The translations under genes and the position numbers were made by a program. Shown here piece after piece: positions 1 through 64,000 of a stretch of DNA of 64,000 nucleotides (its first letter is position 1; each line of letters opens with the position of its first letter). This DNA comes from Vulcanimicrobiota bacterium. GTDB lineage: Bacteria; Vulcanimicrobiota; Xenobia; Xenobiales; JADMJV01. The notes beneath the pieces are model-generated. The model made no database searches, was not told the origin of the DNA, and was given only the letters and a program-made list of their open reading frames with translations. Location: positions 186,001 through 250,000 of the forward strand of contig JAHBVR010000001.1 in assembly GCA_019637395.1 (NCBI GenBank), read 5' to 3'.

Positions 1-474
1 GCCGTCAATCTGGAATCGGGAAATTTTCACCCGCCGCACCTGGACGCGGTCGACGAGACCGTCGACTCGATCAGCGACAACCCCGGCAAGCAGCGTTACG
101 AAAAGGCCGTCTCCGGGTTCTATCTGCCCCAGCTATTGCAGTGCCTGTGCCCTCACTTGCGCCTGCCCGAGGGAGCCAGCTCCAAAGAAGTGGTGGAATG
201 GGCCGACAAACCCGGTCAGGAGCCGGCCTCGCTGGCGGCCCGCTGGTTGCTCGACCGCTCCGCCGACATGGTGGCGGCCGGCCTGTCGGCCGTGGCCGAC
301 CATCTGAACGAAGGCAATCTGGCCGTGCAAGCCGAGGGAGGGCTGTTCTGGAAGGCCACCGGCTACCGCCAACGGGTCGAGGCCACCTTCAAGAAACTCA
401 GCCAGCGCAAATTCGCCATCATTCGCGGCGACGAAGTCAATCTGGTGGGCGCGGCCGCGGCCGCCCTGGCCTGA
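1..474 (+). CDS. Hexokinase family protein, C-terminal part (5' end outside window)
   Basis: The open frame enters from the left edge and gives 157 residues up to the TGA at 472-474. The segment NPGKQRYEKAVSGFYLPQL matches the hexokinase signature of the form NPGkQ.fEKmiSGmYlgel, and the end (GDEVNLVGAAAAAL) fits the C-terminal glycine/alanine-rich GxAaxxA segment. Hexokinases phosphorylate glucose with ATP in the cytoplasm. This two-domain family is typical of eukaryotes and scarce in bacteria, which usually use ROK or Glk enzymes. The MoaD-MoaE gene starts one base after the stop, so the two are probably cotranscribed. The N-terminal ATP-binding lobe cannot be seen. Confidence 0.8.
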   Translation, partial: AVNLESGNFHPPHLDAVDETVDSISDNPGKQRYEKAVSGFYLPQLLQCLCPHLRLPEGASSKEVVEWADKPGQEPASLAARWLLDRSADMVAAGLSAVADHLNEGNLAVQAEGGLFWKATGYRQRVEATFKKLSQRKFAIIRGDEVNLVGAAAAALA

Positions 475-475
475 C

Positions 476-1156
476 GTGGCCCGATTGCTCTACTTTGCCA
501 GTCTCTCGGAGACCATGGGTTGCCGTGAGGAATCTCTGGAACTGGATCCGTCCTGGACGGTGAACCGGCTGCTGAATTCGCTGGAGGCGCGGGTGCCGGC
601 CCTGCAGGCCATGCGGGGCCGCTATCGCGTGGCCGTCGATCAGAAAATGGTCGCTTCGGAAGAGTTCATTTTAGGCGGTGCCGCCGAGATCGCTCTGATT
701 CCCCCGGTCAGCGGGGGCGGCGGACCCTGGGTACGCCTCGACTATGAACCCATCCTCAGCGACCTGGTGCTGGAGGCCGTGCGCCGGCCTGACTGCGGAG
801 CCGTGCTGCTCTTTCTCGGCTGCGTGCGCGATTCGTTTCAGGACCAGCTGGTCGAGCGGATTGACTACAGCGCCTATGAGTCGATGGCCCTGGCGGAACT
901 CAAAGGTCTGGCCGAAGAATCGCTGGCGCGGCTGGGAGAACCTTCAGCGGTGGCGGTCTGGCATCGTCTGGGGCCGGTGGCGGCCGGCCAGGCCAGCGTA
1001 GCGGTGGCGGTGGCCACTCCCCACCGGCGGGCGGCCTATGCCGAAGGCCAGTGGCTGATCGACGCCCTGAAAGCGCGCGTACCCATCTGGAAGAAAGAGA
1101 TTGGCCCGGACGGAGCCGTCTGGATCGAAGGCGACGCCCGCCTGCCTGCCCCGTAG
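476..1156 (+). CDS. MoaD-MoaE fusion, molybdopterin synthase
   Basis: This 226-residue protein has an N-terminal MoaD-like ubiquitin fold (about 1-82) ending in PPVSGG, with the diglycine that is thiocarboxylated in free MoaD. It runs directly into a MoaE-like domain (about 85-226) with the features CGAVLLFLGCVRD, YESMA and VPIWKKE. Molybdopterin synthase converts cyclic pyranopterin monophosphate to molybdopterin. In the usual complex the MoaD tail inserts into the MoaE active site, but here the tail is internal and followed by GG and PWVRL, so it either works in cis or is cleaved. The start is GTG at 476, two bases after the hexokinase stop. MoaC and a MoeA-like gene lie 10 kb downstream. 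Confidence 0.88.
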   Translation: MARLLYFASLSETMGCREESLELDPSWTVNRLLNSLEARVPALQAMRGRYRVAVDQKMVASEEFILGGAAEIALIPPVSGGGGPWVRLDYEPILSDLVLEAVRRPDCGAVLLFLGCVRDSFQDQLVERIDYSAYESMALAELKGLAEESLARLGEPSAVAVWHRLGPVAAGQASVAVAVATPHRRAAYAEGQWLIDALKARVPIWKKEIGPDGAVWIEGDARLPAP

Positions 1157-1199
1157 GGGAGCAGGATCCTTCGCTATTTTTCGCGCAGACATTCGGCCC

Positions 1200-2312
1200 G
1201 TGAGTCAAGAGGTAGAAGAGCTGAAAAGCAAGCTGGCCAAGGTTCAGTTGGAGCTGGACAACACCCAGGCCGAAAGGCGCCGTCTGGCCCAGTTGCTTCA
1301 GCAGCAGCCCGATTTGAAGCGTCTCGACGAGACTCAGGCCATGCTGCAGGCCGCCGAAGTCGCCCGCCAGGCCGGCGAAGAGCGCAATCTGGAGCTGGTC
1401 CGCCTGCTTTCCCAGGCTTCTGAACGCCAGCAGCAACTGGAACAGGATATGCTGGACCAGCAGCGCCAGACCCACGCACAACTGGCGGAACTACAGGCCA
1501 CGCTGGTGGCTCTGCAAGGAGAGCGGGACGAGCTGTTTCTGCGCCTTTCCGAGCAAATGCAGCCCAACAACTCGGAAATTGCCCAAAAACTGCACGCCCA
1601 ACTGAAGACGCTGCACCAGGCCAGCAAGGACAAACTGGAGGGTCTGGCCGAGGAACTGAAACGCCGCCACAAGCTGTGGGAGCGCGAGACCCAACACCGT
1701 CTCGAGCTGGAAAACAGCTTTGACGCCCAGGCGCAAATCTTCCGCCGCGAAATCAAGGAACTCAAAAACAGCTTGCGCGAGGCTCAGAGCGATCTGGCCG
1801 ATCACGAATTCGCTCTGGAAACCAACGAGGACCAGCTCAACTGGCTGGAAGGCGAAGTCGAAGAGCGCGAAGAGATCATTGAAAGTTTGCGCCAGCAGGT
1901 GGCCCAGTATCTGGACAAGCTGCGCAAAGCCCAGAGCAAGCTGAGTGAAGCCGGCCAGGCCCTGCAGCATCGTAACAGCATGTTGAAACAGTTCCAGGAA
2001 CAGCGCCTGATGCTGGCCAGCCAGTGCCGCGCCTGGGAGGCCAGCTACAACAACGCCGAAGCCGCCCGCGCCGAGCTCCAGGCCACCGTCAGCAAGCTCA
2101 AGGAGCGAGTAGATGAGCTGGAATGGGAGCTCGACGAGACCCGCGTGTCGTTGGAAGACTCACAACATCAGGTGGCCAGCCTGCAAGATCAGGTTTTCAC
2201 CCAATTGCCCAAGGCCCATGAGCTTCTCAGAGAAGCTCAGGCCCGTGTAGCCGAACTCGAGCAGTCTTTTGAGAAGACCGTGACCGACGTTCCGGCGGTT
2301 CAAGAAAAATAA
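1200..2312 (+). CDS. Long coiled-coil protein, function unknown
   Basis: About 370 residues, almost entirely charged heptad-like helix rich in E, Q, K, R and L (for example EELKSKLAKVQLELDNTQAE and DQLNWLEGEVEEREEIIESL), with a short non-helical C-terminus. No signal peptide, membrane segment or catalytic motif is visible. It resembles SMC/Crp-like coiled coils only in composition. I chose GTG at 1200 because the frame before it translates into proline/arginine-rich sequence antisense in character to the MoaE end; no strong Shine-Dalgarno is seen, so the start is uncertain. The next gene is also a coiled-coil protein, suggesting a structural or scaffold pair. Confidence 0.72.
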   Translation: MSQEVEELKSKLAKVQLELDNTQAERRRLAQLLQQQPDLKRLDETQAMLQAAEVARQAGEERNLELVRLLSQASERQQQLEQDMLDQQRQTHAQLAELQATLVALQGERDELFLRLSEQMQPNNSEIAQKLHAQLKTLHQASKDKLEGLAEELKRRHKLWERETQHRLELENSFDAQAQIFRREIKELKNSLREAQSDLADHEFALETNEDQLNWLEGEVEEREEIIESLRQQVAQYLDKLRKAQSKLSEAGQALQHRNSMLKQFQEQRLMLASQCRAWEASYNNAEAARAELQATVSKLKERVDELEWELDETRVSLEDSQHQVASLQDQVFTQLPKAHELLREAQARVAELEQSFEKTVTDVPAVQEK

Positions 2313-2320
2313 TTTTGTAA

Positions 2321-2340
2321 CATGTGATCTAGATCACATG
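2321..2340. promoter_or_regulatory. Perfect 20-bp palindrome matching the CRP/FNR-family consensus
   Basis: The 20 bases are their own reverse complement, with core TGTGATCTAGATCACA. This equals the ideal symmetrical binding sequence of enterobacterial CRP (TGTGA-N6-TCACA with TCTAGA as spacer). It lies 8 bp after the stop of one coiled-coil gene and about 67 bp before the ATG of the next, a position suited to regulating the second gene. No CRP-family gene is visible in the window. The palindrome could also form a hairpin in RNA, but it has no T-tract, so I prefer a DNA operator. Confidence 0.6.
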
Positions 2341-2341
2341 G

Positions 2342-2386
2342 GTTACTAGTAGCTATCTACTAAACTACGACTACAGAGTTACTAGT
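2342..2386 (+). repeat. Direct repeat GTTACTAGT x2 enclosing a short inverted repeat
   Basis: GTTACTAGT occurs at 2342-2350 and again at 2378-2386. Between them TAGTAG (2347-2352) and CTACTA (2357-2362) form a 6-bp inverted repeat with a CTAT loop. This AT-rich block sits between the CRP-type palindrome and the AGGAGG of the downstream gene, so it is probably part of the promoter/operator region. No convincing -35/-10 pair could be assigned. Confidence 0.4.
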
Positions 2387-2406
2387 CCAGTTTCGTAGGA
2401 GGGTAA

Positions 2407-3024
2407 ATGAGCACCGCCAATCCCCAGCAGCCCCTCGACTCCCGACTTCTTTCCGCGATGAAACGCCTTCGTCTCGAGAACATCAACTTGCAACGTCAAA
2501 TGCGTACCCTCCAAAGCGATTGCGAACTCGCCAGCAGCGAGGCCAACGAGTCCGGCTCCAGAAAGCGCCAGCTCGAAGTCCAGCTGACCGAGGCGGAAAA
2601 ACAGTTGCAGGAACTGCAAGAGGCAAAGCTCCGCGTGGAAACCTTGGAAGCGGAACAACAGCACTGGGAAGGCCAGCGCCAGGCCATCACCGGCCTGGCT
2701 CAACGCCAGACCCTGGAATTGCAAGAACTGCGCACGCTGCTGGCCGAGCGCGACGAGCAGATCGCCGCCTTGCAACAGGCCAATCAGGCTGGATCCCAGG
2801 AACTCGAGCGCGTCAAACAGCAGGCTCGCCAGGTGATTGTCCAGCATTACCAGGCCATGAAGACGGCCCAGGAACAGGCTCAACAAGCTTTCGAAGAAGT
2901 TCGCCGCAACAAGAGCCAGATGGACGCCATTCGCGCTCCCATCGGCGCCAACCGCCGCAAGGTGCTACCGCCGCGTTCCTTGCGCCCACTGAGCCTCAAT
3001 CAGAACCAAGGAGCCAACTCATGA
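2407..3024 (+). CDS. Coiled-coil protein, function unknown
   Basis: This 205-residue protein is predicted to be mostly coiled coil (about 15-170; for example LEVQLTEAEKQLQELQEAK) with a basic C-terminal tail (NRRKVLPPRSLRPLSLNQNQ). A clear AGGAGG lies about 5 bases before the ATG, the best ribosome site in this part of the window. There is no signal peptide or membrane segment. The CRP-type palindrome upstream suggests its own promoter. It shares its character with the preceding coiled-coil gene, and its stop overlaps the ATG of a small ORF (ATGA). I do not recognise a family. Confidence 0.75.
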   Translation: MSTANPQQPLDSRLLSAMKRLRLENINLQRQMRTLQSDCELASSEANESGSRKRQLEVQLTEAEKQLQELQEAKLRVETLEAEQQHWEGQRQAITGLAQRQTLELQELRTLLAERDEQIAALQQANQAGSQELERVKQQARQVIVQHYQAMKTAQEQAQQAFEEVRRNKSQMDAIRAPIGANRRKVLPPRSLRPLSLNQNQGANS

Positions 3025-3203
3025 CCTACGTGCACCGCATCCGCAAGCCCAAGGTGGGCACCTTTACGAGTATGCTGCGCCAGCTCTCGCAGGACCAGCT
3101 CCTGTCGTTATATGAGCTGCCTATGCGGGACCGCTCAAGCGACAGCGAACCAGTTCGTTTACCTTCTTCCCGTCGACGGGCTTACCGGCAAGCTTCTTCA
3201 TAA
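3021..3203 (+). CDS. Small ORF overlapping the coiled-coil gene, unknown
   Basis: The ATG at 3021 overlaps the preceding stop (ATGA) and is preceded by AAGGAG at good spacing. It gives 60 residues: a basic start (MTYVHRIRKPKVG), a leucine-rich helix (MLRQLSQDQLLSLYEL) and an arginine/serine-rich end. Its last 83 bases overlap, tail to tail, the 3' end of the yqeY-like gene on the other strand. The translational coupling and ribosome site favour a real small gene. The low-complexity end and the antisense overlap argue for caution. Confidence 0.42.
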   Translation: MTYVHRIRKPKVGTFTSMLRQLSQDQLLSLYELPMRDRSSDSEPVRLPSSRRRAYRQASS

Positions 3204-3573
3204 CCGCTCCCACCACCGGGCCCTGTTTCTTGGGATCGGTGGCGCCGAGCTGGGCAATGACCTCATCGACAATGGATCCCAGTTCCTCATCCGAGAGCCC
3301 CTTAGGAAGGTACTCTTCCAAAACCGCCAGTTCGGCCTTCTCTTGATCGGCCAGTTCCTGGCGGTTATTTTTTTCGAAAACTTCGATCGACTCTTTGCGC
3401 TGTTTGCAAAGCTTCATGATCACGGCCATAGCGGCGTTGTCGTCGAGCGTCCCGGCCTCGATCTGCGCGTTCTTGAGCGCGCTCTTGAGCATTCGCAAAG
3501 AGGCCAAACGAATCTTTTCCTGACTCTTCATAGCGGCCGTCAGGTCAGCCTGCACTTGTTCTAACATTCCCAT
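3121..3573 (-). CDS. GatB/YqeY domain protein
   Basis: This 150-residue protein matches the YqeY family along its length: MLEQVQADLTAAMKSQEKIRLASLRMLKSALKN at the start, RKESIEVFEKNNRQELADQE in the middle, and EYLPKGLSDEELGSIVDEVI and GPVVGAVMKKLAGKPVDGKKVNELV at the end. The fold is shared with the tRNA-binding tail of GatB, and the usual size is about 150 residues. The role of free YqeY is not well established; tRNA-dependent amidotransfer is assumed from the shared domain. Two in-frame ATG codons (3573 and 3567) are possible starts. It is transcribed divergently from the gene at 3648. Confidence 0.88.
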   Translation of the reverse strand: MGMLEQVQADLTAAMKSQEKIRLASLRMLKSALKNAQIEAGTLDDNAAMAVIMKLCKQRKESIEVFEKNNRQELADQEKAELAVLEEYLPKGLSDEELGSIVDEVIAQLGATDPKKQGPVVGAVMKKLAGKPVDGKKVNELVRCRLSGPA

Positions 3574-3647
3574 AGAGCAGGGCTACACCTCGCCTCGTCC
3601 CAATTCCTGTCACGCCCAGGGGGAGCGGACAACTGGAGAAGAGAACA

Positions 3648-4238
3648 GTGAGGCCTATGTTTTTCGGTTCCTCGCCTATTCCTCAGCCGGTGCCGCCCAA
3701 GTCACCGGCCGATGCGGCTCTATCGCAGATGCGTGCGGCGCTCAAAGAAGAGTGCCAAAACCATCCGACCCTCTTCATGATGGAGTGCAAGAAACTCTAC
3801 CTGACTATTCTGGAGACTTACGAAGTTCAGGGCAAACTGCGGCAGGGAGCGCAGGGGCCCGACGCCCACAACCTGCTCATGCAAGAGCTACGCAATCAGT
3901 TGCTGGGCTTTGCCCTGATGCAGTGCCTGCCCGAAGGGGTCTCCAAGCAAGCGGCTCAGCAAGCCCAGAATCTGGCCGCCCATCAGCGCGGTAATCGCAC
4001 TCGGGCCAGCTACCTGGTGACCGAGCTGGAAAAGCACCTGGAAGCCACTCCGGAAATAGAGGAAAAGGTGAGTCGCTGGCTGATGCTGCAACCGCTTTTT
4101 CGCCTCAGCAACCAGCAGCCCGAGCTCTTCCAGGAACTGGCCAAACACTTTGGTGACCTGGCCCGCAAAATTCCCGATTTGCTGCGCTCTACCAACGAGT
4201 CGCTGGTGACGCTGATGAAGACCGCCCCGCCTGGTTAG
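3648..4238 (+). CDS. Hypothetical helical protein
   Basis: 196 residues, soluble and largely alpha-helical, with no signal peptide or membrane span. It starts with a proline-rich stretch (SSPIPQPVPPKSPAD) followed by helices such as MMECKKLYLTILETYEVQGKLRQG and NQQPELFQELAKHFGDLARKIPDLL. The GTG at 3648 is preceded by GGAGAAGAG at good spacing; an ATG three codons later is the alternative. It stands between yqeY and an NlpC/P60 gene. I do not recognise a family. Confidence 0.65.
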   Translation: MRPMFFGSSPIPQPVPPKSPADAALSQMRAALKEECQNHPTLFMMECKKLYLTILETYEVQGKLRQGAQGPDAHNLLMQELRNQLLGFALMQCLPEGVSKQAAQQAQNLAAHQRGNRTRASYLVTELEKHLEATPEIEEKVSRWLMLQPLFRLSNQQPELFQELAKHFGDLARKIPDLLRSTNESLVTLMKTAPPG

Positions 4239-4311
4239 ATTTTCACTTCACGGGGGTATGAACGCGGGTATCGGTTAAGGCTGCGGTGAAATGATTTCCA
4301 TGGAGGTGCCA

Positions 4312-5286
4312 ATGAAGAAAGCCGGTGTTCTCGTCATGGCGCTGTTCGGTGTCCAACTCTGGGCGGCGGCCGCCCCCACCGACACGCAAGACTACGAGTT
4401 TTATAAGGTACGCACTGGCGAAAGCGTGGAAACCATCGCCAGTAGCCGTGGCCTTCGTCCCGACGTGTTGCGTTCTTTGAACCCCGCCCTGGAGAACGTG
4501 GTGTTTCCCCCAGAAGGCACCGTTATCTTTGTCCCTCCCCGCCTGGAAGCTCCCCGACCGGCCCGGACGCTGGCGGCACGCTCCGGGCGGTTACGGCCGA
4601 GCCCGGAATCGGTGGCTTCGGCCGCTCCCGTGAAGGCCACCGCTGCCGCCCCGGCCTCGGCGCCACGCCCGGCCCGTTCCGGCAGCTTCGGTCTGAGTGA
4701 AGAAGAAGTCGACTATATCTTCGAACACGTGGTGGTCCCTCGCCGCGGTGCCGTGGAAGAGAGCGAACCGCTGGCCCTGCCTTCCCATCAAAACGTGATG
4801 ATCACCGCTGACGGTCGCACCGTGGCCGTGCCCAGCGCCGCTCCGCCCCGGCGCGTGAGCAAGAAGAAAGATTCAAAGGACGACGACCACAAGCTGGCCG
4901 TGCTCTCGCCGCGCGGTCAAAAGGTGGTGCGCTTGATCCAGGAATCCTTTAAATATCTGGGTGTGCCTTATGTCTGGGGAGGCGAAGACCCCAGCGGCAT
5001 GGATTGCTCCGGCTTCACCCAGAAAGTCTATTGCGACCGGGGCATGCCGATTCCGCGCACGGCCGACCTGCAGTTCGAGGTCGGCCAGGTGGTGCCGCGC
5101 GGCCAGGAGCAGCCGGGAGACATGGTTTTCTTTGAAACCTACTGCCCGGGCGCTTCCCACGTGGGCATCTATATGGGGCGCAACCAGTTTGTGCACGCCT
5201 CTTCGGGCGCCGGCTACATCACCTTCGGCGATCTGCGCGACGAGTATTTTTCCAGATGTTACCTGGGCGCCCGGCGCAACTGGTAG
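4312..5286 (+). CDS. Secreted LysM + NlpC/P60 peptidoglycan endopeptidase
   Basis: 324 residues. A signal peptide (MKKAGVLVMALFGVQLWAAAA) is followed by a LysM-like segment (about 28-75, YKVRTGESVETIASSRG), a proline/alanine-rich linker (80-195) and a C-terminal NlpC/P60 domain (200-324). The catalytic Cys is C232 in DCSGF, with H283 (SHVGIYMG) and H295 (VHASS). Such enzymes cut stem peptides in the cell wall. The start is ATG 4312 because GGAGGTG lies just upstream and it begins the signal peptide; the ATG at 4291 would add seven residues. The downstream gene overlaps it by 31 bp. Confidence 0.9.
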   Translation: MKKAGVLVMALFGVQLWAAAAPTDTQDYEFYKVRTGESVETIASSRGLRPDVLRSLNPALENVVFPPEGTVIFVPPRLEAPRPARTLAARSGRLRPSPESVASAAPVKATAAAPASAPRPARSGSFGLSEEEVDYIFEHVVVPRRGAVEESEPLALPSHQNVMITADGRTVAVPSAAPPRRVSKKKDSKDDDHKLAVLSPRGQKVVRLIQESFKYLGVPYVWGGEDPSGMDCSGFTQKVYCDRGMPIPRTADLQFEVGQVVPRGQEQPGDMVFFETYCPGASHVGIYMGRNQFVHASSGAGYITFGDLRDEYFSRCYLGARRNW

Positions 5287-6125
5287 TCCTCTGGGTCTGG
5301 CTACTGGCTCTCTGGGTGGGAGCCGAGCCGCTCAGCCTGGGGCAGGTGGTCGAAGAAGCCCGCGACGGAGTTTATAACCGTTTCTGGCTGGACGGCGTGG
5401 AGGCCGAAGAAGGCTTTTCCCTGGAACAGGTGGCCGGCTGCCAATGGCTGGCGGTGCAATTGGATCATCCTCAGGCCGACGACGGTTTGTTGGCGGCCGG
5501 CGTCGCCCTGGCTCTGAACAAGCCTTCCGTCTATCTGGTGATGGGCCGCGAACAGCTCCCCTATTTCCTGCGCCAGGCCGACAAGGTGCGCCCCGGTCAG
5601 GTGCTCATTCCCGGCCCCTCGGAACAAAACGTGGCCTTTCGCTCGCTCCAGGCTCCGCTGGCCAGTCTGGACAGGCCGGTGGACAGCTTTATCGGCAGCT
5701 TGATGTCCAACCTCAACAATTTCGAGTACGGCGAAGCGCAGCTACACCTGCAGGCCATCCGCGACGCCCTGCTGCGCGTAGGCGGCCGCCGGGCTCCTTA
5801 TTGCGAAGCTCTTAACGTGGCCCGGCCGGCCGATTTTGACAGTCCGGCCAAGGCGCTGGCCCAGGATCTGGCCGCCCTGAAAAAAGCCGAGAACTGCGTG
5901 TTTTACCTTTACGACGGGAAATCCCGACCCTCCGGCATGTGGGTGGAAGTGGGCGCCGCCCTGGCCTGGAACAAGCCCAGCATTTTGCTGACTCCCTCGC
6001 TGGAAGCGCTCCCCCCGGCTTTGCGGCTGCCCCAACGCAATCTGCGGGTGGTCGTCTATCAAACCCGCCAGCATCTGATCCATCAACTGCAGGGAGACGA
6101 CGCCCGCGCCCTGGTGGTTCCCTGA
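5256..6125 (+). CDS. Exported protein with two nucleoside-deoxyribosyltransferase-like halves
   Basis: 289 residues beginning with a hydrophobic stretch (LVVLWVWLLALWVGA) that looks like a signal peptide or anchor. Two halves each carry a similar segment: GVALALNKPSVYLV followed by LPYFLR near residue 90, and VEVGAALAWNKPSILL followed by LPPALR near residue 245. The pattern (small residue, G-A/V-ALA, NKPS, strand) resembles nucleoside 2-deoxyribosyltransferase-like folds, and the second copy includes the plausible catalytic Glu (WVEVGAALA). Export would be unusual for that family, so activity is not inferred. The ATG start lies inside the preceding gene. Confidence 0.62.
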   Translation: MLPGRPAQLVVLWVWLLALWVGAEPLSLGQVVEEARDGVYNRFWLDGVEAEEGFSLEQVAGCQWLAVQLDHPQADDGLLAAGVALALNKPSVYLVMGREQLPYFLRQADKVRPGQVLIPGPSEQNVAFRSLQAPLASLDRPVDSFIGSLMSNLNNFEYGEAQLHLQAIRDALLRVGGRRAPYCEALNVARPADFDSPAKALAQDLAALKKAENCVFYLYDGKSRPSGMWVEVGAALAWNKPSILLTPSLEALPPALRLPQRNLRVVVYQTRQHLIHQLQGDDARALVVP

Positions 6126-7060
6126 AGCGTCTCTGGCTGGTGCTGGCGATGCTGGTGGGCGGCTACGCCTACTGGGTCAGCCACCCGCCCTCGCAGTACG
6201 AGGCGGTCTTTCAGGCGGAGCTCCAGCGCCAACGCCAGCGCCTGGCTGCCCGGCCGGGCGGTTCGAACGCCTACCAGGACCCGGTTCTCGGTCCGGTCTT
6301 AGGCGGCCAGCCGGCCCGGGGCGAGCTGAGTTCAGGCCTGAACAGCCAGGTTTTCGTCGTTTCCGGTCCCTGTCAGATAGACACCCTGCTGGCGGCCCGG
6401 CCTGATCTCCTGGACCTGATTCATTTTACCGGCCTGCCGGGCAGCTGGCTGGACAATCTGGCCCTGCTTGACTGCTGCCTGCGCTTGCGCGAGGAGGCTT
6501 TGGACGGGCTCAAGCCGGGCCAAATGAAAGAGCCGGAACTCAAAAGGCTGCAGGGCGAGCTGGCCGGCAGCCAGTGGCAGGCCCAGGACTACGTCCAGGC
6601 TTACGCAGGATCGATTCTGGACTTTCCCGAGAAGACGCCTTCTCCGGGCGGACTTTTCGCGTTTCCCGGCCTGGCGGCGCGCGAGGCCCGTCTTTTCAAG
6701 AACGACTTCATCGCCCAACTTGAGCGAGTGCGTTCGGGTGAGTCCTATGCGAGTCTACCCGGCGACCAGTCTCCCGATTGGGACTGGGTGTGCGGTCGCC
6801 ATGGCGTGCTGCGCAGCCCTTTCCTGCATCCCGTTCCCGATTGTCACGAGCGATTCGAAAGGGTGCGCAGGCACCAGGCATTCTTGCACCTGTTGAGCGG
6901 CATCTTGCTGGAGCGGGCGGAAACCGGGCAGTGGCCGATCAGCCTGGAGGAAATGCCCAAATTCAAACCGCTGGCCGAGCTCGAGCGCAAGGCGGTAAAA
7001 TATTACGCTTTGGGAGACACTCTGGAAGTCAGCTGGGGAGACTGGAGTTTCAAGCGCTGA
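6122..7060 (+). CDS. Membrane-anchored hypothetical protein
   Basis: About 310 residues with one N-terminal transmembrane helix (KRLWLVLAMLVGGYAYWV) and a long soluble part rich in leucine and glutamine. I do not recognise the domain. The start is unclear: an in-frame CTG at 6122 overlaps the previous stop (CTGA), GTG at 6140 and ATG at 6149 fall inside the helix, and an ATG at 5939 would overlap the previous gene heavily. The overlap suggests cotranscription with the NlpC/P60 gene and the gene between them. Confidence 0.6.
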   Translation: MKRLWLVLAMLVGGYAYWVSHPPSQYEAVFQAELQRQRQRLAARPGGSNAYQDPVLGPVLGGQPARGELSSGLNSQVFVVSGPCQIDTLLAARPDLLDLIHFTGLPGSWLDNLALLDCCLRLREEALDGLKPGQMKEPELKRLQGELAGSQWQAQDYVQAYAGSILDFPEKTPSPGGLFAFPGLAAREARLFKNDFIAQLERVRSGESYASLPGDQSPDWDWVCGRHGVLRSPFLHPVPDCHERFERVRRHQAFLHLLSGILLERAETGQWPISLEEMPKFKPLAELERKAVKYYALGDTLEVSWGDWSFKR

Positions 7061-7083
7061 GGGCTAGAACTCCGGCCGCGCTC

Positions 7084-7704
7084 CTAGACTTCGTCCTCGA
7101 TAAAAGCGAGGCTTTCGGGAAACATGCGGTCGGTGCGCACCAGCGTCCAGCCGTCGGCGCGCCGGTTGAAGGTCCAGTATTCCTTATAGAGCTCGATGGC
7201 GATGTGGTCCGGAGTCTCGCCTATCTCGCCCGAGCCCTCCTGAAAATAGCCCTCAGGACCCTGCACATAGTCGCGCCGGCGCGTCTCGATTTCCACGGTC
7301 ACGAAATCTTTCTCGTAACCGGGCCGATTCTGCAGATTGACCGGCTGCACGTCCACGATCTCCAGCGGGTCGAGCACCCAGCGCAGGCCGATCTTGGCGC
7401 GCCGCTCCCATTCGGCGCGCCACTCCTGAATGGGGCCGAAGGCCACCTGGGCGGTCAACCCGTCCCAATCCCCGGCCAGACGTAACTTCTGAATACTGCG
7501 GTAGTTCTGGCGCAGCTCAAAACGCAGATGATTAAGACTCCAGTGTTCTTCCTGCTGGCTCAAGCGCTGCAAAGCCTGGCGTGTGCGCTCGTGACGACTG
7601 ATGCGCTTCTTGATACGCTGATCGGTTTTCTTGCGATCGAAAGCCAGGTAGAGCCCAAAGGGGACGGTCACGGCCGCGACGGTCAGCAAGAGTGGCTCGA
7701 TCAT
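7084..7704 (-). CDS. Tim44-like domain protein with N-terminal membrane helix
   Basis: 206 residues: an N-terminal hydrophobic helix (MIEPLLLTVAAVTVPFGLYLAF), a basic helical linker (KKTDQRIKKRISRHERTR) and a Tim44-like alpha/beta domain (about 60-195). The last part (ELYKEYWTFNRRADGWTLVRT) is typical of the family, in which WtF.R...gW.L closes the barrel. Tim44-like domains are membrane- or protein-binding modules; the bacterial role is not defined. An alternative ATG at 7740 would add 12 residues. It is divergent from mqnE, with a short shared promoter region. Confidence 0.7.
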   Translation of the reverse strand: MIEPLLLTVAAVTVPFGLYLAFDRKKTDQRIKKRISRHERTRQALQRLSQQEEHWSLNHLRFELRQNYRSIQKLRLAGDWDGLTAQVAFGPIQEWRAEWERRAKIGLRWVLDPLEIVDVQPVNLQNRPGYEKDFVTVEIETRRRDYVQGPEGYFQEGSGEIGETPDHIAIELYKEYWTFNRRADGWTLVRTDRMFPESLAFIEDEV

Positions 7705-7767
7705 GAAGTTAGCATAACTCACCGGCGCCAGGATTGCCATTTTCGCGGTCTGGGTAGGAGGGCTGTT

Positions 7768-8853
7768 ATGGATACGATTGCAGCACCACTCCGGGGGATT
7801 ATTGAAGAAAAGGTGGAGCAGGGCCAACGCCTGAGCGCCGCCGAGGGCCTGGCCCTCTACCAAGAACCCGATTTGGAATGGGTCGGCGCGCTCGCCAACA
7901 AAGTGCGCGAGCGGCGCTACGGTGCACGCACCACCTACATTGTCAATATGCATCTCAATTACTCGAACCTGTGCACCCTGTCGTGCATGTTCTGCGCCTT
8001 TGCCCGCAAACGCGGTCAGGAAGGCGGCTATGAAATGTCTATGGACGAAATGCTCGAGCGCGTCTCGATCATGAAGAACGTCCAGGAACCGGAAATCCAC
8101 ATCGTGGGCGGTCTGCACCCGGACTACCCCTACGAATACTATCCCAAGCTGCTGAGCACGCTGCGCGAACACTATCCGCAAGCCCACCTGAAGGCTTTTA
8201 CGGCCGTCGAAATCGACTACTTCGCCGAACTGGCCGGTAAGAGCGTGGACTGGGTCCTGTCCGACCTGAGCGAACACGGCCTGCAGTCCATGCCGGGCGG
8301 CGGGGCCGAAGTGTTGACCGAGCGCATCCATCAGAAGCTCTACCGCGACAAGATGGGCCCCGAACGCTGGCTCGAGATTCACGGCATCGCCCACAAACTG
8401 GGCATCCGTACCAGCGCCACCATGCTCTATGGGCATATTGAGACCGATCAGGAGCGCATCGAGCACTTGGTCAAGCTGCGCGACCTGCAAGATCAGCACG
8501 GCGGCTTTCTGGCCTTCATTCCGCTCCGCTTTCATCCCGACAATACACCGCTTAAGAAGCTGCCGCTGCGCAGCGGCGATGAAGTCGTGCGCCAGACTGC
8601 CCTGGGCCGGCTGATGCTGGACAATTTCGACCACATCAAGGCCTACTGGATCATGAGCGGCCTGGAGAACGCGCGCCGCGCCCAGTTTTTTGGCGCGGAT
8701 GACTTCGACGGCACGGTGGTGGATGAGCGCATCACCCACATGGCCGGCTGTGAAACTCCGGTCGGCCTGACCGAAGAGTCTTTACGCCAGATGATTCGCG
8801 ACTCCGGTCGTGACCCCAAGCGCCGCAACGGTCTCTATGAGGTCATAGAATAG
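7768..8853 (+). CDS. mqnE: Aminodeoxyfutalosine synthase MqnE (radical SAM)
   Basis: 361 residues. The radical-SAM cluster motif is C69-x3-C73-x2-C76 (NLCTLSCMFCAF). Family-specific segments are HIVGGLHPDYPYEYY, GLQSMPGGGAEVLTERIH, ATMLYGHIET and GGFLAFIPLRFHPDNT. MqnE joins SAM-derived adenosyl radical to 3-(1-carboxyvinyloxy)benzoate, making aminofutalosine, an early step of the futalosine menaquinone route. It is distinguished from MqnC by the ATMLYGHIET segment. TAGGAGG lies 6 bases before the ATG. No other mqn gene is in the window. Confidence 0.93.
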   Translation: MDTIAAPLRGIIEEKVEQGQRLSAAEGLALYQEPDLEWVGALANKVRERRYGARTTYIVNMHLNYSNLCTLSCMFCAFARKRGQEGGYEMSMDEMLERVSIMKNVQEPEIHIVGGLHPDYPYEYYPKLLSTLREHYPQAHLKAFTAVEIDYFAELAGKSVDWVLSDLSEHGLQSMPGGGAEVLTERIHQKLYRDKMGPERWLEIHGIAHKLGIRTSATMLYGHIETDQERIEHLVKLRDLQDQHGGFLAFIPLRFHPDNTPLKKLPLRSGDEVVRQTALGRLMLDNFDHIKAYWIMSGLENARRAQFFGADDFDGTVVDERITHMAGCETPVGLTEESLRQMIRDSGRDPKRRNGLYEVIE

Positions 8854-8935
8854 ACTCCTGACCGGACCGACCCGGAAGGGATGGTCTGGGTGGGAGGGAA
8901 GTTCGGCCCGAGTTTACCGCCCGGGAGGGAGAACA

Positions 8936-10390
8936 GTGCAGTACGAAGCCGTCATTGGTCTGGAAGTCCACGTCGAGTTAGCCACCCACAGCAAGCTGTT
9001 TTGCGGGTGCGCCAATCGCTTCGGGGCGCCGCCAAATTCGCTGGTTTGCCCGATCTGCCTGGGCCTGCCCGGCAGTCTTCCAGTGGTCAACGAGAAGGCG
9101 GTGGAACTGCACCTGCTGGCGGCCAAAGCGCTGCAATGCCAGGTTCCCGCCCTGTCCAAGTTCGACCGCAAGAACTACTTCTATCCCGACATGCCCAAGG
9201 ACTTTCAGACCTCCCAGTACGACCAGCCACTGGCCGCCCACGGCCGCCTGGTCATCTCCGAGCTGGGCGAGGCCGAGAAAGTCATCAACATCACCCGCAT
9301 CCATCTGGAAGAAGACACCGGCAAGTCGATTCACTTCAAACGCAACGCCCAGGGCGAACTGGTGCCCGACCGCCTGGCTTCTTCCGAACTCAGCCTGGTG
9401 GACTACAACCGCGCCGGCGTTCCCCTCATGGAAATCGTCTCCGAGCCGGAGATCCGGACGGCCGACGAAGCCAGCTCGTACCTGCAGAAAATGCGCGAGA
9501 TCCTGGTCTGGCTGGGCATCAGCGACTGCCGCATGGAAGAAGGTTCGATGCGCTGCGACGCCAACATCTCGGTGCGCCCGGTCGGCCAGCAAGAATTCGG
9601 CACCAAGGCCGAGATCAAGAACATGAACAGCTTCAAGTCGGTGCGCGACGCGGTCGACTATGAAATCCAGCGCCAGATCAAAGTAGTCAGCGAAGGCGGT
9701 AAGGTCATTCAGGAAACCCGTGGTTGGGACGAGGCGCGCAAGCTGACCATCTCCATGCGCAGCAAGGAAGACGCCCACGACTACCGCTACTTTCCCGAGC
9801 CCGACCTGCCCCCGCTGGAGATCTCGCCGGAATGGCTGGCCCGGATCGAGAAAAACCTGGCCGAACTGCCGCGCCAGCGCAGCCAGCGTTATCTAGACGG
9901 CGGTCTCAGCGCTTATGACGCCGGTTTGATGGTGCAGAGCCGGACCCTTTCGGATTTCTTCGAACAGTGCCTGAGCCTGGGAGCCGATGCCAAAGAGGTG
10001 AGCAACTGGCTGGCCAACGAGGTGGCCCGTCTCGGCAACCTGGGCGAAAGCAGGCTCACTCCTGAAGGACTGATCGAACTGCTGAATCAGTTGTCTCAGT
10101 CTAAAATCAATCGGCAGGGCGCTCGTCAGGTGCTGGAAAAGCTTTATGGCGAGGGCGGCCAGGCGGCCGAGTGGATCGAAAAACTGGGGCTGGCCCAGAT
10201 CAGCGGCGGCGATGAGCTCAAGCAGATGGTTCAGCAGACGGTGGAGGCCAACCCGGGACCGGTGGGTGAATACAAGGCAGGCAAGGAAAAAGCCCTCAAC
10301 CAACTGGTGGGACAGGTGATGAAGCAGAGCAAGGGGCGAGCCAACGCCGCCGAGGTCATGCGCATCCTCAAGGAGGTTCTCGATGGCTGA
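8936..10390 (+). CDS. gatB: Aspartyl/glutamyl-tRNA amidotransferase subunit B
   Basis: 484 residues, the usual GatB size. The N-terminal segment (YEAVIGLEVHVELATHSKLFCGC), NSLVCPICLGLPGSLPVVN, KNYFYPDMPKDFQTSQYDQP and EIKNMNSFKSVRDAVDYE are diagnostic. The C-terminal helical YqeY-like domain (about 410-484) ends in ANAAEVMRILKEVL. GatB is the kinase/transamidase subunit that converts Glu-tRNA(Gln) or Asp-tRNA(Asn) to the amide form. The start is GTG 8936 after GGGAGGGAG. It overlaps the next gene by 8 bp, and its GatA and GatC partners are not in the window. Confidence 0.95.
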   Translation: MQYEAVIGLEVHVELATHSKLFCGCANRFGAPPNSLVCPICLGLPGSLPVVNEKAVELHLLAAKALQCQVPALSKFDRKNYFYPDMPKDFQTSQYDQPLAAHGRLVISELGEAEKVINITRIHLEEDTGKSIHFKRNAQGELVPDRLASSELSLVDYNRAGVPLMEIVSEPEIRTADEASSYLQKMREILVWLGISDCRMEEGSMRCDANISVRPVGQQEFGTKAEIKNMNSFKSVRDAVDYEIQRQIKVVSEGGKVIQETRGWDEARKLTISMRSKEDAHDYRYFPEPDLPPLEISPEWLARIEKNLAELPRQRSQRYLDGGLSAYDAGLMVQSRTLSDFFEQCLSLGADAKEVSNWLANEVARLGNLGESRLTPEGLIELLNQLSQSKINRQGARQVLEKLYGEGGQAAEWIEKLGLAQISGGDELKQMVQQTVEANPGPVGEYKAGKEKALNQLVGQVMKQSKGRANAAEVMRILKEVLDG

Positions 10391-12338
10391 GAGTGTGATG
10401 GACTCCAACGAACTGGGTTTGCAAGAGTGGCCGGCTGAAGAAGCACTCGACCGCTTCCTCTCGGAACTGGAGTTTCACAAGGCTTTACGCCGCCCCGAGC
10501 ATGAGAACGTGCCCCTGGCTCAAGCGCTCAAGCGCATCACCAGTCGCTCGGTGGCCGCCGCCATGGATTCGCCGCATTACTACTCAGCCGCCATTGACGG
10601 TCTGCTGGTGCGTTCGGCCGAGACTTTCACGGCCACCCGCGACCACCCGGTCGAACTTTCCATCACTTCGGGCAACGCCTTCGTGGAAATGGGCAGCCCG
10701 GTGCCGGAAGGCTACGACGCGGTTGTGCCCCTGGCCGAACTGGAAGCCACCAATCGCGGCACCGTCATCCTGGTCAAGCCTTCCAATCCCTGGCGCAACG
10801 TGCGGCCGGCCGGCGAAGACGTGCAGCAGAACGAAGTGGTCATTCCCAAGGACCATCGTATCCAGCCGGTCGATATCGGTGCCCTGGCGGCGGCCGGAGT
10901 AGAGAAACTGGACGTCTACCAGCAGCCGGCGGTAGCCATCCTCTCGCTGGGCAACCACCTGGTGCCGGCCGGCAGCAAACCGCAAGTCGGCCAGATGATC
11001 GATTCCAACAGCCTGACTCTTTCCGGCTTGGTGCAAGAACTGGGAGCCATTCCGGAAATTCTGACTATCGCACCCGAACGACTGGAGGAGGCCGGCCAGG
11101 CTCTGAAAGAAGCGGCTCAGAAGGCCGACCTCATTCTAACCGTAGCTGGACCATCCCACGGAACCGCCCTGCTCTCTCGGCTGGTCTGCGATCTGGGCGA
11201 ACGCATCCTCCACGGGGTGGCCCTCAACCCCTGTCAAAGCCTGGTGCTGGGCGTGATCGGAGGCAAACCGCTGATCGGGCTGCCCTTCCATCCGGTCGGC
11301 GTCTTCGCCGGTTTTGAGTCGTTTGCCCGTCCGGTCCTCGAGCAGATGCTGGGTCCCTCGCTCTCCCAAGAGGATCTGCCACGGGCTCAGGCCACTCTGG
11401 CCGTGCCTTTCAAGCGCAACTACTCGGGCAGCGAAGAGTTCGTGCGTGTGCGTATGGGCTGGGTGGACGACCGGTTGGTAGCCGTGCCCGAAGTCGGCGG
11501 CGCCTCCACTCTCATGTCGCTGGTGCGCGCCTCGGGGCTTTTTCGCGTCAACGCCGACGTCGAAGAACTGCCGGCCCGCACTAACGTTTCCGTCCGCATG
11601 CTCAGCCCGCAGCGCTCGCTACACAACAACGTGCTGGTGCTGGGCACCCATGACATTTGCTTTGACCTGTTGCGCAGCCTGATGCGCGCCAGCTTCCCCG
11701 AACTCACCCTGCACACCGCCGCCACCGGCGGCATGAAAGGACTGCAGGCCATCAAAGCCGGCCTCTGCCACGCCGCCGCCATCCATCTCTTCGATGAAGA
11801 GACGGGGGAATACAACGTGCCCTTCCTGGAGGGCGCCGCTCTGCCCGAGCCGATGGTGCTGATGAACCTGTGCAGCCGCGACCTGGGTCTGATCGTGGCC
11901 CCGGGCAATCCCTTGAAGATCGAGGGCCTGCAAGACCTGGGTCGCTCCGACCTTAAATTTATCAACCGGCAAAAGGGCAGCGGCACCCGCGTGCTGCTCG
12001 ACTGGCATTTGCGCAAACTGGGCCTGAATCCAGAAAAAGTGGGCGGCTTCCCGCGCGAAGTCAAAACCCACATGGCCGTGGCCGCGGCCGTCTCCAGCCA
12101 GGCCGTCGATTGCGGGCCAGGCATTTCCACCGCCGCCCGTACCCTGAGACTGGATTTCGTGCCCTGCATCAAGGAACGCCTGGATCTGCTCATTCCCAAG
12201 CGCTTCTTCGCCCGCTACCCGGTAGCCGGACTGGTGCAGGTCATTCGCTCCAGCCGCTTCAAAAGCGAAGCACCGCAGCAGTTGAGCGACTACGACTTCA
12301 GCCAGACCGGACAGGTGCTCTGGGAGAGTCCCACTTGA
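10383..12338 (+). CDS. MoeA-like protein fused to a periplasmic-binding-protein-like domain
   Basis: 651 residues. Residues 15-410 are MoeA-like (YYSAAIDGLLVRSAE, MGSPVPEGYDAVVPLAELE, VRPAGEDV, IDSNSLTLSGLV). Residues about 412-640 form a substrate-binding-protein domain (INRQKGSGTRVLLDWHL near 545-560), as in molybdenum regulators. MoeA inserts molybdate into adenylated molybdopterin. In this protein the usual GGxSxGxxD loop reads AGPSHGTALL (255-264), so its conserved Asp is missing, and the LPGNP motif reads LPFHP (300-304). It may therefore bind molybdate/tungstate or the cofactor rather than catalyse insertion. AAGGAGG precedes the ATG, and moaC follows with a TTGA overlap. Confidence 0.85.
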   Translation: MAESVMDSNELGLQEWPAEEALDRFLSELEFHKALRRPEHENVPLAQALKRITSRSVAAAMDSPHYYSAAIDGLLVRSAETFTATRDHPVELSITSGNAFVEMGSPVPEGYDAVVPLAELEATNRGTVILVKPSNPWRNVRPAGEDVQQNEVVIPKDHRIQPVDIGALAAAGVEKLDVYQQPAVAILSLGNHLVPAGSKPQVGQMIDSNSLTLSGLVQELGAIPEILTIAPERLEEAGQALKEAAQKADLILTVAGPSHGTALLSRLVCDLGERILHGVALNPCQSLVLGVIGGKPLIGLPFHPVGVFAGFESFARPVLEQMLGPSLSQEDLPRAQATLAVPFKRNYSGSEEFVRVRMGWVDDRLVAVPEVGGASTLMSLVRASGLFRVNADVEELPARTNVSVRMLSPQRSLHNNVLVLGTHDICFDLLRSLMRASFPELTLHTAATGGMKGLQAIKAGLCHAAAIHLFDEETGEYNVPFLEGAALPEPMVLMNLCSRDLGLIVAPGNPLKIEGLQDLGRSDLKFINRQKGSGTRVLLDWHLRKLGLNPEKVGGFPREVKTHMAVAAAVSSQAVDCGPGISTAARTLRLDFVPCIKERLDLLIPKRFFARYPVAGLVQVIRSSRFKSEAPQQLSDYDFSQTGQVLWESPT

Positions 12339-12802
12339 AGCACTGGAATGAGCGCGGAGAAGCCCATATGGTGGATGTTTCCAGCAAGGGCGAAAGCGTG
12401 CGCCAGGCCACCGCTCAAGGATGGCTGAGCATGACCGAGGAGACCCTGAGGCGCTTTCGCGAGGGTTCGCTGGACAAGGGAGACGCCGCCGCGGTGGCGC
12501 GCGTGGCCGGCATCTCGGCCGCCAAAAAGACCGGCGAGCTGATTCCCCTGTGCCATCCCTTGAGACTGTCCGGTGTGGCCGTGGAAATCATCCCCCACCC
12601 TCCGGAGAAAATCGAAGTCACCGCCACCGTGCGCTGCACCGAGCGAACGGGAGTGGAGATGGAGGCTTTGACCTCCGTGTCGGTGGCCTGCCTGACCCTC
12701 TACGATATGCTCAAAAGCCTGGACAAAGGCATTACCATCGGTCCCATTCGCCTGCTGGAAAAGACGGGCGGCAAATCGGGAGACTGGAAAGTCCATGGAT
12801 AA
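12335..12802 (+). CDS. moaC: Cyclic pyranopterin monophosphate synthase MoaC
   Basis: 155 residues, normal for MoaC. The motifs [59 protein letters not shown] and [17 protein letters not shown] are all present. MoaC forms cyclic pyranopterin monophosphate from the 3',8-cyclo-GTP product of MoaA, the first dedicated part of molybdenum cofactor synthesis. The start is TTG at 12335, overlapping the previous stop (TTGA) with GGGAGA upstream; this gives the expected short N-terminus before MVDVS. It overlaps the acyltransferase gene by 8 bp. Confidence 0.93.
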
Positions 12803-13403
12803 GGTGAAAATTCACCCCTCCGCCTTCGTCGACGAGGGCGCTCACATTGGAGCCGGCTCGACCATCTGGCACTTTTGCCACATCATGCCGGGCGCGGTGC
12901 TGGGCGAGCGCTGCAGCCTGGGCCAGAACGTGGTGGTGGCGCCGGGCGTGCGCATCGGCAACAATGTCAAAATCCAAAACAATGTCTCCGTCTACGAGGG
13001 CGTGGAGTTGGAAGACGACGTTTTCTGCGGGCCCAGTTGCGTCTTCACCAACGTGATCAATCCGCGCTCGCAAATCGTGCGCCGCGGGCAATACCAGCGC
13101 ACCCTGGTGCGCCGCGGCGCCACCCTGGGAGCCAACAGTACCATCGTCTGCGGCGCCACTCTGGGATGCTACGCCTTTGTGGCCGCCGGCGCGGTGGTCA
13201 AAGGCGATGTGCCCGATTACGCATTGATGGCGGGAGTACCGGCCCGGCGCAAGGGCTGGATGAGCCGCCACGGGTTTCGCCTGAAAGAGCAGCCGGATGG
13301 TACCTGGAAGTGCCCCGAAAGCGGTTGGGTCTACCGCTTTGACGCGCAGGGCTCGCTGCGCTGCGACAACCTTTCCGAGCAGGAAGCCCTACAGCCCACG
13401 TAG
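12795..13403 (+). CDS. Left-handed beta-helix sugar N-acetyltransferase (WbpD/WlbB-like)
   Basis: 202 residues with repeated hexapeptide motifs ([65 protein letters not shown]). The order of motifs and the tail with two cysteines ([10 protein letters not shown]) resemble acyltransferases acting on UDP-2-acetamido-3-amino-glucuronate in O-antigen pathways. The substrate here is inferred only from this similarity. No other O-antigen gene is adjacent, and the overlap with moaC may simply reflect compact packing. The 3' end overlaps the convergent kinase gene by 15 bp. Confidence 0.82.
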
Positions 13404-14618
13404 GGCTCGGGCCATTTCAGCCACGCTGGCATAGCGGTCCGTCTTTTTCTTAGCCAGGCCTTTCAAACAAACGTCGGCCACCGCTCGGGGAACCAGCGGA
13501 TTGAGCTCGACCGGATCTTTTGGACTCTTCGACATAATCTCGAAGATCAGGGCCGCCATGGCCGTGGAGCGGAAAGGCGGAAACCCCGTCAACAGGAGAT
13601 AGAACAGACCGGCCAGGGCGAACTGATCGCTGAGCGCATCGACCTCACCCAAGGCTGGATCAAAATGTTCGGGCGACATGAACTGGGGAGTGCCCCAGAC
13701 ATCGCCGGTGCGCGTCAGCTTTTCGTCGAGTTCCGCGATTTTGGCCAGTCCGAAGTCCATAACGCGGACCCGTCCATCAGAGCTGACCATAATATTGGAC
13801 GGCTTGAGATCGCGATGCAGAATGCCCCGTTCGTGGACGGCCGCCAGGGCTTCAGCGATTTGCAAGGTCAGACGCACCGCCTCAGCGGGCGCCAGCGCTT
13901 TACCTCCGGTATAATCATCCAATTCTCGGCCTTCCACCAGCTCCATAGCCAGGAAAGAAACCGGGGAGTCGCCGATTTCATAGATGGTGACGACGTTGGG
14001 ATGAGCCACCCGGGCCACGGCCCGAGCTTCGGTGAGAAAGCGCAACTGAGACTCGCGCTTCATCTCACCGCTCATCACCTTCAGGGCCACGTCCCGCAAT
14101 AATCTCTCATCGGTAGCCCGGTAGACTTTGCCCATGCCGCCCTCGCCCAACAGGCTGACCAGGCGGTAATGCTGGAGCAGATCGCCAATTTCCAGAGTGG
14201 AGACGGCCCGCGCGGCGCTCGGGGCGGCATTGAGGTTGCCGGACTCGCGCCCTTTAAAGAGCGACTTCAGCTTGGCCAGTAGAAACTCATATTCCACGGG
14301 CTTGGGGATGTAGTCGTTGGCGCCCAATTCCATGCCCTGCACCTTGGAGGCGGTGTCGGTATTGGCTGACACCATGAAAATCGGAAGCTCATTCTGGGTG
14401 TGGGTCTTGCGGATCGCCTCCAGCACCTGGAAGCCATCCATATCGGGCATCTGCACGTCCAGCAGCACCAGTGAGACCGGTTCCATGTCCATGATCTCCA
14501 GAGCCATCGAACCACTTTCGGCCAGCACAATCTGAAAGCCGTCGCGCCGCAGGCGGCGGGCCAACCAGGTCAAATTTTCCTTGTTATCGTCTACCAGCAG
14601 CAGCTTGGGCTCAGTCAT
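13389..14618 (-). CDS. Response-regulator receiver fused to a Ser/Thr protein kinase
   Basis: 409 residues: a receiver domain (about 5-120, phospho-acceptor D54 in [11 protein letters not shown] and the KP at about 105) followed by a eukaryotic-like kinase domain (about 148-409). The kinase has the glycine loop [10 protein letters not shown], the VALKV lysine, [13 protein letters not shown] and GTPQFMSPE, so it should be active. It likely couples phosphorelay input to protein phosphorylation in the cytoplasm. It is divergent from a binding-protein/histidine-kinase pair that could be its input. The start is ATG 14618 with AAAGGCGAG upstream. A paralogue lies at 59310-60536. Confidence 0.9.
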
Positions 14619-14697
14619 GCGCTCGCCTTTCTGCGCCCAGCGCAGAGTTCTTGCCAGTCGGCCGAGGAGGGTGGCCTCGGCAAGAGAAGAGCCGAGC

Positions 14698-15873
14698 ATG
14701 CGCCTGAGCCGAATCCTGGTTGTTCTCTGCTTGAGCATACTGTGTTTGAGCGCCTGGTCCCGTTCCCAGGATGCGCCCCAAGACGTGATCAAGGTGGGAG
14801 TCTTGTTTTCCAACACCGGCACCATGGCCGAGAACGAAAAACCGCTGCAGGAAGCCACCCTGCTGGCCATTGATGAAATCAACGAAAGCGGTATCGGACT
14901 GGCTTCGGAGCGACGCCTGCGCTTGGAAGCGGTGGTGGCGGACGGTGAGTCTTCTCCGGCCGAGTTCGCCGAAAAAGCGGCCGAATTAATGGACCACCAC
15001 GGAGTGCGGGTATTTTTCGGTTGCTGGACCAGCGATTCGCGCCAGGCCGTTCTCAAAGTTCTTGAAGCCCGTGGGGGCTTGCTCTACTACCCGGTTCAGT
15101 TCGAAGGTCTGGAGCAGTCGCCGGCCGCCATTTATTCCGGTTTGACCGCCAATCAACAGCTCTTTCCGGCCCTGCGCTATCTGAGCAGCGAGGGGCCTCC
15201 CAAAGTCTTCCTGGTGGGTTCCGACTACCTCTACCCTCGCGCCACCAACAAGCTGTGCAGGCAGTATCTGGCGCAACACGGCGGCCAGGTAGTGGGAGAA
15301 CGTTACCGCCGCAGGGGAGCTAACGATTTCGCCGATATCATCGGCGAGATCCAAAAGAGCGGCTGCAACGTCGTGCTCAATACCATCAACGGCAGCAGCC
15401 AGCGGGCTTTTTTTCAGCAATACCAGCAGGCGGCCGGCAAGGCCCCGGTCATGTCGATGTCCCTCAGTGAATCGCAGGCCGTCGGCCTGGGCTCATTGAC
15501 CGACGGTCACTACAGCTGCGCCGGCTACTATATGTCTCTGCGATCGCCCCAGAATGCGCGCTTCTGCGCGGCTTTCCGAAAACGTTTTGGTAGTGAACGG
15601 GTGGTCGACGATGCCTGCGCCACCGCCTATTCGCAGGTGCGAGCCTTTGCCCAGGCACTGCTACGTTGCGGCCGAGCGGAGCCGGCCGCTTTGCGCCAGG
15701 CGACGCGGGCTTTGATTCTGGACACGCCGGCCGGGCTGGTCCGCTATGATCCCAAGAACCTGTATTGTTGGCGGGCCATTCGCATCGCTCGCTTCCAGGC
15801 CGGTCGGGCCAAAGTAGTGTGGAGTTCCGAGCTGCCCCTTCGCCCCGAACCCTTTCTCGGTGCCAGCTTTTGA
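14698..15873 (+). CDS. UrtA/AmiC-like periplasmic substrate-binding protein
   Basis: 391 residues with a signal peptide (MRLSRILVVLCLSILCLSAWS) and a type I periplasmic-binding fold. KVGVLFSNTGTMAENEKPLQEATLLAIDEIN, FFGCWTSDSRQAVLKVLEARGGLLYYPVQFEGLEQSP and LNTINGSSQRAFF are typical of the urea/short-chain-amide binding group. No transporter genes follow; instead a membrane histidine kinase overlaps by 4 bp. The protein is therefore more likely a ligand sensor that presents its bound state to the kinase. The ligand is unknown. The ATG at 14698 has only a weak AAGAGA site. Confidence 0.87.
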   Translation: MRLSRILVVLCLSILCLSAWSRSQDAPQDVIKVGVLFSNTGTMAENEKPLQEATLLAIDEINESGIGLASERRLRLEAVVADGESSPAEFAEKAAELMDHHGVRVFFGCWTSDSRQAVLKVLEARGGLLYYPVQFEGLEQSPAAIYSGLTANQQLFPALRYLSSEGPPKVFLVGSDYLYPRATNKLCRQYLAQHGGQVVGERYRRRGANDFADIIGEIQKSGCNVVLNTINGSSQRAFFQQYQQAAGKAPVMSMSLSESQAVGLGSLTDGHYSCAGYYMSLRSPQNARFCAAFRKRFGSERVVDDACATAYSQVRAFAQALLRCGRAEPAALRQATRALILDTPAGLVRYDPKNLYCWRAIRIARFQAGRAKVVWSSELPLRPEPFLGASF

Positions 15874-17759
15874 AGCAGGCGCGCCGATTGCTGTTTTCCA
15901 CCAAGCTAATCTTGCTGGTGCTCTTCTCCTGTCTGTTTCCCACTCTGTTCATGGGCTTCCAGTCCTATCTCAACATGGGCAATCAAGTAGAGTCCTCCAC
16001 CTTGAACCTGCTCGACTCGGTCGCCCAATCCTCGGCTTTCCAGGTAGAACTCTGGCTCAACGAGCAAAAATCCACGGCCGAGGCCGTCGCCCGCTCCACC
16101 GACGTGGTTCAGCACCTGGCGGAAATCAACCGCCTTACCAGTCTGGGCAAACAAGACGCCGACGAATACTTTCTTTCTCTTTACCGGCTCAACCGAGTCA
16201 TCCATCTATGCGATGAAAGTTCCCGCTGGTTCACCGAAGTCTGTCTGGTCGGTGGCGACGGCAAGTTGGTGCTGACCGACAACGGAGACGGCTTCACGCA
16301 AGCGGTGGAACGTCATCAGGTGGACAAGGTCGTCAAGGTGATGGAGCAGGGCGGCTCCGCTTACACCAGTGTCTATCCAGCCGCCCGCCCGGCGCCCGAA
16401 CACATGGAATCGACCGAACTATCGCTCGGCTTTCCCACCATGTGGCTGATGTCGGCCGTGCGCGGCGAAGGCGACTCTCAAGGAGTGCTGGCCTGCCGCG
16501 TGGCCGTCAGCGACGCCAATTACCTTTTTCCGACCGAAGCCAACAACGTCCCCGTCGACGTTTTTCTGGTCACTCACGACGGTTGGATGCTCTCCTGCAA
16601 TCGCAAAGTAGAGCGAAAATCTTTCCGCCAGACGGTTCCTTGCGGGGATCGCTTTCAGGAACCGGGCCACTCGATCGAAGGCTATCAGGACTACGCCGGC
16701 CGCAGCGTGGCTGGAGCCTGGCAACCCGTGCCCGGCACCAATTTCATGGTGCTGGTTCAGATCAATCGGGAAATCATCAGCGGGCCTAAGGGAATGGCCG
16801 AACGCTCGGCCCTGAGCGTCAGCCTGGGCCTTTCTCTGCTGGTCGCCACCATCGGCTTCCTGGTGGCGGAGCGTTTGCTCAAACCGCTGCGGCGCCTGAC
16901 CCGCGCCGCCCACGCCCTGGCCGAGGGCGAGCGCTCGGTACGGGTGCGCTTGCGCCGCGGTGATGAAATCGGCGACCTGGGCGATACTTTTGACCGGATG
17001 GCGGCCTCTTTGGAAACCACCTTGCTCGATCTGGAAGGGGCCCGTGACGAAGCGCTGGCGGCTTATCGAGCCAAGAGCCGCTTCCTGGCCAACATGACCC
17101 ATGAACTGCGCACGCCGCTCAACGCCATTATCGGCTACAGCGAAATGCTCATCGCCGAAGTGGGCGATCACGAGGGGGGTAAGCAATGGGTTGAAGATCT
17201 GGGCGTGATCCGCCGCTCGGGCAAAGATTTGCTGGCCTTGATCAACAGCATTTTGGACCTGTCCAAGCTGGAGGCTGACAAAATGTCGGTCGACGCTGAG
17301 AACTTCGTGCTCTTCGACTTGCTCCAGGAAGTTGGGCAGGTGGTGGTGCCGCTGGTGCGCGAGAAAAACAACACCTATGTGTGCGACTACCAGTCGGCTG
17401 ACGAGATCAGACAGGACCGCACCAAGCTCAAGCAGGTCCTGTTCAATCTGATCAGCAACGCGGCCAAGTTCACCAAAGACGGCAGTATCGAAGTGCGGGC
17501 CGAGGTGGCCGGCCAAACGGTGCTCATCCAAGTCAGCGACACCGGCATCGGCATGAGCGAGGAGCAGTGCTCCAAAATTTTCGACGAATTCGCTCAGGCC
17601 GACGAGTCGACCACGCGCAAATACGGCGGTACCGGCCTGGGCCTGACTATCGTCAAGCGCTTTGTCGAACTCATGGGGGGCAGCGTAACCGTGACCAGCC
17701 AGCCGGGTGCAGGCACAACTTTTGCCATCACTTTGCCGGCTGCTTACCAGCCTGGTTGA
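15870..17759 (+). CDS. Membrane sensor histidine kinase with HAMP domain
   Basis: 629 residues: TM helix 1 (about 10-30), an extracytoplasmic Cache-like region (35-310), TM helix 2 (315-335), HAMP (335-390), HisKA with H411 ([19 protein letters not shown]) and HATPase_c (about 515-625; [16 protein letters not shown] and [12 protein letters not shown]). There is no attached receiver. The start is TTG 15870 overlapping the stop of the binding protein (TTGA), which starts the protein just before TM1. The neighbouring binding protein is the likely signal partner, and the divergent receiver-kinase hybrid is the likely phosphate acceptor. The 3' end overlaps the pseudouridine synthase by 32 bp. Confidence 0.92.
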
Positions 17760-18303
17760 GCCAGTCTCGTTCCGCGCGCGTCAACGGGCGGCACTGGCCG
17801 GGGGCCAGCTCGCCCAGTTGAATGGGCCCGATGCCTACGCGGATTAAACGCAAGGTAGGGTGGCCGACGGCCGCGGTCATGCGCCGAACCTGGCGATTCT
17901 TGCCTTCGCGCAGCTGCAGTTCCAGCCAGCTGGTGGGCACACGGAGGCGCTGGCGAATGGGCGGCTCCCGCTCGGCCATTTGCAAGTCGGGGAGCAAGCG
18001 GGCCCGGGCCGGCGCGCTCGTAAAATCGCCGCAACTCACTCCCTGGCGCAGGCGTTGCAAAGCCACCGAATCGGGGATCCGCTCCACCTGAGCGCGATAG
18101 GTTTTCTCGATCTGGCCAGGCCGGGTCAGCAGCGTCTGCACCCAGGCCTGGTCGGAAATCATCAGCAGGCCCTCACTGTCTTCGTCCAGGCGGCCCACCG
18201 CTTTGCCCCCGCTCAAAGCCGGAAACTCCAGCAAGCCGCGCTTGCCGGCCACCGGCTTGTACTGGCTGAGCACCCCGTAAGGCTTATGGAAAACGAGAAT
18301 CAC
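17728..18303 (-). CDS. RluE-type 23S rRNA pseudouridine synthase
   Basis: 191 residues from GTG 18303. Family motifs are [28 protein letters not shown] (catalytic Asp in GRLDxxSEGLL), [10 protein letters not shown] and [23 protein letters not shown]. The lack of an S4 domain and the HPTLRLIR pattern fit RluE (23S U2457 in E. coli) within the RsuA group; the exact target is inferred. An in-frame GTG at 18363 would add 20 residues but overlap the divergent gene start at 18355, so I prefer 18303, where GAAGGGC gives a ribosome site. Confidence 0.87.
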
Positions 18304-18354
18304 GGGCTGCCCTTCGAGTGCAGGGTCTTTAGCTCTTGCTGCAAAGGGACCGGC

Positions 18355-19362
18355 GTGGTTCACCTGGCCCTGGTTGTCGATTTCTCGATGGCCGTCACGA
18401 CGCCGCCGCAGCGGTTACAAGAACTTTATCAGCAGCATCATCTGCCGCTGCTGCAAGATCTGCTGAAATGGCCGCAGGCCGCTCTGACGCTGAGTATCAA
18501 CAGCTGGTTGTTGCAGCACTGGCTGGAACAGGGCTGGGAAGCCGGTCTGCAGGCCCTGCGCGAGCTCTACGATTTTGGCAAGGTCGAAGTGTGCGGAACG
18601 GCTTCACATCACGCCATCTTACCGCTGGTGCCGGAGAGCGTGGCCTTCCGGCAGGTGCGGCGCAACTCGCGCCTGCTCCAGCAGTTGCTGCATCCGGAGT
18701 GGCGTCCGGCCGGCTTCGCTCCTCCCCAACTGGGCTACGGCCACGAATTGAGCCGGGTGCTCCAGCCGTTGGGGTTCCACTGGTGCCTGGCCGACGACAG
18801 CGCCTACGCCGCCCTGCACGGAACGGTGCCGGGCGAGCACATCGTGCGCTGCGCCGGACTCTCGGTGCTGCTGAGTTCGCGCCTGTGGAGCGAACGACTG
18901 CAGCACCTGGGTAATTTCTCGGTGAGCCGCTTTGCGCGCAACCATCACGAGGAATTGCGCCGCTGGTTGGAGGGAGCCGAGCGCGGTTACCAGGTGCTGC
19001 GCCTGGCCGGCGAAGCGGCCGAGTCGGCGATACTGCGCGAGTTTGTGGATGCCCACCAGCAACTGGGCAACCACTGGCTGCATGCCTCGCAACTTTTCGA
19101 CCACTTCCCGTTGCTGGAAGGCGACGTGCCGCCGGGTTCCTGCACCACTTCGGTGGAGGAATTCTGGAATGGCAACTTCTTCAGTCCCTGGCAGGCTCAA
19201 GGAGAGGCCTGGCGGCTCAGTGAGCAGGCTATTTCCGGTTTGGAGGCGGTGCAGGATCGGCTGGACGAGTTGCTCACCTCCACCACTTTCGCGGCCGCCA
19301 CTCCAGCCCAGCTGGAATCTTTGCGGCGCCTGGTGGAATGGTGCGGGGAACTGCAGACTTGA
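18355..19362 (+). CDS. GH57-like glycoside hydrolase family protein
   Basis: 335 residues. LALVVDFSMAVTTPP, ALTLSINSWLLQHW, GKVEVCGTASHHAILPLVPE, GFAPPQLGYGHELSRVL and WCLADDSAY follow the order seen in the N-terminal (alpha/beta)7 barrel of GH57 amylases. The protein is shorter than typical GH57 enzymes, and the usual nucleophile segment is not clear to me, so substrate and activity are open. The start is GTG 18355 after AAAGGGA. It overlaps the transketolase start by 4 bp, hinting at a sugar-related operon. Confidence 0.62.
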   Translation: MVHLALVVDFSMAVTTPPQRLQELYQQHHLPLLQDLLKWPQAALTLSINSWLLQHWLEQGWEAGLQALRELYDFGKVEVCGTASHHAILPLVPESVAFRQVRRNSRLLQQLLHPEWRPAGFAPPQLGYGHELSRVLQPLGFHWCLADDSAYAALHGTVPGEHIVRCAGLSVLLSSRLWSERLQHLGNFSVSRFARNHHEELRRWLEGAERGYQVLRLAGEAAESAILREFVDAHQQLGNHWLHASQLFDHFPLLEGDVPPGSCTTSVEEFWNGNFFSPWQAQGEAWRLSEQAISGLEAVQDRLDELLTSTTFAAATPAQLESLRRLVEWCGELQT

Positions 19363-21248
19363 TCGACACCGATCGCCTGGCCATCGCCTGCCTGCGAGGA
19401 CTTTCGCTGGATTTGCCGCGCCAGGCGGACAATGGTAGCGGCCATAGCGGCACGGCCATGGCTCTGGCTCCGCTGGGTTGGCTGCTTTATTCCAAGATTT
19501 TGCGCTACGATCCGAAGGTTCCTCAGTGGCCGGATCGCGATCGGCTGGTCATGTCCAACGGCCATGCTTGCGTGCTGCTCTACGGGTTACTCCATCTTTG
19601 CGGCTTCGACCTGAGTCTGGAGGATTTGCGCCAGTTCCGCCGGCCTGGCAGCAAAACTCCGGGCCATCCCGAGAGCTGGGTCACACCGGGGGTGGACTTT
19701 TCGACCGGCCCCCTGGGTCAGGGGCTGGCGGCGGCGGTGGGAATGGCCTGGGCCGAGCAGCGCCTGGGCGAGGAATTCGGTCCGGATCTGGTCGACCATT
19801 ATACCTATGTGCTGTGCTCCGACGGCGACCTGATGGAGGGAGTCAGCGCGGAAGCCTCTTCGCTGGCCGGCCACCTGGGGCTGCGCCGGCTGATCGTCTT
19901 TTATGACGACAATGGCGTGACCATTGACGGCCCCTGCTCCCGCTCTTTCACGGAGGATGTGCTGGCGCGCTACCAGGCCTATGGTTGGCAGGTGCTCAGC
20001 GCCGGGGGCGAGGACTGGGCCGGTTTGGAGCAGGCGGTGCGGGCGGCTCAGTCCGATCCCCGGCCCAGCCTGGTGCGCGTGCGCACCGTCATCGGCTATC
20101 CCTCCCCCACCATGCAGGGCCGCAGCCAGGCCCATAGCCCGGCTTTTTCGCATGAGGAAATCCGGGCCACCAAGCAATTGCTGGGGCTGGATCCGGAGGA
20201 GTTATATCAGCTCCCGGCCGCCCTGGAGGAAGTGCGCCGGGAGCTGGCCGGACGCAACCTGGCGGCGATCTGGCGGGAAAGACTGGAAGCCCATCCGCAG
20301 CGCGACCTGTGGAGCACTTTTCATAGTCCCCCTCGGCCCGGGCCACGACCTGCCTTTTCCGGCCCCACCGCCACCCGAGCGGCCTCCGGAAAAATACTGC
20401 AAAATCTGAATCTGCCCCAACTGGTGGGAGGGTCGGCCGATCTGGCCGGTTCCACCAATACCCAATCCGGCCAGCTGGCCTTCGGAGTGCGTGAGGGCGC
20501 CATGGCCGCGTTCTGCAACGGCGTGGCCCAACATGGCGGTCTGATTCCCTACTGCTCCACCTACTTTGCTTTCTCGGATCAGATGAAACCCTCGCTGCGC
20601 CTGGCCGCGCTGGCCGGCCTGGGGGTGATCTGCGTGTGGACTCACGATAGCCTGGCTCTGGGTGAGGATGGACCGACCCACCAGCCGGTGGAGCAACTGG
20701 CCACACTGCGGGCCTTGCCCAACTTCTGGGTGCTGCGCCCGGCCGACGCGCAAGAGACGATGCAGGCCTGGGAAGTGGCTCTGCAGCGCCGCGACGGTCC
20801 CTGCGGCCTGGTACTGAGCCGTCAGACCCTGCCGCTGCTTTCTCTCGAAACCCGAGTCGACCTTGGAGCTTACATCGTCAGAGACGGTCCTTTCGGTTGC
20901 CCGACCCTGCTGGCCTCCGGTTCGGAAGTGCATCTTTGCCTGGCGGCGGCCGAATTGTTGGAATTTCCGGTACGCGTGGTCAGCATGCCGTGCTGGGAGC
21001 TGTTCGAACTGCAAACGGCCAGGTATCAAACCGAAGTGCTGGGCAGCGGACCCAGATTGGCGGTGGAAGCGGCCGCTTCCTTGGGTTGGCACCGCTGGGC
21101 CGACGAGGTGGTGGGTCTGGATCGCTTCGGGGCCTCCGGTCCCGGACCGGAGCTGATGGAACTCTACGGTTTCACTCCAGGCGCGGTGGCGGCCAGGACC
21201 AGGACCTTACGCGCTTGCCAATCCGGCAGCCGCTCCAGTAAAGCCTGA
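19359..21248 (+). CDS. Transketolase
   Basis: 629 residues, full-length. The thiamine-diphosphate domain has GSGHSGTAMALAPLGWLLYSKIL and YTYVLCSDGDLMEGVSAEASSLAG; the usual GDG reads SDG, but the Mg-binding Asp is kept. The pyrimidine domain has GVREGAMAAFCNGVAQHGG with the catalytic Glu, and THDSLALGEDGPTHQPVEQLATLRALPN. The C-terminal domain follows. The enzyme moves two-carbon units in the pentose phosphate pathway. The start is TTG 19359 (TTGA overlap); ATG 19338 would add seven residues. The last 85 bp overlap the convergent gene. Confidence 0.93.
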   Translation: MIDTDRLAIACLRGLSLDLPRQADNGSGHSGTAMALAPLGWLLYSKILRYDPKVPQWPDRDRLVMSNGHACVLLYGLLHLCGFDLSLEDLRQFRRPGSKTPGHPESWVTPGVDFSTGPLGQGLAAAVGMAWAEQRLGEEFGPDLVDHYTYVLCSDGDLMEGVSAEASSLAGHLGLRRLIVFYDDNGVTIDGPCSRSFTEDVLARYQAYGWQVLSAGGEDWAGLEQAVRAAQSDPRPSLVRVRTVIGYPSPTMQGRSQAHSPAFSHEEIRATKQLLGLDPEELYQLPAALEEVRRELAGRNLAAIWRERLEAHPQRDLWSTFHSPPRPGPRPAFSGPTATRAASGKILQNLNLPQLVGGSADLAGSTNTQSGQLAFGVREGAMAAFCNGVAQHGGLIPYCSTYFAFSDQMKPSLRLAALAGLGVICVWTHDSLALGEDGPTHQPVEQLATLRALPNFWVLRPADAQETMQAWEVALQRRDGPCGLVLSRQTLPLLSLETRVDLGAYIVRDGPFGCPTLLASGSEVHLCLAAAELLEFPVRVVSMPCWELFELQTARYQTEVLGSGPRLAVEAAASLGWHRWADEVVGLDRFGASGPGPELMELYGFTPGAVAARTRTLRACQSGSRSSKA

Positions 21249-21703
21249 CACAAAGCGGCCGCATCCTGGGCGGTGCAGCGGGTCAGATTGAGCAGCACGT
21301 TCTCGTCGCTCTGCACTTCGTGCTGGACGACTTCGGCTTCGTGGTTGACGTCGAAAACCCAGAATTCTTTGTCCAGGGGCGGTGAAATGGGACTCTTGAC
21401 GTCCCAACGCCGGCTCTGCCAGTCAGTAAATTCGGAATGGCCCGACTTCTCCCGCTCCACCTGGCGCAGCACGCCACTGGACTCCGCGTGCACAGCTACG
21501 GCCGCTTCTTCGATGGTGGCCGGATCGATCTTGTGACCGCGGGCCGGGTCCCGAGCCAGCTCGAGCTTTCCCTCCCAATAGGCATCGTCTTCCGAGAGGC
21601 CGACCGATTGCTGGGGAAGTTCCACGCCCTGCAAGGTCGTCCAGCGCGCCCCGGCCAGCCGGGCGAAGCGGTCATGCAAACGCAAAGCGGGACCTGTAAT
21701 CAC
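21164..21703 (-). CDS. Small protein with possible PD-(D/E)xK nuclease core
   Basis: 179 residues, no signal peptide. After a helix (IDPATIEEAAVAVHAESSGVLRQV) come D94 (EFTDW), then WDVKSP (D101-V-K103) and a strand-helix run (ENVLLNLTRCTAQDAAALCQALLERL). This order resembles restriction-endonuclease-fold toxin domains of contact-dependent systems, in which WDVK(S/T) carries the catalytic D-x-K. The assignment rests on pattern only. It starts at GTG 21703, 45 bp after the stop of the STAND NTPase on the same strand, so the two are probably cotranscribed. Its 3' end overlaps the transketolase. Confidence 0.55.
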   Translation of the reverse strand: MITGPALRLHDRFARLAGARWTTLQGVELPQQSVGLSEDDAYWEGKLELARDPARGHKIDPATIEEAAVAVHAESSGVLRQVEREKSGHSEFTDWQSRRWDVKSPISPPLDKEFWVFDVNHEAEVVQHEVQSDENVLLNLTRCTAQDAAALCQALLERLPDWQARKVLVLAATAPGVKP

Positions 21704-21748
21704 AAAAGCGAGTCTAGCTTATGAGACGGAAAAAACCCTGATTGCCCG

Positions 21749-24700
21749 CTACCAGAGCCGCAGACTTTGCAACTTGGCGCGTTCCACACCGCAGGCGGCC
21801 AGCTGGTGGTCGCTGAGACTGAGCCAATGGCGCATGAGGTTGTTCCAGCGGACACCGAGTTCGGCGCTGGGGGGGCTGTGGGTTTGGATATCGTGCAGAG
21901 CGCGCATGGCCGGTTCCAGGCCCAGGGCCGGAACGTGCTCGGGGTTGCTCTGATAAAGCCGGTAGAGTAACGCCAGCGCGTCCAACAGGGCGGAGGTCAG
22001 GCGCCGGCGATCGCCCAGCAGGGCCAGGTTGATGGCCGCGCCCAGCAGGCGCTCGCCCAGACCCGGCTGCTCCACCAACCCGCCGAGATGGGCCAGCAAC
22101 GAGGAAAGCTGATCGCACTGCGGCTGGCAGAGCGGGCCGGGCTGATAGTGGGACAACTCTTCGGCCATGTCCGAGAGCAGGCGCGACGACAGCAGGCTGG
22201 GTTCCAGCTGCAGCCAGGTATGCACCCAGGCCACCACCCATTCCCCGGCCATTTCCGGCGAAAGGGCCCGCAAGCGCGCCAGACTGGTCAGCGAATCTTC
22301 CGCGCAATACTGCAAGAAGCTTGTCTTGGAGCGGTCTTCCAGGCTCATCAAGCGCAAGCGGCAGCGCAGGCGCTCCTGCAAAACCTCGGTGCGTTCCTGA
22401 GGAATCTGGCTGAGCAATTGGGCGGCCTCGCGGAAGTCGGCGCAGGCCCGGTCGGCCTGCCCCAGCTTGTCGTAAGCCAGCGCTCGGCCCAGATACATCC
22501 AGCTCAAAACCTCGGCTCCCAGCGGTTGGATTTCTTCCATCGCCAGGACATAGGTCAGTTCTTGCACGACCTGGGAGTTTTGCCCGTTGGCCCTGAGCAA
22601 CTGAGCCTTTTGGGTGGCCAGTTGAGCCAGCAGTCCCGGGCGGCCCGGGTGCTCGGCCAGCAGGCGGGTGGCCTCGTCCAGGTCGCGCATGGCGCGCGGC
22701 GCCAGCCCGGCCCGCAGCAAGCCCTCGGCCCGCCGAGCATAGACTTCGGTCAGCAGTTCGCCCGGTTCACTCTCTAACGAGCGCAATTGAGCGATCGATT
22801 CCGACAAATCCTCGAGAGCTTCGGTGGTGCGCCCGCAAGCGAGACGTTCACTGCCGCGCTGAAACAGCGCCCGAGCCTGCACCGAACCGCTGGCCTCCGG
22901 CTGCAGTTGTCCATAGAGGCGAGCCAGGGCTACCAGCACGTCAGCCCGAGCCAGACGAGTCGATTCGTCGCTACGTGCGTTGCGCTCGCCCTCGATCTGA
23001 GCAAAGAGCCGCTCCACCGCTTCGGAAAGCGGCACCTGGGGGGCCTCCTCGCGAGTTTTCAGGAATTCCGCGTAAAGAATGGTAAAGTCTTGCCAGAGTT
23101 GCAGATGGGCCTGGCTGCTCATCAGTTCCAGCAGCAGTTCCAGGCGCAAAGCGGCCTCCGCCTTGCGCGAACGCAAATCGTCGAGGGCCACCAGCAATTC
23201 GGAAATGGCCAGGGGATAGCGCTCCTGCTTGTTGAGAATATGAGCGCGCAGGCGGCGTAACTGGAGGCGTTCTTCCCAGGCTTTTTCGGGATCGCCGCTG
23301 AGCAGATCGGTGGCCGCCTGCAAATCCTCCAGGGCGGCATCGGTTTCATTCTGACTGATTTGCAGGGCGGCGCGGCGGCGTAAAACCTCGGCCTGCTGCA
23401 GGCGATCGGGTTCCTCGCCGCCATCGGCGCCATAAAGGTGGAAGGCCAGGCCGAAATCCTTGAGCGCCTGATTCAAGTCTCCCTGGGTCTGAGCCAGTTC
23501 GGCCCGCAGACGGTGGGCATCGGCCAACTGCCGATCTAGATTGCCCGTCCCGCCGCGCACGCGCAGGCTGAGCACCTGAATGGCTTTGCTGGCCGTTTCC
23601 AGGCCGGTGACCGGATCGCCCAGATGATGCAGCGCCTCGGCCTGCAGCAGGTGAGCCTGGGCCACCACTTCTCCGGGACCGCCTAACCGGTCTTCGAGCA
23701 GGCGAATGGAGCTGGCCGCCCGGTCGGCCGCTTGACTGGCTTCGCCCAACTGCAAGTAAAGTTGGCCACTGTTGAAATAGACCGTGGAGAGCCGACGCAA
23801 ATCGGGCTGCTGGAGCTTACCTGAGTTCAGACCGTAGAGAAAGTCCTCGATGGCCTTGTCGTAGTCCTGCAGGGCCTCCCGGCGCCGGCCCAGCGAGCCC
23901 AGACAATCTCCCCGTCCCTGGTAGGTCTGGGCCCGGAAGGGACGCAAATCGCTCTGTTCCTCACATTCGATCAACTGCGCCTGAAAAGCCAGGGAGCGCG
24001 TGTAATCCTCGATGGACTCATCCACGCGGTTGCGTTTGCGCCGCAGATCAGCGCGCGCGTGATAGGCCTCAGCCAGAGCCAGGCGCAAATCCAGACGGCC
24101 CTGGCGGACTTGCTGACTGTAGCCGTGGATGGCTTCGTCATAAGCGTCCAGGGCTTCCTCGAAGCCCTGCAGCGCTTCATAGGCGCGAGCCTGGAGAATC
24201 TGGACTTCGGGCGCCTTGGTATTGCTCCAGTCGACTCCTTGCACTTCCTCCAGATGCTGGGTGAGCAACAGGGCTTGATCGAGGTCGAGCAGGGAGTTGT
24301 CGTTTTCGTTCACCACTCGGTAGGCCTCGGCGCGCACAATCAGGGCCTTGACCCATTCATGGAAATGCGTGGCCACATCTCCCTGGTTGCCGCGCCCTTG
24401 TGCCTGGCGAGTGCTCTGTTCCAGCAAATTCAAGGCCTCTTGCAAATCGGTAAGGGCGCGCGGCCACAGGCTATGATCGGCGGCGCAGCGAGCTCGCTGC
24501 ACCAGGGCTCGGGCCAGACCCAGGCGGGGCTGCTGAGGACCGCCTTCGACCAGCGACTGGCGATGATGTTCGACCGACTGGTGGGCGCATTCCCAGGCCT
24601 CACCCACCTGGCCCAGGGCGCGTAGCGCTTCGCTCCGCCGGTTCAGAGCCGAAGCCAGGCCGCTACGGTAGTGGACCTGATGGCGCTGATCCACCAGCAG

Positions 24701-26875
24701 GCGAAATTGCTGCTCGGCCAACTCCAGCTCTGACAGACAGCGCGAGAACTGGCCCAGGTGCAGATAGGTGAGACCGCGACTGTTGTAAGCCCAGGCCAGT
24801 TCATCGCGCAGGTCCACCGAGTCGTGCTGCTCGAGGACCACTTCCAGGCAAGATTTCAGGCCCTGCAGAATGGAAAGCTTGTGATGAAAGCGGCCATGTT
24901 GCTCCAGATAGGCGCAAACCTGGTTGCGGAACTGACCCAGCGGCTTATTGGAGACCACCGATTCGGTCAACTCCTGGTTTTGGGAATCCAGCAACCAGCG
25001 GTACAGACAGTCCAGACGAAAGCTGCCACCGTGCAGGGCTTCGGCGTCCGGGCTGGTCCAGGCGGGACGCCGCAGCAACTGGTGGGCGGCCCGGGCCGCC
25101 AGGCGCTGGCAGGTCTGGCTGTAGCGATGGCTGTAGTGCTCTTGCAGATGCAAGCGCAGATTCTCATGGGCCAACTGCAACTGCCAGCCGGTATTGGCCG
25201 TCGGACGTTCGGCCAGGAAGAGGGCCGGCACGTCGTAGAGCAATTCCTGGACCATGGAAGGAGAGAAGCCCAGGTCGCTGAGCTCATCGATAGGAACCGG
25301 ATTGTAGGCAGTGGCCAGGACCATGAGCAGACGCAACCAGGGGTCGCCCCAGCGCCGCTCCAGGTTGGCGATTAAATCCAGCAGGACTTCATCTTGGGCG
25401 GGCCAGTTGCCCGGCGGCAAATGGCCGGCTTCCACTCCCTGGCCCAGCAGCCGTGCCTCCATGAGAGGGTAGCCCTGCTCCACCAGGCGAGCGGCGTATT
25501 CCGGAGTGACGAAGCTGGCTGTGATGATACGCTGGCACCAACTGGTGTAGACCGGTTTGTCGAGCGGGAATTCGAGCGACAGTGCGCCGCGCTCCAGCAA
25601 CTGGGTGAGGCGCCGCTGCAGTCTAGCCGAGCAACCGTCGCCGCGATAGGCCAACAGCAAGAAAACCCCGTCGGGAAGCTGGTCGGGCAAGAAATCAGCC
25701 AGCGAGAGACTGCTGTCGGAGCCTTCGAAGGCTTCGTCCAGGCCATCCAGCGCCAGCACAAAGCGCTGGCCGTTGCGCAGCACCAACTGACTGAGGTAGG
25801 CCTGAAATTTTTCGGCCGGTGAAAGGGGGGAGTAACGGCGATTCAGCTCCTGAATGACCAGCGGTCCAAGCGGAACCATGCTGGTGATCTGGGCGTCCAG
25901 GCGGGTCTGAATGCCTTCATCGACTTCCTCGATCAGTGTTTGGAAGTCGCCCCCGAAACAAGTGCGCACCGAAAAGTGGAGCACCGCCAGATCGGGACTC
26001 AGGGCCTGCTGCAATCCGGCCAGGGAGAGCGATTTGCCCGTGCCGGCGGGAGCGTCCACCAACAAATAGGCCGAGGGGTGATGAGCCACCTGGTGGCGCA
26101 AGGGGGCCAGCAAGAAATCCGGGGGATGTAGCGAGGCCAGCGGAGGAAAGCGCTGCTGCAGGTGATGAACCACCCGGTCGAATTCGTTGCGCGACCACTG
26201 GGGGCTCCATTCGCCGGCTTCGGCCGAGGCGGCCGGCGATTCTTCCGGACGCCAGGGGCAGGGTGGCATCAAAGGAATCAGACGCGCACCCAACTGCCAG
26301 CCTTGAATTTCCTCGCGGCCGGTGCGGGAGTTGACGGCCACCTGCCATTCCACCGCCCGCAAGGCGGGCAGACAGGCCGAAACCCACGATTCTAACACTT
26401 CGCGATAGCGGGGAAGCAAACTTTCTTGATCGAGGCTGCCCGGCGTCCAGCGGGACAGCGGGGGCAAGGGGCTGGCCTCGGAACTCAACTGCAACCAGAT
26501 GGTATGCAGAGGTGCGCTCAGATCCTCACGGGTGGCGTGTGGGAAGAAAATGTCCAGCAGGACCTGCTGAGTCGGCTGCGACTCGAGATGGCGCAGCAGA
26601 TTGACGGAAAAACGCAGCAGCCGCTCATATTGCAGGGGGCGGTCCAGGCCCGAGGCCAGGGCGGCGATCTCTGGACGGCCGGGGTCCAGGTTGCGGGCCA
26701 AACCGGCGCTCATGCCGGTGAAGAGACGGAGCAGGTGGTCCAGGCAGGCATACAGGTTCTCCTGCGTGAGCGCGCCCTGCTGGACCCGTTCATAAGTCGC
26801 GGCGAAACGAGGCGACAAGCTGGAGGCGGGCGCCGGACGGGGGCTACCTGGAGGGAGATGGTCTAAATCGTGCAT
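21749..26875 (-). CDS. Giant STAND-type NTPase with C-terminal TPR-like array
   Basis: 1708 residues. An N-terminal region (1-240) has no recognised domain. The P-loop NTPase (about 250-560) has Walker A DAPAGTGKS (274-282) and Walker B FVLALDGLDEAF (372-383), the LxLDGLDE form typical of NACHT/STAND proteins. A helical winged-helix-like part follows, then TPR-like repeats from about 640 to 1620 (such as AWAYNSRGLTYLHLGQFSRCLSELELAEQQF). STAND proteins are signal-triggered switches whose repeats sense a ligand. No effector domain is obvious in the chain; the nuclease-like protein encoded downstream could serve. The ATG at 26875 has no strong ribosome site. Confidence 0.85.
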   Translation of the reverse strand: MHDLDHLPPGSPRPAPASSLSPRFAATYERVQQGALTQENLYACLDHLLRLFTGMSAGLARNLDPGRPEIAALASGLDRPLQYERLLRFSVNLLRHLESQPTQQVLLDIFFPHATREDLSAPLHTIWLQLSSEASPLPPLSRWTPGSLDQESLLPRYREVLESWVSACLPALRAVEWQVAVNSRTGREEIQGWQLGARLIPLMPPCPWRPEESPAASAEAGEWSPQWSRNEFDRVVHHLQQRFPPLASLHPPDFLLAPLRHQVAHHPSAYLLVDAPAGTGKSLSLAGLQQALSPDLAVLHFSVRTCFGGDFQTLIEEVDEGIQTRLDAQITSMVPLGPLVIQELNRRYSPLSPAEKFQAYLSQLVLRNGQRFVLALDGLDEAFEGSDSSLSLADFLPDQLPDGVFLLLAYRGDGCSARLQRRLTQLLERGALSLEFPLDKPVYTSWCQRIITASFVTPEYAARLVEQGYPLMEARLLGQGVEAGHLPPGNWPAQDEVLLDLIANLERRWGDPWLRLLMVLATAYNPVPIDELSDLGFSPSMVQELLYDVPALFLAERPTANTGWQLQLAHENLRLHLQEHYSHRYSQTCQRLAARAAHQLLRRPAWTSPDAEALHGGSFRLDCLYRWLLDSQNQELTESVVSNKPLGQFRNQVCAYLEQHGRFHHKLSILQGLKSCLEVVLEQHDSVDLRDELAWAYNSRGLTYLHLGQFSRCLSELELAEQQFRLLVDQRHQVHYRSGLASALNRRSEALRALGQVGEAWECAHQSVEHHRQSLVEGGPQQPRLGLARALVQRARCAADHSLWPRALTDLQEALNLLEQSTRQAQGRGNQGDVATHFHEWVKALIVRAEAYRVVNENDNSLLDLDQALLLTQHLEEVQGVDWSNTKAPEVQILQARAYEALQGFEEALDAYDEAIHGYSQQVRQGRLDLRLALAEAYHARADLRRKRNRVDESIEDYTRSLAFQAQLIECEEQSDLRPFRAQTYQGRGDCLGSLGRRREALQDYDKAIEDFLYGLNSGKLQQPDLRRLSTVYFNSGQLYLQLGEASQAADRAASSIRLLEDRLGGPGEVVAQAHLLQAEALHHLGDPVTGLETASKAIQVLSLRVRGGTGNLDRQLADAHRLRAELAQTQGDLNQALKDFGLAFHLYGADGGEEPDRLQQAEVLRRRAALQISQNETDAALEDLQAATDLLSGDPEKAWEERLQLRRLRAHILNKQERYPLAISELLVALDDLRSRKAEAALRLELLLELMSSQAHLQLWQDFTILYAEFLKTREEAPQVPLSEAVERLFAQIEGERNARSDESTRLARADVLVALARLYGQLQPEASGSVQARALFQRGSERLACGRTTEALEDLSESIAQLRSLESEPGELLTEVYARRAEGLLRAGLAPRAMRDLDEATRLLAEHPGRPGLLAQLATQKAQLLRANGQNSQVVQELTYVLAMEEIQPLGAEVLSWMYLGRALAYDKLGQADRACADFREAAQLLSQIPQERTEVLQERLRCRLRLMSLEDRSKTSFLQYCAEDSLTSLARLRALSPEMAGEWVVAWVHTWLQLEPSLLSSRLLSDMAEELSHYQPGPLCQPQCDQLSSLLAHLGGLVEQPGLGERLLGAAINLALLGDRRRLTSALLDALALLYRLYQSNPEHVPALGLEPAMRALHDIQTHSPPSAELGVRWNNLMRHWLSLSDHQLAACGVERAKLQSLRLW

Positions 26876-26892
26876 GAGCTGGCGCGTGGCCT

Positions 26893-26918
26893 TGCTCCGT
26901 CGTTTCTACTGCGGAGCA
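26893..26918. repeat. Inverted repeat in the divergent promoter region
   Basis: TGCTCCG (26893-26899) and CGGAGCA (26912-26918) are perfect inverted arms separated by 12 bp. They lie between the divergent starts of the STAND NTPase (26875, minus) and the small membrane protein (26971, plus). The spacing suits an operator bound by a dimer, or a leader hairpin of the STAND mRNA. No regulator is identified. Confidence 0.35.
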
Positions 26919-26970
26919 GCTTATCCCTGGCTGGGGCGGCCTAACCCTCACCTTAGAAAGGAGGAAAAGC

Positions 26971-27651
26971 TTGCAGGTGTCCCAATACCTGCATCGAGGG
27001 TATAACCCGTTCATCAGAGGAAATTGGAAAGTGAGGGCGCCCATGTCACATGGCGGTCAACTTCAGGGAGCCTGGGGCCGGCGTCGCCGACGCTTAGGAG
27101 ATAGCGTTCCCGGCTGTCTGCTCCTTATCGCCATCGTGATTGGTGGAAGCATCTGGGGGTATTTCAAGTTCATCCACTGGCGGCCGCTCACTCTGGCCGG
27201 TCACAATCACAAGACCTTTCCTTACAAAAAAAACTCAGCCGCCTACCTGGAGTATGGCCGGCGTATGCGCACCGGCTTTGGTTTTCAAATCAGGGGAATG
27301 TGCGGCCAGAACGCCGAGCTGATCAAGAAATTCAAGAAGGGCGAGTACAAAGATCACAAAGAGGACTTTGACACGGATACCACCACCTTCTGCAACACCC
27401 TGCTGGAGTTTATCCAGCAGTTTGACGGCCAGCAGGTGCCTGATGTTCTGGAAAAGTCTCACGCCAAGATTGCCAGTTGCTGCCGACTCTGCTACGAAAG
27501 CACGCAGGCTCTGCGCGAGGCCTATGCTGCCGAGGGAGCGGAACAGACTCGTCTGGTGAAAGAGGCGGAGAAGAAGTTGAAAGAGGCCTGGGCCTCAGGG
27601 AACGCCGGAGTCAAGCTCCACGAGTCTGTCTGGGCGAACACGAGGACCTGA
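26971..27651 (+). CDS. Single-span membrane protein, unknown
   Basis: 226 residues with a basic N-terminal part (GAWGRRRRRLGD), one transmembrane helix (VPGCLLLIAIVIGGSIWGYFKF, about 46-67) and a helical outer part with paired cysteines (IASCCRLCYES). The TTG at 26971 has a strong AAAGGAGG at good spacing; GTG 27031 or ATG 27043 are alternatives that would remove an unusual leader. A stem-loop covers the first codons. The gene is divergent from the STAND NTPase. Its 3' end overlaps the LpxB-like gene, and its terminator lies inside that gene. No family is recognised. Confidence 0.65.
   Translation: MQVSQYLHRGYNPFIRGNWKVRAPMSHGGQLQGAWGRRRRRLGDSVPGCLLLIAIVIGGSIWGYFKFIHWRPLTLAGHNHKTFPYKKNSAAYLEYGRRMRTGFGFQIRGMCGQNAELIKKFKKGEYKDHKEDFDTDTTTFCNTLLEFIQQFDGQQVPDVLEKSHAKIASCCRLCYESTQALREAYAAEGAEQTRLVKEAEKKLKEAWASGNAGVKLHESVWANTRT
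26973..26992 (+). repeat. Stem-loop at the translation start of the membrane protein
   Basis: GCAGGTGT (26973-26980) pairs with ATACCTGC (26985-26992) with one G-T wobble and a CCCA loop. It begins two bases into the TTG start codon, so in mRNA it could limit initiation. It could also be an operator in the divergent promoter region. Confidence 0.35.
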
Positions 27652-28810
27652 TCGCCTCGAGCATTCTGTCACTGGCTCCGGCCAGTTCTTGAAAAGCCTG
27701 CCGTAAAAGCAGGCTTTTTTCCTGCAGATCTTCGGGCCGATCCAACAAAGCGGCCGTTTGCGCGGCGATGTCCCGGGCGGTGAGAACATCCACCAATTCC
27801 GGCATGACCGCCCTGCCGAGCAACTGGTTGGGTTGGGCGAGCAACCCTATCCGGTGCTTTTGGCGCAGCAGCAGTCGGCCTTTGAGATGCGAGCCTCCGG
27901 GCAGCCAGTCGAGTAAGCCTAAAAGCCCATGCACCGGCAGAACTTCCGGGCAGTTCAGCGGCACGATGGTCAAACATGGAACTCCCAGGCTGGCCGCCTC
28001 GGCCGTTTTGGTGCCCGGTAAAGAGAGAGCCAGCACCGAACGGGCTTCGTGTTGCAGGGAATTCTCCTGAATGATAGAGACTTCCAGGCCATCTCTGCCT
28101 AAATAGCGGTCTCCGACCAGTTGGCCGCCGGCGTGATCCATGCGGTGGTCGACCGGTCGTTCCAGTAACTGGCGCAGTCGCGGCAGGCTGAGGAAAGGCG
28201 AGAGCAGTGCCTGGAAACGCAATTCCGGCCGAGTTTCGCGCAAAATTTCCGCAGCCCGGCTAAAAAGCGGCAGGGCATGGCGGATTTCTTCCTCGCGGCT
28301 TCCTGGCAGAAAAGTGATCAGGTTGGGATCGATCAGCGGCAATTCGGGCACCTGGAAGTTGACCGAATCGACCACCAGGTCGCCAACCTCGAGAATTTTT
28401 TCGGGGGCCACGCGGCGCCTGCGCAGACCGGCGGTCGATTGGAAGTTGCGGCTGAAGTAACCAATGAAGGCGCTATCCCACCAGGGACGGGCCCAAAGAT
28501 AGCTCCAGCATTTCCAACCGAAGCGGCGCTGAAAGAAAGCCGTATACATCAGGTCGCCGCCCAGATGAAGCAGGGGCGTGCCTGGTGGATAGCGCCGCCC
28601 TTCCTTCCAGAACAGGGAGAGCAAAGACTGCTTGGGCCAGACCCGCTCCACTCCCGGATAGGCGCGCAGCACTTCGGCTTCTTTGCCGGTGGCGAAGGTG
28701 CAAGGATAAAGGATGATATCGCAACTCCAGCCGCGTGCGGCGATTTGCTCGGCCAGCGGCCGGATCCAGGCGACTTCGCCCGGGCTATTGGCGGTGATGA
28801 GGAGTTTCAC
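27611..28810 (-). CDS. LpxB-like glycosyltransferase (lipid-A-disaccharide synthase-related)
   Basis: 399 residues with an LpxB-like layout: MKLLITANSPGEVAWIRPLAEQI at the start, VGDLVVDSVNF, the nucleotide-sugar part ITFLPGSREEEIRHALPLFSRAAEIL, and SLPGTKTAEAASLGVPCLTIVP. LpxB joins UDP-diacylglucosamine and lipid X. This protein is divergent enough (SPGE in place of SAGE, for example) that a related cell-envelope glycosyl transfer is also possible. The start is GTG 28810, overlapping the adenylyltransferase gene by 26 bp. It is the last gene of a five-gene envelope-sugar operon. Confidence 0.8.
   Translation of the reverse strand: MKLLITANSPGEVAWIRPLAEQIAARGWSCDIILYPCTFATGKEAEVLRAYPGVERVWPKQSLLSLFWKEGRRYPPGTPLLHLGGDLMYTAFFQRRFGWKCWSYLWARPWWDSAFIGYFSRNFQSTAGLRRRRVAPEKILEVGDLVVDSVNFQVPELPLIDPNLITFLPGSREEEIRHALPLFSRAAEILRETRPELRFQALLSPFLSLPRLRQLLERPVDHRMDHAGGQLVGDRYLGRDGLEVSIIQENSLQHEARSVLALSLPGTKTAEAASLGVPCLTIVPLNCPEVLPVHGLLGLLDWLPGGSHLKGRLLLRQKHRIGLLAQPNQLLGRAVMPELVDVLTARDIAAQTAALLDRPEDLQEKSLLLRQAFQELAGASDRMLEAIRSSCSPRQTRGA
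27692..27720 (+). terminator. Intrinsic terminator inside the LpxB-like coding sequence
   Basis: AAAAGCCTGC (27692-27701), a CGTAAAA loop and GCAGGCTTTT (27709-27718) form a strong hairpin followed by a run of six T (27715-27720). It ends transcription from the membrane-protein gene 41 bp after its stop. On the other strand the same bases encode EKSLLLRQAF of the LpxB-like protein. Confidence 0.85.
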
Positions 28811-29252
28811 GTAATTGTGACTCGATCTTGGTGGTGGAGCGCCCTTCGATCAGCGGCGTCACCAGCACTTGTCCGCCCCAGCTCCGCACCAGTTGAGCTT
28901 CGGGCAGATCCTCGGCCCGGTAGTCACCGCCTTTGACGTGCACGGCCGGACGAATCTGGGCCAGCAGCCGCATCGGGTCGGCTTCCTCAAAGATGACCAC
29001 GAAATCCACGCAAGCGAAGCCGGCCAGTAGCTCGGCCCGGTCTTGCTGGCCGGTGATCGGCCGGCCGGGGCCCTTCAGGTGGCGGACACTGGCGTCGGAA
29101 TTGAGTCCCACCACCAGCAGATCGCCCTGCCGGCGGGCCCACTGCAGGGTGCGCAGATGGCCGACATGAAGCAGATCGAAGCAACCATTGGTGAAAACCA
29201 CCCGGCCGCTCAATTGGGGGAGCAGTTGCTCGAGGGTGACGACTTTACCCAT
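28785..29252 (-). CDS. Heptose 1-phosphate adenylyltransferase (RfaE2/HldE C-domain type)
   Basis: 155 residues, stand-alone. VVFTNGCFDLLHVGHLRTLQWAR holds the nucleotidyltransferase HxGH motif, followed by VGLNSDASVRHLKGPGRPI, DRAELLAG, VHVKGGDY and EGRSTTKI. The enzyme makes ADP-D-glycero-D-manno-heptose from heptose 1-phosphate and ATP. In E. coli it is the C-terminal half of HldE; here the kinase is the adjacent gene, overlapping by 8 bp, so the pair is split as in many other bacteria. Confidence 0.92.
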   Translation of the reverse strand: MGKVVTLEQLLPQLSGRVVFTNGCFDLLHVGHLRTLQWARRQGDLLVVGLNSDASVRHLKGPGRPITGQQDRAELLAGFACVDFVVIFEEADPMRLLAQIRPAVHVKGGDYRAEDLPEAQLVRSWGGQVLVTPLIEGRSTTKIESQLRETPHHRQ

Positions 29253-30231
29253 GGGCGCCGAAGCTCGTCAGAATTTCTTCGGGATTGGCCGTGGCCGTGC
29301 CCACTTTGCGCACCACCACGGCGGCTGCGTGGCTGGCCGCCTCAATGGCCTGGGCCGGGGTCGCTCCGCCGGCCAGGGTCCAGGCCAGGGTGGACAGGAC
29401 CGTGTCCCCGGCCCCGCTCACGTCGAAAACCTGGCTGGCCAGGGCTGGCTGGTGATGGACGGCGCCGCTCTTTTCAAAAAGCGACATGCCGTGTTCGCCG
29501 CGGGTGATGAGCACGTGGCTGCCGGGCAACTGCCGTTGCAGTTCCGCTCCGGCCTGCAGCAAGCTATCCAATGGCAAAGCGGGGTGGCCGGAAGCCTGGG
29601 AAGCCTCTTTGGCGTTGAGGGTGACCAGATCCGCACCTTGAAAACGCCGCAGGTTTCCCGGCTTGGGCCCGCCGATGACTCGTTTACCCGCCTGACGGGC
29701 TTTCTCGAAGAGCGCCTGGACCAGTTCCGGCTGGAACAAGCCCTTGTCGTAGTCGGAGAAAACAATCAGCTCCACCCGATCGATCAGTTCGGAAATTCGC
29801 TCCAGGACCTGGTGCTGCACAGAGCTGGAGAGAGGTTCGCGACTTTCGAAATCGGCCCGGACCATCTGCTGGCTGTGGGCCACGATGCGCGTCTTCAAAG
29901 TGGTGGGGCGAGCCGGGTCCACGATCAAACCGCTGACATCGGCTCCTTCCCGGCGCAGGATGGCGCGCAGCTTGCGTCCTGAATCGTCGCGTCCGATCAC
30001 GCCGACCTGGAAGCAGGGCACGCCCAGTTCGCGCAGGTTGGTGACCACATTGGCGGCTCCCCCGGCCGTGTAGCTATTGCGCTGCACGTCCACCACCGGG
30101 ATGGGCGCCTCCGGCGAGATGCGGGTGACGCTGCCCCAAACCCAGTGATCGAGCATCAAATCGCCCACCACCATCACCGGCACCTTGGGACAGCGGGCCA
30201 GGCAGTGGTGCAGCCAGGTTTTCTTGGACAT
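29245..30231 (-). CDS. D-glycero-beta-D-manno-heptose-7-phosphate kinase (RfaE1/HldE N-domain type)
   Basis: 328 residues of the PfkB sugar-kinase fold: VMVVGDLMLDHWVWGSVTRISPEAPIPVV, GGAANVVTNLRELG, and the ATP/anion-hole motif VFDVSGAGDTVLSTLA. The opening segments with SPEAP are characteristic of heptose kinases. It phosphorylates heptose 7-phosphate at C1, supplying the adenylyltransferase encoded next. The ATG at 30231 has GAGGAG about five bases upstream; a TTG just before it is less well placed. The stop of the glycosyltransferase overlaps this start. Confidence 0.92.
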   Translation of the reverse strand: MSKKTWLHHCLARCPKVPVMVVGDLMLDHWVWGSVTRISPEAPIPVVDVQRNSYTAGGAANVVTNLRELGVPCFQVGVIGRDDSGRKLRAILRREGADVSGLIVDPARPTTLKTRIVAHSQQMVRADFESREPLSSSVQHQVLERISELIDRVELIVFSDYDKGLFQPELVQALFEKARQAGKRVIGGPKPGNLRRFQGADLVTLNAKEASQASGHPALPLDSLLQAGAELQRQLPGSHVLITRGEHGMSLFEKSGAVHHQPALASQVFDVSGAGDTVLSTLAWTLAGGATPAQAIEAASHAAAVVVRKVGTATANPEEILTSFGAHG

Positions 30232-31376
30232 CAAATCTCCTCAGGAATTTGCAGGTGAGCCGGCAGGCTGGGAAAGACTCCAGAATTGCTGCGCCGCGGG
30301 CGCTGACCCACCTCTTCCAGAAAATGCAGAACCTCGTCGGCCGTCTGGCTCCACTGGAAATGCTGCAAATGCTGCTCAATTTCTTCGCTGCTGCGATTGG
30401 GCTTTTCCAGAGCATCCAGCAAGACTTTGGCGATGTCCACCGAGTCCTTGGGGTTGAACCAGAAGGGCAGCGGTCCGCCCACCTCCGGTAAAGAAGCGGC
30501 TCGGGCGGCGGCCACTTTCGTTCCGCAAGCCAGCGCCTCCAGCAGGGGTAGGCCAAAACCTTCGTAAAGAGACGGCATGACAAAGAGATCGGTGCGCCGG
30601 TAAAGTTCCACCAAGTGGGTGTCGTCCATTGGATCTAACCATACCAAACGGGATTCCAGCGCGTCGGTGATCTCCTGGAGGGCGTGAGTTTTGCCCCAGA
30701 TTTTGTCGGTCCAGGGAGTGGTCGGTCGGGGGCAAAGCAGCGCCAACTGATGAGGGATCTGCTTTTCCAGCAGACTCATGGCCTCGAGCAGACCGCGCAA
30801 ATTCTTGCGCGGCTCCAAAGTGCCGACGTAGAGCAAAAACGGCTTATCGTGCAGGGCTTCAGGCAGCAAATCCTTGCGGACCAACGCGCTGGGGCTGAAG
30901 ATCTGGCGATCGGGAGCCCAATAAATGACCTCCATCTCTTCGATGGGATAGCCCAGGTAGTGATGAATCTCCGCTCGGGAGAAGTTGGAAACGGTCATGA
31001 CCGCGTCGGCATGGCGCACTGCTTCCGCCATGCGAGCCTGGTCATCCTCGCGGTGCCGGGTCTGCGGGTGATAGTCGGTGAAGGGAGCCACGTCGTGGAT
31101 CAAGGCCACGCGGGGGCATTCGGGGTCCCAATCGATGCGATTCCAGGGAAACCAGCAGACGGCCAGGTCCGGAGCCTGATTGTAAAGGCAAGTTTGCCAA
31201 CCGCGCTGGGCGTATTCCTTCAAGGAAGCCAGATGGCGCCGGCTCAAGGCCAGTAGAATGAAGCGCTCCGGGTTTTCCTCCCACTGCTGCAGGATGGCGC
31301 GCACGCAGCGGCCCATACCCCGTGTATCGCGGGTGAGGTAAGTGGCGTCGACTCCAATTTTCAGGCCTGAATTCAA
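30231..31376 (-). CDS. GT4-family glycosyltransferase
   Basis: 381 residues of GT-B fold: N-terminal KIGVDATYLTRDTRGMGRCVRAIL, VALIHDVAPFTDY, DAVMTVSNFSRAEI, and in the donor domain LLYVGTLEPRKNLRGLLEAM and MPSLYEGFGLPLLEALACGTKV (the E-x7-E motif). Such enzymes transfer nucleotide-sugar units, here probably to an envelope glycan given the heptose genes that follow. The start is TTG 31376, overlapping the stop of adenine deaminase (TTGA). Confidence 0.88.
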   Translation of the reverse strand: MNSGLKIGVDATYLTRDTRGMGRCVRAILQQWEENPERFILLALSRRHLASLKEYAQRGWQTCLYNQAPDLAVCWFPWNRIDWDPECPRVALIHDVAPFTDYHPQTRHREDDQARMAEAVRHADAVMTVSNFSRAEIHHYLGYPIEEMEVIYWAPDRQIFSPSALVRKDLLPEALHDKPFLLYVGTLEPRKNLRGLLEAMSLLEKQIPHQLALLCPRPTTPWTDKIWGKTHALQEITDALESRLVWLDPMDDTHLVELYRRTDLFVMPSLYEGFGLPLLEALACGTKVAAARAASLPEVGGPLPFWFNPKDSVDIAKVLLDALEKPNRSSEEIEQHLQHFQWSQTADEVLHFLEEVGQRPRRSNSGVFPSLPAHLQIPEEI

Positions 31377-33097
31377 GCGTTGAGACCGATCAGAGCAAAT
31401 TGGTCGACGTCCACCAGGCCCAGGTCCGTCAACTTCAGTGAGGGGATCACCGGTAAAGCCAGGAAGGACAGCGACATAAACGGGTTAGGCGCGGTTCCTC
31501 CCAATTGTTTCGTGGCTTCGATCAAGTCGAGGTTGAGTTGGGCCACTTTCTCCAGTGTCTGATCGGAAAGCAGGCCGGCGATAGGCAAAGGCAGAGCGGC
31601 CAGCACCTTACCCTCGGCCACCACCACCCAACCGCCTTCCAATCGGGCCACTTCGCGGGCGGCCAGCAACATATCGCTGTCGCTGCAGCCGGCGATGACC
31701 AGGTTGTGGCTGTCATGAGCCACGGTCGAAGCGATGGCTCCCCTCTTGAGGCCAAAGCCGCGCACGAATCCCAGCCCAATGTTGCCGGTGGCGCGGTGGC
31801 GCTCGATCACGGCCAGCTTGAGCACATCCTTCTCGAGGTGGGGCTGAAGCTTGCCGTCCTTGACCGGAACCTGCTCGGTGGAGCGGCCGGTCACGATTTG
31901 ATGGGGGATCAATTCCACTACGTGGACATGTCCGTTTTCGTTCTTGATGTCAAAGCTGGCTTCGTCGAGGGCGGGCAGGTGCACGGTGGGCCTGGGGGCG
32001 TCCACCCTGGCCGGTTGTCCGTTCCAGGTCAGTTGGCCGTTTTCGGCGACCCAGCGGCCCCGTTTCATGACCCGCTCCACTTTGACTTCTTGGACATCGC
32101 TGATGACGGCCAGATCGGCCAGGTAACCGGGAGCAATGGCTCCCTGGAAGTGCAACTGGAAGTAACGGGCGGCATGGTAGCTGGCCATCATGTAGGCGCG
32201 CACGGGCGGGCAGCCCAGACGGATAGCTTTGCGAATGCAAAAGTCGATGTGGCCTTCGCGCAAGAGGTCGATGGGCTCGCGATCGTCGGTCACGAAGAAG
32301 CAGCGGTGAGCGTTGACTTCGTCGACCACCGGCAAGAGGGCCTCGATGTCGCGGGTCACCGAGCCTTCGCGCAACATAATGTGCAGACCCAGGCGTAGCT
32401 TTTCGCGGGCTTCGGCAGCCGTGGTGCATTCATGGTCGGATTGCACGCCAGCCGCCACGTAAGCGCACAGGGCCTGTCCGCTCAGGCGCGGAGCGTGGCC
32501 GTCGACAGGTTGATCGCCGGTTTGTAGCACTTTCTTCAGGCATTCCGGGTCGCCCTGAAGCAGGCCGGGGAAGTTCATCATCTCGGCCAGTCCCAGCAAT
32601 TTGGGGTGCTGGAGCCCGGCCAGGTCCGCAGCCGTCAGAGTGGCTCCGGCGTTCTCCAGGTGAGTGGCCGGCACACAGGAACTGCGCATCACCCACATGT
32701 CCAGCGGCAAACCTTCGGCACTGTCAAGTAGATACTGAATTCCGGGAGCACCGAGTACATTAGCGATTTCGTGGGGATCGGTGACCACGCTGGTGGTTCC
32801 GCGCGGCACCACCGCCCGGGCGAACTGGCGTGGCGTCATCATGGAGGACTCCAGGTGCATGTGGCCGTCGATGAAGCCGGGCACCAGGGTGCGGCCGCCC
32901 AGCTCGATCTCCTCCACCCCGCTGTAAGTTCCCACGCCCGCGATGCGCTCGCCGCACACGGCTACGTCCTGGTCCAGAAACTCGCCGGTGAAAACGTTGA
33001 GCACCCGGGCGTTTTTGAGCACCAGAGGAGCTTTTTCCTGACCGCGGGCTACGGCCAACAATCGTTGCGCATCATCGTAAGAAGGGCGGTTGTTCAT
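31373..33097 (-). CDS. ade: Adenine deaminase
   Basis: 574 residues, the usual size for Ade. Motifs in order: LVPGFIDGHMHLESSMMTPRQFARAVVPRGTTSVVTDPHEIANV (metal-binding HxH), DGHAPRLSG, SDHECTTAAEAREKL, LREGSVTRDI, FVTDDREP, and the C-terminal VAHDSHNLVIAGCSDSDM. It hydrolyses adenine to hypoxanthine and ammonia in purine salvage. It heads the envelope-sugar operon by overlap only, so a functional link is doubtful. The ATG at 33097 has no clear ribosome site. Confidence 0.93.
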   Translation of the reverse strand: MNNRPSYDDAQRLLAVARGQEKAPLVLKNARVLNVFTGEFLDQDVAVCGERIAGVGTYSGVEEIELGGRTLVPGFIDGHMHLESSMMTPRQFARAVVPRGTTSVVTDPHEIANVLGAPGIQYLLDSAEGLPLDMWVMRSSCVPATHLENAGATLTAADLAGLQHPKLLGLAEMMNFPGLLQGDPECLKKVLQTGDQPVDGHAPRLSGQALCAYVAAGVQSDHECTTAAEAREKLRLGLHIMLREGSVTRDIEALLPVVDEVNAHRCFFVTDDREPIDLLREGHIDFCIRKAIRLGCPPVRAYMMASYHAARYFQLHFQGAIAPGYLADLAVISDVQEVKVERVMKRGRWVAENGQLTWNGQPARVDAPRPTVHLPALDEASFDIKNENGHVHVVELIPHQIVTGRSTEQVPVKDGKLQPHLEKDVLKLAVIERHRATGNIGLGFVRGFGLKRGAIASTVAHDSHNLVIAGCSDSDMLLAAREVARLEGGWVVVAEGKVLAALPLPIAGLLSDQTLEKVAQLNLDLIEATKQLGGTAPNPFMSLSFLALPVIPSLKLTDLGLVDVDQFALIGLNA

Positions 33098-33155
33098 GGC
33101 GGGGGCTTTGTTTGCGGAGCCAGGATTTCCTTGGCCGGGCGGGGTAGACCTGAGC

Positions 33156-33581
33156 GTGAAGAGAAGCTTCTCCTGGGTCTTATGGTGTGGGTTGGCCTTG
33201 CTAGCGGTGGGCTGCGGTCTGGACCCGCGTCCGCGCGCTCTGCGTCGCGGCCTGGACCAGACCCGCAGCGTACTGGCCGACCCGCGCCTGCGCGGCCTGG
33301 CCGACAAAGCTTCCCAAGGGGCGCTGGAAGAACGCCTGGTGGAGGCGCTTTTCTCCGCCAACGCGCGCTCGCTCTGGCCGCCGCGGCTGGCCTCGGAATA
33401 TGATTACAGCATCGCCGATCAATCTCGTCTGCCGGGCCGCATCGCCTATCTCCCGCAACCGGGGCTGCCCTGGGCGGTGGTAGTGCAGGCGGACGCAAAA
33501 AATCACCGCATCTTGCTCCTCGGCTACGGCATGTCGCTGCGCCATCCCTTGCTGCAGGACACGGTCAAGGTGCAGCCGTGA
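33156..33581 (+). CDS. Small lipoprotein, unknown
   Basis: 141 residues. The signal sequence VKRSFSWVLWCGLALLAVGC ends in a lipobox with the lipidated Cys at about residue 20. The mature part is basic (DPRPRALRRGLDQTR) and then short alpha/beta (IAYLPQPGLPWAVVVQADAKNHRILLLGYGMSLRHP). It is probably attached to the outer or inner membrane. The GTG at 33156 starts the signal; an upstream ATG at 33090 in the frame would precede it with unrelated residues. It overlaps the next gene by 4 bp. Confidence 0.68.
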   Translation: MKRSFSWVLWCGLALLAVGCGLDPRPRALRRGLDQTRSVLADPRLRGLADKASQGALEERLVEALFSANARSLWPPRLASEYDYSIADQSRLPGRIAYLPQPGLPWAVVVQADAKNHRILLLGYGMSLRHPLLQDTVKVQP

Positions 33582-34357
33582 AAATGCCACGCCTGCACGG
33601 CCTGGAGCTGGAAGACTTGAGACTCTGCCCGGCCTGGCTGCGCGACGAAGCCACCGAGGTCTTGGTGCGCGGCCTCAATCTGGCCGGCTGGCCCAAGGCC
33701 ATTGCCAGGACCTGGCTGCCCTGGCTCCAGCAGTTGAATTTTCCAAGGATTATCGACTGTTGTTCAGGTTCCTCTGGACCCATCGGGGGGATTTTGCGGG
33801 AACACCCGTTGCGGGTGACCGTCACTGATCGCTATCCCAACCCGCAAGCCTGGAGCGAGCTGCAGGCTCGCTTTCCGGGCTGGGTGGACTACGAGCCGGC
33901 ACCGCTGGACGCGCGCTGCCTGCCGCCCGATTTCCAGGGGGTGTGGAGCTTCTTCAACAGTTTCCATCACTTCACCCCGGCCGACGCGCGCAAGGTCTTG
34001 CGCGAGGCGGTTTTCCGGCGCCAGCCGGTGGCCGTTTTCGAGGCCCTGCAGCGGCGTTGGACGCGACTGCCCAGCGTTTTTTTGATGCCCATCCTCAGCC
34101 TCAGCAGCATCCTGTGGGCCCGGCCGTTTCGCTGGCGCCGTATCAACCCGCTGGTTCCTTTCTTACTGACCTTCGACGGCTGTATGTCCTGCTTCCGCGT
34201 GTATACCGAGGAGGAGCTGTGTGAGATGACTCGCGAGGTGGATCCAGAGGCAACTTTTGATTGGCAAATCGGCTCGTTCCGGTTGGGTTGGGCCCCTCTG
34301 GACTGCCCATACCTGCTCGGCTCTCCCAGGTTTGCCGGGCCGGCCGCCGAGGCATAA
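33578..34357 (+). CDS. Class I SAM methyltransferase-like protein
   Basis: 259 residues. FPRIIDCCSGSSGPIGGIL fits motif I of Rossmann methyltransferases (hydrophobic-D-x-C-S-G-x-G), LRVTVTDRYPN motif II with its acidic end, and FQGVWSFFNSFHHFTPADARKVLREAV the motif IV-V region. The C-terminal half has a hydrophobic stretch (VFLMPILSLSSILWARPF) that may contact membrane. The substrate is unknown. The GTG start overlaps the stop of the lipoprotein gene (GTGA). Confidence 0.65.
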   Translation: MKMPRLHGLELEDLRLCPAWLRDEATEVLVRGLNLAGWPKAIARTWLPWLQQLNFPRIIDCCSGSSGPIGGILREHPLRVTVTDRYPNPQAWSELQARFPGWVDYEPAPLDARCLPPDFQGVWSFFNSFHHFTPADARKVLREAVFRRQPVAVFEALQRRWTRLPSVFLMPILSLSSILWARPFRWRRINPLVPFLLTFDGCMSCFRVYTEEELCEMTREVDPEATFDWQIGSFRLGWAPLDCPYLLGSPRFAGPAAEA

Positions 34358-34393
34358 TAGCTTTCCACTCTTCATCAAAGGAAGCGGAACCGG

Positions 34394-35290
34394 ATGAGCC
34401 TAGAGGTCTATATCGATGGAAAATACTACCCGAAGGAGCAGGCGCGCGTCTCTGTCTATGACCACGGGTTGCTTTACGGCGACGGGGTTTTTGAAGGAAT
34501 TCGCGCTTACAGCGGCCGCGTCTTCCGTCTGGACGAACATCTCGAGCGTCTCTACGCCTCGGCCCGCTCGGTAGCCATCGAGATCCCTATGAATTTGCCG
34601 GAAATGCGCACCACGGTGCTGGAGACGTTGCGCCGTAACGGTTTGCGGGATTCCTACATCCGCCTGATGGTCACCCGCGGCGTGGGCGACCTGGGATTGG
34701 ATCCCCGCAAGTGCAACAAGGCTTCCGTCATCGTCATCACCGACACCATCAAGCTCTACCCGGCTGACGCCTACGAGCACGGCCTGCGCATCATCATCGC
34801 CTCGACCCGCAAAAACTCACCCGACTGCTTGAGCCCGCGCATCAAGTCTATGAATTATCTCAACAACATTCTGGCCAAGATCGAAGCCATCGGCGCCGGC
34901 GTGGCCGAGAGCCTGATGCTCGACAAGAACGGCTTCCTGACCGAGTGCACCTCGGAGAATATCTTCATCGTGAAGAACCGCACCCTGTATACTCCAACTT
35001 CGGTGGTGGGCATTCTCGAGGGCATCACCCGCAGCGTGGTGATGGAACTGGCCCAGCGGGCCGGCATCGAGGTGCAAATGGCCTTCCTCACCCCCCACGA
35101 CCTCTACACCGCCGACGAAAGCTTCGTGACCGGCACCGGCGCCGAAATTCTGCCGGTGGTGGAAGTCGGCCAGCGCAAGATCGGCGACGGCAAAGTCGGC
35201 TCCATCACCCGCCAGTTGCTGTCCGCCTTCCGCGAACTGACCCAGCGTGAAGGCACTCTGATTTTCGAACCCGACCCGGCCTCCGTTTAG
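34394..35290 (+). CDS. Branched-chain amino acid aminotransferase family (IlvE-like)
   Basis: 298 residues of the class IV PLP aminotransferase fold: VYIDGKYYPKEQARVSVYDHGLLYGDGVFEGIRAYSGRVFRLDEHLERL at the start, SPRIKSMNYLNNILAKIEA with the PLP-binding Lys, and ESLMLDKNGFLTECTSENIFIV. It interconverts branched-chain amino acids and 2-oxo acids. Related D-amino-acid transaminases and aminodeoxychorismate lyases share the fold, but the motif set fits IlvE best. AAAGGAAG lies upstream of the ATG. The tRNA-Pro promoter begins at the base after its stop. Confidence 0.9.
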   Translation: MSLEVYIDGKYYPKEQARVSVYDHGLLYGDGVFEGIRAYSGRVFRLDEHLERLYASARSVAIEIPMNLPEMRTTVLETLRRNGLRDSYIRLMVTRGVGDLGLDPRKCNKASVIVITDTIKLYPADAYEHGLRIIIASTRKNSPDCLSPRIKSMNYLNNILAKIEAIGAGVAESLMLDKNGFLTECTSENIFIVKNRTLYTPTSVVGILEGITRSVVMELAQRAGIEVQMAFLTPHDLYTADESFVTGTGAEILPVVEVGQRKIGDGKVGSITRQLLSAFRELTQREGTLIFEPDPASV

Positions 35291-35318
35291 TTGACAGAGA
35301 AAAGGCCTGTGCTATAAT
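35291..35318 (+). promoter_or_regulatory. Consensus sigma-70-type promoter of tRNA-Pro
   Basis: TTGACA (35291-35296) and TATAAT (35313-35318) are exact consensus hexamers 16 bp apart. The tRNA starts 12 bp after the -10 box, so the leader is about six bases. AGGCCTG (35303-35309) and CAGGCCT (35319-35325) form an inverted repeat around the -10 box. Confidence 0.9.
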
Positions 35319-35330
35319 CAGGCCTGGCTT

Positions 35331-35407
35331 CGGGGCGTAGCGCAGCCTGGTAGCGCGCTTCGTTCGGGACGAAGAGGCCGGAGGTTCGAATCCTCTCGCC
35401 CCGACCA
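35331..35407 (+). tRNA. tRNA-Pro, anticodon CGG
   Basis: The acceptor arm CGGGGCG pairs with CGCCCCG, followed by discriminator A and an encoded CCA. The D arm is GCGC...GCGC with AGCCTGGTA. The anticodon stem is CTTCG/CGAAG and the loop TTCGGGA gives anticodon CGG, reading CCG. The T arm is GGAGG-TTCGAAT-CCTCT with one G-T pair. All 77 nt fold as a normal cloverleaf. Confidence 0.96.
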
Positions 35408-35410
35408 TTC

Positions 35411-35437
35411 GAGGACCTCGGTTTTTCCGGGGTCCTC
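35411..35437 (+). terminator. Hairpin terminator after tRNA-Pro
   Basis: GAGGACCTCGG (35411-35421) pairs with CCGGGGTCCTC (35427-35437) apart from one T-G pair, with a TTTTT loop. The hairpin starts three bases after the tRNA and is followed by TATTTT, a moderate T-rich tract. Confidence 0.7.
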
Positions 35438-35484
35438 ACGTATTTTCTGCGGAACTTTTTCATGGAACGGCAACAATTGGCGCG

Positions 35485-35504
35485 TTTGGTAGAGATTTGG
35501 TAGA
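35485..35504 (+). repeat. Tandem 9-bp direct repeat TTTGGTAGA
   Basis: TTTGGTAGA occurs at 35485-35493 and 35496-35504, an 11-bp period, close to one helical turn. It lies about 50-70 bp before the ATG of the coiled-coil gene at 35554 and overlaps a TTGGCG...TAGAAT promoter-like pair. It may bind a regulator, but chance is possible for so short a repeat. Confidence 0.35.
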
Positions 35505-35553
35505 ATTCCCGGGAGTAGGCTCATCGGCATCAAGAAACGGAGGAACCCCCAGG

Positions 35554-35904
35554 ATGAGTTTTCGTCACGAACTGGCCCGCATGCGCCGGGAGTATATGAA
35601 AGAAGCCGAGCGACTGGATCAAAAAATTGACGCTTTGGCGTTGCGCACGGATCAGGGTTTTGAGCGTGTGCAGATTGGTTTTGTCGCGATTCAAGACCAG
35701 CTCTCGGCCATGGCAGAGCAAATCGTCGAGATGCGCGCGGATCAGCAAGAAATGTCCCGCACCCTGAAGGGCCGGGCGCGTCTGCTGGAAGACCGCTTCG
35801 GAAAGATGCTCGAGGCCATGGGGGACGAAACCGCCTCCCGAGCGGAACTTGAAGCCCTGGAAGCCCGCGTCAAAGCCCTGGAAGACAAAACCTCCGCCGC
35901 TTGA
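35554..35904 (+). CDS. Small coiled-coil protein, unknown
   Basis: 116 residues, nearly all charged helix ([53 protein letters not shown]) with a final [14 protein letters not shown]. Spacing of hydrophobic residues suggests a homo-oligomeric coiled coil. No membrane segment or catalytic motif is seen. I chose the ATG at 35554 because CGGAGGA lies upstream; the frame also opens at 35497. It stands alone between two hairpins. Confidence 0.7.
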
Positions 35905-35925
35905 ACGCTCCTGCGGCCCACAAAA

Positions 35926-35960
35926 CCAGAGCCCGAGTTCGCAATGAACCCGGGCTCTGG
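35926..35960. terminator. Shared terminator hairpin between convergent genes
   Basis: CCAGAGCCCG (35926-35935) and CGGGCTCTGG (35951-35960) form a perfect 10-bp stem with a further inner GTT/AAC pairing. It lies between the ends of the coiled-coil gene (35904) and the enoyl-CoA hydratase gene (35978, minus). TTCTTT follows on the plus strand and TTTTG on the minus strand, so it could serve both. Confidence 0.75.
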
Positions 35961-35977
35961 CGCGTTCTTTCGAAAGG

Positions 35978-36787
35978 TTACTTGCCTTTGAATTCGGCGG
36001 TGCGCTTGCTTACATAAGCGTCCAGGCCTTCTTTGGCGTCGCCGCTTTGGAAGAGCTGTTGCTGGAGTTCGCGTTCCAGGGAGAGGGCTTCTTGGAAGCT
36101 GATCTCCAGGCCGGACTGAACCGAGCGCTTGATGCGGCCGGCGGCCAATGAGGCCTTGTTGGGCGGGCAGAACTGCCTGGCGTAGGTCATGATCTGACCC
36201 ATAAAGTCGTCGCCTTCGAAAATCTGGTTGATAATGCCCATTTCTTTGGCTTCTTCCATGGAGAAACTCTCACCGGTGACCATCAGTTCGATGGCCTTGG
36301 AACGGCCCACGATGCGGGCGAAGCGCTGGGTTCCGCCGGTGCCGGGCAGCACGCCCAGATTGATTTCGGGCAGGCCGACCTTGCCGGCGCCTTTGCGGGC
36401 GATACGGATGTCGCAGGCCATGGCGATTTCGAGTCCACCGCCCACGGTGTGGCCGTTGAGGGCGCCGATGACCAGCTTGGGGGTTTGTTCGAGGCGGTTG
36501 AGCGTCTCGTTGGCGTGCAGGCAGAAGTAATATTTGAAGGTCGGATCGACTTCGCTGAGCATTTTGATGTTGGCACCGGCGCAGAAGAACTTATCGCCAT
36601 TGCCGGTGATCACGATGACATGCACGTTGACGTCGAAACGAGCCTTGAGGATGGCGTCGTCGAGCTGGCGCATCATCTCGTGAGTATAGGTATTGGCCGG
36701 CGGATCGTTGAGCGTCAGCAGAGCCACACCGTCTTGCACGGAGTAGCGAACGAGCTCGGTCTTTTCGGCCGCTTGAGTAGTAGACAT
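35978..36787 (-). CDS. Enoyl-CoA hydratase/isomerase family protein
   Basis: 269 residues of the crotonase fold. FFCAGANIKML forms part of the oxyanion hole, ALNGHTVGGGLEIAMACDIRIA carries the first catalytic Glu, and GLPEINLGVLPGTGGTQRFARIVG the second. Such enzymes hydrate trans-2-enoyl-CoA in fatty-acid breakdown; other crotonase reactions cannot be excluded. GAGGGAG lies nine bases before the ATG. Flavin reductase, a histidine kinase and a LOG gene lie upstream on the same strand. Confidence 0.88.
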   Translation of the reverse strand: MSTTQAAEKTELVRYSVQDGVALLTLNDPPANTYTHEMMRQLDDAILKARFDVNVHVIVITGNGDKFFCAGANIKMLSEVDPTFKYYFCLHANETLNRLEQTPKLVIGALNGHTVGGGLEIAMACDIRIARKGAGKVGLPEINLGVLPGTGGTQRFARIVGRSKAIELMVTGESFSMEEAKEMGIINQIFEGDDFMGQIMTYARQFCPPNKASLAAGRIKRSVQSGLEISFQEALSLERELQQQLFQSGDAKEGLDAYVSKRTAEFKGK

Positions 36788-36818
36788 TGAATAACTCCCT
36801 CTAAGGAAAACTGGAGGT

Positions 36819-37328
36819 CTATCCTACCCCGTCGCTCGGCCTTTGAATCGTGGGCCATTGCCCATTAAAGAAGAGCAACGGATCCGCATTGGCCCCCACC
36901 CGGATCTGCTCGACCTGGCCGAGCAGCACCACATGGTCACCGGCCGGCCAGGTGTTGACCAGACGGCACTCCAGCCAGGCCAGGCAATCGGCCATCCAGG
37001 GCACGCCCAGAACCGGACTGCGAGTATATTCCAGCCCCAGGAAGCGGTCCATCTCCTGCACCGGCGTCATACCGGCGAAGCGCTTGCATAAATCCATTTG
37101 CTCTTGCGCCATGATGCTGACTCCATAGGCACCGGCGGCCTGAATGGCCTTGCAGGTAGCGCCGTTGGTATGAGAGCAAAACAACACCAAGGGCGGGGCC
37201 AACGAGACCGAAGTGAAGGAATTTACGGTCATGCCGTAGGGATGATCTTCCCACAGGGTGGTCACGGCCACCACGCCGGTGGCGAAGCGGCCCAGCGTGC
37301 GCCGGAAGTCCTGGGCTTCGACACTCAT
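36819..37328 (-). CDS. Flavin reductase-like FMN-binding protein
   Basis: 169 residues. FRRTLGRFATGVVAVTTLWEDHPYGMTVNSFTSVSLAPPLVLFCSH is the N-terminal FMN-binding split-barrel signature of the flavin reductase (HpaC/RutF-like) family, followed by YGVSIMAQEQMDLCKRFAG and GDHVVLLGQVEQI. These proteins reduce free flavin with NAD(P)H for partner monooxygenases, though some act otherwise. No monooxygenase is next to it. The start overlaps the stop of the histidine kinase gene. Confidence 0.88.
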   Translation of the reverse strand: MSVEAQDFRRTLGRFATGVVAVTTLWEDHPYGMTVNSFTSVSLAPPLVLFCSHTNGATCKAIQAAGAYGVSIMAQEQMDLCKRFAGMTPVQEMDRFLGLEYTRSPVLGVPWMADCLAWLECRLVNTWPAGDHVVLLGQVEQIRVGANADPLLFFNGQWPTIQRPSDGVG

Positions 37329-37900
37329 AAAGGGATACTCAAACCGGCGCTGCCCGGCTCCAGCACCAGTTCGCCTTCGTGGGCCTGAGCCACTTTCTGG
37401 GCCATAGGCAGGCCCAGGGCGATCTGGCCGTTCCAGAGTTGGGGGTCTTTCAACCAGTCATAGATATTCCCGGGCCAACCTTTACCCGCGTCATGAATTT
37501 CCAACTGCAAGCGGCGCCCGGTCATCCGCAGGAAGGTTCCGCCGTAGCCTCCCCCATGCTTGACGGCGTTATCGTAGAGTTGGTCGAGAGCGGCTTTGAG
37601 CAGATCAGGATCGATACTGGCCCGCACCGGCTCCAATTTTAGCTGCTCCAGGCCTTTCTCTTTGGCCCAGCCCTCCACCACCAGATGCACCTGCATCTGA
37701 TCTCGATTGGGAGCACTGCAGCGGGCCATCCAGCTAAGCTGGATCAGGCGGCCGTCCAGGCGATCCACTTCTTGCAGCAAGGCCTCACCCAGCATCCCGA
37801 GCATTTCGGGGCTTTCGCGACAGGCCTGGAGGCCCATGCGCAAATTGGCCAAAGAGCCGCGCAAGTCGTGGCTGAGCCGGCGAAGGGTAGGAACGTTCAA
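37325..37900 (-). CDS. Short histidine-kinase core without sensor domain
   Basis: 191 residues consisting only of a HisKA-like helix pair (LRRLSHDLRGSLANLRMGLQACRE with the phospho-acceptor His near residue 11) and a small ATPase domain (ALDQLYDNAVKHGG as N box, HDAGKGWP as G1, IALGLPMAQKVAQAHEGELVLE as G2). With no sensor or membrane part it is cytoplasmic and may act with another protein or as a phosphotransfer or phosphatase module. The start is TTG 37900, overlapping the LOG gene stop (TTGA). Confidence 0.8.
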   Translation of the reverse strand: MNVPTLRRLSHDLRGSLANLRMGLQACRESPEMLGMLGEALLQEVDRLDGRLIQLSWMARCSAPNRDQMQVHLVVEGWAKEKGLEQLKLEPVRASIDPDLLKAALDQLYDNAVKHGGGYGGTFLRMTGRRLQLEIHDAGKGWPGNIYDWLKDPQLWNGQIALGLPMAQKVAQAHEGELVLEPGSAGLSIPL

Positions 37901-39006
37901 TCGGGATCGTTCTCTTCAGGGATGTTGCCACCCTGACCGACTTCGGGCGAAGACAGATGCTCGGCCGAGGGCAGGGGAAAGTTGTTGATGCGGTTGATCA
38001 GTTGACGGAGGCGCCCAAATTTCCGTTTCACGAAGCGAAAGGACAGGCGCGGCAGATGGGCGATGTCCGGGTCGCCCGATTCTTGGGGAAGCGCGGGAGC
38101 CTGTTCAAAGACTCCACCCGGGGCCAGCAAGTCGGCAAACTCCAGGTTCAGCTCCTTGACTTCCTCGTCGCTGAGCGGGCATTGCAGGCGAAACACCAGT
38201 TGGTCACCCACGTAGCGACTGCTATGGTAGCGCCGGTAGAAATGCACGCATTCTTCCACAGCCCGCTCGACGGAGTCGGTTACCAGGTAGAGACTGGTGT
38301 CGTCAGGCGACATCAGACCCGGTTCGAGCAGGTGATCGAGCACATATTGTTCCCAGGTGGTCCAGAATTTGCTACCTTCGGGGTGCACCAGCACCACCGG
38401 CATCATATGCGACTTGCCGGTTTGAATGAGAGTTAGTGACTCGAAGGCCTCATCGTGGGTCCCAAAACCACCGGGGAAGCAAACCACCGCGTGCGATTCT
38501 TTCAGGAAAGCCAATTTGCGCGTAAAGAAATATTTGAAATTTATGACTTTGCGGTCGCCGGCGATGACGCTGTTGGAAGCCTGCTCGAAGGGCAGGCGGA
38601 TATTGGCTCCAAAAGTTCGGTCGCGGCCGGCGCCGGCGTTGCCGGCTTTCATGATACCGTTGCCGCCGCCGGTGATGGTCATGAAGCCCTCGTCGGCGAT
38701 GCGCTTGCTGAAAGCCTCGGCCATGAGGAAGTCCGGGTGGCTTTCCGGGGTGCGGGCCGAGCCGAAAACGCTCACCTTGCGGTGGCGCCGGTAGGGACCG
38801 TAGACCTTCCAGGTAAAACGCATCTCCTTCAGGGTGGAGTTCATGATCTTGAGGTCACCGCGATCGGTGTCGTCCTTGGCCAGTTTAAGGGCGGTCACCA
38901 TCAATTGGAAGATCAGGTCGCGGTTGTTGCACTGACCGTTGGAGTCAATCAGTTCCCAAATTTTTTTGTCGAGTTCTTCATTGGAAGTGGTATAGCGCGG
39001 TATCAT
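37897..39006 (-). CDS. LOG family protein (lysine-decarboxylase-like fold)
   Basis: 369 residues. The central domain has VSVFGSARTPESHPDF, ITGGGNGIMKAGNAGAGRDRTFG and VVCFPGGFGTHDEAFESLTLIQTGKSH; PGGFGT followed by E is the nucleotide-phosphate-binding signature of LOG proteins. Members cut the ribosyl phosphate from nucleoside 5'-monophosphates (cytokinin activation or nucleotide recycling). The long N- and C-terminal extensions (about 80 and 100 residues) make it larger than plain LOG enzymes. The ATG starts at 39006, 15 bp after the ABC permease stop. Confidence 0.87.
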   Translation of the reverse strand: MIPRYTTSNEELDKKIWELIDSNGQCNNRDLIFQLMVTALKLAKDDTDRGDLKIMNSTLKEMRFTWKVYGPYRRHRKVSVFGSARTPESHPDFLMAEAFSKRIADEGFMTITGGGNGIMKAGNAGAGRDRTFGANIRLPFEQASNSVIAGDRKVINFKYFFTRKLAFLKESHAVVCFPGGFGTHDEAFESLTLIQTGKSHMMPVVLVHPEGSKFWTTWEQYVLDHLLEPGLMSPDDTSLYLVTDSVERAVEECVHFYRRYHSSRYVGDQLVFRLQCPLSDEEVKELNLEFADLLAPGGVFEQAPALPQESGDPDIAHLPRLSFRFVKRKFGRLRQLINRINNFPLPSAEHLSSPEVGQGGNIPEENDPD

Positions 39007-39021
39007 TAGCGTTTTGTCTTT

Positions 39022-39795
39022 CTAACTGCGCAGTCCCACGCCCTTTTTCACCATGTGCATGCTTAAGGCCAGTCCGACCAGATTGAGTCCCCCCAGCAGC
39101 ACCACGCCAACCATCAGAGAAGCGTCGTGAACACCCAAGAATCCATAACGGAAGCCGTCCACCATGTAGAAAATGGGATTGGCCAGCGAAATTTTCTTCC
39201 AAGTTTCGGGCAGCATCTGGATGGAATAGAAGGTACCGGCGAAATAGGTCAGGGGGGTGAGCACGAAAGTGGGCACGATAGAAATATCATCGAACTTGCG
39301 GGCCATCAAGGCATTGAGCAGCCCGGCCAGCGAGAACAGGCTGGCCGAAGCCAGCAGATAAAAGGCGATGATCAAGAAATTGTAGATGGGGATGTGGGTG
39401 AAAAAGAGGCCCACCAGGGCCACGATGAGGCCGCAAATGACCCCGCGCACGACGCCGCCGGCCACGAAGCCGGTCACCATAACCCAGTCGGGCATAGGCG
39501 AAACCAGCATCTCTTCGATATGGCGCATGAACTTGGCCGAAAAGAAGCTGGAAGCCACGTTGGAGAAGCTGTTGGTGATGCAGGTCATCATCACCAGGCC
39601 GGGCAGGATGAACTGGATATAAGGATAGCCCTCGATCTCCTTGATCTGTCCGCCCAGAAAGCTGCCGAAGACGACGAAGTAGATGCCCATAGTGATGGCC
39701 GGTGGCAGCAAGGTTTGGGTCCAGATGCGCAGCACGCGCATGACTTCTTTGCGCGTCAGAGTGAGCCAGGATATGTAGAGTCGGTAGGCGTTCAC
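39022..39795 (-). CDS. ABC-2 type transporter permease
   Basis: 257 residues with about six hydrophobic helices (TLLPPAITMGIYFVVFGSFLG, YIQFILPGLVMMTCITNSFSNV, IICGLIVALVGLFF-like and others) in the ABC-2 pattern. The segment SSFFSAKFMRHIEEMLVSPMP and the ending helix SLMVGVVLLGGLNLVGLAL fit YadH-like exporters. It forms the channel of a two-gene exporter with the ATPase that overlaps it by 4 bp (GTGA). The exported substrate is unknown. Confidence 0.9.
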   Translation of the reverse strand: MNAYRLYISWLTLTRKEVMRVLRIWTQTLLPPAITMGIYFVVFGSFLGGQIKEIEGYPYIQFILPGLVMMTCITNSFSNVASSFFSAKFMRHIEEMLVSPMPDWVMVTGFVAGGVVRGVICGLIVALVGLFFTHIPIYNFLIIAFYLLASASLFSLAGLLNALMARKFDDISIVPTFVLTPLTYFAGTFYSIQMLPETWKKISLANPIFYMVDGFRYGFLGVHDASLMVGVVLLGGLNLVGLALSMHMVKKGVGLRS

Positions 39796-40721
39796 GCGCT
39801 CAGGCCCTTGCCTTTCTTCCCCACCAGGTCGATGAACAACTCCTCCAGGCGATTGGCCTTGGGGCGCATGCTCTGCACCTTGACCTCGGCCTGTTTAAGG
39901 CGTTCGAACACTTCATTCATGGTGATGCCGTGGGCCACGTCGGCCTCGATAGTGAGCGGATCGACGATGCGGTATTGAACCTGCTCATCATCACCGGGCA
40001 TTTCGGATTTCTCGACCAATTCCAGCACGAAAGTCTGTTTTTTTAGTTGTCCCAGCAAGTCACGGGTGGGCGCGTCGCGTAAAATAGTGCCCTGGTCGAT
40101 AATGGCCACACGGTTGCAGAGCGCTTCCGCCTCCTCCAGGTAGTGAGTGGTGAGAATGATGGTCAGGCCGGCTTCGTTGCGCTTCTGCAGATAAACCCAG
40201 AGGCTGCGCCGCAGTTCGATGTCCAGGCCGGCGGTGGGTTCGTCCAAAATCAGCACCCTGGGATCGTGCACGAGCGCGCGAGCCAGCATCAAGCGACGCT
40301 TCATACCGCCACTCAAGTTGCGCACCGGCTGTTTGGCTTTGTCCCAGAGTTCCAGGTCGCGCAGCAACTGTTCGGTGCGCCGGCTGGCTTCTTTCCAGTC
40401 AATGCCGTAGTAGCCGGCCTGAAAATTGACGGTGTTCCAACAACTCTCGAAGATGTTGAAGTTGAGTTCCTGGGTCATCACGCCCAGTTGGGCTTTGACC
40501 CGTTCCGGCGAGACGTCCAGGTCCTCGTCGAAGACCTGGACTTTCCCCGAGGTCTTGTTGACCAGACCGGTCAGAATGCCGATGAGAGTGGACTTGCCGG
40601 CGCCGTTGGGACCGAGCAGGGCGAAAAACTCACCTTGCTCGACCTTGAGATCGACTCCCTTAAGCGCCTCCACCCCCGCACTGTAGGTTTTGCGTAATTG
40701 CTTGATATTTAGAGCTTCCAT
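39792..40721 (-). CDS. ABC-2 type transporter ATP-binding protein
   Basis: 309 residues. Walker A is LLGPNGAGKSTLIG, the signature is NLSGGMKRRLMLARALV, Walker B is VLILDEPTAGLD, and the H loop is TTHYLEEAE. The C-terminal 80 residues are an accessory domain of the YadG/NodI type. It powers the permease encoded next. The start lies directly at the stop of the transglycosylase-like lipoprotein gene, so all three are probably one transcript. Confidence 0.94.
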   Translation of the reverse strand: MEALNIKQLRKTYSAGVEALKGVDLKVEQGEFFALLGPNGAGKSTLIGILTGLVNKTSGKVQVFDEDLDVSPERVKAQLGVMTQELNFNIFESCWNTVNFQAGYYGIDWKEASRRTEQLLRDLELWDKAKQPVRNLSGGMKRRLMLARALVHDPRVLILDEPTAGLDIELRRSLWVYLQKRNEAGLTIILTTHYLEEAEALCNRVAIIDQGTILRDAPTRDLLGQLKKQTFVLELVEKSEMPGDDEQVQYRIVDPLTIEADVAHGITMNEVFERLKQAEVKVQSMRPKANRLEELFIDLVGKKGKGLSA

Positions 40722-42338
40722 TTAACGATCCGCACGATATTTGTTGTAGGCGGCTAAAAACTGATGGCCAAATCGGGGGTTCAGCGTGATCAGCACGTCA
40801 CCATTGTCTAAGGTAGACCGGTAGATCCTATCGTTTAGGAAATCCACCTCCAGCACCTTCCGCAGGCCAGAGCGTGCATCTTCCGGCAAATCCTGGGGAG
40901 CGATCAAGCAGGTCACGCCCCGCATCTGCACTCGCGAAAAGAGCCCGTAACCGCCTACGCTCAAGGCGCGTGTATTCATCAAGGTCTTGACCGGCAGCAT
41001 GAGTTCGGGTTGATTGGCCGTCTTGCGCCAGCGCATGACCAGGCTGAAGAGGTAGCCCTCGAGTTCGGGGGTGATAAAGTCGGAGTAGGCCACGTACTCC
41101 GTGGGATAGCCGCTACGGTAGCCGTAGTCGGTCAGGGGAGCGCGCGACTGGAGCAGCTTTTTCTCCTGAATAGCCTTTTTGAGGGCGGCCAGCGATTCGT
41201 AGACGGGCAAACCGCGGGTTTCCGCTTCGGCCTGAGGCCCCGAGTAGCGCTGGATCTGCTGCTCGACATATTCCTTACCCTGGCGGTAAGCAGCCAGCGA
41301 GCCCAGCACTTTCCAGGGATAAATATCGCTTTCGTCACCCAGAGCCTGGGACTGATTTTCCGGGGTGGTGACGTCGCCGTCCATCGTGCGCAAGCCGTTG
41401 AGCATCTGGCGCGAACGGGGGTCGTTCCACAGGGTCAGATAAGTGACATTGCGCCGTTCCAAAGCGGCCAGAAAGTCGCTGCGATCGGCCCCGGGGGGGA
41501 CTACCTGGCCCTCGGTGCGGGTCAGGTAGTCATAGAGAATGTCATCTGTATTGGCGGCGCCTTTGTGATAGGAGCCGATGGCGTGGTCGACGCGTCCGCC
41601 CACCTGATAGAGCAAGAAGCGAAAGAAGAGCACCATGTCTTCCAGGTTGCATTCGGGCACGAAGCGCTCGTCCGGCACTTTGGCCAGCCGGGCCGCCTTT
41701 TGATGGCGGAACTCGATGCTCTCGAGATATTTGGCCATGGGCTCCACGCCCGCCGGATTGGTGGCTTCCAGGCGCAGCCGGCCGGCCTCTTGATGAGCAT
41801 AACGATGGGCTTCCTCGATGGCTCCATCGGTCATCTGACCGAGTCCGGCGGCGTCGGCGGCGGAAACCTTGGAAACACCTCCGGAATTTTCCCACGAGAC
41901 GATGGCCATGACGGCCAGCGGCGGCACCTGGTAACGCCTGGCCGTATCCATCAAGGTTTTTTCGTGCCGGCGCAAGGCCGCGTGATTTTTATCCAGCTTG
42001 TGATGCTCGGTTTCATGAAAAATTACGTAGGAAAAGGCCAGGATTTCCGCGATGGCCTGGCGTTTTTCGGCCGGAGTGTAGTTGGGAAAGAGTTCCTCGA
42101 TCACCGAACGCACCGCCTCAAACTCTTGCCGGGTGTATTTCTTGTTGTAGTAAGCGCGTAACTGGCCTTTTTCCAGAGCGGGGTCGATTTCTGGAGGCAA
42201 GGTCTGGGGAGTGTTCGCGTTTGGAGTGCCGGTGCCGCTGGGCACAGGAGTAGCCGGAGTGAGCGAAGAGACGGGGCCCGGTCGCTGGCAGCCGACCAGC
42301 AGAAGGGCAAAACAGACGATGGCTGGCCTCACTCTCAT
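40722..42338 (-). CDS. Lipoprotein with lytic-transglycosylase-like domain
   Basis: 538 residues. MRVRPAIVCFALLLVGC is a lipoprotein signal with Cys at 17, followed by a proline/threonine-rich linker (to about 50). Residues about 130-260 resemble an SLT domain: VPPLAVMAIVSWENSGGVSKVSAADAAGLGQMTDGAIEEA, where the Glu in SWENSG would be catalytic and AAGLGQMT matches the AxGLMQ motif. A C-terminal part (440-538) is unassigned. It may cut glycan strands at the outer membrane. It heads the transcript with the ABC exporter and is divergent from yraN. Confidence 0.78.
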   Translation of the reverse strand: MRVRPAIVCFALLLVGCQRPGPVSSLTPATPVPSGTGTPNANTPQTLPPEIDPALEKGQLRAYYNKKYTRQEFEAVRSVIEELFPNYTPAEKRQAIAEILAFSYVIFHETEHHKLDKNHAALRRHEKTLMDTARRYQVPPLAVMAIVSWENSGGVSKVSAADAAGLGQMTDGAIEEAHRYAHQEAGRLRLEATNPAGVEPMAKYLESIEFRHQKAARLAKVPDERFVPECNLEDMVLFFRFLLYQVGGRVDHAIGSYHKGAANTDDILYDYLTRTEGQVVPPGADRSDFLAALERRNVTYLTLWNDPRSRQMLNGLRTMDGDVTTPENQSQALGDESDIYPWKVLGSLAAYRQGKEYVEQQIQRYSGPQAEAETRGLPVYESLAALKKAIQEKKLLQSRAPLTDYGYRSGYPTEYVAYSDFITPELEGYLFSLVMRWRKTANQPELMLPVKTLMNTRALSVGGYGLFSRVQMRGVTCLIAPQDLPEDARSGLRKVLEVDFLNDRIYRSTLDNGDVLITLNPRFGHQFLAAYNKYRADR

Positions 42339-42360
42339 TTCTCAGGAAGGCGTTCCTCCC

Positions 42361-42705
42361 ATGGCCACTAACTCCTACGAGACCGGCCGGCAGTCCGAGG
42401 ACTGGGCGGTGGACTACCTGCGCCAATTGGGCTGGACCATCGTGGCCCGAAATTTTCGCGGGCGCCGCGGCGAGATCGACGTGGTGGCCCGCCACGGTCG
42501 CGTATTGGTTTTCCTGGAGATCAAGGGCAGTCTGCGCCAGCCCCGGGTGGAGGCGGTTTTACCCCGCCAGATTCTGCGCGTGCGCGGAGCCGCTGAAGAA
42601 TTCCTGGTGCGCAGCCGGCTGCCGCTGGAATCAGAAATGCGTTTCGATGTACTGTTGGTCTGGGGCCCTCCTTACCAGGTAACGCATTTACAGGATGCTT
42701 TCTGA
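42361..42705 (+). CDS. UPF0102 (YraN) family protein
   Basis: 114 residues, the usual size. The Holliday-junction-resolvase-like nuclease fold is shown by GRQSEDWAVDYLRQLGWTIVARNFRGRRGEIDVVARHGRVLVFLEIKGS, with the conserved E-I-D and E-x-K catalytic-type residues. YraN proteins are near-universal, but their role is not settled. The ATG at 42361 follows AGGAAGG; the divergent lipoprotein gene starts 22 bp away. Confidence 0.9.
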   Translation: MATNSYETGRQSEDWAVDYLRQLGWTIVARNFRGRRGEIDVVARHGRVLVFLEIKGSLRQPRVEAVLPRQILRVRGAAEEFLVRSRLPLESEMRFDVLLVWGPPYQVTHLQDAF

Positions 42706-42741
42706 CAGGGTACCGCGCCGGTCGGGTGCAAGTGCCTGAAC

Positions 42742-44067
42742 ATGTCCGTGGATCGGAGCCAGGAAACTGGCGTTATGTCGAGCCTCCCCTTCGAGGCTCG
42801 CCAGTTCATCTCGGCCTGCCGTATCGCCAGCGCCTACTGCATCATCGCTCTCACCATCAATATCGTGGGTGGAGTGACGCCGGCGCTCATGGCGCTGGTC
42901 ATCAGCCTCTTCATTTTGCTCGAATGGATGCGTTACAAGGCGCAGCGCTACGGCATTTCAACCCTGCTCCAGTGGGGTTTCGCCATCGCCACTTCCGTCA
43001 GTCTGGCGCTGGCCTGGATGCTCAATGGAGGCTTGAACGGCAGCGTCCCCATGGTCTACCTGTTGGCTCTGTTTCTGGCCATGAGCATCTCCGAATCACA
43101 GCGGACACCGATATTTTGTCTCTACATGGTCAGCGCGCTTTTCTGTCTGGCCGTCCAAGGCATCGAACCCGAGTGGATTTTGCAATATTCCAACGGACGG
43201 GTCCAGTTTCTGGATAGCGCTATCGGCTTGCTGACGGCCATGCTCGCCCTCGGCTATGGCACCCACCAGTTCAAGAGCAGTTACGACCGCCAGCGCGTGC
43301 GCGTGCAGATGAAAAACGAAGAGGTCAGCCGGGCCTACTTGAGGGCTCAGGCCAGCAATGATCGCTTGCAGGAGGTCATGCGGCGCAATCACGAGCATCT
43401 CCACATCATTGCCCACGATTTGCGCAACCCGGTGGGCGCGGTCATCGGTCTGGTGGAGGTGTGCCGTGAAGAATACGAACTCGACGAGGGGATGACCAGG
43501 GACCTGGCGACCATGGAGCAGGCCGCGGCTCAGGCGCTCGAGTTGGTTCAGCATCTGAGCGAAGTGGCCTATTTGGAAGAGCGCAAGGTCATCCTGCAGA
43601 AGGGCTCGGCTCCGCTGGCCCCCATTGTCGAGCGCGTCTTGCGCAAGCTGGAGCCTTTAGCTCGCAAGAAGCATCAAGCTCTGCAGTCGGAGCTGGATAC
43701 ATCGGTATCGGCCCAGGTGGATACCAATCGATTGGCGTCGATTCTGGACAACCTGATCGAAAATGCGATCAAATACAGTCCGCTGGACACCTGCATCGAG
43801 GTGCGCCTGGAACTGCAGGACGAGCGGGCGGTGGTGCGCGTGCGCGACCAGGGACCGGGCATCCCCGACGATCAGAAAGCCAAGCTTTTCACCATGTTCG
43901 GCAAGGTCGGCAACCGCCCCACCGGCAAGGAAAGCTCCACCGGATTGGGTCTCTACATCGCCAAGATGCTCAGCGAGTTGCACGGAGGCCACCTGGAGCA
44001 GGAGAACCTCAAGCCGGGAACCGAGTTCAGGCTGCTGCTGCCGGCGGAACGTTCAGCGGGCGGCTAA
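42742..44067 (+). CDS. Membrane sensor histidine kinase with multi-span sensor
   Basis: 441 residues. About six membrane helices (25-175) with almost no periplasmic loop are followed by a coiled linker, HisKA with H225 (LHIIAHDLRNPVGAVIGL) and HATPase_c (SILDNLIENAIKYS, RDQGPGIPDDQ, STGLGLYIAKMLSELHGG). The embedded sensor suggests detection within the membrane or an intramembrane signal. No response regulator is adjacent. The ATG at 42742 has no strong site; the ATG at 42775 after CCAGGA is a good alternative. Confidence 0.9.
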   Translation: MSVDRSQETGVMSSLPFEARQFISACRIASAYCIIALTINIVGGVTPALMALVISLFILLEWMRYKAQRYGISTLLQWGFAIATSVSLALAWMLNGGLNGSVPMVYLLALFLAMSISESQRTPIFCLYMVSALFCLAVQGIEPEWILQYSNGRVQFLDSAIGLLTAMLALGYGTHQFKSSYDRQRVRVQMKNEEVSRAYLRAQASNDRLQEVMRRNHEHLHIIAHDLRNPVGAVIGLVEVCREEYELDEGMTRDLATMEQAAAQALELVQHLSEVAYLEERKVILQKGSAPLAPIVERVLRKLEPLARKKHQALQSELDTSVSAQVDTNRLASILDNLIENAIKYSPLDTCIEVRLELQDERAVVRVRDQGPGIPDDQKAKLFTMFGKVGNRPTGKESSTGLGLYIAKMLSELHGGHLEQENLKPGTEFRLLLPAERSAGG

Positions 44068-44084
44068 GGCCGCTGAAAACTCCT

Positions 44085-44117
44085 TTGTGGCCTCCGGGGG
44101 AACCCCGGCCACCACAA
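44085..44117 (+). terminator. Hairpin after the histidine kinase gene
   Basis: TTGTGG (44085-44090) pairs with CCACAA (44112-44117), and CCGGGG (44094-44099) with CCCCGG (44103-44108), separated by a 3x3 internal loop and closed by a GAA loop. It starts 18 bp after the stop of the kinase gene. There is no T-tract, so Rho-independent termination is not certain. Confidence 0.5.
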
Positions 44118-44167
44118 GACATAGTTACAAACGCGGCCTCCTAGCACAACCTGTTGATAGTCGCTGA

Positions 44168-44198
44168 CTGAAGAACCCGGCTTCGCCGAGTTCTTCAG
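44168..44198 (-). terminator. Hairpin at the pheT stop codon
   Basis: CTGAAGAAC (44168-44176) and GTTCTTCAG (44190-44198) are perfect inverted arms, extended by CGGC/GCCG across a TTC loop. On the minus strand the hairpin begins at the TGA stop of pheT, so it probably ends the pheST transcript. No clear T-run follows. Confidence 0.6.
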
Positions 44199-46012
44199 CA
44201 GCTTCCTAAGGCCGCGAAGTCCAGCTCGAAGGCGGCGGCCGGATGACCCAATCCGTAGTGTTCCAACCACTGGGGGTGGATTTCTCCGAGCAGGCCGAGG
44301 TGCACGGCCTGCTCGCCTCTGTGACCCCACACTTCGGCGCCGCGCCCGGGCAGGAAAACCGGATCCAGGCTGGCTCTGGTTTCCAGACGATAGCCGAATT
44401 CGCGTAGCAAGGCTTCACAGGTGGCCCGCATGCCAGCGAAGTCCACGCGCGGGCCGATGGCGGCGGCGGCCAGGCGGCGATGCTCGCTGGCGCCCGTTTC
44501 ACTCTCGTCAAGCAAGCTGATATTACCCACTTCAAAAATGCGCTGGGGCAGTTCGTGGTCGGTGTTGACGCTCAAGGTGTCGAGCAAGCCAGGAAGCAGG
44601 CTGACCCGAACCATGGTCTGATCCTGGCTGATGGGCAACTGAATAACCACGTGCTTGTTCTGGCGGGGGCGGCCCAAGAAGTCATACTGGGCCGCTTCGT
44701 TGGAAAGAATCAGGGTGAGCACTTCCAGGTAACCCAGGCCGGTCAGGCTGGCACGAGCCGCCTGCGCAGCGATCTCCAGAGGCTGCTCGGCGCCGACCGT
44801 GAGGGTGGGCACCAGGGTGGGCACGATGTTGTGGTAACCATAAGCGATGGCCACGTCCTCGATCAAATCTACTTCGTGCAGGATGTCGTTGCGGTAGGCC
44901 GGCACTTTTACGTCCAGGTTCCCATCCGGGCGTTCATGGACTTCGTGACCCATGCGTCGCAGGCACTCGCTCACTCCATCCCGATCAAGGGGCACACCGA
45001 GGCGGCTGGCGGCCGTTTTCGGGTTGAGGATGGCGGGCTGCGGGGTCAAATCAGGAGTGTTATGAGCGTTTGGCCCGCTGGCGATTTTCACCGTTTCCAA
45101 ACCGGCCCCGGGGTCGAGTTCCAGCATGGAGGTAACGATAGTGTTGAGCGTCTTGTTGACAATGCGCTCTTCCAGGCCGGTGACGTCGATAAAGAAGTTG
45201 GTGGAGTTCTTGGAGACTTTGGTGGACTCCGAGTTGATGATCGGGATCAGGGCCATGACCTGCTGGCCTTCGTCCAACAGGATGGGGTAGCGCGGGTGGT
45301 TCTGAATCAGGCGGGCGTAGGCCGTGCCTTTAGTGTGTTCTTTGAGCACTCGGGCCGGCGTCCATTTTTCTCCGGCTGAGTAGCCCAGCGGCGCGAATTC
45401 AATCTCCTCGGGGCCCACGCTGGTGTAGCGGAACTGTTTACCCTGCAAGGTATCGAGATCGTAAACTCCGATAGAGGCGCGTTTGCGGTCGCGCCCCAAG
45501 GCCCAGTGCAGGTTCTCCTGCAACTTCATGATGACGCGAATCTTGTCGTCATCGAGCTTGAGATTGCGCACCACCGCGCAGGCGATGTAGGGCCGCTGCT
45601 CCAGGCCCTCTTCCACGGTAACGACATACTCGGAAGCTTTCGAAGGATAGCCGGGGCTGTCCAGCGTCTCTTTGAAATAATTGCGCAGGGTGCGAGCCAA
45701 TCCGCCGGGGTCGAACATATCAGGGCGCACGGCCAATAGCTCCATACGAACCACATCTTTTTCGCCAGCCGCGGAAAGTTGCTCGGGCGAAGATTTAAAA
45801 TCGGTTCCGCAACGATCGCAGACGACCGGAGGGTTTTCCGTTTCAGTGATTTCCATGAGGTTGCCGCAGCGGCCGCAAGCGAAGCGGCGCATGGTGGCAT
45901 ACCCCTCCACGTCACAGCCCAGGTGCTGCAGGTGCTCGACCAGTTCTTGCCGGCCGGGCTGAGTTTTGACGCGCTCCAAGAGCAAATCGACGGGAATGCC
46001 AATTACCGGCAT
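44195..46012 (-). CDS. pheT: Phenylalanyl-tRNA synthetase beta subunit, archaeal type, with zinc-ribbon insertion
   Basis: 605 residues, shorter than bacterial PheT and of the archaeal/eukaryotic type: HPRYPILLDEGQQVMALIPIINSESTKVSKNSTNFFIDVTG and VPAYRNDILHEVDLIEDVAIAYGYHNI are the clearest segments. The bacterial EMAP-like and anticodon-binding (FDX-ACB) parts are missing. Residues 46-68 hold CGRC and CDRC about 16 residues apart, a zinc ribbon inserted after the first domain (LGCDVEGYATMRRF). It should form an alpha2-beta2 enzyme with PheS. The ATG at 46012 has AAGGAGA upstream and overlaps the pheS stop by 10 bp. Confidence 0.9.
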   Translation of the reverse strand: MPVIGIPVDLLLERVKTQPGRQELVEHLQHLGCDVEGYATMRRFACGRCGNLMEITETENPPVVCDRCGTDFKSSPEQLSAAGEKDVVRMELLAVRPDMFDPGGLARTLRNYFKETLDSPGYPSKASEYVVTVEEGLEQRPYIACAVVRNLKLDDDKIRVIMKLQENLHWALGRDRKRASIGVYDLDTLQGKQFRYTSVGPEEIEFAPLGYSAGEKWTPARVLKEHTKGTAYARLIQNHPRYPILLDEGQQVMALIPIINSESTKVSKNSTNFFIDVTGLEERIVNKTLNTIVTSMLELDPGAGLETVKIASGPNAHNTPDLTPQPAILNPKTAASRLGVPLDRDGVSECLRRMGHEVHERPDGNLDVKVPAYRNDILHEVDLIEDVAIAYGYHNIVPTLVPTLTVGAEQPLEIAAQAARASLTGLGYLEVLTLILSNEAAQYDFLGRPRQNKHVVIQLPISQDQTMVRVSLLPGLLDTLSVNTDHELPQRIFEVGNISLLDESETGASEHRRLAAAAIGPRVDFAGMRATCEALLREFGYRLETRASLDPVFLPGRGAEVWGHRGEQAVHLGLLGEIHPQWLEHYGLGHPAAAFELDFAALGSC

Positions 46013-47508
46013 AGCGGGGTCTCCTTCAACCAATTGAGGCGAGCGCGGTAGAGTTCACCGATGCTGCCGAGTTCGTAGCGAAACATGGCCAGGCGCTCCA
46101 GGCCCAGACCCCAGGCCAGCACCGGCACTTTACAACCGAAGGGTTCAGTGACTTCCGGCCGGAAGACGCCGGCGCCGCCCATTTCCACCCAATCTTCTTT
46201 GCGGTCCGACCACACGAAAATTTCCACGCTGGGCTCGGTATAGGGGAAAAAGGCCGGGCGGAATTGGAACTTCTGAAAGCCCATCTTACGATAGAAGGCC
46301 TGCAACGTGCCTAACAGGCTGGCGAAGCTGGCCTTCTCGTCAATGATAATGCCGTCCACCTGGTGGAAGACCGGTAAGTGCTTGTAGTCGACGGTTTCCC
46401 GCCGGAAGACCGGTCCCACACAGAAAACTTTACGCGGCGGGTTGGGGTTTTCGGCCAGGGCGCGGATGGAACTGGCGGTGGTGTGGGTACGCAGCACCGG
46501 CTGCTTGATCAGCTTGTCGTTCCAGTCGTAGCGCCAGCCCAGCGAGCCGGTCCGGCCGCCGTCGCGGTGAGTGGCCCCCACTTCGTCGACCCATTCCTGC
46601 CGCGGCAACTTGCACTGCTCAGGCTTGGAAATGTAAAAGGTATCCTGCATGTCACGGGCGGGATGATCCTGCGGTTGAAAGAGAGCATCAAAGTCCCAGA
46701 AGCTCGACTCCACATAAGGAGAAACCGTCTCTTCGAAGCCTAACTCGAGGAAAACCTTGCGGGTTTGCTGGATGATGCTCACAAAAGGGTGCTCTTTGCC
46801 GGGGTAGACGGCTTCGCTGGCCAGGCTGACGTCGTAGGGACGGAAGTCGACTTGGCGCCACTCTCCGGAGATCATCATCTCCTGAGTCAACTGATTGACC
46901 TGAGTGCGGGATTCCAGACCCTGGCGGACGGCGGCTTTACCTGGCTCGCTCAACTTGACCCAGCGCAGCGTGCGGGGCCGCTCTTCCACCACACCGGTGC
47001 GGCCCTGGAGCAGTTTCAGGCCCTCCACCGCATCTTGCAGAGCGCTCGACTCTTGCTCGCCGCTTTTCAGAGCTTCCAGGAGACGCTCGTCGGCACCGGT
47101 CGAACCGATGGCCTGTTTGCCCTGCTCGGTGAGAATGAGGGTTTTGGCCTGCTGCTCGGCCCAGCCTTTGGACTTCAGAAAACGCAAACTTTGACCCACA
47201 TCCTGAGCGGTGATGCCGGCTTTTTCGGCCACCGCGTTCAGGTCGCCCTGACCGCCCAGCTTTTCCAGGGCTTCAATGATCTTCCGCTCCGGAAAGCCGC
47301 CTTCCACAAAAGGTTGAGCTTTTTTGCCCAGCCGCAGCCAGAGGCGCTCTTCTTCGCGGACTTCCACCCACTCGGCGCGGCTGATACAGGTGGCGCTGAC
47401 CTGGCTCTGGTCCTTTCCCAGACTGGTAGCCAGCTCTCCTACGGTGATTTCGCCGGATTGCTGTTCCAAAAAAGTCAGCAGAGCATATTCTAGTTCGTTG
47501 ACGTACAT
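46003..47508 (-). CDS. pheS: Phenylalanyl-tRNA synthetase alpha subunit, archaeal type
   Basis: 501 residues, longer than bacterial PheS because of N-terminal winged-helix domains (about 1-165, for example YALLTFLEQQSGEITVGELATSLGKDQSQV), as in archaeal and eukaryotic enzymes. The catalytic core has VLRTHTTASSIRALAE, motif 2 VGPVFRRETVDYKHLPVFHQVDGIII and motif 3 PVLAWGLGLERLAMFRY. It charges tRNA-Phe. GGGGAGG lies five bases before the ATG. A PnuC-like gene ends 20 bp upstream on the same strand. Confidence 0.93.
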   Translation of the reverse strand: MYVNELEYALLTFLEQQSGEITVGELATSLGKDQSQVSATCISRAEWVEVREEERLWLRLGKKAQPFVEGGFPERKIIEALEKLGGQGDLNAVAEKAGITAQDVGQSLRFLKSKGWAEQQAKTLILTEQGKQAIGSTGADERLLEALKSGEQESSALQDAVEGLKLLQGRTGVVEERPRTLRWVKLSEPGKAAVRQGLESRTQVNQLTQEMMISGEWRQVDFRPYDVSLASEAVYPGKEHPFVSIIQQTRKVFLELGFEETVSPYVESSFWDFDALFQPQDHPARDMQDTFYISKPEQCKLPRQEWVDEVGATHRDGGRTGSLGWRYDWNDKLIKQPVLRTHTTASSIRALAENPNPPRKVFCVGPVFRRETVDYKHLPVFHQVDGIIIDEKASFASLLGTLQAFYRKMGFQKFQFRPAFFPYTEPSVEIFVWSDRKEDWVEMGGAGVFRPEVTEPFGCKVPVLAWGLGLERLAMFRYELGSIGELYRARLNWLKETPLCR

Positions 47509-47528
47509 AGCGGCCTCCCCTTTTCTGT

Positions 47529-48032
47529 TCAGGCCGCCGCGTCCTTCCCTAAGCGTTCCAGCCAGGTTCGGTGGGCGGCCTCGGCCACGCCCGCGAACAC
47601 GATATACAGTCCGGCCGTGGGATAGGCGCCCTGCTGGGCGTAGAGGGCGGCGCAGGCCAGGTCGACCACCAGCCAGAGGCGCCAGACCTGGCTGACTTTC
47701 TGCGCCGTCAGGCCTTGAGCGATCAGGGCGGCGGCCGTCAGCCAGGCATCGGCGGGGGTCAGCCAGTGCATCAGCGGCAGAGCCAGGGCGGGAATCACCA
47801 GGAGATAGCGCAAAGCGCGCGGTTGGCTGCGGAAGACCGGGTCAGCCCGCCAACCCCAGGCCTGGGTGAGGGCGTAAATGAGGTTGAGAAAGGCCTGGCC
47901 AGGCAAGTGAAGGCGCCAGAAGAAGCCGATGTAGCCGAGCGAGCCCAGAGTGGCCACCACCCAGCCCCAGCGCCGCCCCTGCGAAAGCGCCGCCAGACCC
48001 AACAAGGAAAAAAACGCCAGCGCCACTTCCAT
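47529..48032 (-). CDS. PnuC-like nicotinamide riboside transporter
   Basis: 167 residues with about six hydrophobic segments. NLIYALTQAWGWRADP and QVWRLWLVVDLACAALYAQQGAYPTAGLYIVFAG match the PnuC family core, in which W.....D......y....y.ta..Y..F recurs. PnuC takes up vitamin B3 nucleosides, trapped by phosphorylation. The protein is somewhat shorter than typical members. It is divergent from the GNAT gene, with 37 bp between the starts. Confidence 0.8.
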   Translation of the reverse strand: MEVALAFFSLLGLAALSQGRRWGWVVATLGSLGYIGFFWRLHLPGQAFLNLIYALTQAWGWRADPVFRSQPRALRYLLVIPALALPLMHWLTPADAWLTAAALIAQGLTAQKVSQVWRLWLVVDLACAALYAQQGAYPTAGLYIVFAGVAEAAHRTWLERLGKDAAA

Positions 48033-48069
48033 GGTGGTAGAGTTGCCCCGCCCGGGTTAAAGTGCCTGC

Positions 48070-48624
48070 ATGGAGATTTTGAAACTACACGGTTCCGATA
48101 TCGAACCACATTGGCAAGAGCTGGCCGAGTTGCGCATCCGCGTCTTTCGCGACTACCCCTATCTTTACGAAGGAACCATGGATTACGAACGCGAGTATTT
48201 GAGCACTTACTGGAGGTCGCCCGGCAGCCGGGTGATTCTACTGCGTGCCTACGGCGTGGCGGTAGGAGCCAGCACTTGTTTACCGCTGATTGATGAAGGC
48301 CCGGAATTCCGGGCTCCCTTCGAGCATCCACAGGACTACTTTTACCTGGGCGAGTCGGTGCTGTTGCCCGAGTATCGCGGGCAGCGCTGGGGCCATTTTT
48401 TCTTCGATGAACGCGAAGAACGAGCCCGCCAACTCGGCTATGCCCGGGCCTGCTTTTGCGCGGTGGAACGCGAGCCCCAGCCGGGTCATCGCTCGTTGGA
48501 GCCTTTTTGGCGGGCCCGCGGCTACACCCATCATCCCGAACTACGCTGTTCGCTCTCCTGGAAAGACGTGGGTGCCGATTCGGAAACGCCCAAGCAGCTT
48601 TCTTTCTGGCTCAGAAATCTTTGA
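48070..48624 (+). CDS. GNAT-family acetyltransferase
   Basis: 184 residues. VILLRAYGVAVGASTCLPL and FYLGESVLLPEYRGQRWGHFFFDEREERARQLGYARACFCAVERE have the acetyl-CoA-binding R/Q-x-x-G-x-G/A pattern (YRGQRWG) and strand order of GNAT enzymes. The substrate is unknown. The start ATG 48070 has no strong site. The gene is followed by 272 bp without a supported gene. Confidence 0.78.
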   Translation: MEILKLHGSDIEPHWQELAELRIRVFRDYPYLYEGTMDYEREYLSTYWRSPGSRVILLRAYGVAVGASTCLPLIDEGPEFRAPFEHPQDYFYLGESVLLPEYRGQRWGHFFFDEREERARQLGYARACFCAVEREPQPGHRSLEPFWRARGYTHHPELRCSLSWKDVGADSETPKQLSFWLRNL

Positions 48625-48896
48625 TTTCGCAGTAAACGGGCAGTTGGCGATAGGGGGCTGGCCCCAAAATGACCGAAACGGCGTGTCCTCGAAAGAGTCG
48701 GCGCGGCTTTATTCCCCGACTTCGGGCGCGGCCCAGCGCCATTTTGAGAGTGCGATCACCCTTCACACCACTCGGGCAATCGCGTAGTGCGAATCACGCT
48801 CACATCCCAGAGAAGCCCAGGGTTTCGGAAGCGGAAAGCGAACAAAGTTCGCGGGGCGCGCGGAATTGGCCTGGGTTTAACCACCCTGGACGGAAC
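48625..48896. other. Intergenic region between convergent genes, with a possible structured RNA
   Basis: No supported gene lies in these 272 bases. Inverted repeats are seen: GCCCAGG (48815-48821) with CCTGGGT (48870-48876), and inside it GCGAAC (48838-48843) with GTTCGC (48847-48852). CCAGGG could instead pair with CCCTGG further on, giving a second fold. This may be the transcription end of both neighbours or a small RNA. Confidence 0.35.
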
Positions 48897-49376
48897 TCAA
48901 TCTTGCCTTGGAAACGGGCTGCGCAGAAACAGATTGAATCCGTGAACGGGTAGCTGGCGGCTTCGATAGGAGCGGCCGTCGAAAGTCCAGAGCCGGTAGC
49001 CGCATTCGAACTCTCCCAGCGGAGTGGAATGAGTTCCCGAGATGAGCGGCTGGTAAGTCAACAGGCGCGGGAACTCGGAACCGGGTTCGAACCACACGGT
49101 TGGCCGGGAACAGAGAGCGGCGGTGCCCCACCAGTCGAACACCAGTTGCCTGTCGCGAAAGATCTGGACATACCAGTAGCTTTTATTGCCGGCACTGAAG
49201 CTGGTCTCGCCCCGTAGATCGCGGCCGAGCTGGAAGTGGTGGACTCGATCGCGGCAACCGTGAAGCGGGGCAGCGAGCCACCGGTCATAGGGAAGCAAAC
49301 ATACCTCGCCAGCGGCGAAAGTGGCTAAAAGGCTCAGAAACAAGGCCAGGGCGGTGGGCTTGAGCGACTTAACCAT
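48897..49376 (-). CDS. Exported protein of unknown function
   Basis: 159 residues with a signal peptide (SLKPTALALFLSLLATFAAG) and a small mature domain with several aromatic residues and four cysteines (EVCLLPY, HGCRDR, ALCSRP, FECGYR), which could form two disulfides outside the cytoplasm. Beta-rich segments such as YWYVQIFRDRQLVFDWWG are visible. No family is recognised. It ends near the structured intergenic region. Confidence 0.65.
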   Translation of the reverse strand: MVKSLKPTALALFLSLLATFAAGEVCLLPYDRWLAAPLHGCRDRVHHFQLGRDLRGETSFSAGNKSYWYVQIFRDRQLVFDWWGTAALCSRPTVWFEPGSEFPRLLTYQPLISGTHSTPLGEFECGYRLWTFDGRSYRSRQLPVHGFNLFLRSPFPRQD

Positions 49377-49465
49377 GACCCAAGTCTAGCGTGGCCGTGT
49401 GTCAGGGTGAGGTCGGGGGTGTGTCGGCGCAGGGGCGAAGCGGCGAAGGGACCGAAGGGGCGGGA

Positions 49466-50374
49466 GTGCGCAAGGGGATCTTGATCTTACTGTGGAGCCT
49501 GGCCGCTTGGGGAGAGCCGCGCTGGTTGCCCGTGGGTCCGGAACAGCAGCGGGACGGGCGCTTCTTCTTCGAGTGGGGTAGTTTACGCCAGCTTCCCGGA
49601 GCGGTTTGGGAAAAGGAGGCCGAGACGCCGCCGGATCGCTGGCACTATGTAACCATCCGGGGCAAGCGGGTCTGGCATTTGTTTCTGCTTCCTCCCGGCG
49701 TGGCCGATCCGGCTTCCACCCGCGAGTGGTTCCAGCAACTGGTGCCCGAGAGCAACGATTACCAGCTGGTCTACAGCCAGGTACCGCACGGGGGTAGTTA
49801 TTGGATGCCTTTTACGGCGCCCGACTGGCAAGGAACACTGGTGATTGCTCACACGATTCCGGCCACGCTGGCCTGGCTGGACATGGGTCCGAGCCCGACA
49901 CCCCCGGAATTCAAGGAGTGGCTCAAGACCTATCAGCGCAGCGACCAGCTTCTGCGCTTTGTGCCTGGGCGGAAGCCATCTACCTCGCCGACTCCCTCCC
50001 CTCTTCCGGCGGCGCGCCCGCAACCGAGGAACGGGCAGGAAAAACTGCACAAGCTTGGCTCAGCCCTGACCTTCTGGCCGCTGTTTTTGCTCATACCAAT
50101 GGCCCTGCGCGCCCGCAAAGAGCGCAAGCGCGCCTCTTATCGGCGTCAGATGGCGGTGCTGCTGGCCTTTCCGCCGGCCCTGGGTCTGTTGCTGCTGGTG
50201 CTCGGAGATGGGCTCACCCGGCAGTGGTTTCCCGATCCGGCTCAGCGCTTGCCCGCCTTCAATTACCTGGCCTACCGTGCATTCGGTTTTGCACTGTTGG
50301 GACCGATTGCAGTGCTCCTGGTGAGACGCTTTCGCCCGCGCCGCCGCCGGCTAAAGCATCAAGAACGCAGGTGA
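49466..50374 (+). CDS. Exported protein with two C-terminal membrane helices, unknown
   Basis: 302 residues from GTG 49466, chosen because it starts a signal-like hydrophobic stretch (KGILILLWSLAAWG) and has GGGGCGGGA upstream; the frame also opens at 49391. The outer domain (about 20-195) is followed by a proline-rich linker (STSPTPSPLPAARPQP) and hydrophobic helices (LTFWPLFLLIPMALRA, MAVLLAFPPALGLLLLVLGDGL, AYRAFGFALLGPIAVLLV) with arginine-rich ends. No family is recognised. It overlaps the convergent peptidase gene by 16 bp. Confidence 0.6.
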   Translation: MRKGILILLWSLAAWGEPRWLPVGPEQQRDGRFFFEWGSLRQLPGAVWEKEAETPPDRWHYVTIRGKRVWHLFLLPPGVADPASTREWFQQLVPESNDYQLVYSQVPHGGSYWMPFTAPDWQGTLVIAHTIPATLAWLDMGPSPTPPEFKEWLKTYQRSDQLLRFVPGRKPSTSPTPSPLPAARPQPRNGQEKLHKLGSALTFWPLFLLIPMALRARKERKRASYRRQMAVLLAFPPALGLLLLVLGDGLTRQWFPDPAQRLPAFNYLAYRAFGFALLGPIAVLLVRRFRPRRRRLKHQERR

Positions 50375-51378
50375 GCGATGGCCTGACCCCAGCCGGAATC
50401 CTTGGCGAAGGCGGTGTCCGCGTAGCCGGCCTTTTCCGTGTCCAACCTGGTCTCGATTTGTAAGCCGTGCGCCCCCGGATAGTCGGCCCGATGGGCTTCG
50501 GCCACCACGGCCTGCGCCAGAGCTTCTTTGACGGCCTGGGCGGCTGGTTGGAGGGCGGGCCTGACCTCGGCGAGTTTCTCGGCCAGATCCCCGAGGTCGT
50601 GGTATTCTCCGAAAATCTGCGTGCGTCCAACCGCTTCCCGTAATCGGGCCGGGGCTTCTTGAGCCATGCTGGAGCCCAATTGTCCGACTGCCCAGGTCAC
50701 TTGTTCCATCCTGGATAGATCGTAGGCGGCGATGGTGCGGAATTCCTCGGGGTACTTTGAGCCGGACTCCACCAGAAATTCGGCTAACTGGCGCGGGTTC
50801 TTGCCCTCGATGGCGGGCAGAAGGCTGGTGTAGTCGTGGCCGTAGTAACCGACTTCTTCTGGCGAGGCCACCATATAGCCGGCCTCGTGGCGCAGCTCGT
50901 GGGCGGCTTCCAGACTGCCCATGTAGCAACAATCAAAACTAAGCACATCCAGCTTGCGACCCGTCTTTTCACGCGCTTGCGCCAGAGCTCCCTGGAGCTG
51001 GGGCAGGCTCATCCAACCCTGACTGTGATCGTCTTCGAGCGCTCCCTTCCAGGCATCGCCGTGGTCGGACAGGACCAGCCAGTAATTCTCGGCCGGGTAG
51101 TTCTTGATGCCCCACTCAACAAAATCGGCCAGGTTCTTGGGGTCGGACATGTTCAGATCGGACCACTGAGCCTTCACTTCGCCTCTTTTAAGGTCCAGGC
51201 GCTGCCCCAGGCCGCCTACCGGCCGATGGTCGGCGGTGGCCAGCAACTGCACCGAGTCGCCCACCTGCGCCGCCTGTGCTTCCTTCAAGTCGTTGACCTG
51301 GTAGGCGTAGAGGTTGTTGTCGGAGGCGTTGTACATCATCACCGTCCACTTTTTCGGAGCTTGAGCGCACACGTTCAC
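50359..51378 (-). CDS. Clostripain-family (C11) cysteine peptidase
   Basis: 339 residues. WTVMMYNASDNNLYAYQVNDLKEAQ at the start, NYWLVLSDHGDAWKG with the catalytic His at 106, and KLDVLSFDCCYMGSLEAAHEL with the catalytic Cys at 151 are the clan CD pattern (DHG ... DxCxMg). C11 peptidases cut after Arg or Lys. Only a very short hydrophilic N-terminus is seen, so there is no clear signal peptide. The start is GTG 51378. No inhibitor or propeptide region was recognised. Confidence 0.85.
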   Translation of the reverse strand: MNVCAQAPKKWTVMMYNASDNNLYAYQVNDLKEAQAAQVGDSVQLLATADHRPVGGLGQRLDLKRGEVKAQWSDLNMSDPKNLADFVEWGIKNYPAENYWLVLSDHGDAWKGALEDDHSQGWMSLPQLQGALAQAREKTGRKLDVLSFDCCYMGSLEAAHELRHEAGYMVASPEEVGYYGHDYTSLLPAIEGKNPRQLAEFLVESGSKYPEEFRTIAAYDLSRMEQVTWAVGQLGSSMAQEAPARLREAVGRTQIFGEYHDLGDLAEKLAEVRPALQPAAQAVKEALAQAVVAEAHRADYPGAHGLQIETRLDTEKAGYADTAFAKDSGWGQAIAHLRS

Positions 51379-51473
51379 TGCCTGATTGTAGCCTTGCGGG
51401 GCAAATCAGGCGGTGAAACCCATGTTAAGGCTGCGTCAAAGGACCAAACCGGCTGAGCTGGGAAGTGCAAACG

Positions 51474-52334
51474 ATGCGAATGCTCGTCTGCCTCACGCTG
51501 GCCGCCGTTCTCTGCGGTCCCGCCTGGTGCGCCCCGGTCACTCCGCTGGAGGAAGCCGTCAAAGCCTACAATCGGCTGCGCGACATCGAAGATGACACCC
51601 AACCCAGCGAACTCACCGAGTCGGATTTTGCCGGCATGAAGGCGGAATATGCGACCGTCCAGGCCAATCTGGAGCGTCTGTGCCGGGGAAAAGATGAAAC
51701 GGGCCGGGCGGCCCGCTATTATCGCGCCAACTTTCTTTACGAGATCGGTTACGTGGGACGCTTGCTCAAACATTCGAAAGAAGCCTACGACGCCTGGTCT
51801 CTGGCCGCAGCCGACATGGTCTTCCTGTCCGATAGTAAAAACTTTCCCGTCGTCTATCCCTTCGAGGGCAAAAGGCGCGAAATTCGCTCGGAGGACTTCG
51901 CCTCCACCCTGCTCGAGTTCTATTCCAGCATGGGGAGCTTGTGCGGCGAGTTGAAGCGCCACGAAGAATCAATCACCTGGTTGAGCCGGGCCATGGACCA
52001 TCCGAGTACGAACAATTGGGTTCGCTATCTGGCCTCCAGCGGCATCCTCAACGCCAAACGCGAGTTGCGCGAAATGGACGAGAGCCTGGCCCAGCGCAGC
52101 CTGGACCAAATTTTGCTGGCCACCAAGCTGCGCCCCGATGAATTGCAACTGGTCCTCTCGGCCAGGCATCCGACCGCCCAACTCGGCTATTCCACCCTGA
52201 AATGGGTGCTGCAGCTCCACCCCGAGTGGGACAAAGGGCGCAACTACTACGCTCAGGCCGCCACCGCCCTGGCCCGGCTGGGTTACAGTTCGGCCGCCGA
52301 AGAAGCCCAACGCCTGGCCCAAGGCAAAAAATAG
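51474..52334 (+). CDS. Exported helical-repeat protein, unknown
   Basis: 286 residues from ATG 51474. A signal peptide (MRMLVCLTLAAVLCGPAWCAP) is followed by helical sequence with TPR-like spacing (ARYYRANFLYEIGYVGRLLKHSKEAYDAW and FYSSMGSLCGELKRHEESITWLSRAM). GGGAAG lies upstream; GTG 51465 is a less likely start. It may bind proteins in the periplasm. The HAD phosphatase gene follows after a short gap. Confidence 0.65.
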   Translation: MRMLVCLTLAAVLCGPAWCAPVTPLEEAVKAYNRLRDIEDDTQPSELTESDFAGMKAEYATVQANLERLCRGKDETGRAARYYRANFLYEIGYVGRLLKHSKEAYDAWSLAAADMVFLSDSKNFPVVYPFEGKRREIRSEDFASTLLEFYSSMGSLCGELKRHEESITWLSRAMDHPSTNNWVRYLASSGILNAKRELREMDESLAQRSLDQILLATKLRPDELQLVLSARHPTAQLGYSTLKWVLQLHPEWDKGRNYYAQAATALARLGYSSAAEEAQRLAQGKK

Positions 52335-52393
52335 TTACCGGCCTGGTTCGGGCCGTCGGAGGATTCCCCACCGATGCTAAGAACTAACCACTC

Positions 52394-53449
52394 GTGGACC
52401 TGAAGGGCTTTATTTCTTCATACATTTTCCCGGGCTGCAACTTCCGCATGACCGGCCCCGCAGGCTCGCCCAACGATCCCAGCGTTCTCGTATTCTCTGA
52501 CATCGACGATACTTTTGTGCCATGGAAAAGCTATAACCAGGTAGCCGACGTCGACAAACTGGGACGTACCAAAGAAACGCTAAGCAAATATGAAGGCAAG
52601 ACCATCAACGGTCTGTGCAGCGCCCGCGGTCTCAGCCAGATCCAACAATTGGCGCCCTTTTTCAAGGGCGTTCCCCTGCAGTTCATCGGCACCAATGGCG
52701 GCCAACAGGTCTACATCAACAGCAAGAACCAACCGGCTGAGGAATGGCTGACCGGGCTGAAGGTCCACGAGAGCGACCGCGATTGGGACAAAGAGGTATC
52801 GCGTCGCTCCGGCGGCTTCAATACCCAGTTGGTGATGCGGGCCACCCACGGGGTGCTCAAGGATTTCGGTTTTCAGAAAGCCGCCGTGCCTCTGCCCCCT
52901 CCACACCACGAACGCGACGCCTTTGTGGCGCCCATTCCCGGTGGCAAGAAGGGGGAAGTGGCGGTGGTGGCGCTCACCAAGGATCAGACCACGGTCATGT
53001 TCCGGGCCGACTTCAAAGACGTCAACAAACCGCTGACCGCGGCTCATCGGGATTTCGCCCGCAAGCTGGCCCGCAAGCTGGAAGAACGTCTCACCAAGCA
53101 GGGCGTCGGATTGACCGCCAAGCAATTTGTCGATCGCAGTTGCCATCAAATCTATCTCATCGAGCCCAACAATATCTCCAAAGAAAGCCTGGTCAGCTAT
53201 CTGGTGCGCCGCTATCCTAGCGTTCAGGCGGTCATCACCGCCGGCGACAACACCAATGACACCATGCTGCTGCCGGATTCCTTCCTGGGCGTGCCCAACC
53301 ACCGTATCGTGTCGGGCGACCGTCCCGAAGTAGCCAGAGTAATGGAAGGCCATGACAACGTGGAACGCGTCCCCTTCGGCGAATTAAGCCCGGGTCTCGA
53401 CCATCATCTGTCCCAGTTGCTGTCCGACGACAAGCCCTCCGAAGATTGA
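52394..53449 (+). CDS. HAD-superfamily phosphatase (Cof/sucrose-phosphatase-like)
   Basis: 351 residues. The HAD motif 1 is VLVFSDIDDTFVPW (nucleophile D36, acid D38), motif 2 is NGLCSARG with Ser/Thr, and motif 4 is ITAGDNTNDTMLLPDS. The large cap region (about 130-260) fits the class C2 (Cof-like) group. The substrate is unknown but is probably a phosphorylated sugar or related compound. The start is GTG 52394; the stop overlaps the start of the next gene (TTGA). Confidence 0.85.
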   Translation: MDLKGFISSYIFPGCNFRMTGPAGSPNDPSVLVFSDIDDTFVPWKSYNQVADVDKLGRTKETLSKYEGKTINGLCSARGLSQIQQLAPFFKGVPLQFIGTNGGQQVYINSKNQPAEEWLTGLKVHESDRDWDKEVSRRSGGFNTQLVMRATHGVLKDFGFQKAAVPLPPPHHERDAFVAPIPGGKKGEVAVVALTKDQTTVMFRADFKDVNKPLTAAHRDFARKLARKLEERLTKQGVGLTAKQFVDRSCHQIYLIEPNNISKESLVSYLVRRYPSVQAVITAGDNTNDTMLLPDSFLGVPNHRIVSGDRPEVARVMEGHDNVERVPFGELSPGLDHHLSQLLSDDKPSED

Positions 53450-54402
53450 CCGACTGGCACTTCCACCCTGGCCAGAATTTTGAATGTAGCCAATGCTCCC
53501 GCTGTTGCCGTGGCTGGCGCATCGCGGTCGACCCGCAGACGGCGCAAAATCTCCAGGCCACTCCTTTTCACAAGCGCTTGGAAGAAAAGAACGGCCGCTT
53601 CTTTGCCCGCAAGGATTCCCAAGAAGCCTGCAGTTTTCTCACTTCCGAGCGGCGCTGCCAGCTCCACTCCGAGCTGGGCGCGGCGGCCAAGCCGCGCGGT
53701 TGCCGGCAGTTTCCCTTTCGCCTGACCAACACACCCGATGGCGTCTTCGTGGGCACTTCCTTCAGTTGTCCCTCGATTCAAAATAACCAGGGGGACTCGC
53801 TCGAGGCCTACCGGAGCGAACTGGAGGAGCTTGCCCAAGGACTTCCCCTGTGGGGAGCCGCCGGGCTGACTGTGTGGCAAGACAAACGATTGGCCTGGTC
53901 TGATTACCGACGGCTGGAAGATTTCATACTGCAAAGCACCGGGGTGGAAGCAGGCCTCGGCCAGGGCCTGTGGGCGCTGGCCCAATGGAGCTTGAAGCCC
54001 CAGCGTCCTTTGCAGACCTACCTGGAAAACAGCGCGGCCGCGCTGGAACCGCCCGCAGAACCGTTGATGCTCATGGAGCATCACTGGTTCAGCCAGTTGC
54101 TGAAGCACTGCGGTGAGAAACCCGTGGGCCGCCACCGAGAAGCCCCGTCAGAGCCACTGGAGCGCTATCTGCGCGCTCTGGTACACGGCAAGAGCTTGAT
54201 CAACCGCAGGCCCTTACTGGGCAATTTGGCCTTGCTCTATCTGCTGCCCCGCTTCTACCGATACTGGTATGCTCGATCGGGAAGCCCGGATCAGACTTTG
54301 GATCAATGTGAACGCAAAATCGCCACCCATCCCAACAACCTGGACGACCTGGTTATCAGGATGGCTGACGACTTTCGTGATCAACTGGAACCCATCTTCT
54401 AG
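53446..54402 (+). CDS. YkgJ-family cysteine-cluster protein
   Basis: 318 residues. FECSQCSRCCRGW gives the CxxCxxCC motif, followed by CSFL, RRCQLH and RGCRQFPFR, the pattern of YkgJ (UPF0153) proteins that probably bind zinc or an Fe-S cluster. A long C-terminal helical region (120-318) is less conserved. TTG 53446 overlaps the stop of the HAD gene (TTGA). The role is unknown. Confidence 0.85.
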   Translation: MTDWHFHPGQNFECSQCSRCCRGWRIAVDPQTAQNLQATPFHKRLEEKNGRFFARKDSQEACSFLTSERRCQLHSELGAAAKPRGCRQFPFRLTNTPDGVFVGTSFSCPSIQNNQGDSLEAYRSELEELAQGLPLWGAAGLTVWQDKRLAWSDYRRLEDFILQSTGVEAGLGQGLWALAQWSLKPQRPLQTYLENSAAALEPPAEPLMLMEHHWFSQLLKHCGEKPVGRHREAPSEPLERYLRALVHGKSLINRRPLLGNLALLYLLPRFYRYWYARSGSPDQTLDQCERKIATHPNNLDDLVIRMADDFRDQLEPIF

Positions 54403-54713
54403 GCGCGGTTAGAAGCGGCCAGTCCAATCAGGAAGGCAGCGCCGATCACGCCGATACCGGCCATCAGTCCCAGGGTGGTATTGTCCATAGGGCCCGAGTC
54501 GGTCTGACGATCCACGATAGTGGTGTTTTTCTCCACCGTGCTCGTCGAGGTCTGGACCGGAGCCGGGGCTGCGGGAGCAGCCGGAGCGTCCACCTGCACG
54601 TTGACATTGGGGGCCGGCGCCGACGTATCAGTGGTGGAAGGTTGATCCTGGGCCATGGCCGGGCCCGCGCAAGTCAAAGCGGCCAGAGCCGCACTCAAAA
54701 GTAAGCGTTTCAT
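54399..54713 (-). CDS. Small exported protein with C-terminal membrane helix
   Basis: 104 residues: signal peptide (MKRLLLSAALAALTCAGPAMAQ), a low-complexity Ala/Pro/Thr linker (to about 75) and a C-terminal hydrophobic helix (LGLMAGIGVIGAAFLIGLAAS). The layout suggests an envelope anchor or a small surface protein. CGGAGGA lies ahead of the ATG and sits in the loop of a possible 5' hairpin. The gene ends against the YkgJ gene with a 4-bp overlap. Confidence 0.72.
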   Translation of the reverse strand: MKRLLLSAALAALTCAGPAMAQDQPSTTDTSAPAPNVNVQVDAPAAPAAPAPVQTSTSTVEKNTTIVDRQTDSGPMDNTTLGLMAGIGVIGAAFLIGLAASNRA

Positions 54714-54716
54714 AGT

Positions 54717-54744
54717 TGTAGTCCTCCGATGTTGTGTGACTACA
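54717..54744 (-). promoter_or_regulatory. Leader hairpin placing the ribosome site in its loop
   Basis: In the mRNA of the small exported protein, TGTAGTC and GACTACA (arms at 54738-54744 and 54717-54723) form a 7-bp stem with a 14-base loop that contains GGAG of the ribosome-binding site, three bases before the ATG. This could tune initiation; whether it regulates is not shown. Confidence 0.45.
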
Positions 54745-54803
54745 GATTAAAGGGTGTGAGGCAGGGCATCCAGGTGTGCGGTTACCCAACGGAAGTATTT
54801 ATG

Positions 54804-55379
54804 TCACAGTTGACTGAGCAAAACCGCCAACTGGGCGGGGTTGTGCCGCGCCCACTGGCTTAGCGAGGGCCCGGCCCCCGTTTCCGTGGAACGCTGGGCC
54901 GCTTCTTGCGCGCGCGCCAGAGAGCGGCGCAGCGCCTCTTTGTCCTCCTCCGAAGCGTTGGACTGCTCCACTCCGGCTCGCAAGGCCAGCAAAACCTGTT
55001 CCATGGTAATGGTCTGATGCAGCAGAATATGGGGATCGCGCCCTAATTTCGCGGTTTCCGAATGGGGCTCACTCTTTTTCCAAAACGGCGAGGACGGAGC
55101 CGCCTGCAGGGCGCGTTTGCCCGCCGCGGTCACGCGCACCAGGAATAAGCTTTTGTCGGGACTGGATTTGCCGAGCGAGGGGAATTCCACCAGGTCCATT
55201 TTCGCCAGCTCCTGGACGCATTCGATCACTTCGGCCTGATCCAGGGCGCTCAGGGCCTGCTCGCCCGGTATTTTCGTCAAAAGCGCCGGGCCCGGACACA
55301 TTCCTACCGAGGAATGGTCCTGAATTTGGGTGACGAGGTGCAGCAACGAATGGAGAACTTCACCACGCTCGTTTGGCAT
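54804..55379 (-). CDS. Winged-helix-like hypothetical protein
   Basis: 191 residues from ATG 55379 (an upstream GTG at 55418 would add 13 residues and overlap the acylase gene). The segment LLTKIPGEQALSALDQAEVIECVQELAKMDLVEF, followed by a strand pair ending VRVTAAGKRALQ, resembles a winged-helix DNA-binding or protein-binding fold. The C-terminal half is helical and polar. It lies at the end of the signalling operon. Confidence 0.6.
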   Translation of the reverse strand: MPNERGEVLHSLLHLVTQIQDHSSVGMCPGPALLTKIPGEQALSALDQAEVIECVQELAKMDLVEFPSLGKSSPDKSLFLVRVTAAGKRALQAAPSSPFWKKSEPHSETAKLGRDPHILLHQTITMEQVLLALRAGVEQSNASEEDKEALRRSLARAQEAAQRSTETGAGPSLSQWARHNPAQLAVLLSQL

Positions 55380-55392
55380 TTGAGTAGATTCG

Positions 55393-57492
55393 CTAGAGCG
55401 GGGCGGTCTCCCTGGCACTCAGCCAGGTGTAGCGGCCATGCCGCCAATCCTCGACTCCATCCCTATAATGGCCGCTATCCCAGCGCCCGGATTGGCCCGG
55501 GAAATGGCAGGTGCGGCAATTCTCGGGTTGGCCGAGTTCGGCAATCATGCGGAAGCTCCCGATCAAACAGATCGCGCCCGGCAATTCTCGATCGCACAAG
55601 AATCCAGCCTGATTCGGGGTATCCGCATCCCCATCCAGAGGCAGCCAGCCTCCAAAAGGCAGGCGCAGGCCATGCACTCGACCCCAGTTCCAACTGCCCG
55701 GATGCCCCAATTTCTTGGAAAGACGCCGGTGGGCTTCCAAGAGGGCCTCGCGCACCCGGGGAAGTTGCTCGGGATTCTCTTCCATCCAGTGCAACACCCA
55801 CGGCTGCAACCGAGACAAGTGCCCACCCCGCTTGAGCAGCGGATGGTGGGTTTCCGGACCCAAGAAAAGACCCCGCCACTGTTCCGGCAAAGCCAGTTGA
55901 GTCAAACACAGCAAGCCGCAGGCGGCCAGCAAGGCGGCCCGGCTGTCGGAGCGCATGTTGCCGTCCCAGCGGCGCAGGTCTTCGAGCATCCAGGAATGAG
56001 GGAAATGAGTTAATTTGAGGCATAAATCGGCAAACCGGCGGGCCGGCAAACTATAAATATCCATTTGAATTTTGGCAAAGCTGCGCCAGTCATGGTGGGT
56101 CTGGGCGGCCAGCAAATGCTCGATGCGCTGAGCCCGAATGCCGCTATTGAAGTCCCAGGACAGATCCGGCCCCAGCCCGTGGTTGGCGCACACCACGAAA
56201 CCACTTTCGGGATTGGTCAGGGCGGGCCATTCCTCAAAATCCAGCAGGCCTTGCCAGCTGAACTCCTCTTTCCAGGCCGGCACCGGCACCAGTCCGGAAC
56301 CCTTACCGCGGCGCGGGATGTGCCCCACCACCTGATAGCCGATGTCCTCCATATCGGCCAGCACGTAGCACAGGCTGGGGGCCACCCAGTGGCGCATGGC
56401 CCGGCGCGCTTCCGCCAGGTCGCGAGCGAAGTTTAGCCCGAAAAGAGCGCGAAAGAATTCACCGGGCTGCTGGCCGGTCCAGGCCAGCGACAGCGAATGG
56501 CCATCGCGCACCGGCACCAACAGCGGGCCGCGCTCGGTGGCCTGGATGAGCACGCGTTTCTTGCCAAAGCCGCGCACCCCGATTTCCTCCCAGCGCTCTT
56601 GCAGGTTGCCGTCGATTTTTTCCCAGAAGAGATCCTGCACGTCGATATAGGAATTGGTGGCTCCCCAGGCCAGGCTGCGATTCTGGCCGATCACCACGCC
56701 CGGAAAACCGGCCATGGTGGCGCCCACCACATGCCCCTTGGGCCAGATCAACTCCGCTTGATACCAGCTGTCGGGAACCTTGGGAGCCAGATGCGGATCG
56801 CTACCCAGCATGGGCCGACCGCTGGCGGTCAGGCGCCCGCTCACCGCCCAGGCGTTGCTGCCCGGCCCGGCCGGGGTCAGACCGGCCGGCAGACTCTGTT
56901 GGATGAGCTCCCATTCCTCCCGTAGCTCCTGTAACCGAGCCCGGGTGGGCTGCCCGGAAACCTGAGGGTAGCCTGGTGGGGCCGTCATGGCCCCCCAACT
57001 TTCCAGCGCTTCTGGATGGCTGGCGGCCAATTGACCGCGCAGTAGCTCCTGCTCCCAGTTGGCGGCCAGTCCGAAAGCCATCATCTTCACCCAGAGCAAG
57101 CAATCCAGCGGAGTCCATTCGCTCAAGCTCATCCTCAGCAAACGCATGGCCCAGGGCCGCTCGGCACGGAAATTCACGCCGGCGCAATAGGCCTGCAGAG
57201 CCGCCAGTTCCTGGGGGCGATAGAGTTCCAGCTCGCGCCGGCACAAACCGACCAGGTCCAACTTTCGCATGAAACAGTCGGCCCGAAAAGTCAGCTTGGA
57301 AAATACTTCCGACAGGCGGCCGCTGGCCAGCCGGCGTTGCATCTCCATCTGAAAGCGGCGCTCCCGCCCATGGGCGTAACCCAGTCCCCAGCACACGTCG
57401 TCCCAGTGCCGGGCGCGGATACTGGGCACTCCACGCCCGCTCCAGCGAATGCGGACCAGGCCGTGCTGGCCGGGCAGTGATTGCTTCTTCAC
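55393..57492 (-). CDS. Penicillin-acylase-family Ntn hydrolase
   Basis: 699 residues. The family core is PGSNAWAVSGRLTASGRPMLGSDPHL; S212 after GPG would be the N-terminal nucleophile freed by self-cleavage. Further features are GATMAGFPGVVIGQNRSLAWGATNSYIDVQDLFWE and a C-terminal WNWGRVHGLRLPFG. These enzymes hydrolyse amides such as acyl-homoserine lactones or penicillins. No signal peptide is seen, unlike most periplasmic members, so a cytoplasmic role is possible. GTG 57492 overlaps the response-regulator stop (GTGA). Confidence 0.87.
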   Translation of the reverse strand: MKKQSLPGQHGLVRIRWSGRGVPSIRARHWDDVCWGLGYAHGRERRFQMEMQRRLASGRLSEVFSKLTFRADCFMRKLDLVGLCRRELELYRPQELAALQAYCAGVNFRAERPWAMRLLRMSLSEWTPLDCLLWVKMMAFGLAANWEQELLRGQLAASHPEALESWGAMTAPPGYPQVSGQPTRARLQELREEWELIQQSLPAGLTPAGPGSNAWAVSGRLTASGRPMLGSDPHLAPKVPDSWYQAELIWPKGHVVGATMAGFPGVVIGQNRSLAWGATNSYIDVQDLFWEKIDGNLQERWEEIGVRGFGKKRVLIQATERGPLLVPVRDGHSLSLAWTGQQPGEFFRALFGLNFARDLAEARRAMRHWVAPSLCYVLADMEDIGYQVVGHIPRRGKGSGLVPVPAWKEEFSWQGLLDFEEWPALTNPESGFVVCANHGLGPDLSWDFNSGIRAQRIEHLLAAQTHHDWRSFAKIQMDIYSLPARRFADLCLKLTHFPHSWMLEDLRRWDGNMRSDSRAALLAACGLLCLTQLALPEQWRGLFLGPETHHPLLKRGGHLSRLQPWVLHWMEENPEQLPRVREALLEAHRRLSKKLGHPGSWNWGRVHGLRLPFGGWLPLDGDADTPNQAGFLCDRELPGAICLIGSFRMIAELGQPENCRTCHFPGQSGRWDSGHYRDGVEDWRHGRYTWLSARETAPL

Positions 57493-58379
57493 CCCACTAA
57501 TTGTCTGAAGACCTCCTGCAGGGCGGGGGGCAAAGCAGCCGCCTTTTCGGGCTTGAGACGGGCCTCCAGCAGGAGCAATAGCTCTTCCTGGGCCACCCGG
57601 CCGGCCTGCACGATGTCCACCATGGCTTGAAAGCCATTGCGGGATACCGCCTTACCGTCGCGTGGCGGCAAGCTGGCCACGTTGCCGGTTTTTTGATAAT
57701 GGGCCATGCGCTCGTAAACCTTGCGATAAGCCACACCCATGGCCTGGAGAGCTTCCTCGGTGGGGGTTCCAGGCAGTTGCAGCCAACCTGCCTCCAACTT
57801 TTCCAACTGGTCCCAGAGCTCTAAGGAAGCCGATTTACTCAGGCCGCGGGCGCGCAAGGAAACAAAGAATGCCTGGAGGACCTTCTGTTTTTCTTGCTCC
57901 AGCAAACCGAGCATGCGCTGCACCTTTTGGGCCTTAGCCTGCTCCATCAGCTTCATAGGGCCGGCCAGCAGGCTGCGCAAGCCTGCCAGCGGAGAGAACT
58001 GGCGGGGAGGCGGATTGAGCACCCGCTCCACCACTTCCATGAGAATCGGCAGCTTGATGGGTTTGTGGACATAGTCATCCACCAGGATTTCGACGGCTCG
58101 GCGAGCCGCGTCCTCATCGGCGTAACCCGTCAGCATGACGACCTTGGCCTTAGGCTGAAACTTCTTGATTTTTTGCATGACGGCCAGGCCGTCCTGGGGG
58201 CCGCCGATGCGGATGTCCGAGACAATCAACTGGAAGGGGATGATCTTGGCCAGCTCGATGGCCGTGTCGGCGTTGTCGGCTGCCCGCGGATCATAGTTGT
58301 GAAAGCGCAGCACACCGCAGAGAGTCTCGAGCATGTTCATATCGTCCTCGAGAACGAGGACGCGGGGGGCCTCTTTCAT
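57489..58379 (-). CDS. Response regulator with uncharacterised C-terminal domain
   Basis: 296 residues: a receiver domain (1-120; acidic pair EDD 11-13, phospho-acceptor D55 in LIVSDIRIGG, Thr in MLTGY and Lys in HKPIKLP) followed by a helical C-terminal region without a recognised DNA-binding fold. Output is therefore probably protein contact. It lies between the selenoprotein candidate and the acylase, and the ATG-to-stop spacing indicates one transcript. Confidence 0.87.
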   Translation of the reverse strand: MKEAPRVLVLEDDMNMLETLCGVLRFHNYDPRAADNADTAIELAKIIPFQLIVSDIRIGGPQDGLAVMQKIKKFQPKAKVVMLTGYADEDAARRAVEILVDDYVHKPIKLPILMEVVERVLNPPPRQFSPLAGLRSLLAGPMKLMEQAKAQKVQRMLGLLEQEKQKVLQAFFVSLRARGLSKSASLELWDQLEKLEAGWLQLPGTPTEEALQAMGVAYRKVYERMAHYQKTGNVASLPPRDGKAVSRNGFQAMVDIVQAGRVAQEELLLLLEARLKPEKAAALPPALQEVFRQLVG

Positions 58380-58413
58380 AGGGCCCCTGATTCCGCACCC
58401 GATGGTCCGGAAC

Positions 58414-59295
58414 CTACCTATGGGGGTCGGTCACGGGAATCTGTGTCTGCCAGTGCACCCCCCGCTGGTGACCCTCGAAGAGATGGTCGTGAGCGTTCTT
58501 TTCGGCACCGCGATAACCGTTCAGAAGCCGCTGCAAATCGGCGGAAAGCGTCGACGAGTCGGGAGCAAGCCAGCCCAGGGGCTGGCTGTCCAGGCCAAAT
58601 TTCCCCGGGGCCAGCACCAGCAAGCCAGGCCTGGGCGTGGCCCGCTGGTCCAGACAATAAATCGCCTTTCCCAGCAGGGCCGGCTCCCAGGCCACAGCCG
58701 CCAGGCGGCTCTGCCAGTCGCGCAGCTGGGCGCCGTCCGGAGAAGTCAGAGCCACCACCGGCAGACCATCGCAGGCGGCCAGATTGACGGCCAGGCGCAG
58801 ATTGACCACGGTGGGTAGTTCGCCGCTGGACTGTCCCCGGTAGCGCTCGGAAATGCGCCCCATGGTGGTGGCCATCTGTTGCGAGTCGACAAAGGCGAAA
58901 TCGGGACTACGGCCCGAGTAGACCAGCGGCGTGCGGCCGTCGGGACTGAGCAGGGCGAAGGTGGTGTTCTCCAACTGGCCGGAGCCGCCCCGAAAGATAG
59001 AGCGCAGCATCCGAGCCTCCTCGAGGCTTTCGTAAGTGGCCAGGCGGATGCAGACAAACTTGCGCGAGGCCCGCACAACCTCGGGTCGGGACAGGAAACT
59101 CCTGTCCATAGCTTGCTTACCGGGTCACCAGATGCCGGAAACGTTGTGACAATGAGGCGCGGCCGCGATCAGCAAAATCGGCCGGCCGGTGGCGCGCGCC
59201 TGGCGCAGGCCCATCTCCCAGGTAGCATACCACTGGATTTTCTCCTGGGCCGGCACAGTGAGGGTGAGCAAAAGAAAAAGCAGCAGGATTCTCAT
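58414..59295 (-). CDS. Candidate selenoprotein: exported thioredoxin-like protein with in-frame UGA
   Basis: From ATG 59295 the frame gives a signal peptide (MRILLLFLLLTLTVPAQ), then WEMGLRQARATGRPILLIAAAPHC and a TGA at 59125-59127 (codon 57). The same frame continues without shift as PGKQAMDRSFLSRPEVVRASRKFVCIRL, a thioredoxin-like helix/strand that ordinary callers would start at ATG 59109. Reading TGA as Sec gives 293 residues with GIW-U57-PGKQAMD and C49 eight positions before. A stem-loop at 59089-59107 fits a bacterial SECIS. A redox role outside the cytoplasm is inferred. The later part (PDGRTPLVYSGRSPDF) resembles thioredoxin-like proteins; residues 150-293 are unassigned. sel genes are not in the window. 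Confidence 0.78.
59089..59107 (-). promoter_or_regulatory. Candidate bacterial SECIS element
   Basis: In the mRNA, GGACAGG and CCTGTCC form a perfect 7-bp stem with loop AGTTT. It begins 17 nt after the in-frame TGA, so the loop is 24 nt downstream, with a G among its first two bases. This lies within the range described for bacterial SECIS elements, which are read inside the coding sequence by SelB. Confidence 0.72.
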
Positions 59296-59309
59296 CGGTT
59301 GAGCTTAGT

Positions 59310-60536
59310 TCACAATTGTGGAGACATGATGGACTGGCGCAGGGCCTGGGCGAACTCGCGGGCGGTGGCGAAACGCAGGCGCTTTTCGCGGCGCATGCCG
59401 CGCTGAATAGCCAGCCACAAATCAACGGACACGTCCAAAGGCTCAGGCTCATGATTGGCCAGCGCCATGATCAATTCCCCAAGATTCTTAGCCGGGAAAG
59501 GATGCTCGCCCTGCAGGCATTCGTAAAGCATCACGCTGACCGCGAACAAGTCGCTCTGCGCGTCCACATGTCCCAGGTCGGGATTGAAAGCCTCCGGGGC
59601 CATATAGTGGGGCGTGCCGTAAAGGCTGTCCCCCTTCATCGGATCAACCTCGGTGCGCGCCAGTCCGAAATCCATCACTTTGGTCTGGCCGTCGAGAGTG
59701 ACCATCACGTTGTGCGGCTTCAGATCGCGATGAACCACCCCTTCCAGGTGAATGGCCTCGAGCGCTTCCAGCAACTGGATAAAGAGCTTCACGATGGTGG
59801 GAATATCGGCGATCACCTTGAGCGCGTCCGAGAGTAATTTCCCCTCGATCAACTCCATGGCGATGAAACGGCAGGGCTGCAATCCAATTTCATAAATCTT
59901 GACCACTCCCGGATGATCCACTCGCGCCAAGGCCCGCGCTTCCGTGATGAAACGCTGCAAGGCCTGACCCGGTTTGGGTTCATCGGTGATCAACTTGAGG
60001 GCCACCTGGCGCAACAAGCGCGTATCCTGGGCGCGGAAAACCTCACCCATGCCGCCTTTGCCCAGCGAGCCTTCCAGCCAATAATGGGCTACCCGCTCGC
60101 CGGTCTTATAAGACCCCGGCAGTTCCACCGGCAACTCTTCTTCCGGATTGAGGATGACCACCTTGGGTCGCAGACGCAAAAGGTGGCGGATCTTGGCAAA
60201 GAGCAGCTCGAACTGGACGGGCTTGGTGAAAAAGTCATTGGCTCCGCCGTCGATGGCCCGTACCATGGCCTGGACGTCGTCGCTGGAAGAGACCATCAGA
60301 ATGGGCAGTTCGACGGGAGTAAAACGGCGGCGCAGGATTTCGAGCACTTCCAGGCCAGACATATCCGGCATATTCAAATCTAAGATGACCAGCTCGATCG
60401 GATGAAGCGCTACCGCCTCCAGGGTGGAATGTCCGCACTCAGCCACCACCACTTCGTGGCCTTCGCGAATCAGGCGGCGATGCATCAGTTCTCGGCTGAT
60501 CAGGTTGTCATCAACGACCAATAACATCCCGTTCAT
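59310..60536 (-). CDS. Response-regulator receiver fused to a Ser/Thr protein kinase (second copy)
   Basis: 408 residues with the same layout as the protein at 13389-14618: receiver (phospho-acceptor D53 in VILDLNMPDMSG, KP loop TKPVQFE) and kinase (LGKGGMGEVF, VALKL, VVHRDLKPHNVMV, VMDFGLA, YGTPHYMAPE). Shared stretches such as RFITEARALARVDHPGVVKIYEIG show that the two are paralogues. ATG 60536 has AAAAGGG upstream; ATG 60554 is an alternative. It is followed 14 bp later by the selenoprotein candidate. Confidence 0.9.
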   Translation of the reverse strand: MNGMLLVVDDNLISRELMHRRLIREGHEVVVAECGHSTLEAVALHPIELVILDLNMPDMSGLEVLEILRRRFTPVELPILMVSSSDDVQAMVRAIDGGANDFFTKPVQFELLFAKIRHLLRLRPKVVILNPEEELPVELPGSYKTGERVAHYWLEGSLGKGGMGEVFRAQDTRLLRQVALKLITDEPKPGQALQRFITEARALARVDHPGVVKIYEIGLQPCRFIAMELIEGKLLSDALKVIADIPTIVKLFIQLLEALEAIHLEGVVHRDLKPHNVMVTLDGQTKVMDFGLARTEVDPMKGDSLYGTPHYMAPEAFNPDLGHVDAQSDLFAVSVMLYECLQGEHPFPAKNLGELIMALANHEPEPLDVSVDLWLAIQRGMRREKRLRFATAREFAQALRQSIMSPQL

Positions 60537-60611
60537 CGCAGCCCTTTTTTGCATGGCTAAAGACCATTCCTGTGGAAGGTAGATCAAACTACTAGAGGGA
60601 AATTCTCGGCT

Positions 60612-61871
60612 GTGAACCGGGAGACGTTTCAACTCATAGGCTATGGCGCGCTGATCCTCATTCTGTTCGCGCTGGTCATCGTGATTTTGGGCAATCTCCT
60701 GGGATTGGCGGTTCTGGTTGCGATCGGCTGTGGTCTCGGACTCTTATCCGAATCCATTTACCCCTCTCCTTTAAGCCACGGCCGGCTTTCGGCCACCGCG
60801 CTGGGACTGACCGGCGCCATTGTGGGCAACGTTATTTTCGGCCAATGGGGCCCGAACCTGGCCCATGTATACTTGATTCCGTCCCTGCTGGGAGCGCTCA
60901 TCGTGAGCGCTCTGTTGCGGGCCAAAGTGCGCTATGACCGGTTGCGGCGCATCGAAGATTACACTGCGGCCGCTGGAGAAGAGCCGCTGGCCATGTCCCT
61001 GGTCGAGCAATATCGCCTGATTCGATTCGTAGGTTCCGGTGGCTTCGCCAAAGTTTTTCAAGGAGTTCCTGACCGCACCCTGCGCGAAAGCGAGTCGGTA
61101 GCCGTCAAGGTATTTTCAGAAAATGCGCTGGAACAGGAAGATTTCGTCGCTCGCATCGGGCGTGAGGTCGCCCTCTGCCAGAAACTCGACCATCCGAATA
61201 TCGTGCGCATTCACAAATCCGACGAACAGAACAAACTTCGTTACATTATTATGGAATTCGTAAACGGCGAGACGTTGCGCACTCGCATGAAGCAGGGCCG
61301 CCTGGAGATACCCGAGGCTGTCAGCCTGCTGATTGAATTAGCCGGTGCCCTGGCCCATGCCCACTCCAAGGGAGTAATTCACCGCGACGTGAAGCCCGAT
61401 AACATCATCTTGACGCCCCACGGCTGCAAAATCATGGATTTCGGCCTGGCCCGCCAATCCGGCACCTCCGATCTGACTCAGACCGGCTCGGCCATTGGAA
61501 CCCCCCACTATATGCCGCCCGAACAAATTCTGGGCGAAAAGCAATTGGACGGACGCTGTGACCAGTACGCGTTGGGCGCCATGGGCTTCGAAATGCTGAC
61601 CGGCGAGAAGTTGTTTGACGGCGATGAAGCCATCCACGTGGTCATCAAGCACGTCCAGGAAGAACCCCGCAATCCGCGCGAAATCCGCCCGCAGATTTCG
61701 GAAGCGCTGGCCAACTGCATCTTGAAAATGATCTCCAAAGACCGTGACCATCGCTATCCCGACATGGACACCGTAGTCGCCGAACTCAGAGCCCTCCAAC
61801 CCGAAGCCATCGCCCTGGCCCGCCCCATCGAGCCCTCACCACAGCAAAGTGGCGATGGAGTGGGCCGGTAG
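60612..61871 (+). CDS. Membrane-anchored Ser/Thr protein kinase with YeaQ-like N-terminus
   Basis: 419 residues. Residues 1-100 hold three to four hydrophobic helices with small-residue patterns (LIGYGALILILFALVIVILGNLLGLAVLVAIGCGLGLLSES) resembling the GlsB/YeaQ/YmgE transglycosylase-associated family. The kinase follows (130-400): VGSGGFAKVF, VAVKVF, GVIHRDVKPDNII, IMDFGLA and GTPHYMPPE. It probably senses envelope state. It is divergent from the receiver-kinase hybrid. The start is GTG 60612; the 3' end overlaps the GH30 gene by 36 bp. Confidence 0.88.
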   Translation: MNRETFQLIGYGALILILFALVIVILGNLLGLAVLVAIGCGLGLLSESIYPSPLSHGRLSATALGLTGAIVGNVIFGQWGPNLAHVYLIPSLLGALIVSALLRAKVRYDRLRRIEDYTAAAGEEPLAMSLVEQYRLIRFVGSGGFAKVFQGVPDRTLRESESVAVKVFSENALEQEDFVARIGREVALCQKLDHPNIVRIHKSDEQNKLRYIIMEFVNGETLRTRMKQGRLEIPEAVSLLIELAGALAHAHSKGVIHRDVKPDNIILTPHGCKIMDFGLARQSGTSDLTQTGSAIGTPHYMPPEQILGEKQLDGRCDQYALGAMGFEMLTGEKLFDGDEAIHVVIKHVQEEPRNPREIRPQISEALANCILKMISKDRDHRYPDMDTVVAELRALQPEAIALARPIEPSPQQSGDGVGR

Positions 61872-63236
61872 CGGAACTTTGGCGGCCCGGCCGTTGACCC
61901 AGAGTTCGGCCGATTGGGGTTTGTCGCTGCGGTTCATCATGACCGCCACTTTGGCTCCGTCAGTGTTTTCGAAGGCCGCCGCTTCCAGATCGGCCTGGGT
62001 GCTGGTGCAGGCCAGGCGGCGGGCACCGGGGCGCACATACTTGGAAAAGTGGCCGATATAATAGTAGCTGTTCTGGTAGTGCAAAGTGCCTTTGCGTGTG
62101 TCCGCATGCACCGGTGCGAAGCAGAAGTTTTTCACGTGGTTGGGGCCGCCTTCTTCGTCGAGCAGCACATTCCAGTCGGTCCAGCCGGTGGCCCAGTGAT
62201 TGAAGTCGTTAATCATGGAGTGCCCGTAGTTCTCGCCCCACTTCCAGTCAGCGAAGGTGGTCCAACTGAACGGGTAGTTGCAGCCTTCGCTAAAAAAGAT
62301 GGCCTTGTCTGGGAAAGCATCGTGCAGCCGGGACAGGGTTTCGAACATATCCCCCACATACCAGTGAAAGGCTGTTCCCCAGACGTAGCGGGCGGCTTCG
62401 GGATCGCTGAGCACGATGGCTCCACGCTGATAAGCCAGCCCGCGGTTATGATCCCAAACCATCAGCTTGACATCTTTCCTGCCCGCCTTGTGCAAGGCCG
62501 GGCCCAGAAAGTCGCGTACGAAGTCGCGCTCCTCTTCGGCGGTGAAAATACATGACTCCCAGGTCTGGGCGGCCATCGGCTCATTCTGCACGGTCAGGCC
62601 CCAGATGGGCACGCCCTCCTCTGCATAAGCCTGAAGGAAGCGCACATAATATTGGGCCCAGGCCGAGCGGAACTCAGGCAGCAGCTTGCCGCCGTGCAGC
62701 ATGTCCTGGTTACTCTTCATCCAGGCCGGCGGGCTCCAGGGTGAAACGAACATGGTCAGCTTGGGGTTGCGCTCCAGCACTCGTTTGATGAAGGGAAGCC
62801 GGTATTTCCGGTCGGGCTCGATGGAGAAAGTCTTGAGCTCTTTGTCGCCCTCTTTGGTGTAGGTGTAGCTCCCGCTGGAAAAGTCGCAACTGTGAATGTG
62901 GGTGCGCCCCAGGGAATAGCCGATCCCCTTGTCCGGGTCATAATGGGCGGTCAAGAATTCTTCCTGTTTGTCGGGCGGTAGACGGGCGAACGTCTCGGCG
63001 GCGGCGTCGGTCAGGGCACCGCCGATCCCCACAATCGTCTGGAACCGCTGCGCCGGGTCGACCATCACCGTGAAGCTGGCTTCCTCAGGCTGCTCCAGGG
63101 CGCGGAAAAGCAAGGGCGGCTGTTCACTCAGACGATTCTGGGTATCTTTAGCGGTGAGAACGAAACGGGCCTTGTCTTGAGCCAGCGCGGGCAGGCTTAA
63201 GGCCAGGGCGAGGATAAACAAAGTTCGAGTTTGCAT
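61836..63236 (-). CDS. Secreted GH30-family glycoside hydrolase (glucosylceramidase-like)
   Basis: 466 residues with a signal peptide (MQTRTLFILALALSLPALAQ). The family signature is FQTIVGIGGALTDAAAETFARLP, GYSLGRTHIHSCDFSSGSYTYT and FVSPWSPPAWMKSN. The acid/base Glu is E219 in TVQNEPMA and the nucleophile E317 in FFSEGCN. GH30 members cut beta-glucosidic or related links in glycolipids and glycans. The start is ATG 63236. It is divergent from the CvpA-like gene. Confidence 0.92.
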   Translation of the reverse strand: MQTRTLFILALALSLPALAQDKARFVLTAKDTQNRLSEQPPLLFRALEQPEEASFTVMVDPAQRFQTIVGIGGALTDAAAETFARLPPDKQEEFLTAHYDPDKGIGYSLGRTHIHSCDFSSGSYTYTKEGDKELKTFSIEPDRKYRLPFIKRVLERNPKLTMFVSPWSPPAWMKSNQDMLHGGKLLPEFRSAWAQYYVRFLQAYAEEGVPIWGLTVQNEPMAAQTWESCIFTAEEERDFVRDFLGPALHKAGRKDVKLMVWDHNRGLAYQRGAIVLSDPEAARYVWGTAFHWYVGDMFETLSRLHDAFPDKAIFFSEGCNYPFSWTTFADWKWGENYGHSMINDFNHWATGWTDWNVLLDEEGGPNHVKNFCFAPVHADTRKGTLHYQNSYYYIGHFSKYVRPGARRLACTSTQADLEAAAFENTDGAKVAVMMNRSDKPQSAELWVNGRAAKVPLPAHSIATLLW

Positions 63237-63294
63237 CGCCGGGCGTTCGCTATAACTCCAGGAGGGACCCTGTTTTTAGGGAAACATCCGGCCT

Positions 63295-64000
63295 ATGATC
63301 AACCTCATTGGATTGCTCCTCATCGCTCTCTTTGCCTTCAGCGGCTATAAACGAGGGCTGGTGAGGATGTTTGCCTCCCTGTTGGCCCTGGCCGTGGCCG
63401 GCCTCATCTGCCAGCCTTTCAGCGGCCTGGGCGCCATCTTTCTGCCCGCCAGCGTGCCCAAAGTGTTCGCTCCTCTGGGAGGCGCCCTGGTGGCCGGCAT
63501 TTTTCTCTTTCTGGTGATCGATTTTTTGATTGGCATTCCGCTCAAGAAGCAAGCCAAAGCCCGTGAAGAAGCCGGGGAACCCAAGGTTTTGCCCTGGGAA
63601 GCCTATACCGGGTTGGTCTTCGGCATGCTCTGGGGACTGGGCATCAGCGTGCTGATATTCTCGGGCATTGCCGCCATCGGCCGAGCCCAGCGGGCGGTGC
63701 GCCGCTCCGAGGCCATGGTGACCTACCGCGAAAAGCACCCCGGACCCTGGGGCACCATCATGGAGAAGGATCTTAAGCAGGTGCTGCAAGTGGGCCCGCC
63801 GCCCGAGCAAGGGGAAGCCTGGGCTGAAATGGTGGAAAGCTCGGTTTTTGCGCCCGTCGTCAACAAGGTGAATCCACTCGATGAAAAGATGGAGAAGACC
63901 CTGACGGATCTCTCGGTGGTATGCAATGATCCCCAGCTTTTTATGCTCTTCCAGGCCCATCCCAAGATTCAGCAGTTTATGGCCAATCCGGTCATGATCG
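63295..64000 (+). CDS. CvpA-like membrane protein, 5' part (continues past the window)
   Basis: At least 235 residues from ATG 63295, open to the right edge. Four hydrophobic segments (MINLIGLLLIALFAFSGYKRGLVRMFASLLALAVAGLI, GGALVAGIFLFLVIDFLIGI, YTGLVFGMLWGLGISVLIFSGIAAIG) have the CvpA layout, with GYKRGL after the first helix. CvpA-like proteins are inner-membrane proteins linked to colicin V production in E. coli, with a wider role that is not clear. The start lacks a good ribosome site; AGGG lies 17 bases upstream. Confidence 0.75.
   Translation, partial: MINLIGLLLIALFAFSGYKRGLVRMFASLLALAVAGLICQPFSGLGAIFLPASVPKVFAPLGGALVAGIFLFLVIDFLIGIPLKKQAKAREEAGEPKVLPWEAYTGLVFGMLWGLGISVLIFSGIAAIGRAQRAVRRSEAMVTYREKHPGPWGTIMEKDLKQVLQVGPPPEQGEAWAEMVESSVFAPVVNKVNPLDEKMEKTLTDLSVVCNDPQLFMLFQAHPKIQQFMANPVMI

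Follow-up and report, generated by a model that had tools for sequence, protein, structure and literature searches.

Organization of the locus

The window, that is the whole stretch of 64,000 nt that was analysed, carries on its minus strand a gene lying between two genes for regulatory proteins (Table 1). Its reading frame runs from an ATG (59293-59295) to a TAG (58414-58416) and is interrupted in frame only once, by a TGA at codon 57. The positions given for the ATG, the codon-57 TGA and the gene end in an earlier reading of the DNA (hereafter the sequence-only reading) were exact. This reading had also held that standard annotation would pick only the portion starting at ATG 59109, and the listing of open reading frames under translation table 11 indeed contained only this 231-aa piece. 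Ordinary annotation thus splits the protein in two, with loss of the putative export signal and of the active site. The N-terminus is signal-like in all five members of the family described below, and the protein is probably exported.

The kinase gene was found directly upstream in four of the five genomes; genome G005 shares no neighbours with the others. A linkage to the kinase was considered and set aside, the neighbours not being conserved in G005. In G001, a genome of the same genus (contig C14, locus L084), a 0.9-kb segment containing the gene is cleanly absent between the kinase and response regulator genes. Since the flanks are intact, the gene was gained or lost as a unit.

Table 1. 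Positions of the features in the window, and of the selenocysteine genes on their contigs (C34 and C2).
Feature	Position	Strand	Basis or remark
Selenoprotein gene (very probable)	58414..59295	minus	293 codons, UGA at codon 57, stop TAG; read-through translation, and TGA kept at this codon by the orthologues of four further genomes
Signal peptide MRILLLFLLLTLTVPA, putative	59248..59295	minus	Sequence inspection; hydrophobic N-terminus in all five members; putative export
Thioredoxin-like domain 1, carrying W-U-P-G-K	58846..59238	minus	Residues 21-94 match Pfam Thioredoxin_7 with E 1e-7
Cys49 codon, in the inserted (H/Q)CH..SG loop	59149..59151	minus	Invariant; candidate partner of Sec57
UGA codon 57, probably read as selenocysteine	59125..59127	minus	In the alignment, opposite the first Cys of CxxC
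ATG 59109, start for ordinary annotation	59107..59109	minus	Not conserved: ACC in G005
SECIS-type hairpin, stem GGACAGG/CCUGUCC, loop AGUUU	59089..59107	minus	Fits the bSECIS constraints of PMC13188914
Thioredoxin-like domain 2, residues 156-268, no CxxC	58492..58830	minus	AlphaFold2 mean pLDDT 87, pTM 0.82
Upstream gene, response regulator and Ser/Thr kinase	59310..60632	minus	14 nt before the ATG; ordinary TGA stop
Downstream gene, response regulator	57489..58379	minus	Ordinary TGA stop
Segment missing from G001	58395..59314	minus	Replaced there by about 21 nt; identity of the flanks 83-84%
selD	C34:238535-239461		Same strand as selA and selB; adjacent cluster
selA	C34:237170-238225		Same strand as selD and selB; adjacent cluster
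selB	C34:235257-237119		Same strand as selD and selA; adjacent cluster
tRNA-Sec, anticodon UCA	C2:179548-179635		Apart from the selD-selA-selB cluster

Conservation among relatives

Homologues were searched in 15 genomes of the order, and full-length homologues were found in four further genomes. Identity to the window protein was 85% in G004, 79% in G002, about 62-63% in G003 and 51% in G005. The latter belongs to a different genus, and the family spans two genera and five genomes of uncultured bacteria. The sequence L002 (Candidatus Eremiobacterota bacterium), the G004 match and L006 are one contig, which was counted once. One contig scan of genomes matched L002 only; its patterns had Cys, not UGA, at codon 57. 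One of the relatives is a metagenome-assembled genome and others may be too.

Each of the four homologues contains exactly one internal in-frame stop, a TGA, and the codon alignment places it in a single column in all five members. As the TGA is kept in every orthologue, a sequencing error, which the sequence-only reading had named as a possible refutation, is excluded. The motif context is PHCHNVSGIW-U-PGKQAMDRSFLS in four members and PQCHGISGIW-U-PGKQDTDRSYLS in G005. Changes in the codon alignment fall mostly at third positions on both flanks of the TGA, and protein identity among the five members is about the same upstream as downstream of it; the third-position bias points to purifying selection in both parts.

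No further orthologue came from a profile search of 149 genomes of the phylum. The distant matches that it returned were DUF255-like or other thioredoxin-like proteins and were rejected as orthologues. No Cys-containing orthologue was found in the 15 genomes of the order or by the phylum profile search, and no relative was found on viral contigs.

Hairpin downstream of the UGA

The sequence-only reading had pointed to the need for a SECIS hairpin directly downstream of the UGA, and a SECIS-type hairpin was located there. Its 7-bp stem starts 17 nt past the UGA and its loop (AGUUU or AGUUA, depending on the member) lies 24 nt from it. The bSECIS model calls for an apical loop of 3-9 nt, a stem of 4-16 bp, a G at loop position 1 or 2, a distance of 16-37 nt from the UGA and a minimum free energy (MFE) <= -7.5 kcal/mol (PMC13188914). 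The hairpin satisfies this model in all members; in the window sequence its energy is -11.9 kcal/mol (8-bp, 3-nt-loop form). It is nearly invariant, and its stem is 100% paired in all members, compared with 18-57% when slid. In G005 the outer G-C pair has become C-G, a compensatory change that combines a Met to Thr replacement in one arm of the stem with a synonymous Ser change (UCC to UCG) in the opposite arm. This covariation concerns one pair among four distinct sequences and is not significant (120/500 shuffles). With only four distinct sequences, covariation statistics were rejected as proof.

Compared with shuffled sequences, the hairpin is not strongly unusual (z of -0.5 in a 64-nt stretch and of -1.5 to -3.9 in 42 nt), and an equally stable hairpin follows 1.4% of the TGA triplets within the window. 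Hairpin strength alone was therefore rejected as proof of a selenoprotein. Codons for the same residue were unchanged in 77/104 comparisons at codons +1 to +13 vs 721/1622 elsewhere, an unusual degree of conservation; these pairwise counts are not independent, and the p-value obtained from them is too small. A combined scan for a TGA, a hairpin with an xGU loop and a frame open on both sides was run over 2.08 Mb of the source genome. It returned about 30 sites, among which only the present gene was judged protein-like on both sides.

Domains, redox motif and cysteines

Domain 1 matches Thioredoxin_7 (PF13899) with 32.4 bits (curated cut-off 27), and this match, over residues 21-94, spans the TGA. 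The sequence-only reading had proposed an alignment with thioredoxin-like proteins to see whether a Cys faces codon 57. It does: in DUF255-like proteins the position is taken by the first Cys of CxxC, and in AGR2 by the Cys of the CPHS motif, which is in the same register (weak, E 0.4). The DUF255-like stretch SAVWCHWCHVMDETTYSDP aligns without gap to SGIWUPGKQAMDRSFLSRP, which indicates that Sec57 stands for the first Cys of CxxC and that Lys60 replaces the second. The motif would thus be W-U-P-G-K, with selenocysteine at the predicted nucleophile position. The CxxC/UxxC redox pair of Thioredoxin_7 is absent, all five members having UxxK.

An insert of about 8 residues ahead of the motif (HCH/QCH) contains Cys49, which the sequence-only reading had named as a possible partner. 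Cys49, Cys82 and Cys175 are invariant in the five members. The whole-protein model has a pLDDT of 67, with residues 46-63 below 50, so that the Cys49 loop is poorly modelled. Given this loop and the other two invariant cysteines, Cys49 is a possible but rather uncertain partner of Sec57. The whole-protein model matches structures of the protein disulfide isomerase (PDI) family, with AGR2/3 and ERp44 among the best folds. Almost all Foldseek matches of domain 2 are thioredoxin folds, the best E value being only 6e-3.

Selenocysteine machinery and probable decoding of codon 57

The sequence-only reading had suggested searching the genome for the sel genes, and selA, selB, selD and a tRNA-Sec(UCA) were all found (Table 1). 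No homologue of the present gene was found in G007-G010, genomes of the order without selA. In G005, two tRNA-Sec matches exceeded the cut-off (C119:9251-9340 and C223:1600-1687, with 73.0 and 53.4 bits); they may correspond to a second selC or to a contaminant contig.

The conserved TGA, the SECIS-type hairpin, the selenocysteine machinery and the thioredoxin-like domain together argue that the gene almost certainly encodes a selenoprotein, with UGA codon 57 read as selenocysteine. The proposal of the sequence-only reading, selenocysteine at an in-frame UGA of a thioredoxin-like protein, is thereby supported by the TGA in five genomes, the hairpin, the sel genes and the Thioredoxin_7 match. 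Three other readings of the TGA were weighed. If it were a true stop, the 231-aa frame from ATG 59109 would be a separate protein and the 56 codons upstream a leader or a remnant. This agrees with the table 11 annotation and is nevertheless very unlikely: the domain 1 match crosses the TGA, conservation at the protein level is about as high upstream of the TGA as downstream, and the ACC found in G005 in place of ATG 59109 argues against re-initiation. A pseudogene or sequencing error, in which a Cys or Trp codon was recently damaged to TGA, would take only a single point change. It is refuted by conservation: the codon is identical in five genomes from two genera, no further stop interrupts the frame, and both flanks are under purifying selection. 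The probability of this reading is negligible. Low-level read-through of UGA occurs in bacteria, and the codon could be read as an amino acid other than selenocysteine, either under an altered code or by near-cognate read-through that inserts Trp or Cys. However, TGA ends both flanking genes as an ordinary stop and also terminates the G002 orthologue, and there is a full selenocysteine machinery together with a SECIS-type hairpin, which makes this reading highly improbable as well.

A further alternative accepts the selenoprotein and concerns its role. Sec57 could be non-catalytic and, with Lys60 and Cys49, bind metal or selenium or take part in disulfide-linked assembly. The replacement of the second Cys of CxxC by Lys60, the invariant HCH/QCH insert that could bind metal, and AGR2 as a related one-cysteine fold are in its favour. 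On the other hand, selenocysteine typically serves redox chemistry (PMC13188914) and Sec57 occupies the nucleophile position of thioredoxin; a non-catalytic role was judged unlikely. A role as redox enzyme is probable.

Relation to known families

A 2026 catalogue has entries for 119 families or subfamilies of prokaryotic selenoproteins (PMC13188914, Table 1), and the present family is not one of them. No UPGK motif was found in this table, and its sole UxxK entry is SelD. No NCBIfam model matched the family near its cut-off, and none of the papers in the library that was searched combined Eremiobacterota with selenocysteine or UPGK with selenoprotein. The family was rated as a new one within a known kind, the thioredoxin-fold selenoproteins, to which it adds a thioredoxin-type member with an unusual WUPGK centre.

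The nearest NCBIfam model is the Trx7/PDZ (seleno)protein NF041199, also a Thioredoxin_7-based selenoprotein, whose N-terminal part is weakly matched by all five members (best E 0.003); the window protein, at 14.5 bits, stayed far below the cut-off of 300. In NF041199 the selenocysteine lies in CxxU (PMC13188914), whereas the present family has Sec first and Lys fourth, and a second thioredoxin-like domain instead of the PDZ domain. With Thioredoxin_7 (PF13899) and Thioredox_DsbH/DUF255 (PF03190), the register from W-C/U to S-x-P-x-V is free of gaps. The proteins of these two families that were examined have CxxC with Cys, in contrast to the U-P-G-K and the insert with invariant Cys49 of the present family. 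The thioredoxin, thiol:disulfide interchange and SaoT selenoproteins (UxxC) share the thioredoxin fold and the first position of Sec in the motif (PMC13188914, Table 1), but retain the resolving Cys. The one-cysteine PDI-family proteins AGR2/AGR3 and ERp44 are alike in fold; they are eukaryotic and have Cys, not Sec. This likeness is one of fold and mode of working and does not imply membership.

Proposed mechanism

SelB and tRNA-Sec would decode the codon-57 UGA as selenocysteine, guided by the downstream hairpin. The protein would be an exported thiol/selenol oxidoreductase of a-b type, most likely acting outside the cytoplasm, in which Sec57 substitutes for the first, nucleophilic Cys of CxxC. 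Sec57 would attack a client disulfide or peroxide, and either Cys49, in the inserted loop nearby, or an external thiol may then resolve the resulting bond. Domain 2, which has no redox motif, probably binds the client, like the b-type domains of protein disulfide isomerases.

Formate dehydrogenases and a further selenoprotein candidate

No full Sec-type formate dehydrogenase was found over the cut-off in the five genomes with the present gene. G001 carries formate dehydrogenase alpha genes that contain a single TGA in frame (L078, C35:49073-52114, plus strand, with the TGA context RV-U-HGPTV; and C33:3758-6634), and G006 has a weaker one (L079, C177). Within the large-genome group, these two are the genomes lacking the present gene. 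G001 is 7% contaminated, and the origin of its formate dehydrogenase genes is uncertain. These observations, five carriers of the gene without a formate dehydrogenase match and the gene-lacking, contaminated G001 with one, bear on what maintains the selenocysteine machinery. We tentatively suggest, as a rather doubtful possibility, a bacterial PDI-like (a-b type) selenoprotein family whose Sec functions without a CxxC partner, for which no Cys version was found, and which helps a lineage without Sec-type formate dehydrogenase to retain selenocysteine decoding.

A second signal-peptide, Thioredoxin_7-like frame was observed in G005 (L210, C101, minus strand); counted on the reverse complement, its in-frame TGA lies at position 1269. 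Its motif, ...GENPG-U-AGCQAF..., is of the UxxC type, and the sequence CAAC-GGUCC-GUUG lies 24 nt past the TGA. This frame probably encodes a further selenoprotein of G005, and its in-frame TGA at U-A-G-C was counted in favour of the selenoprotein reading of the present gene.
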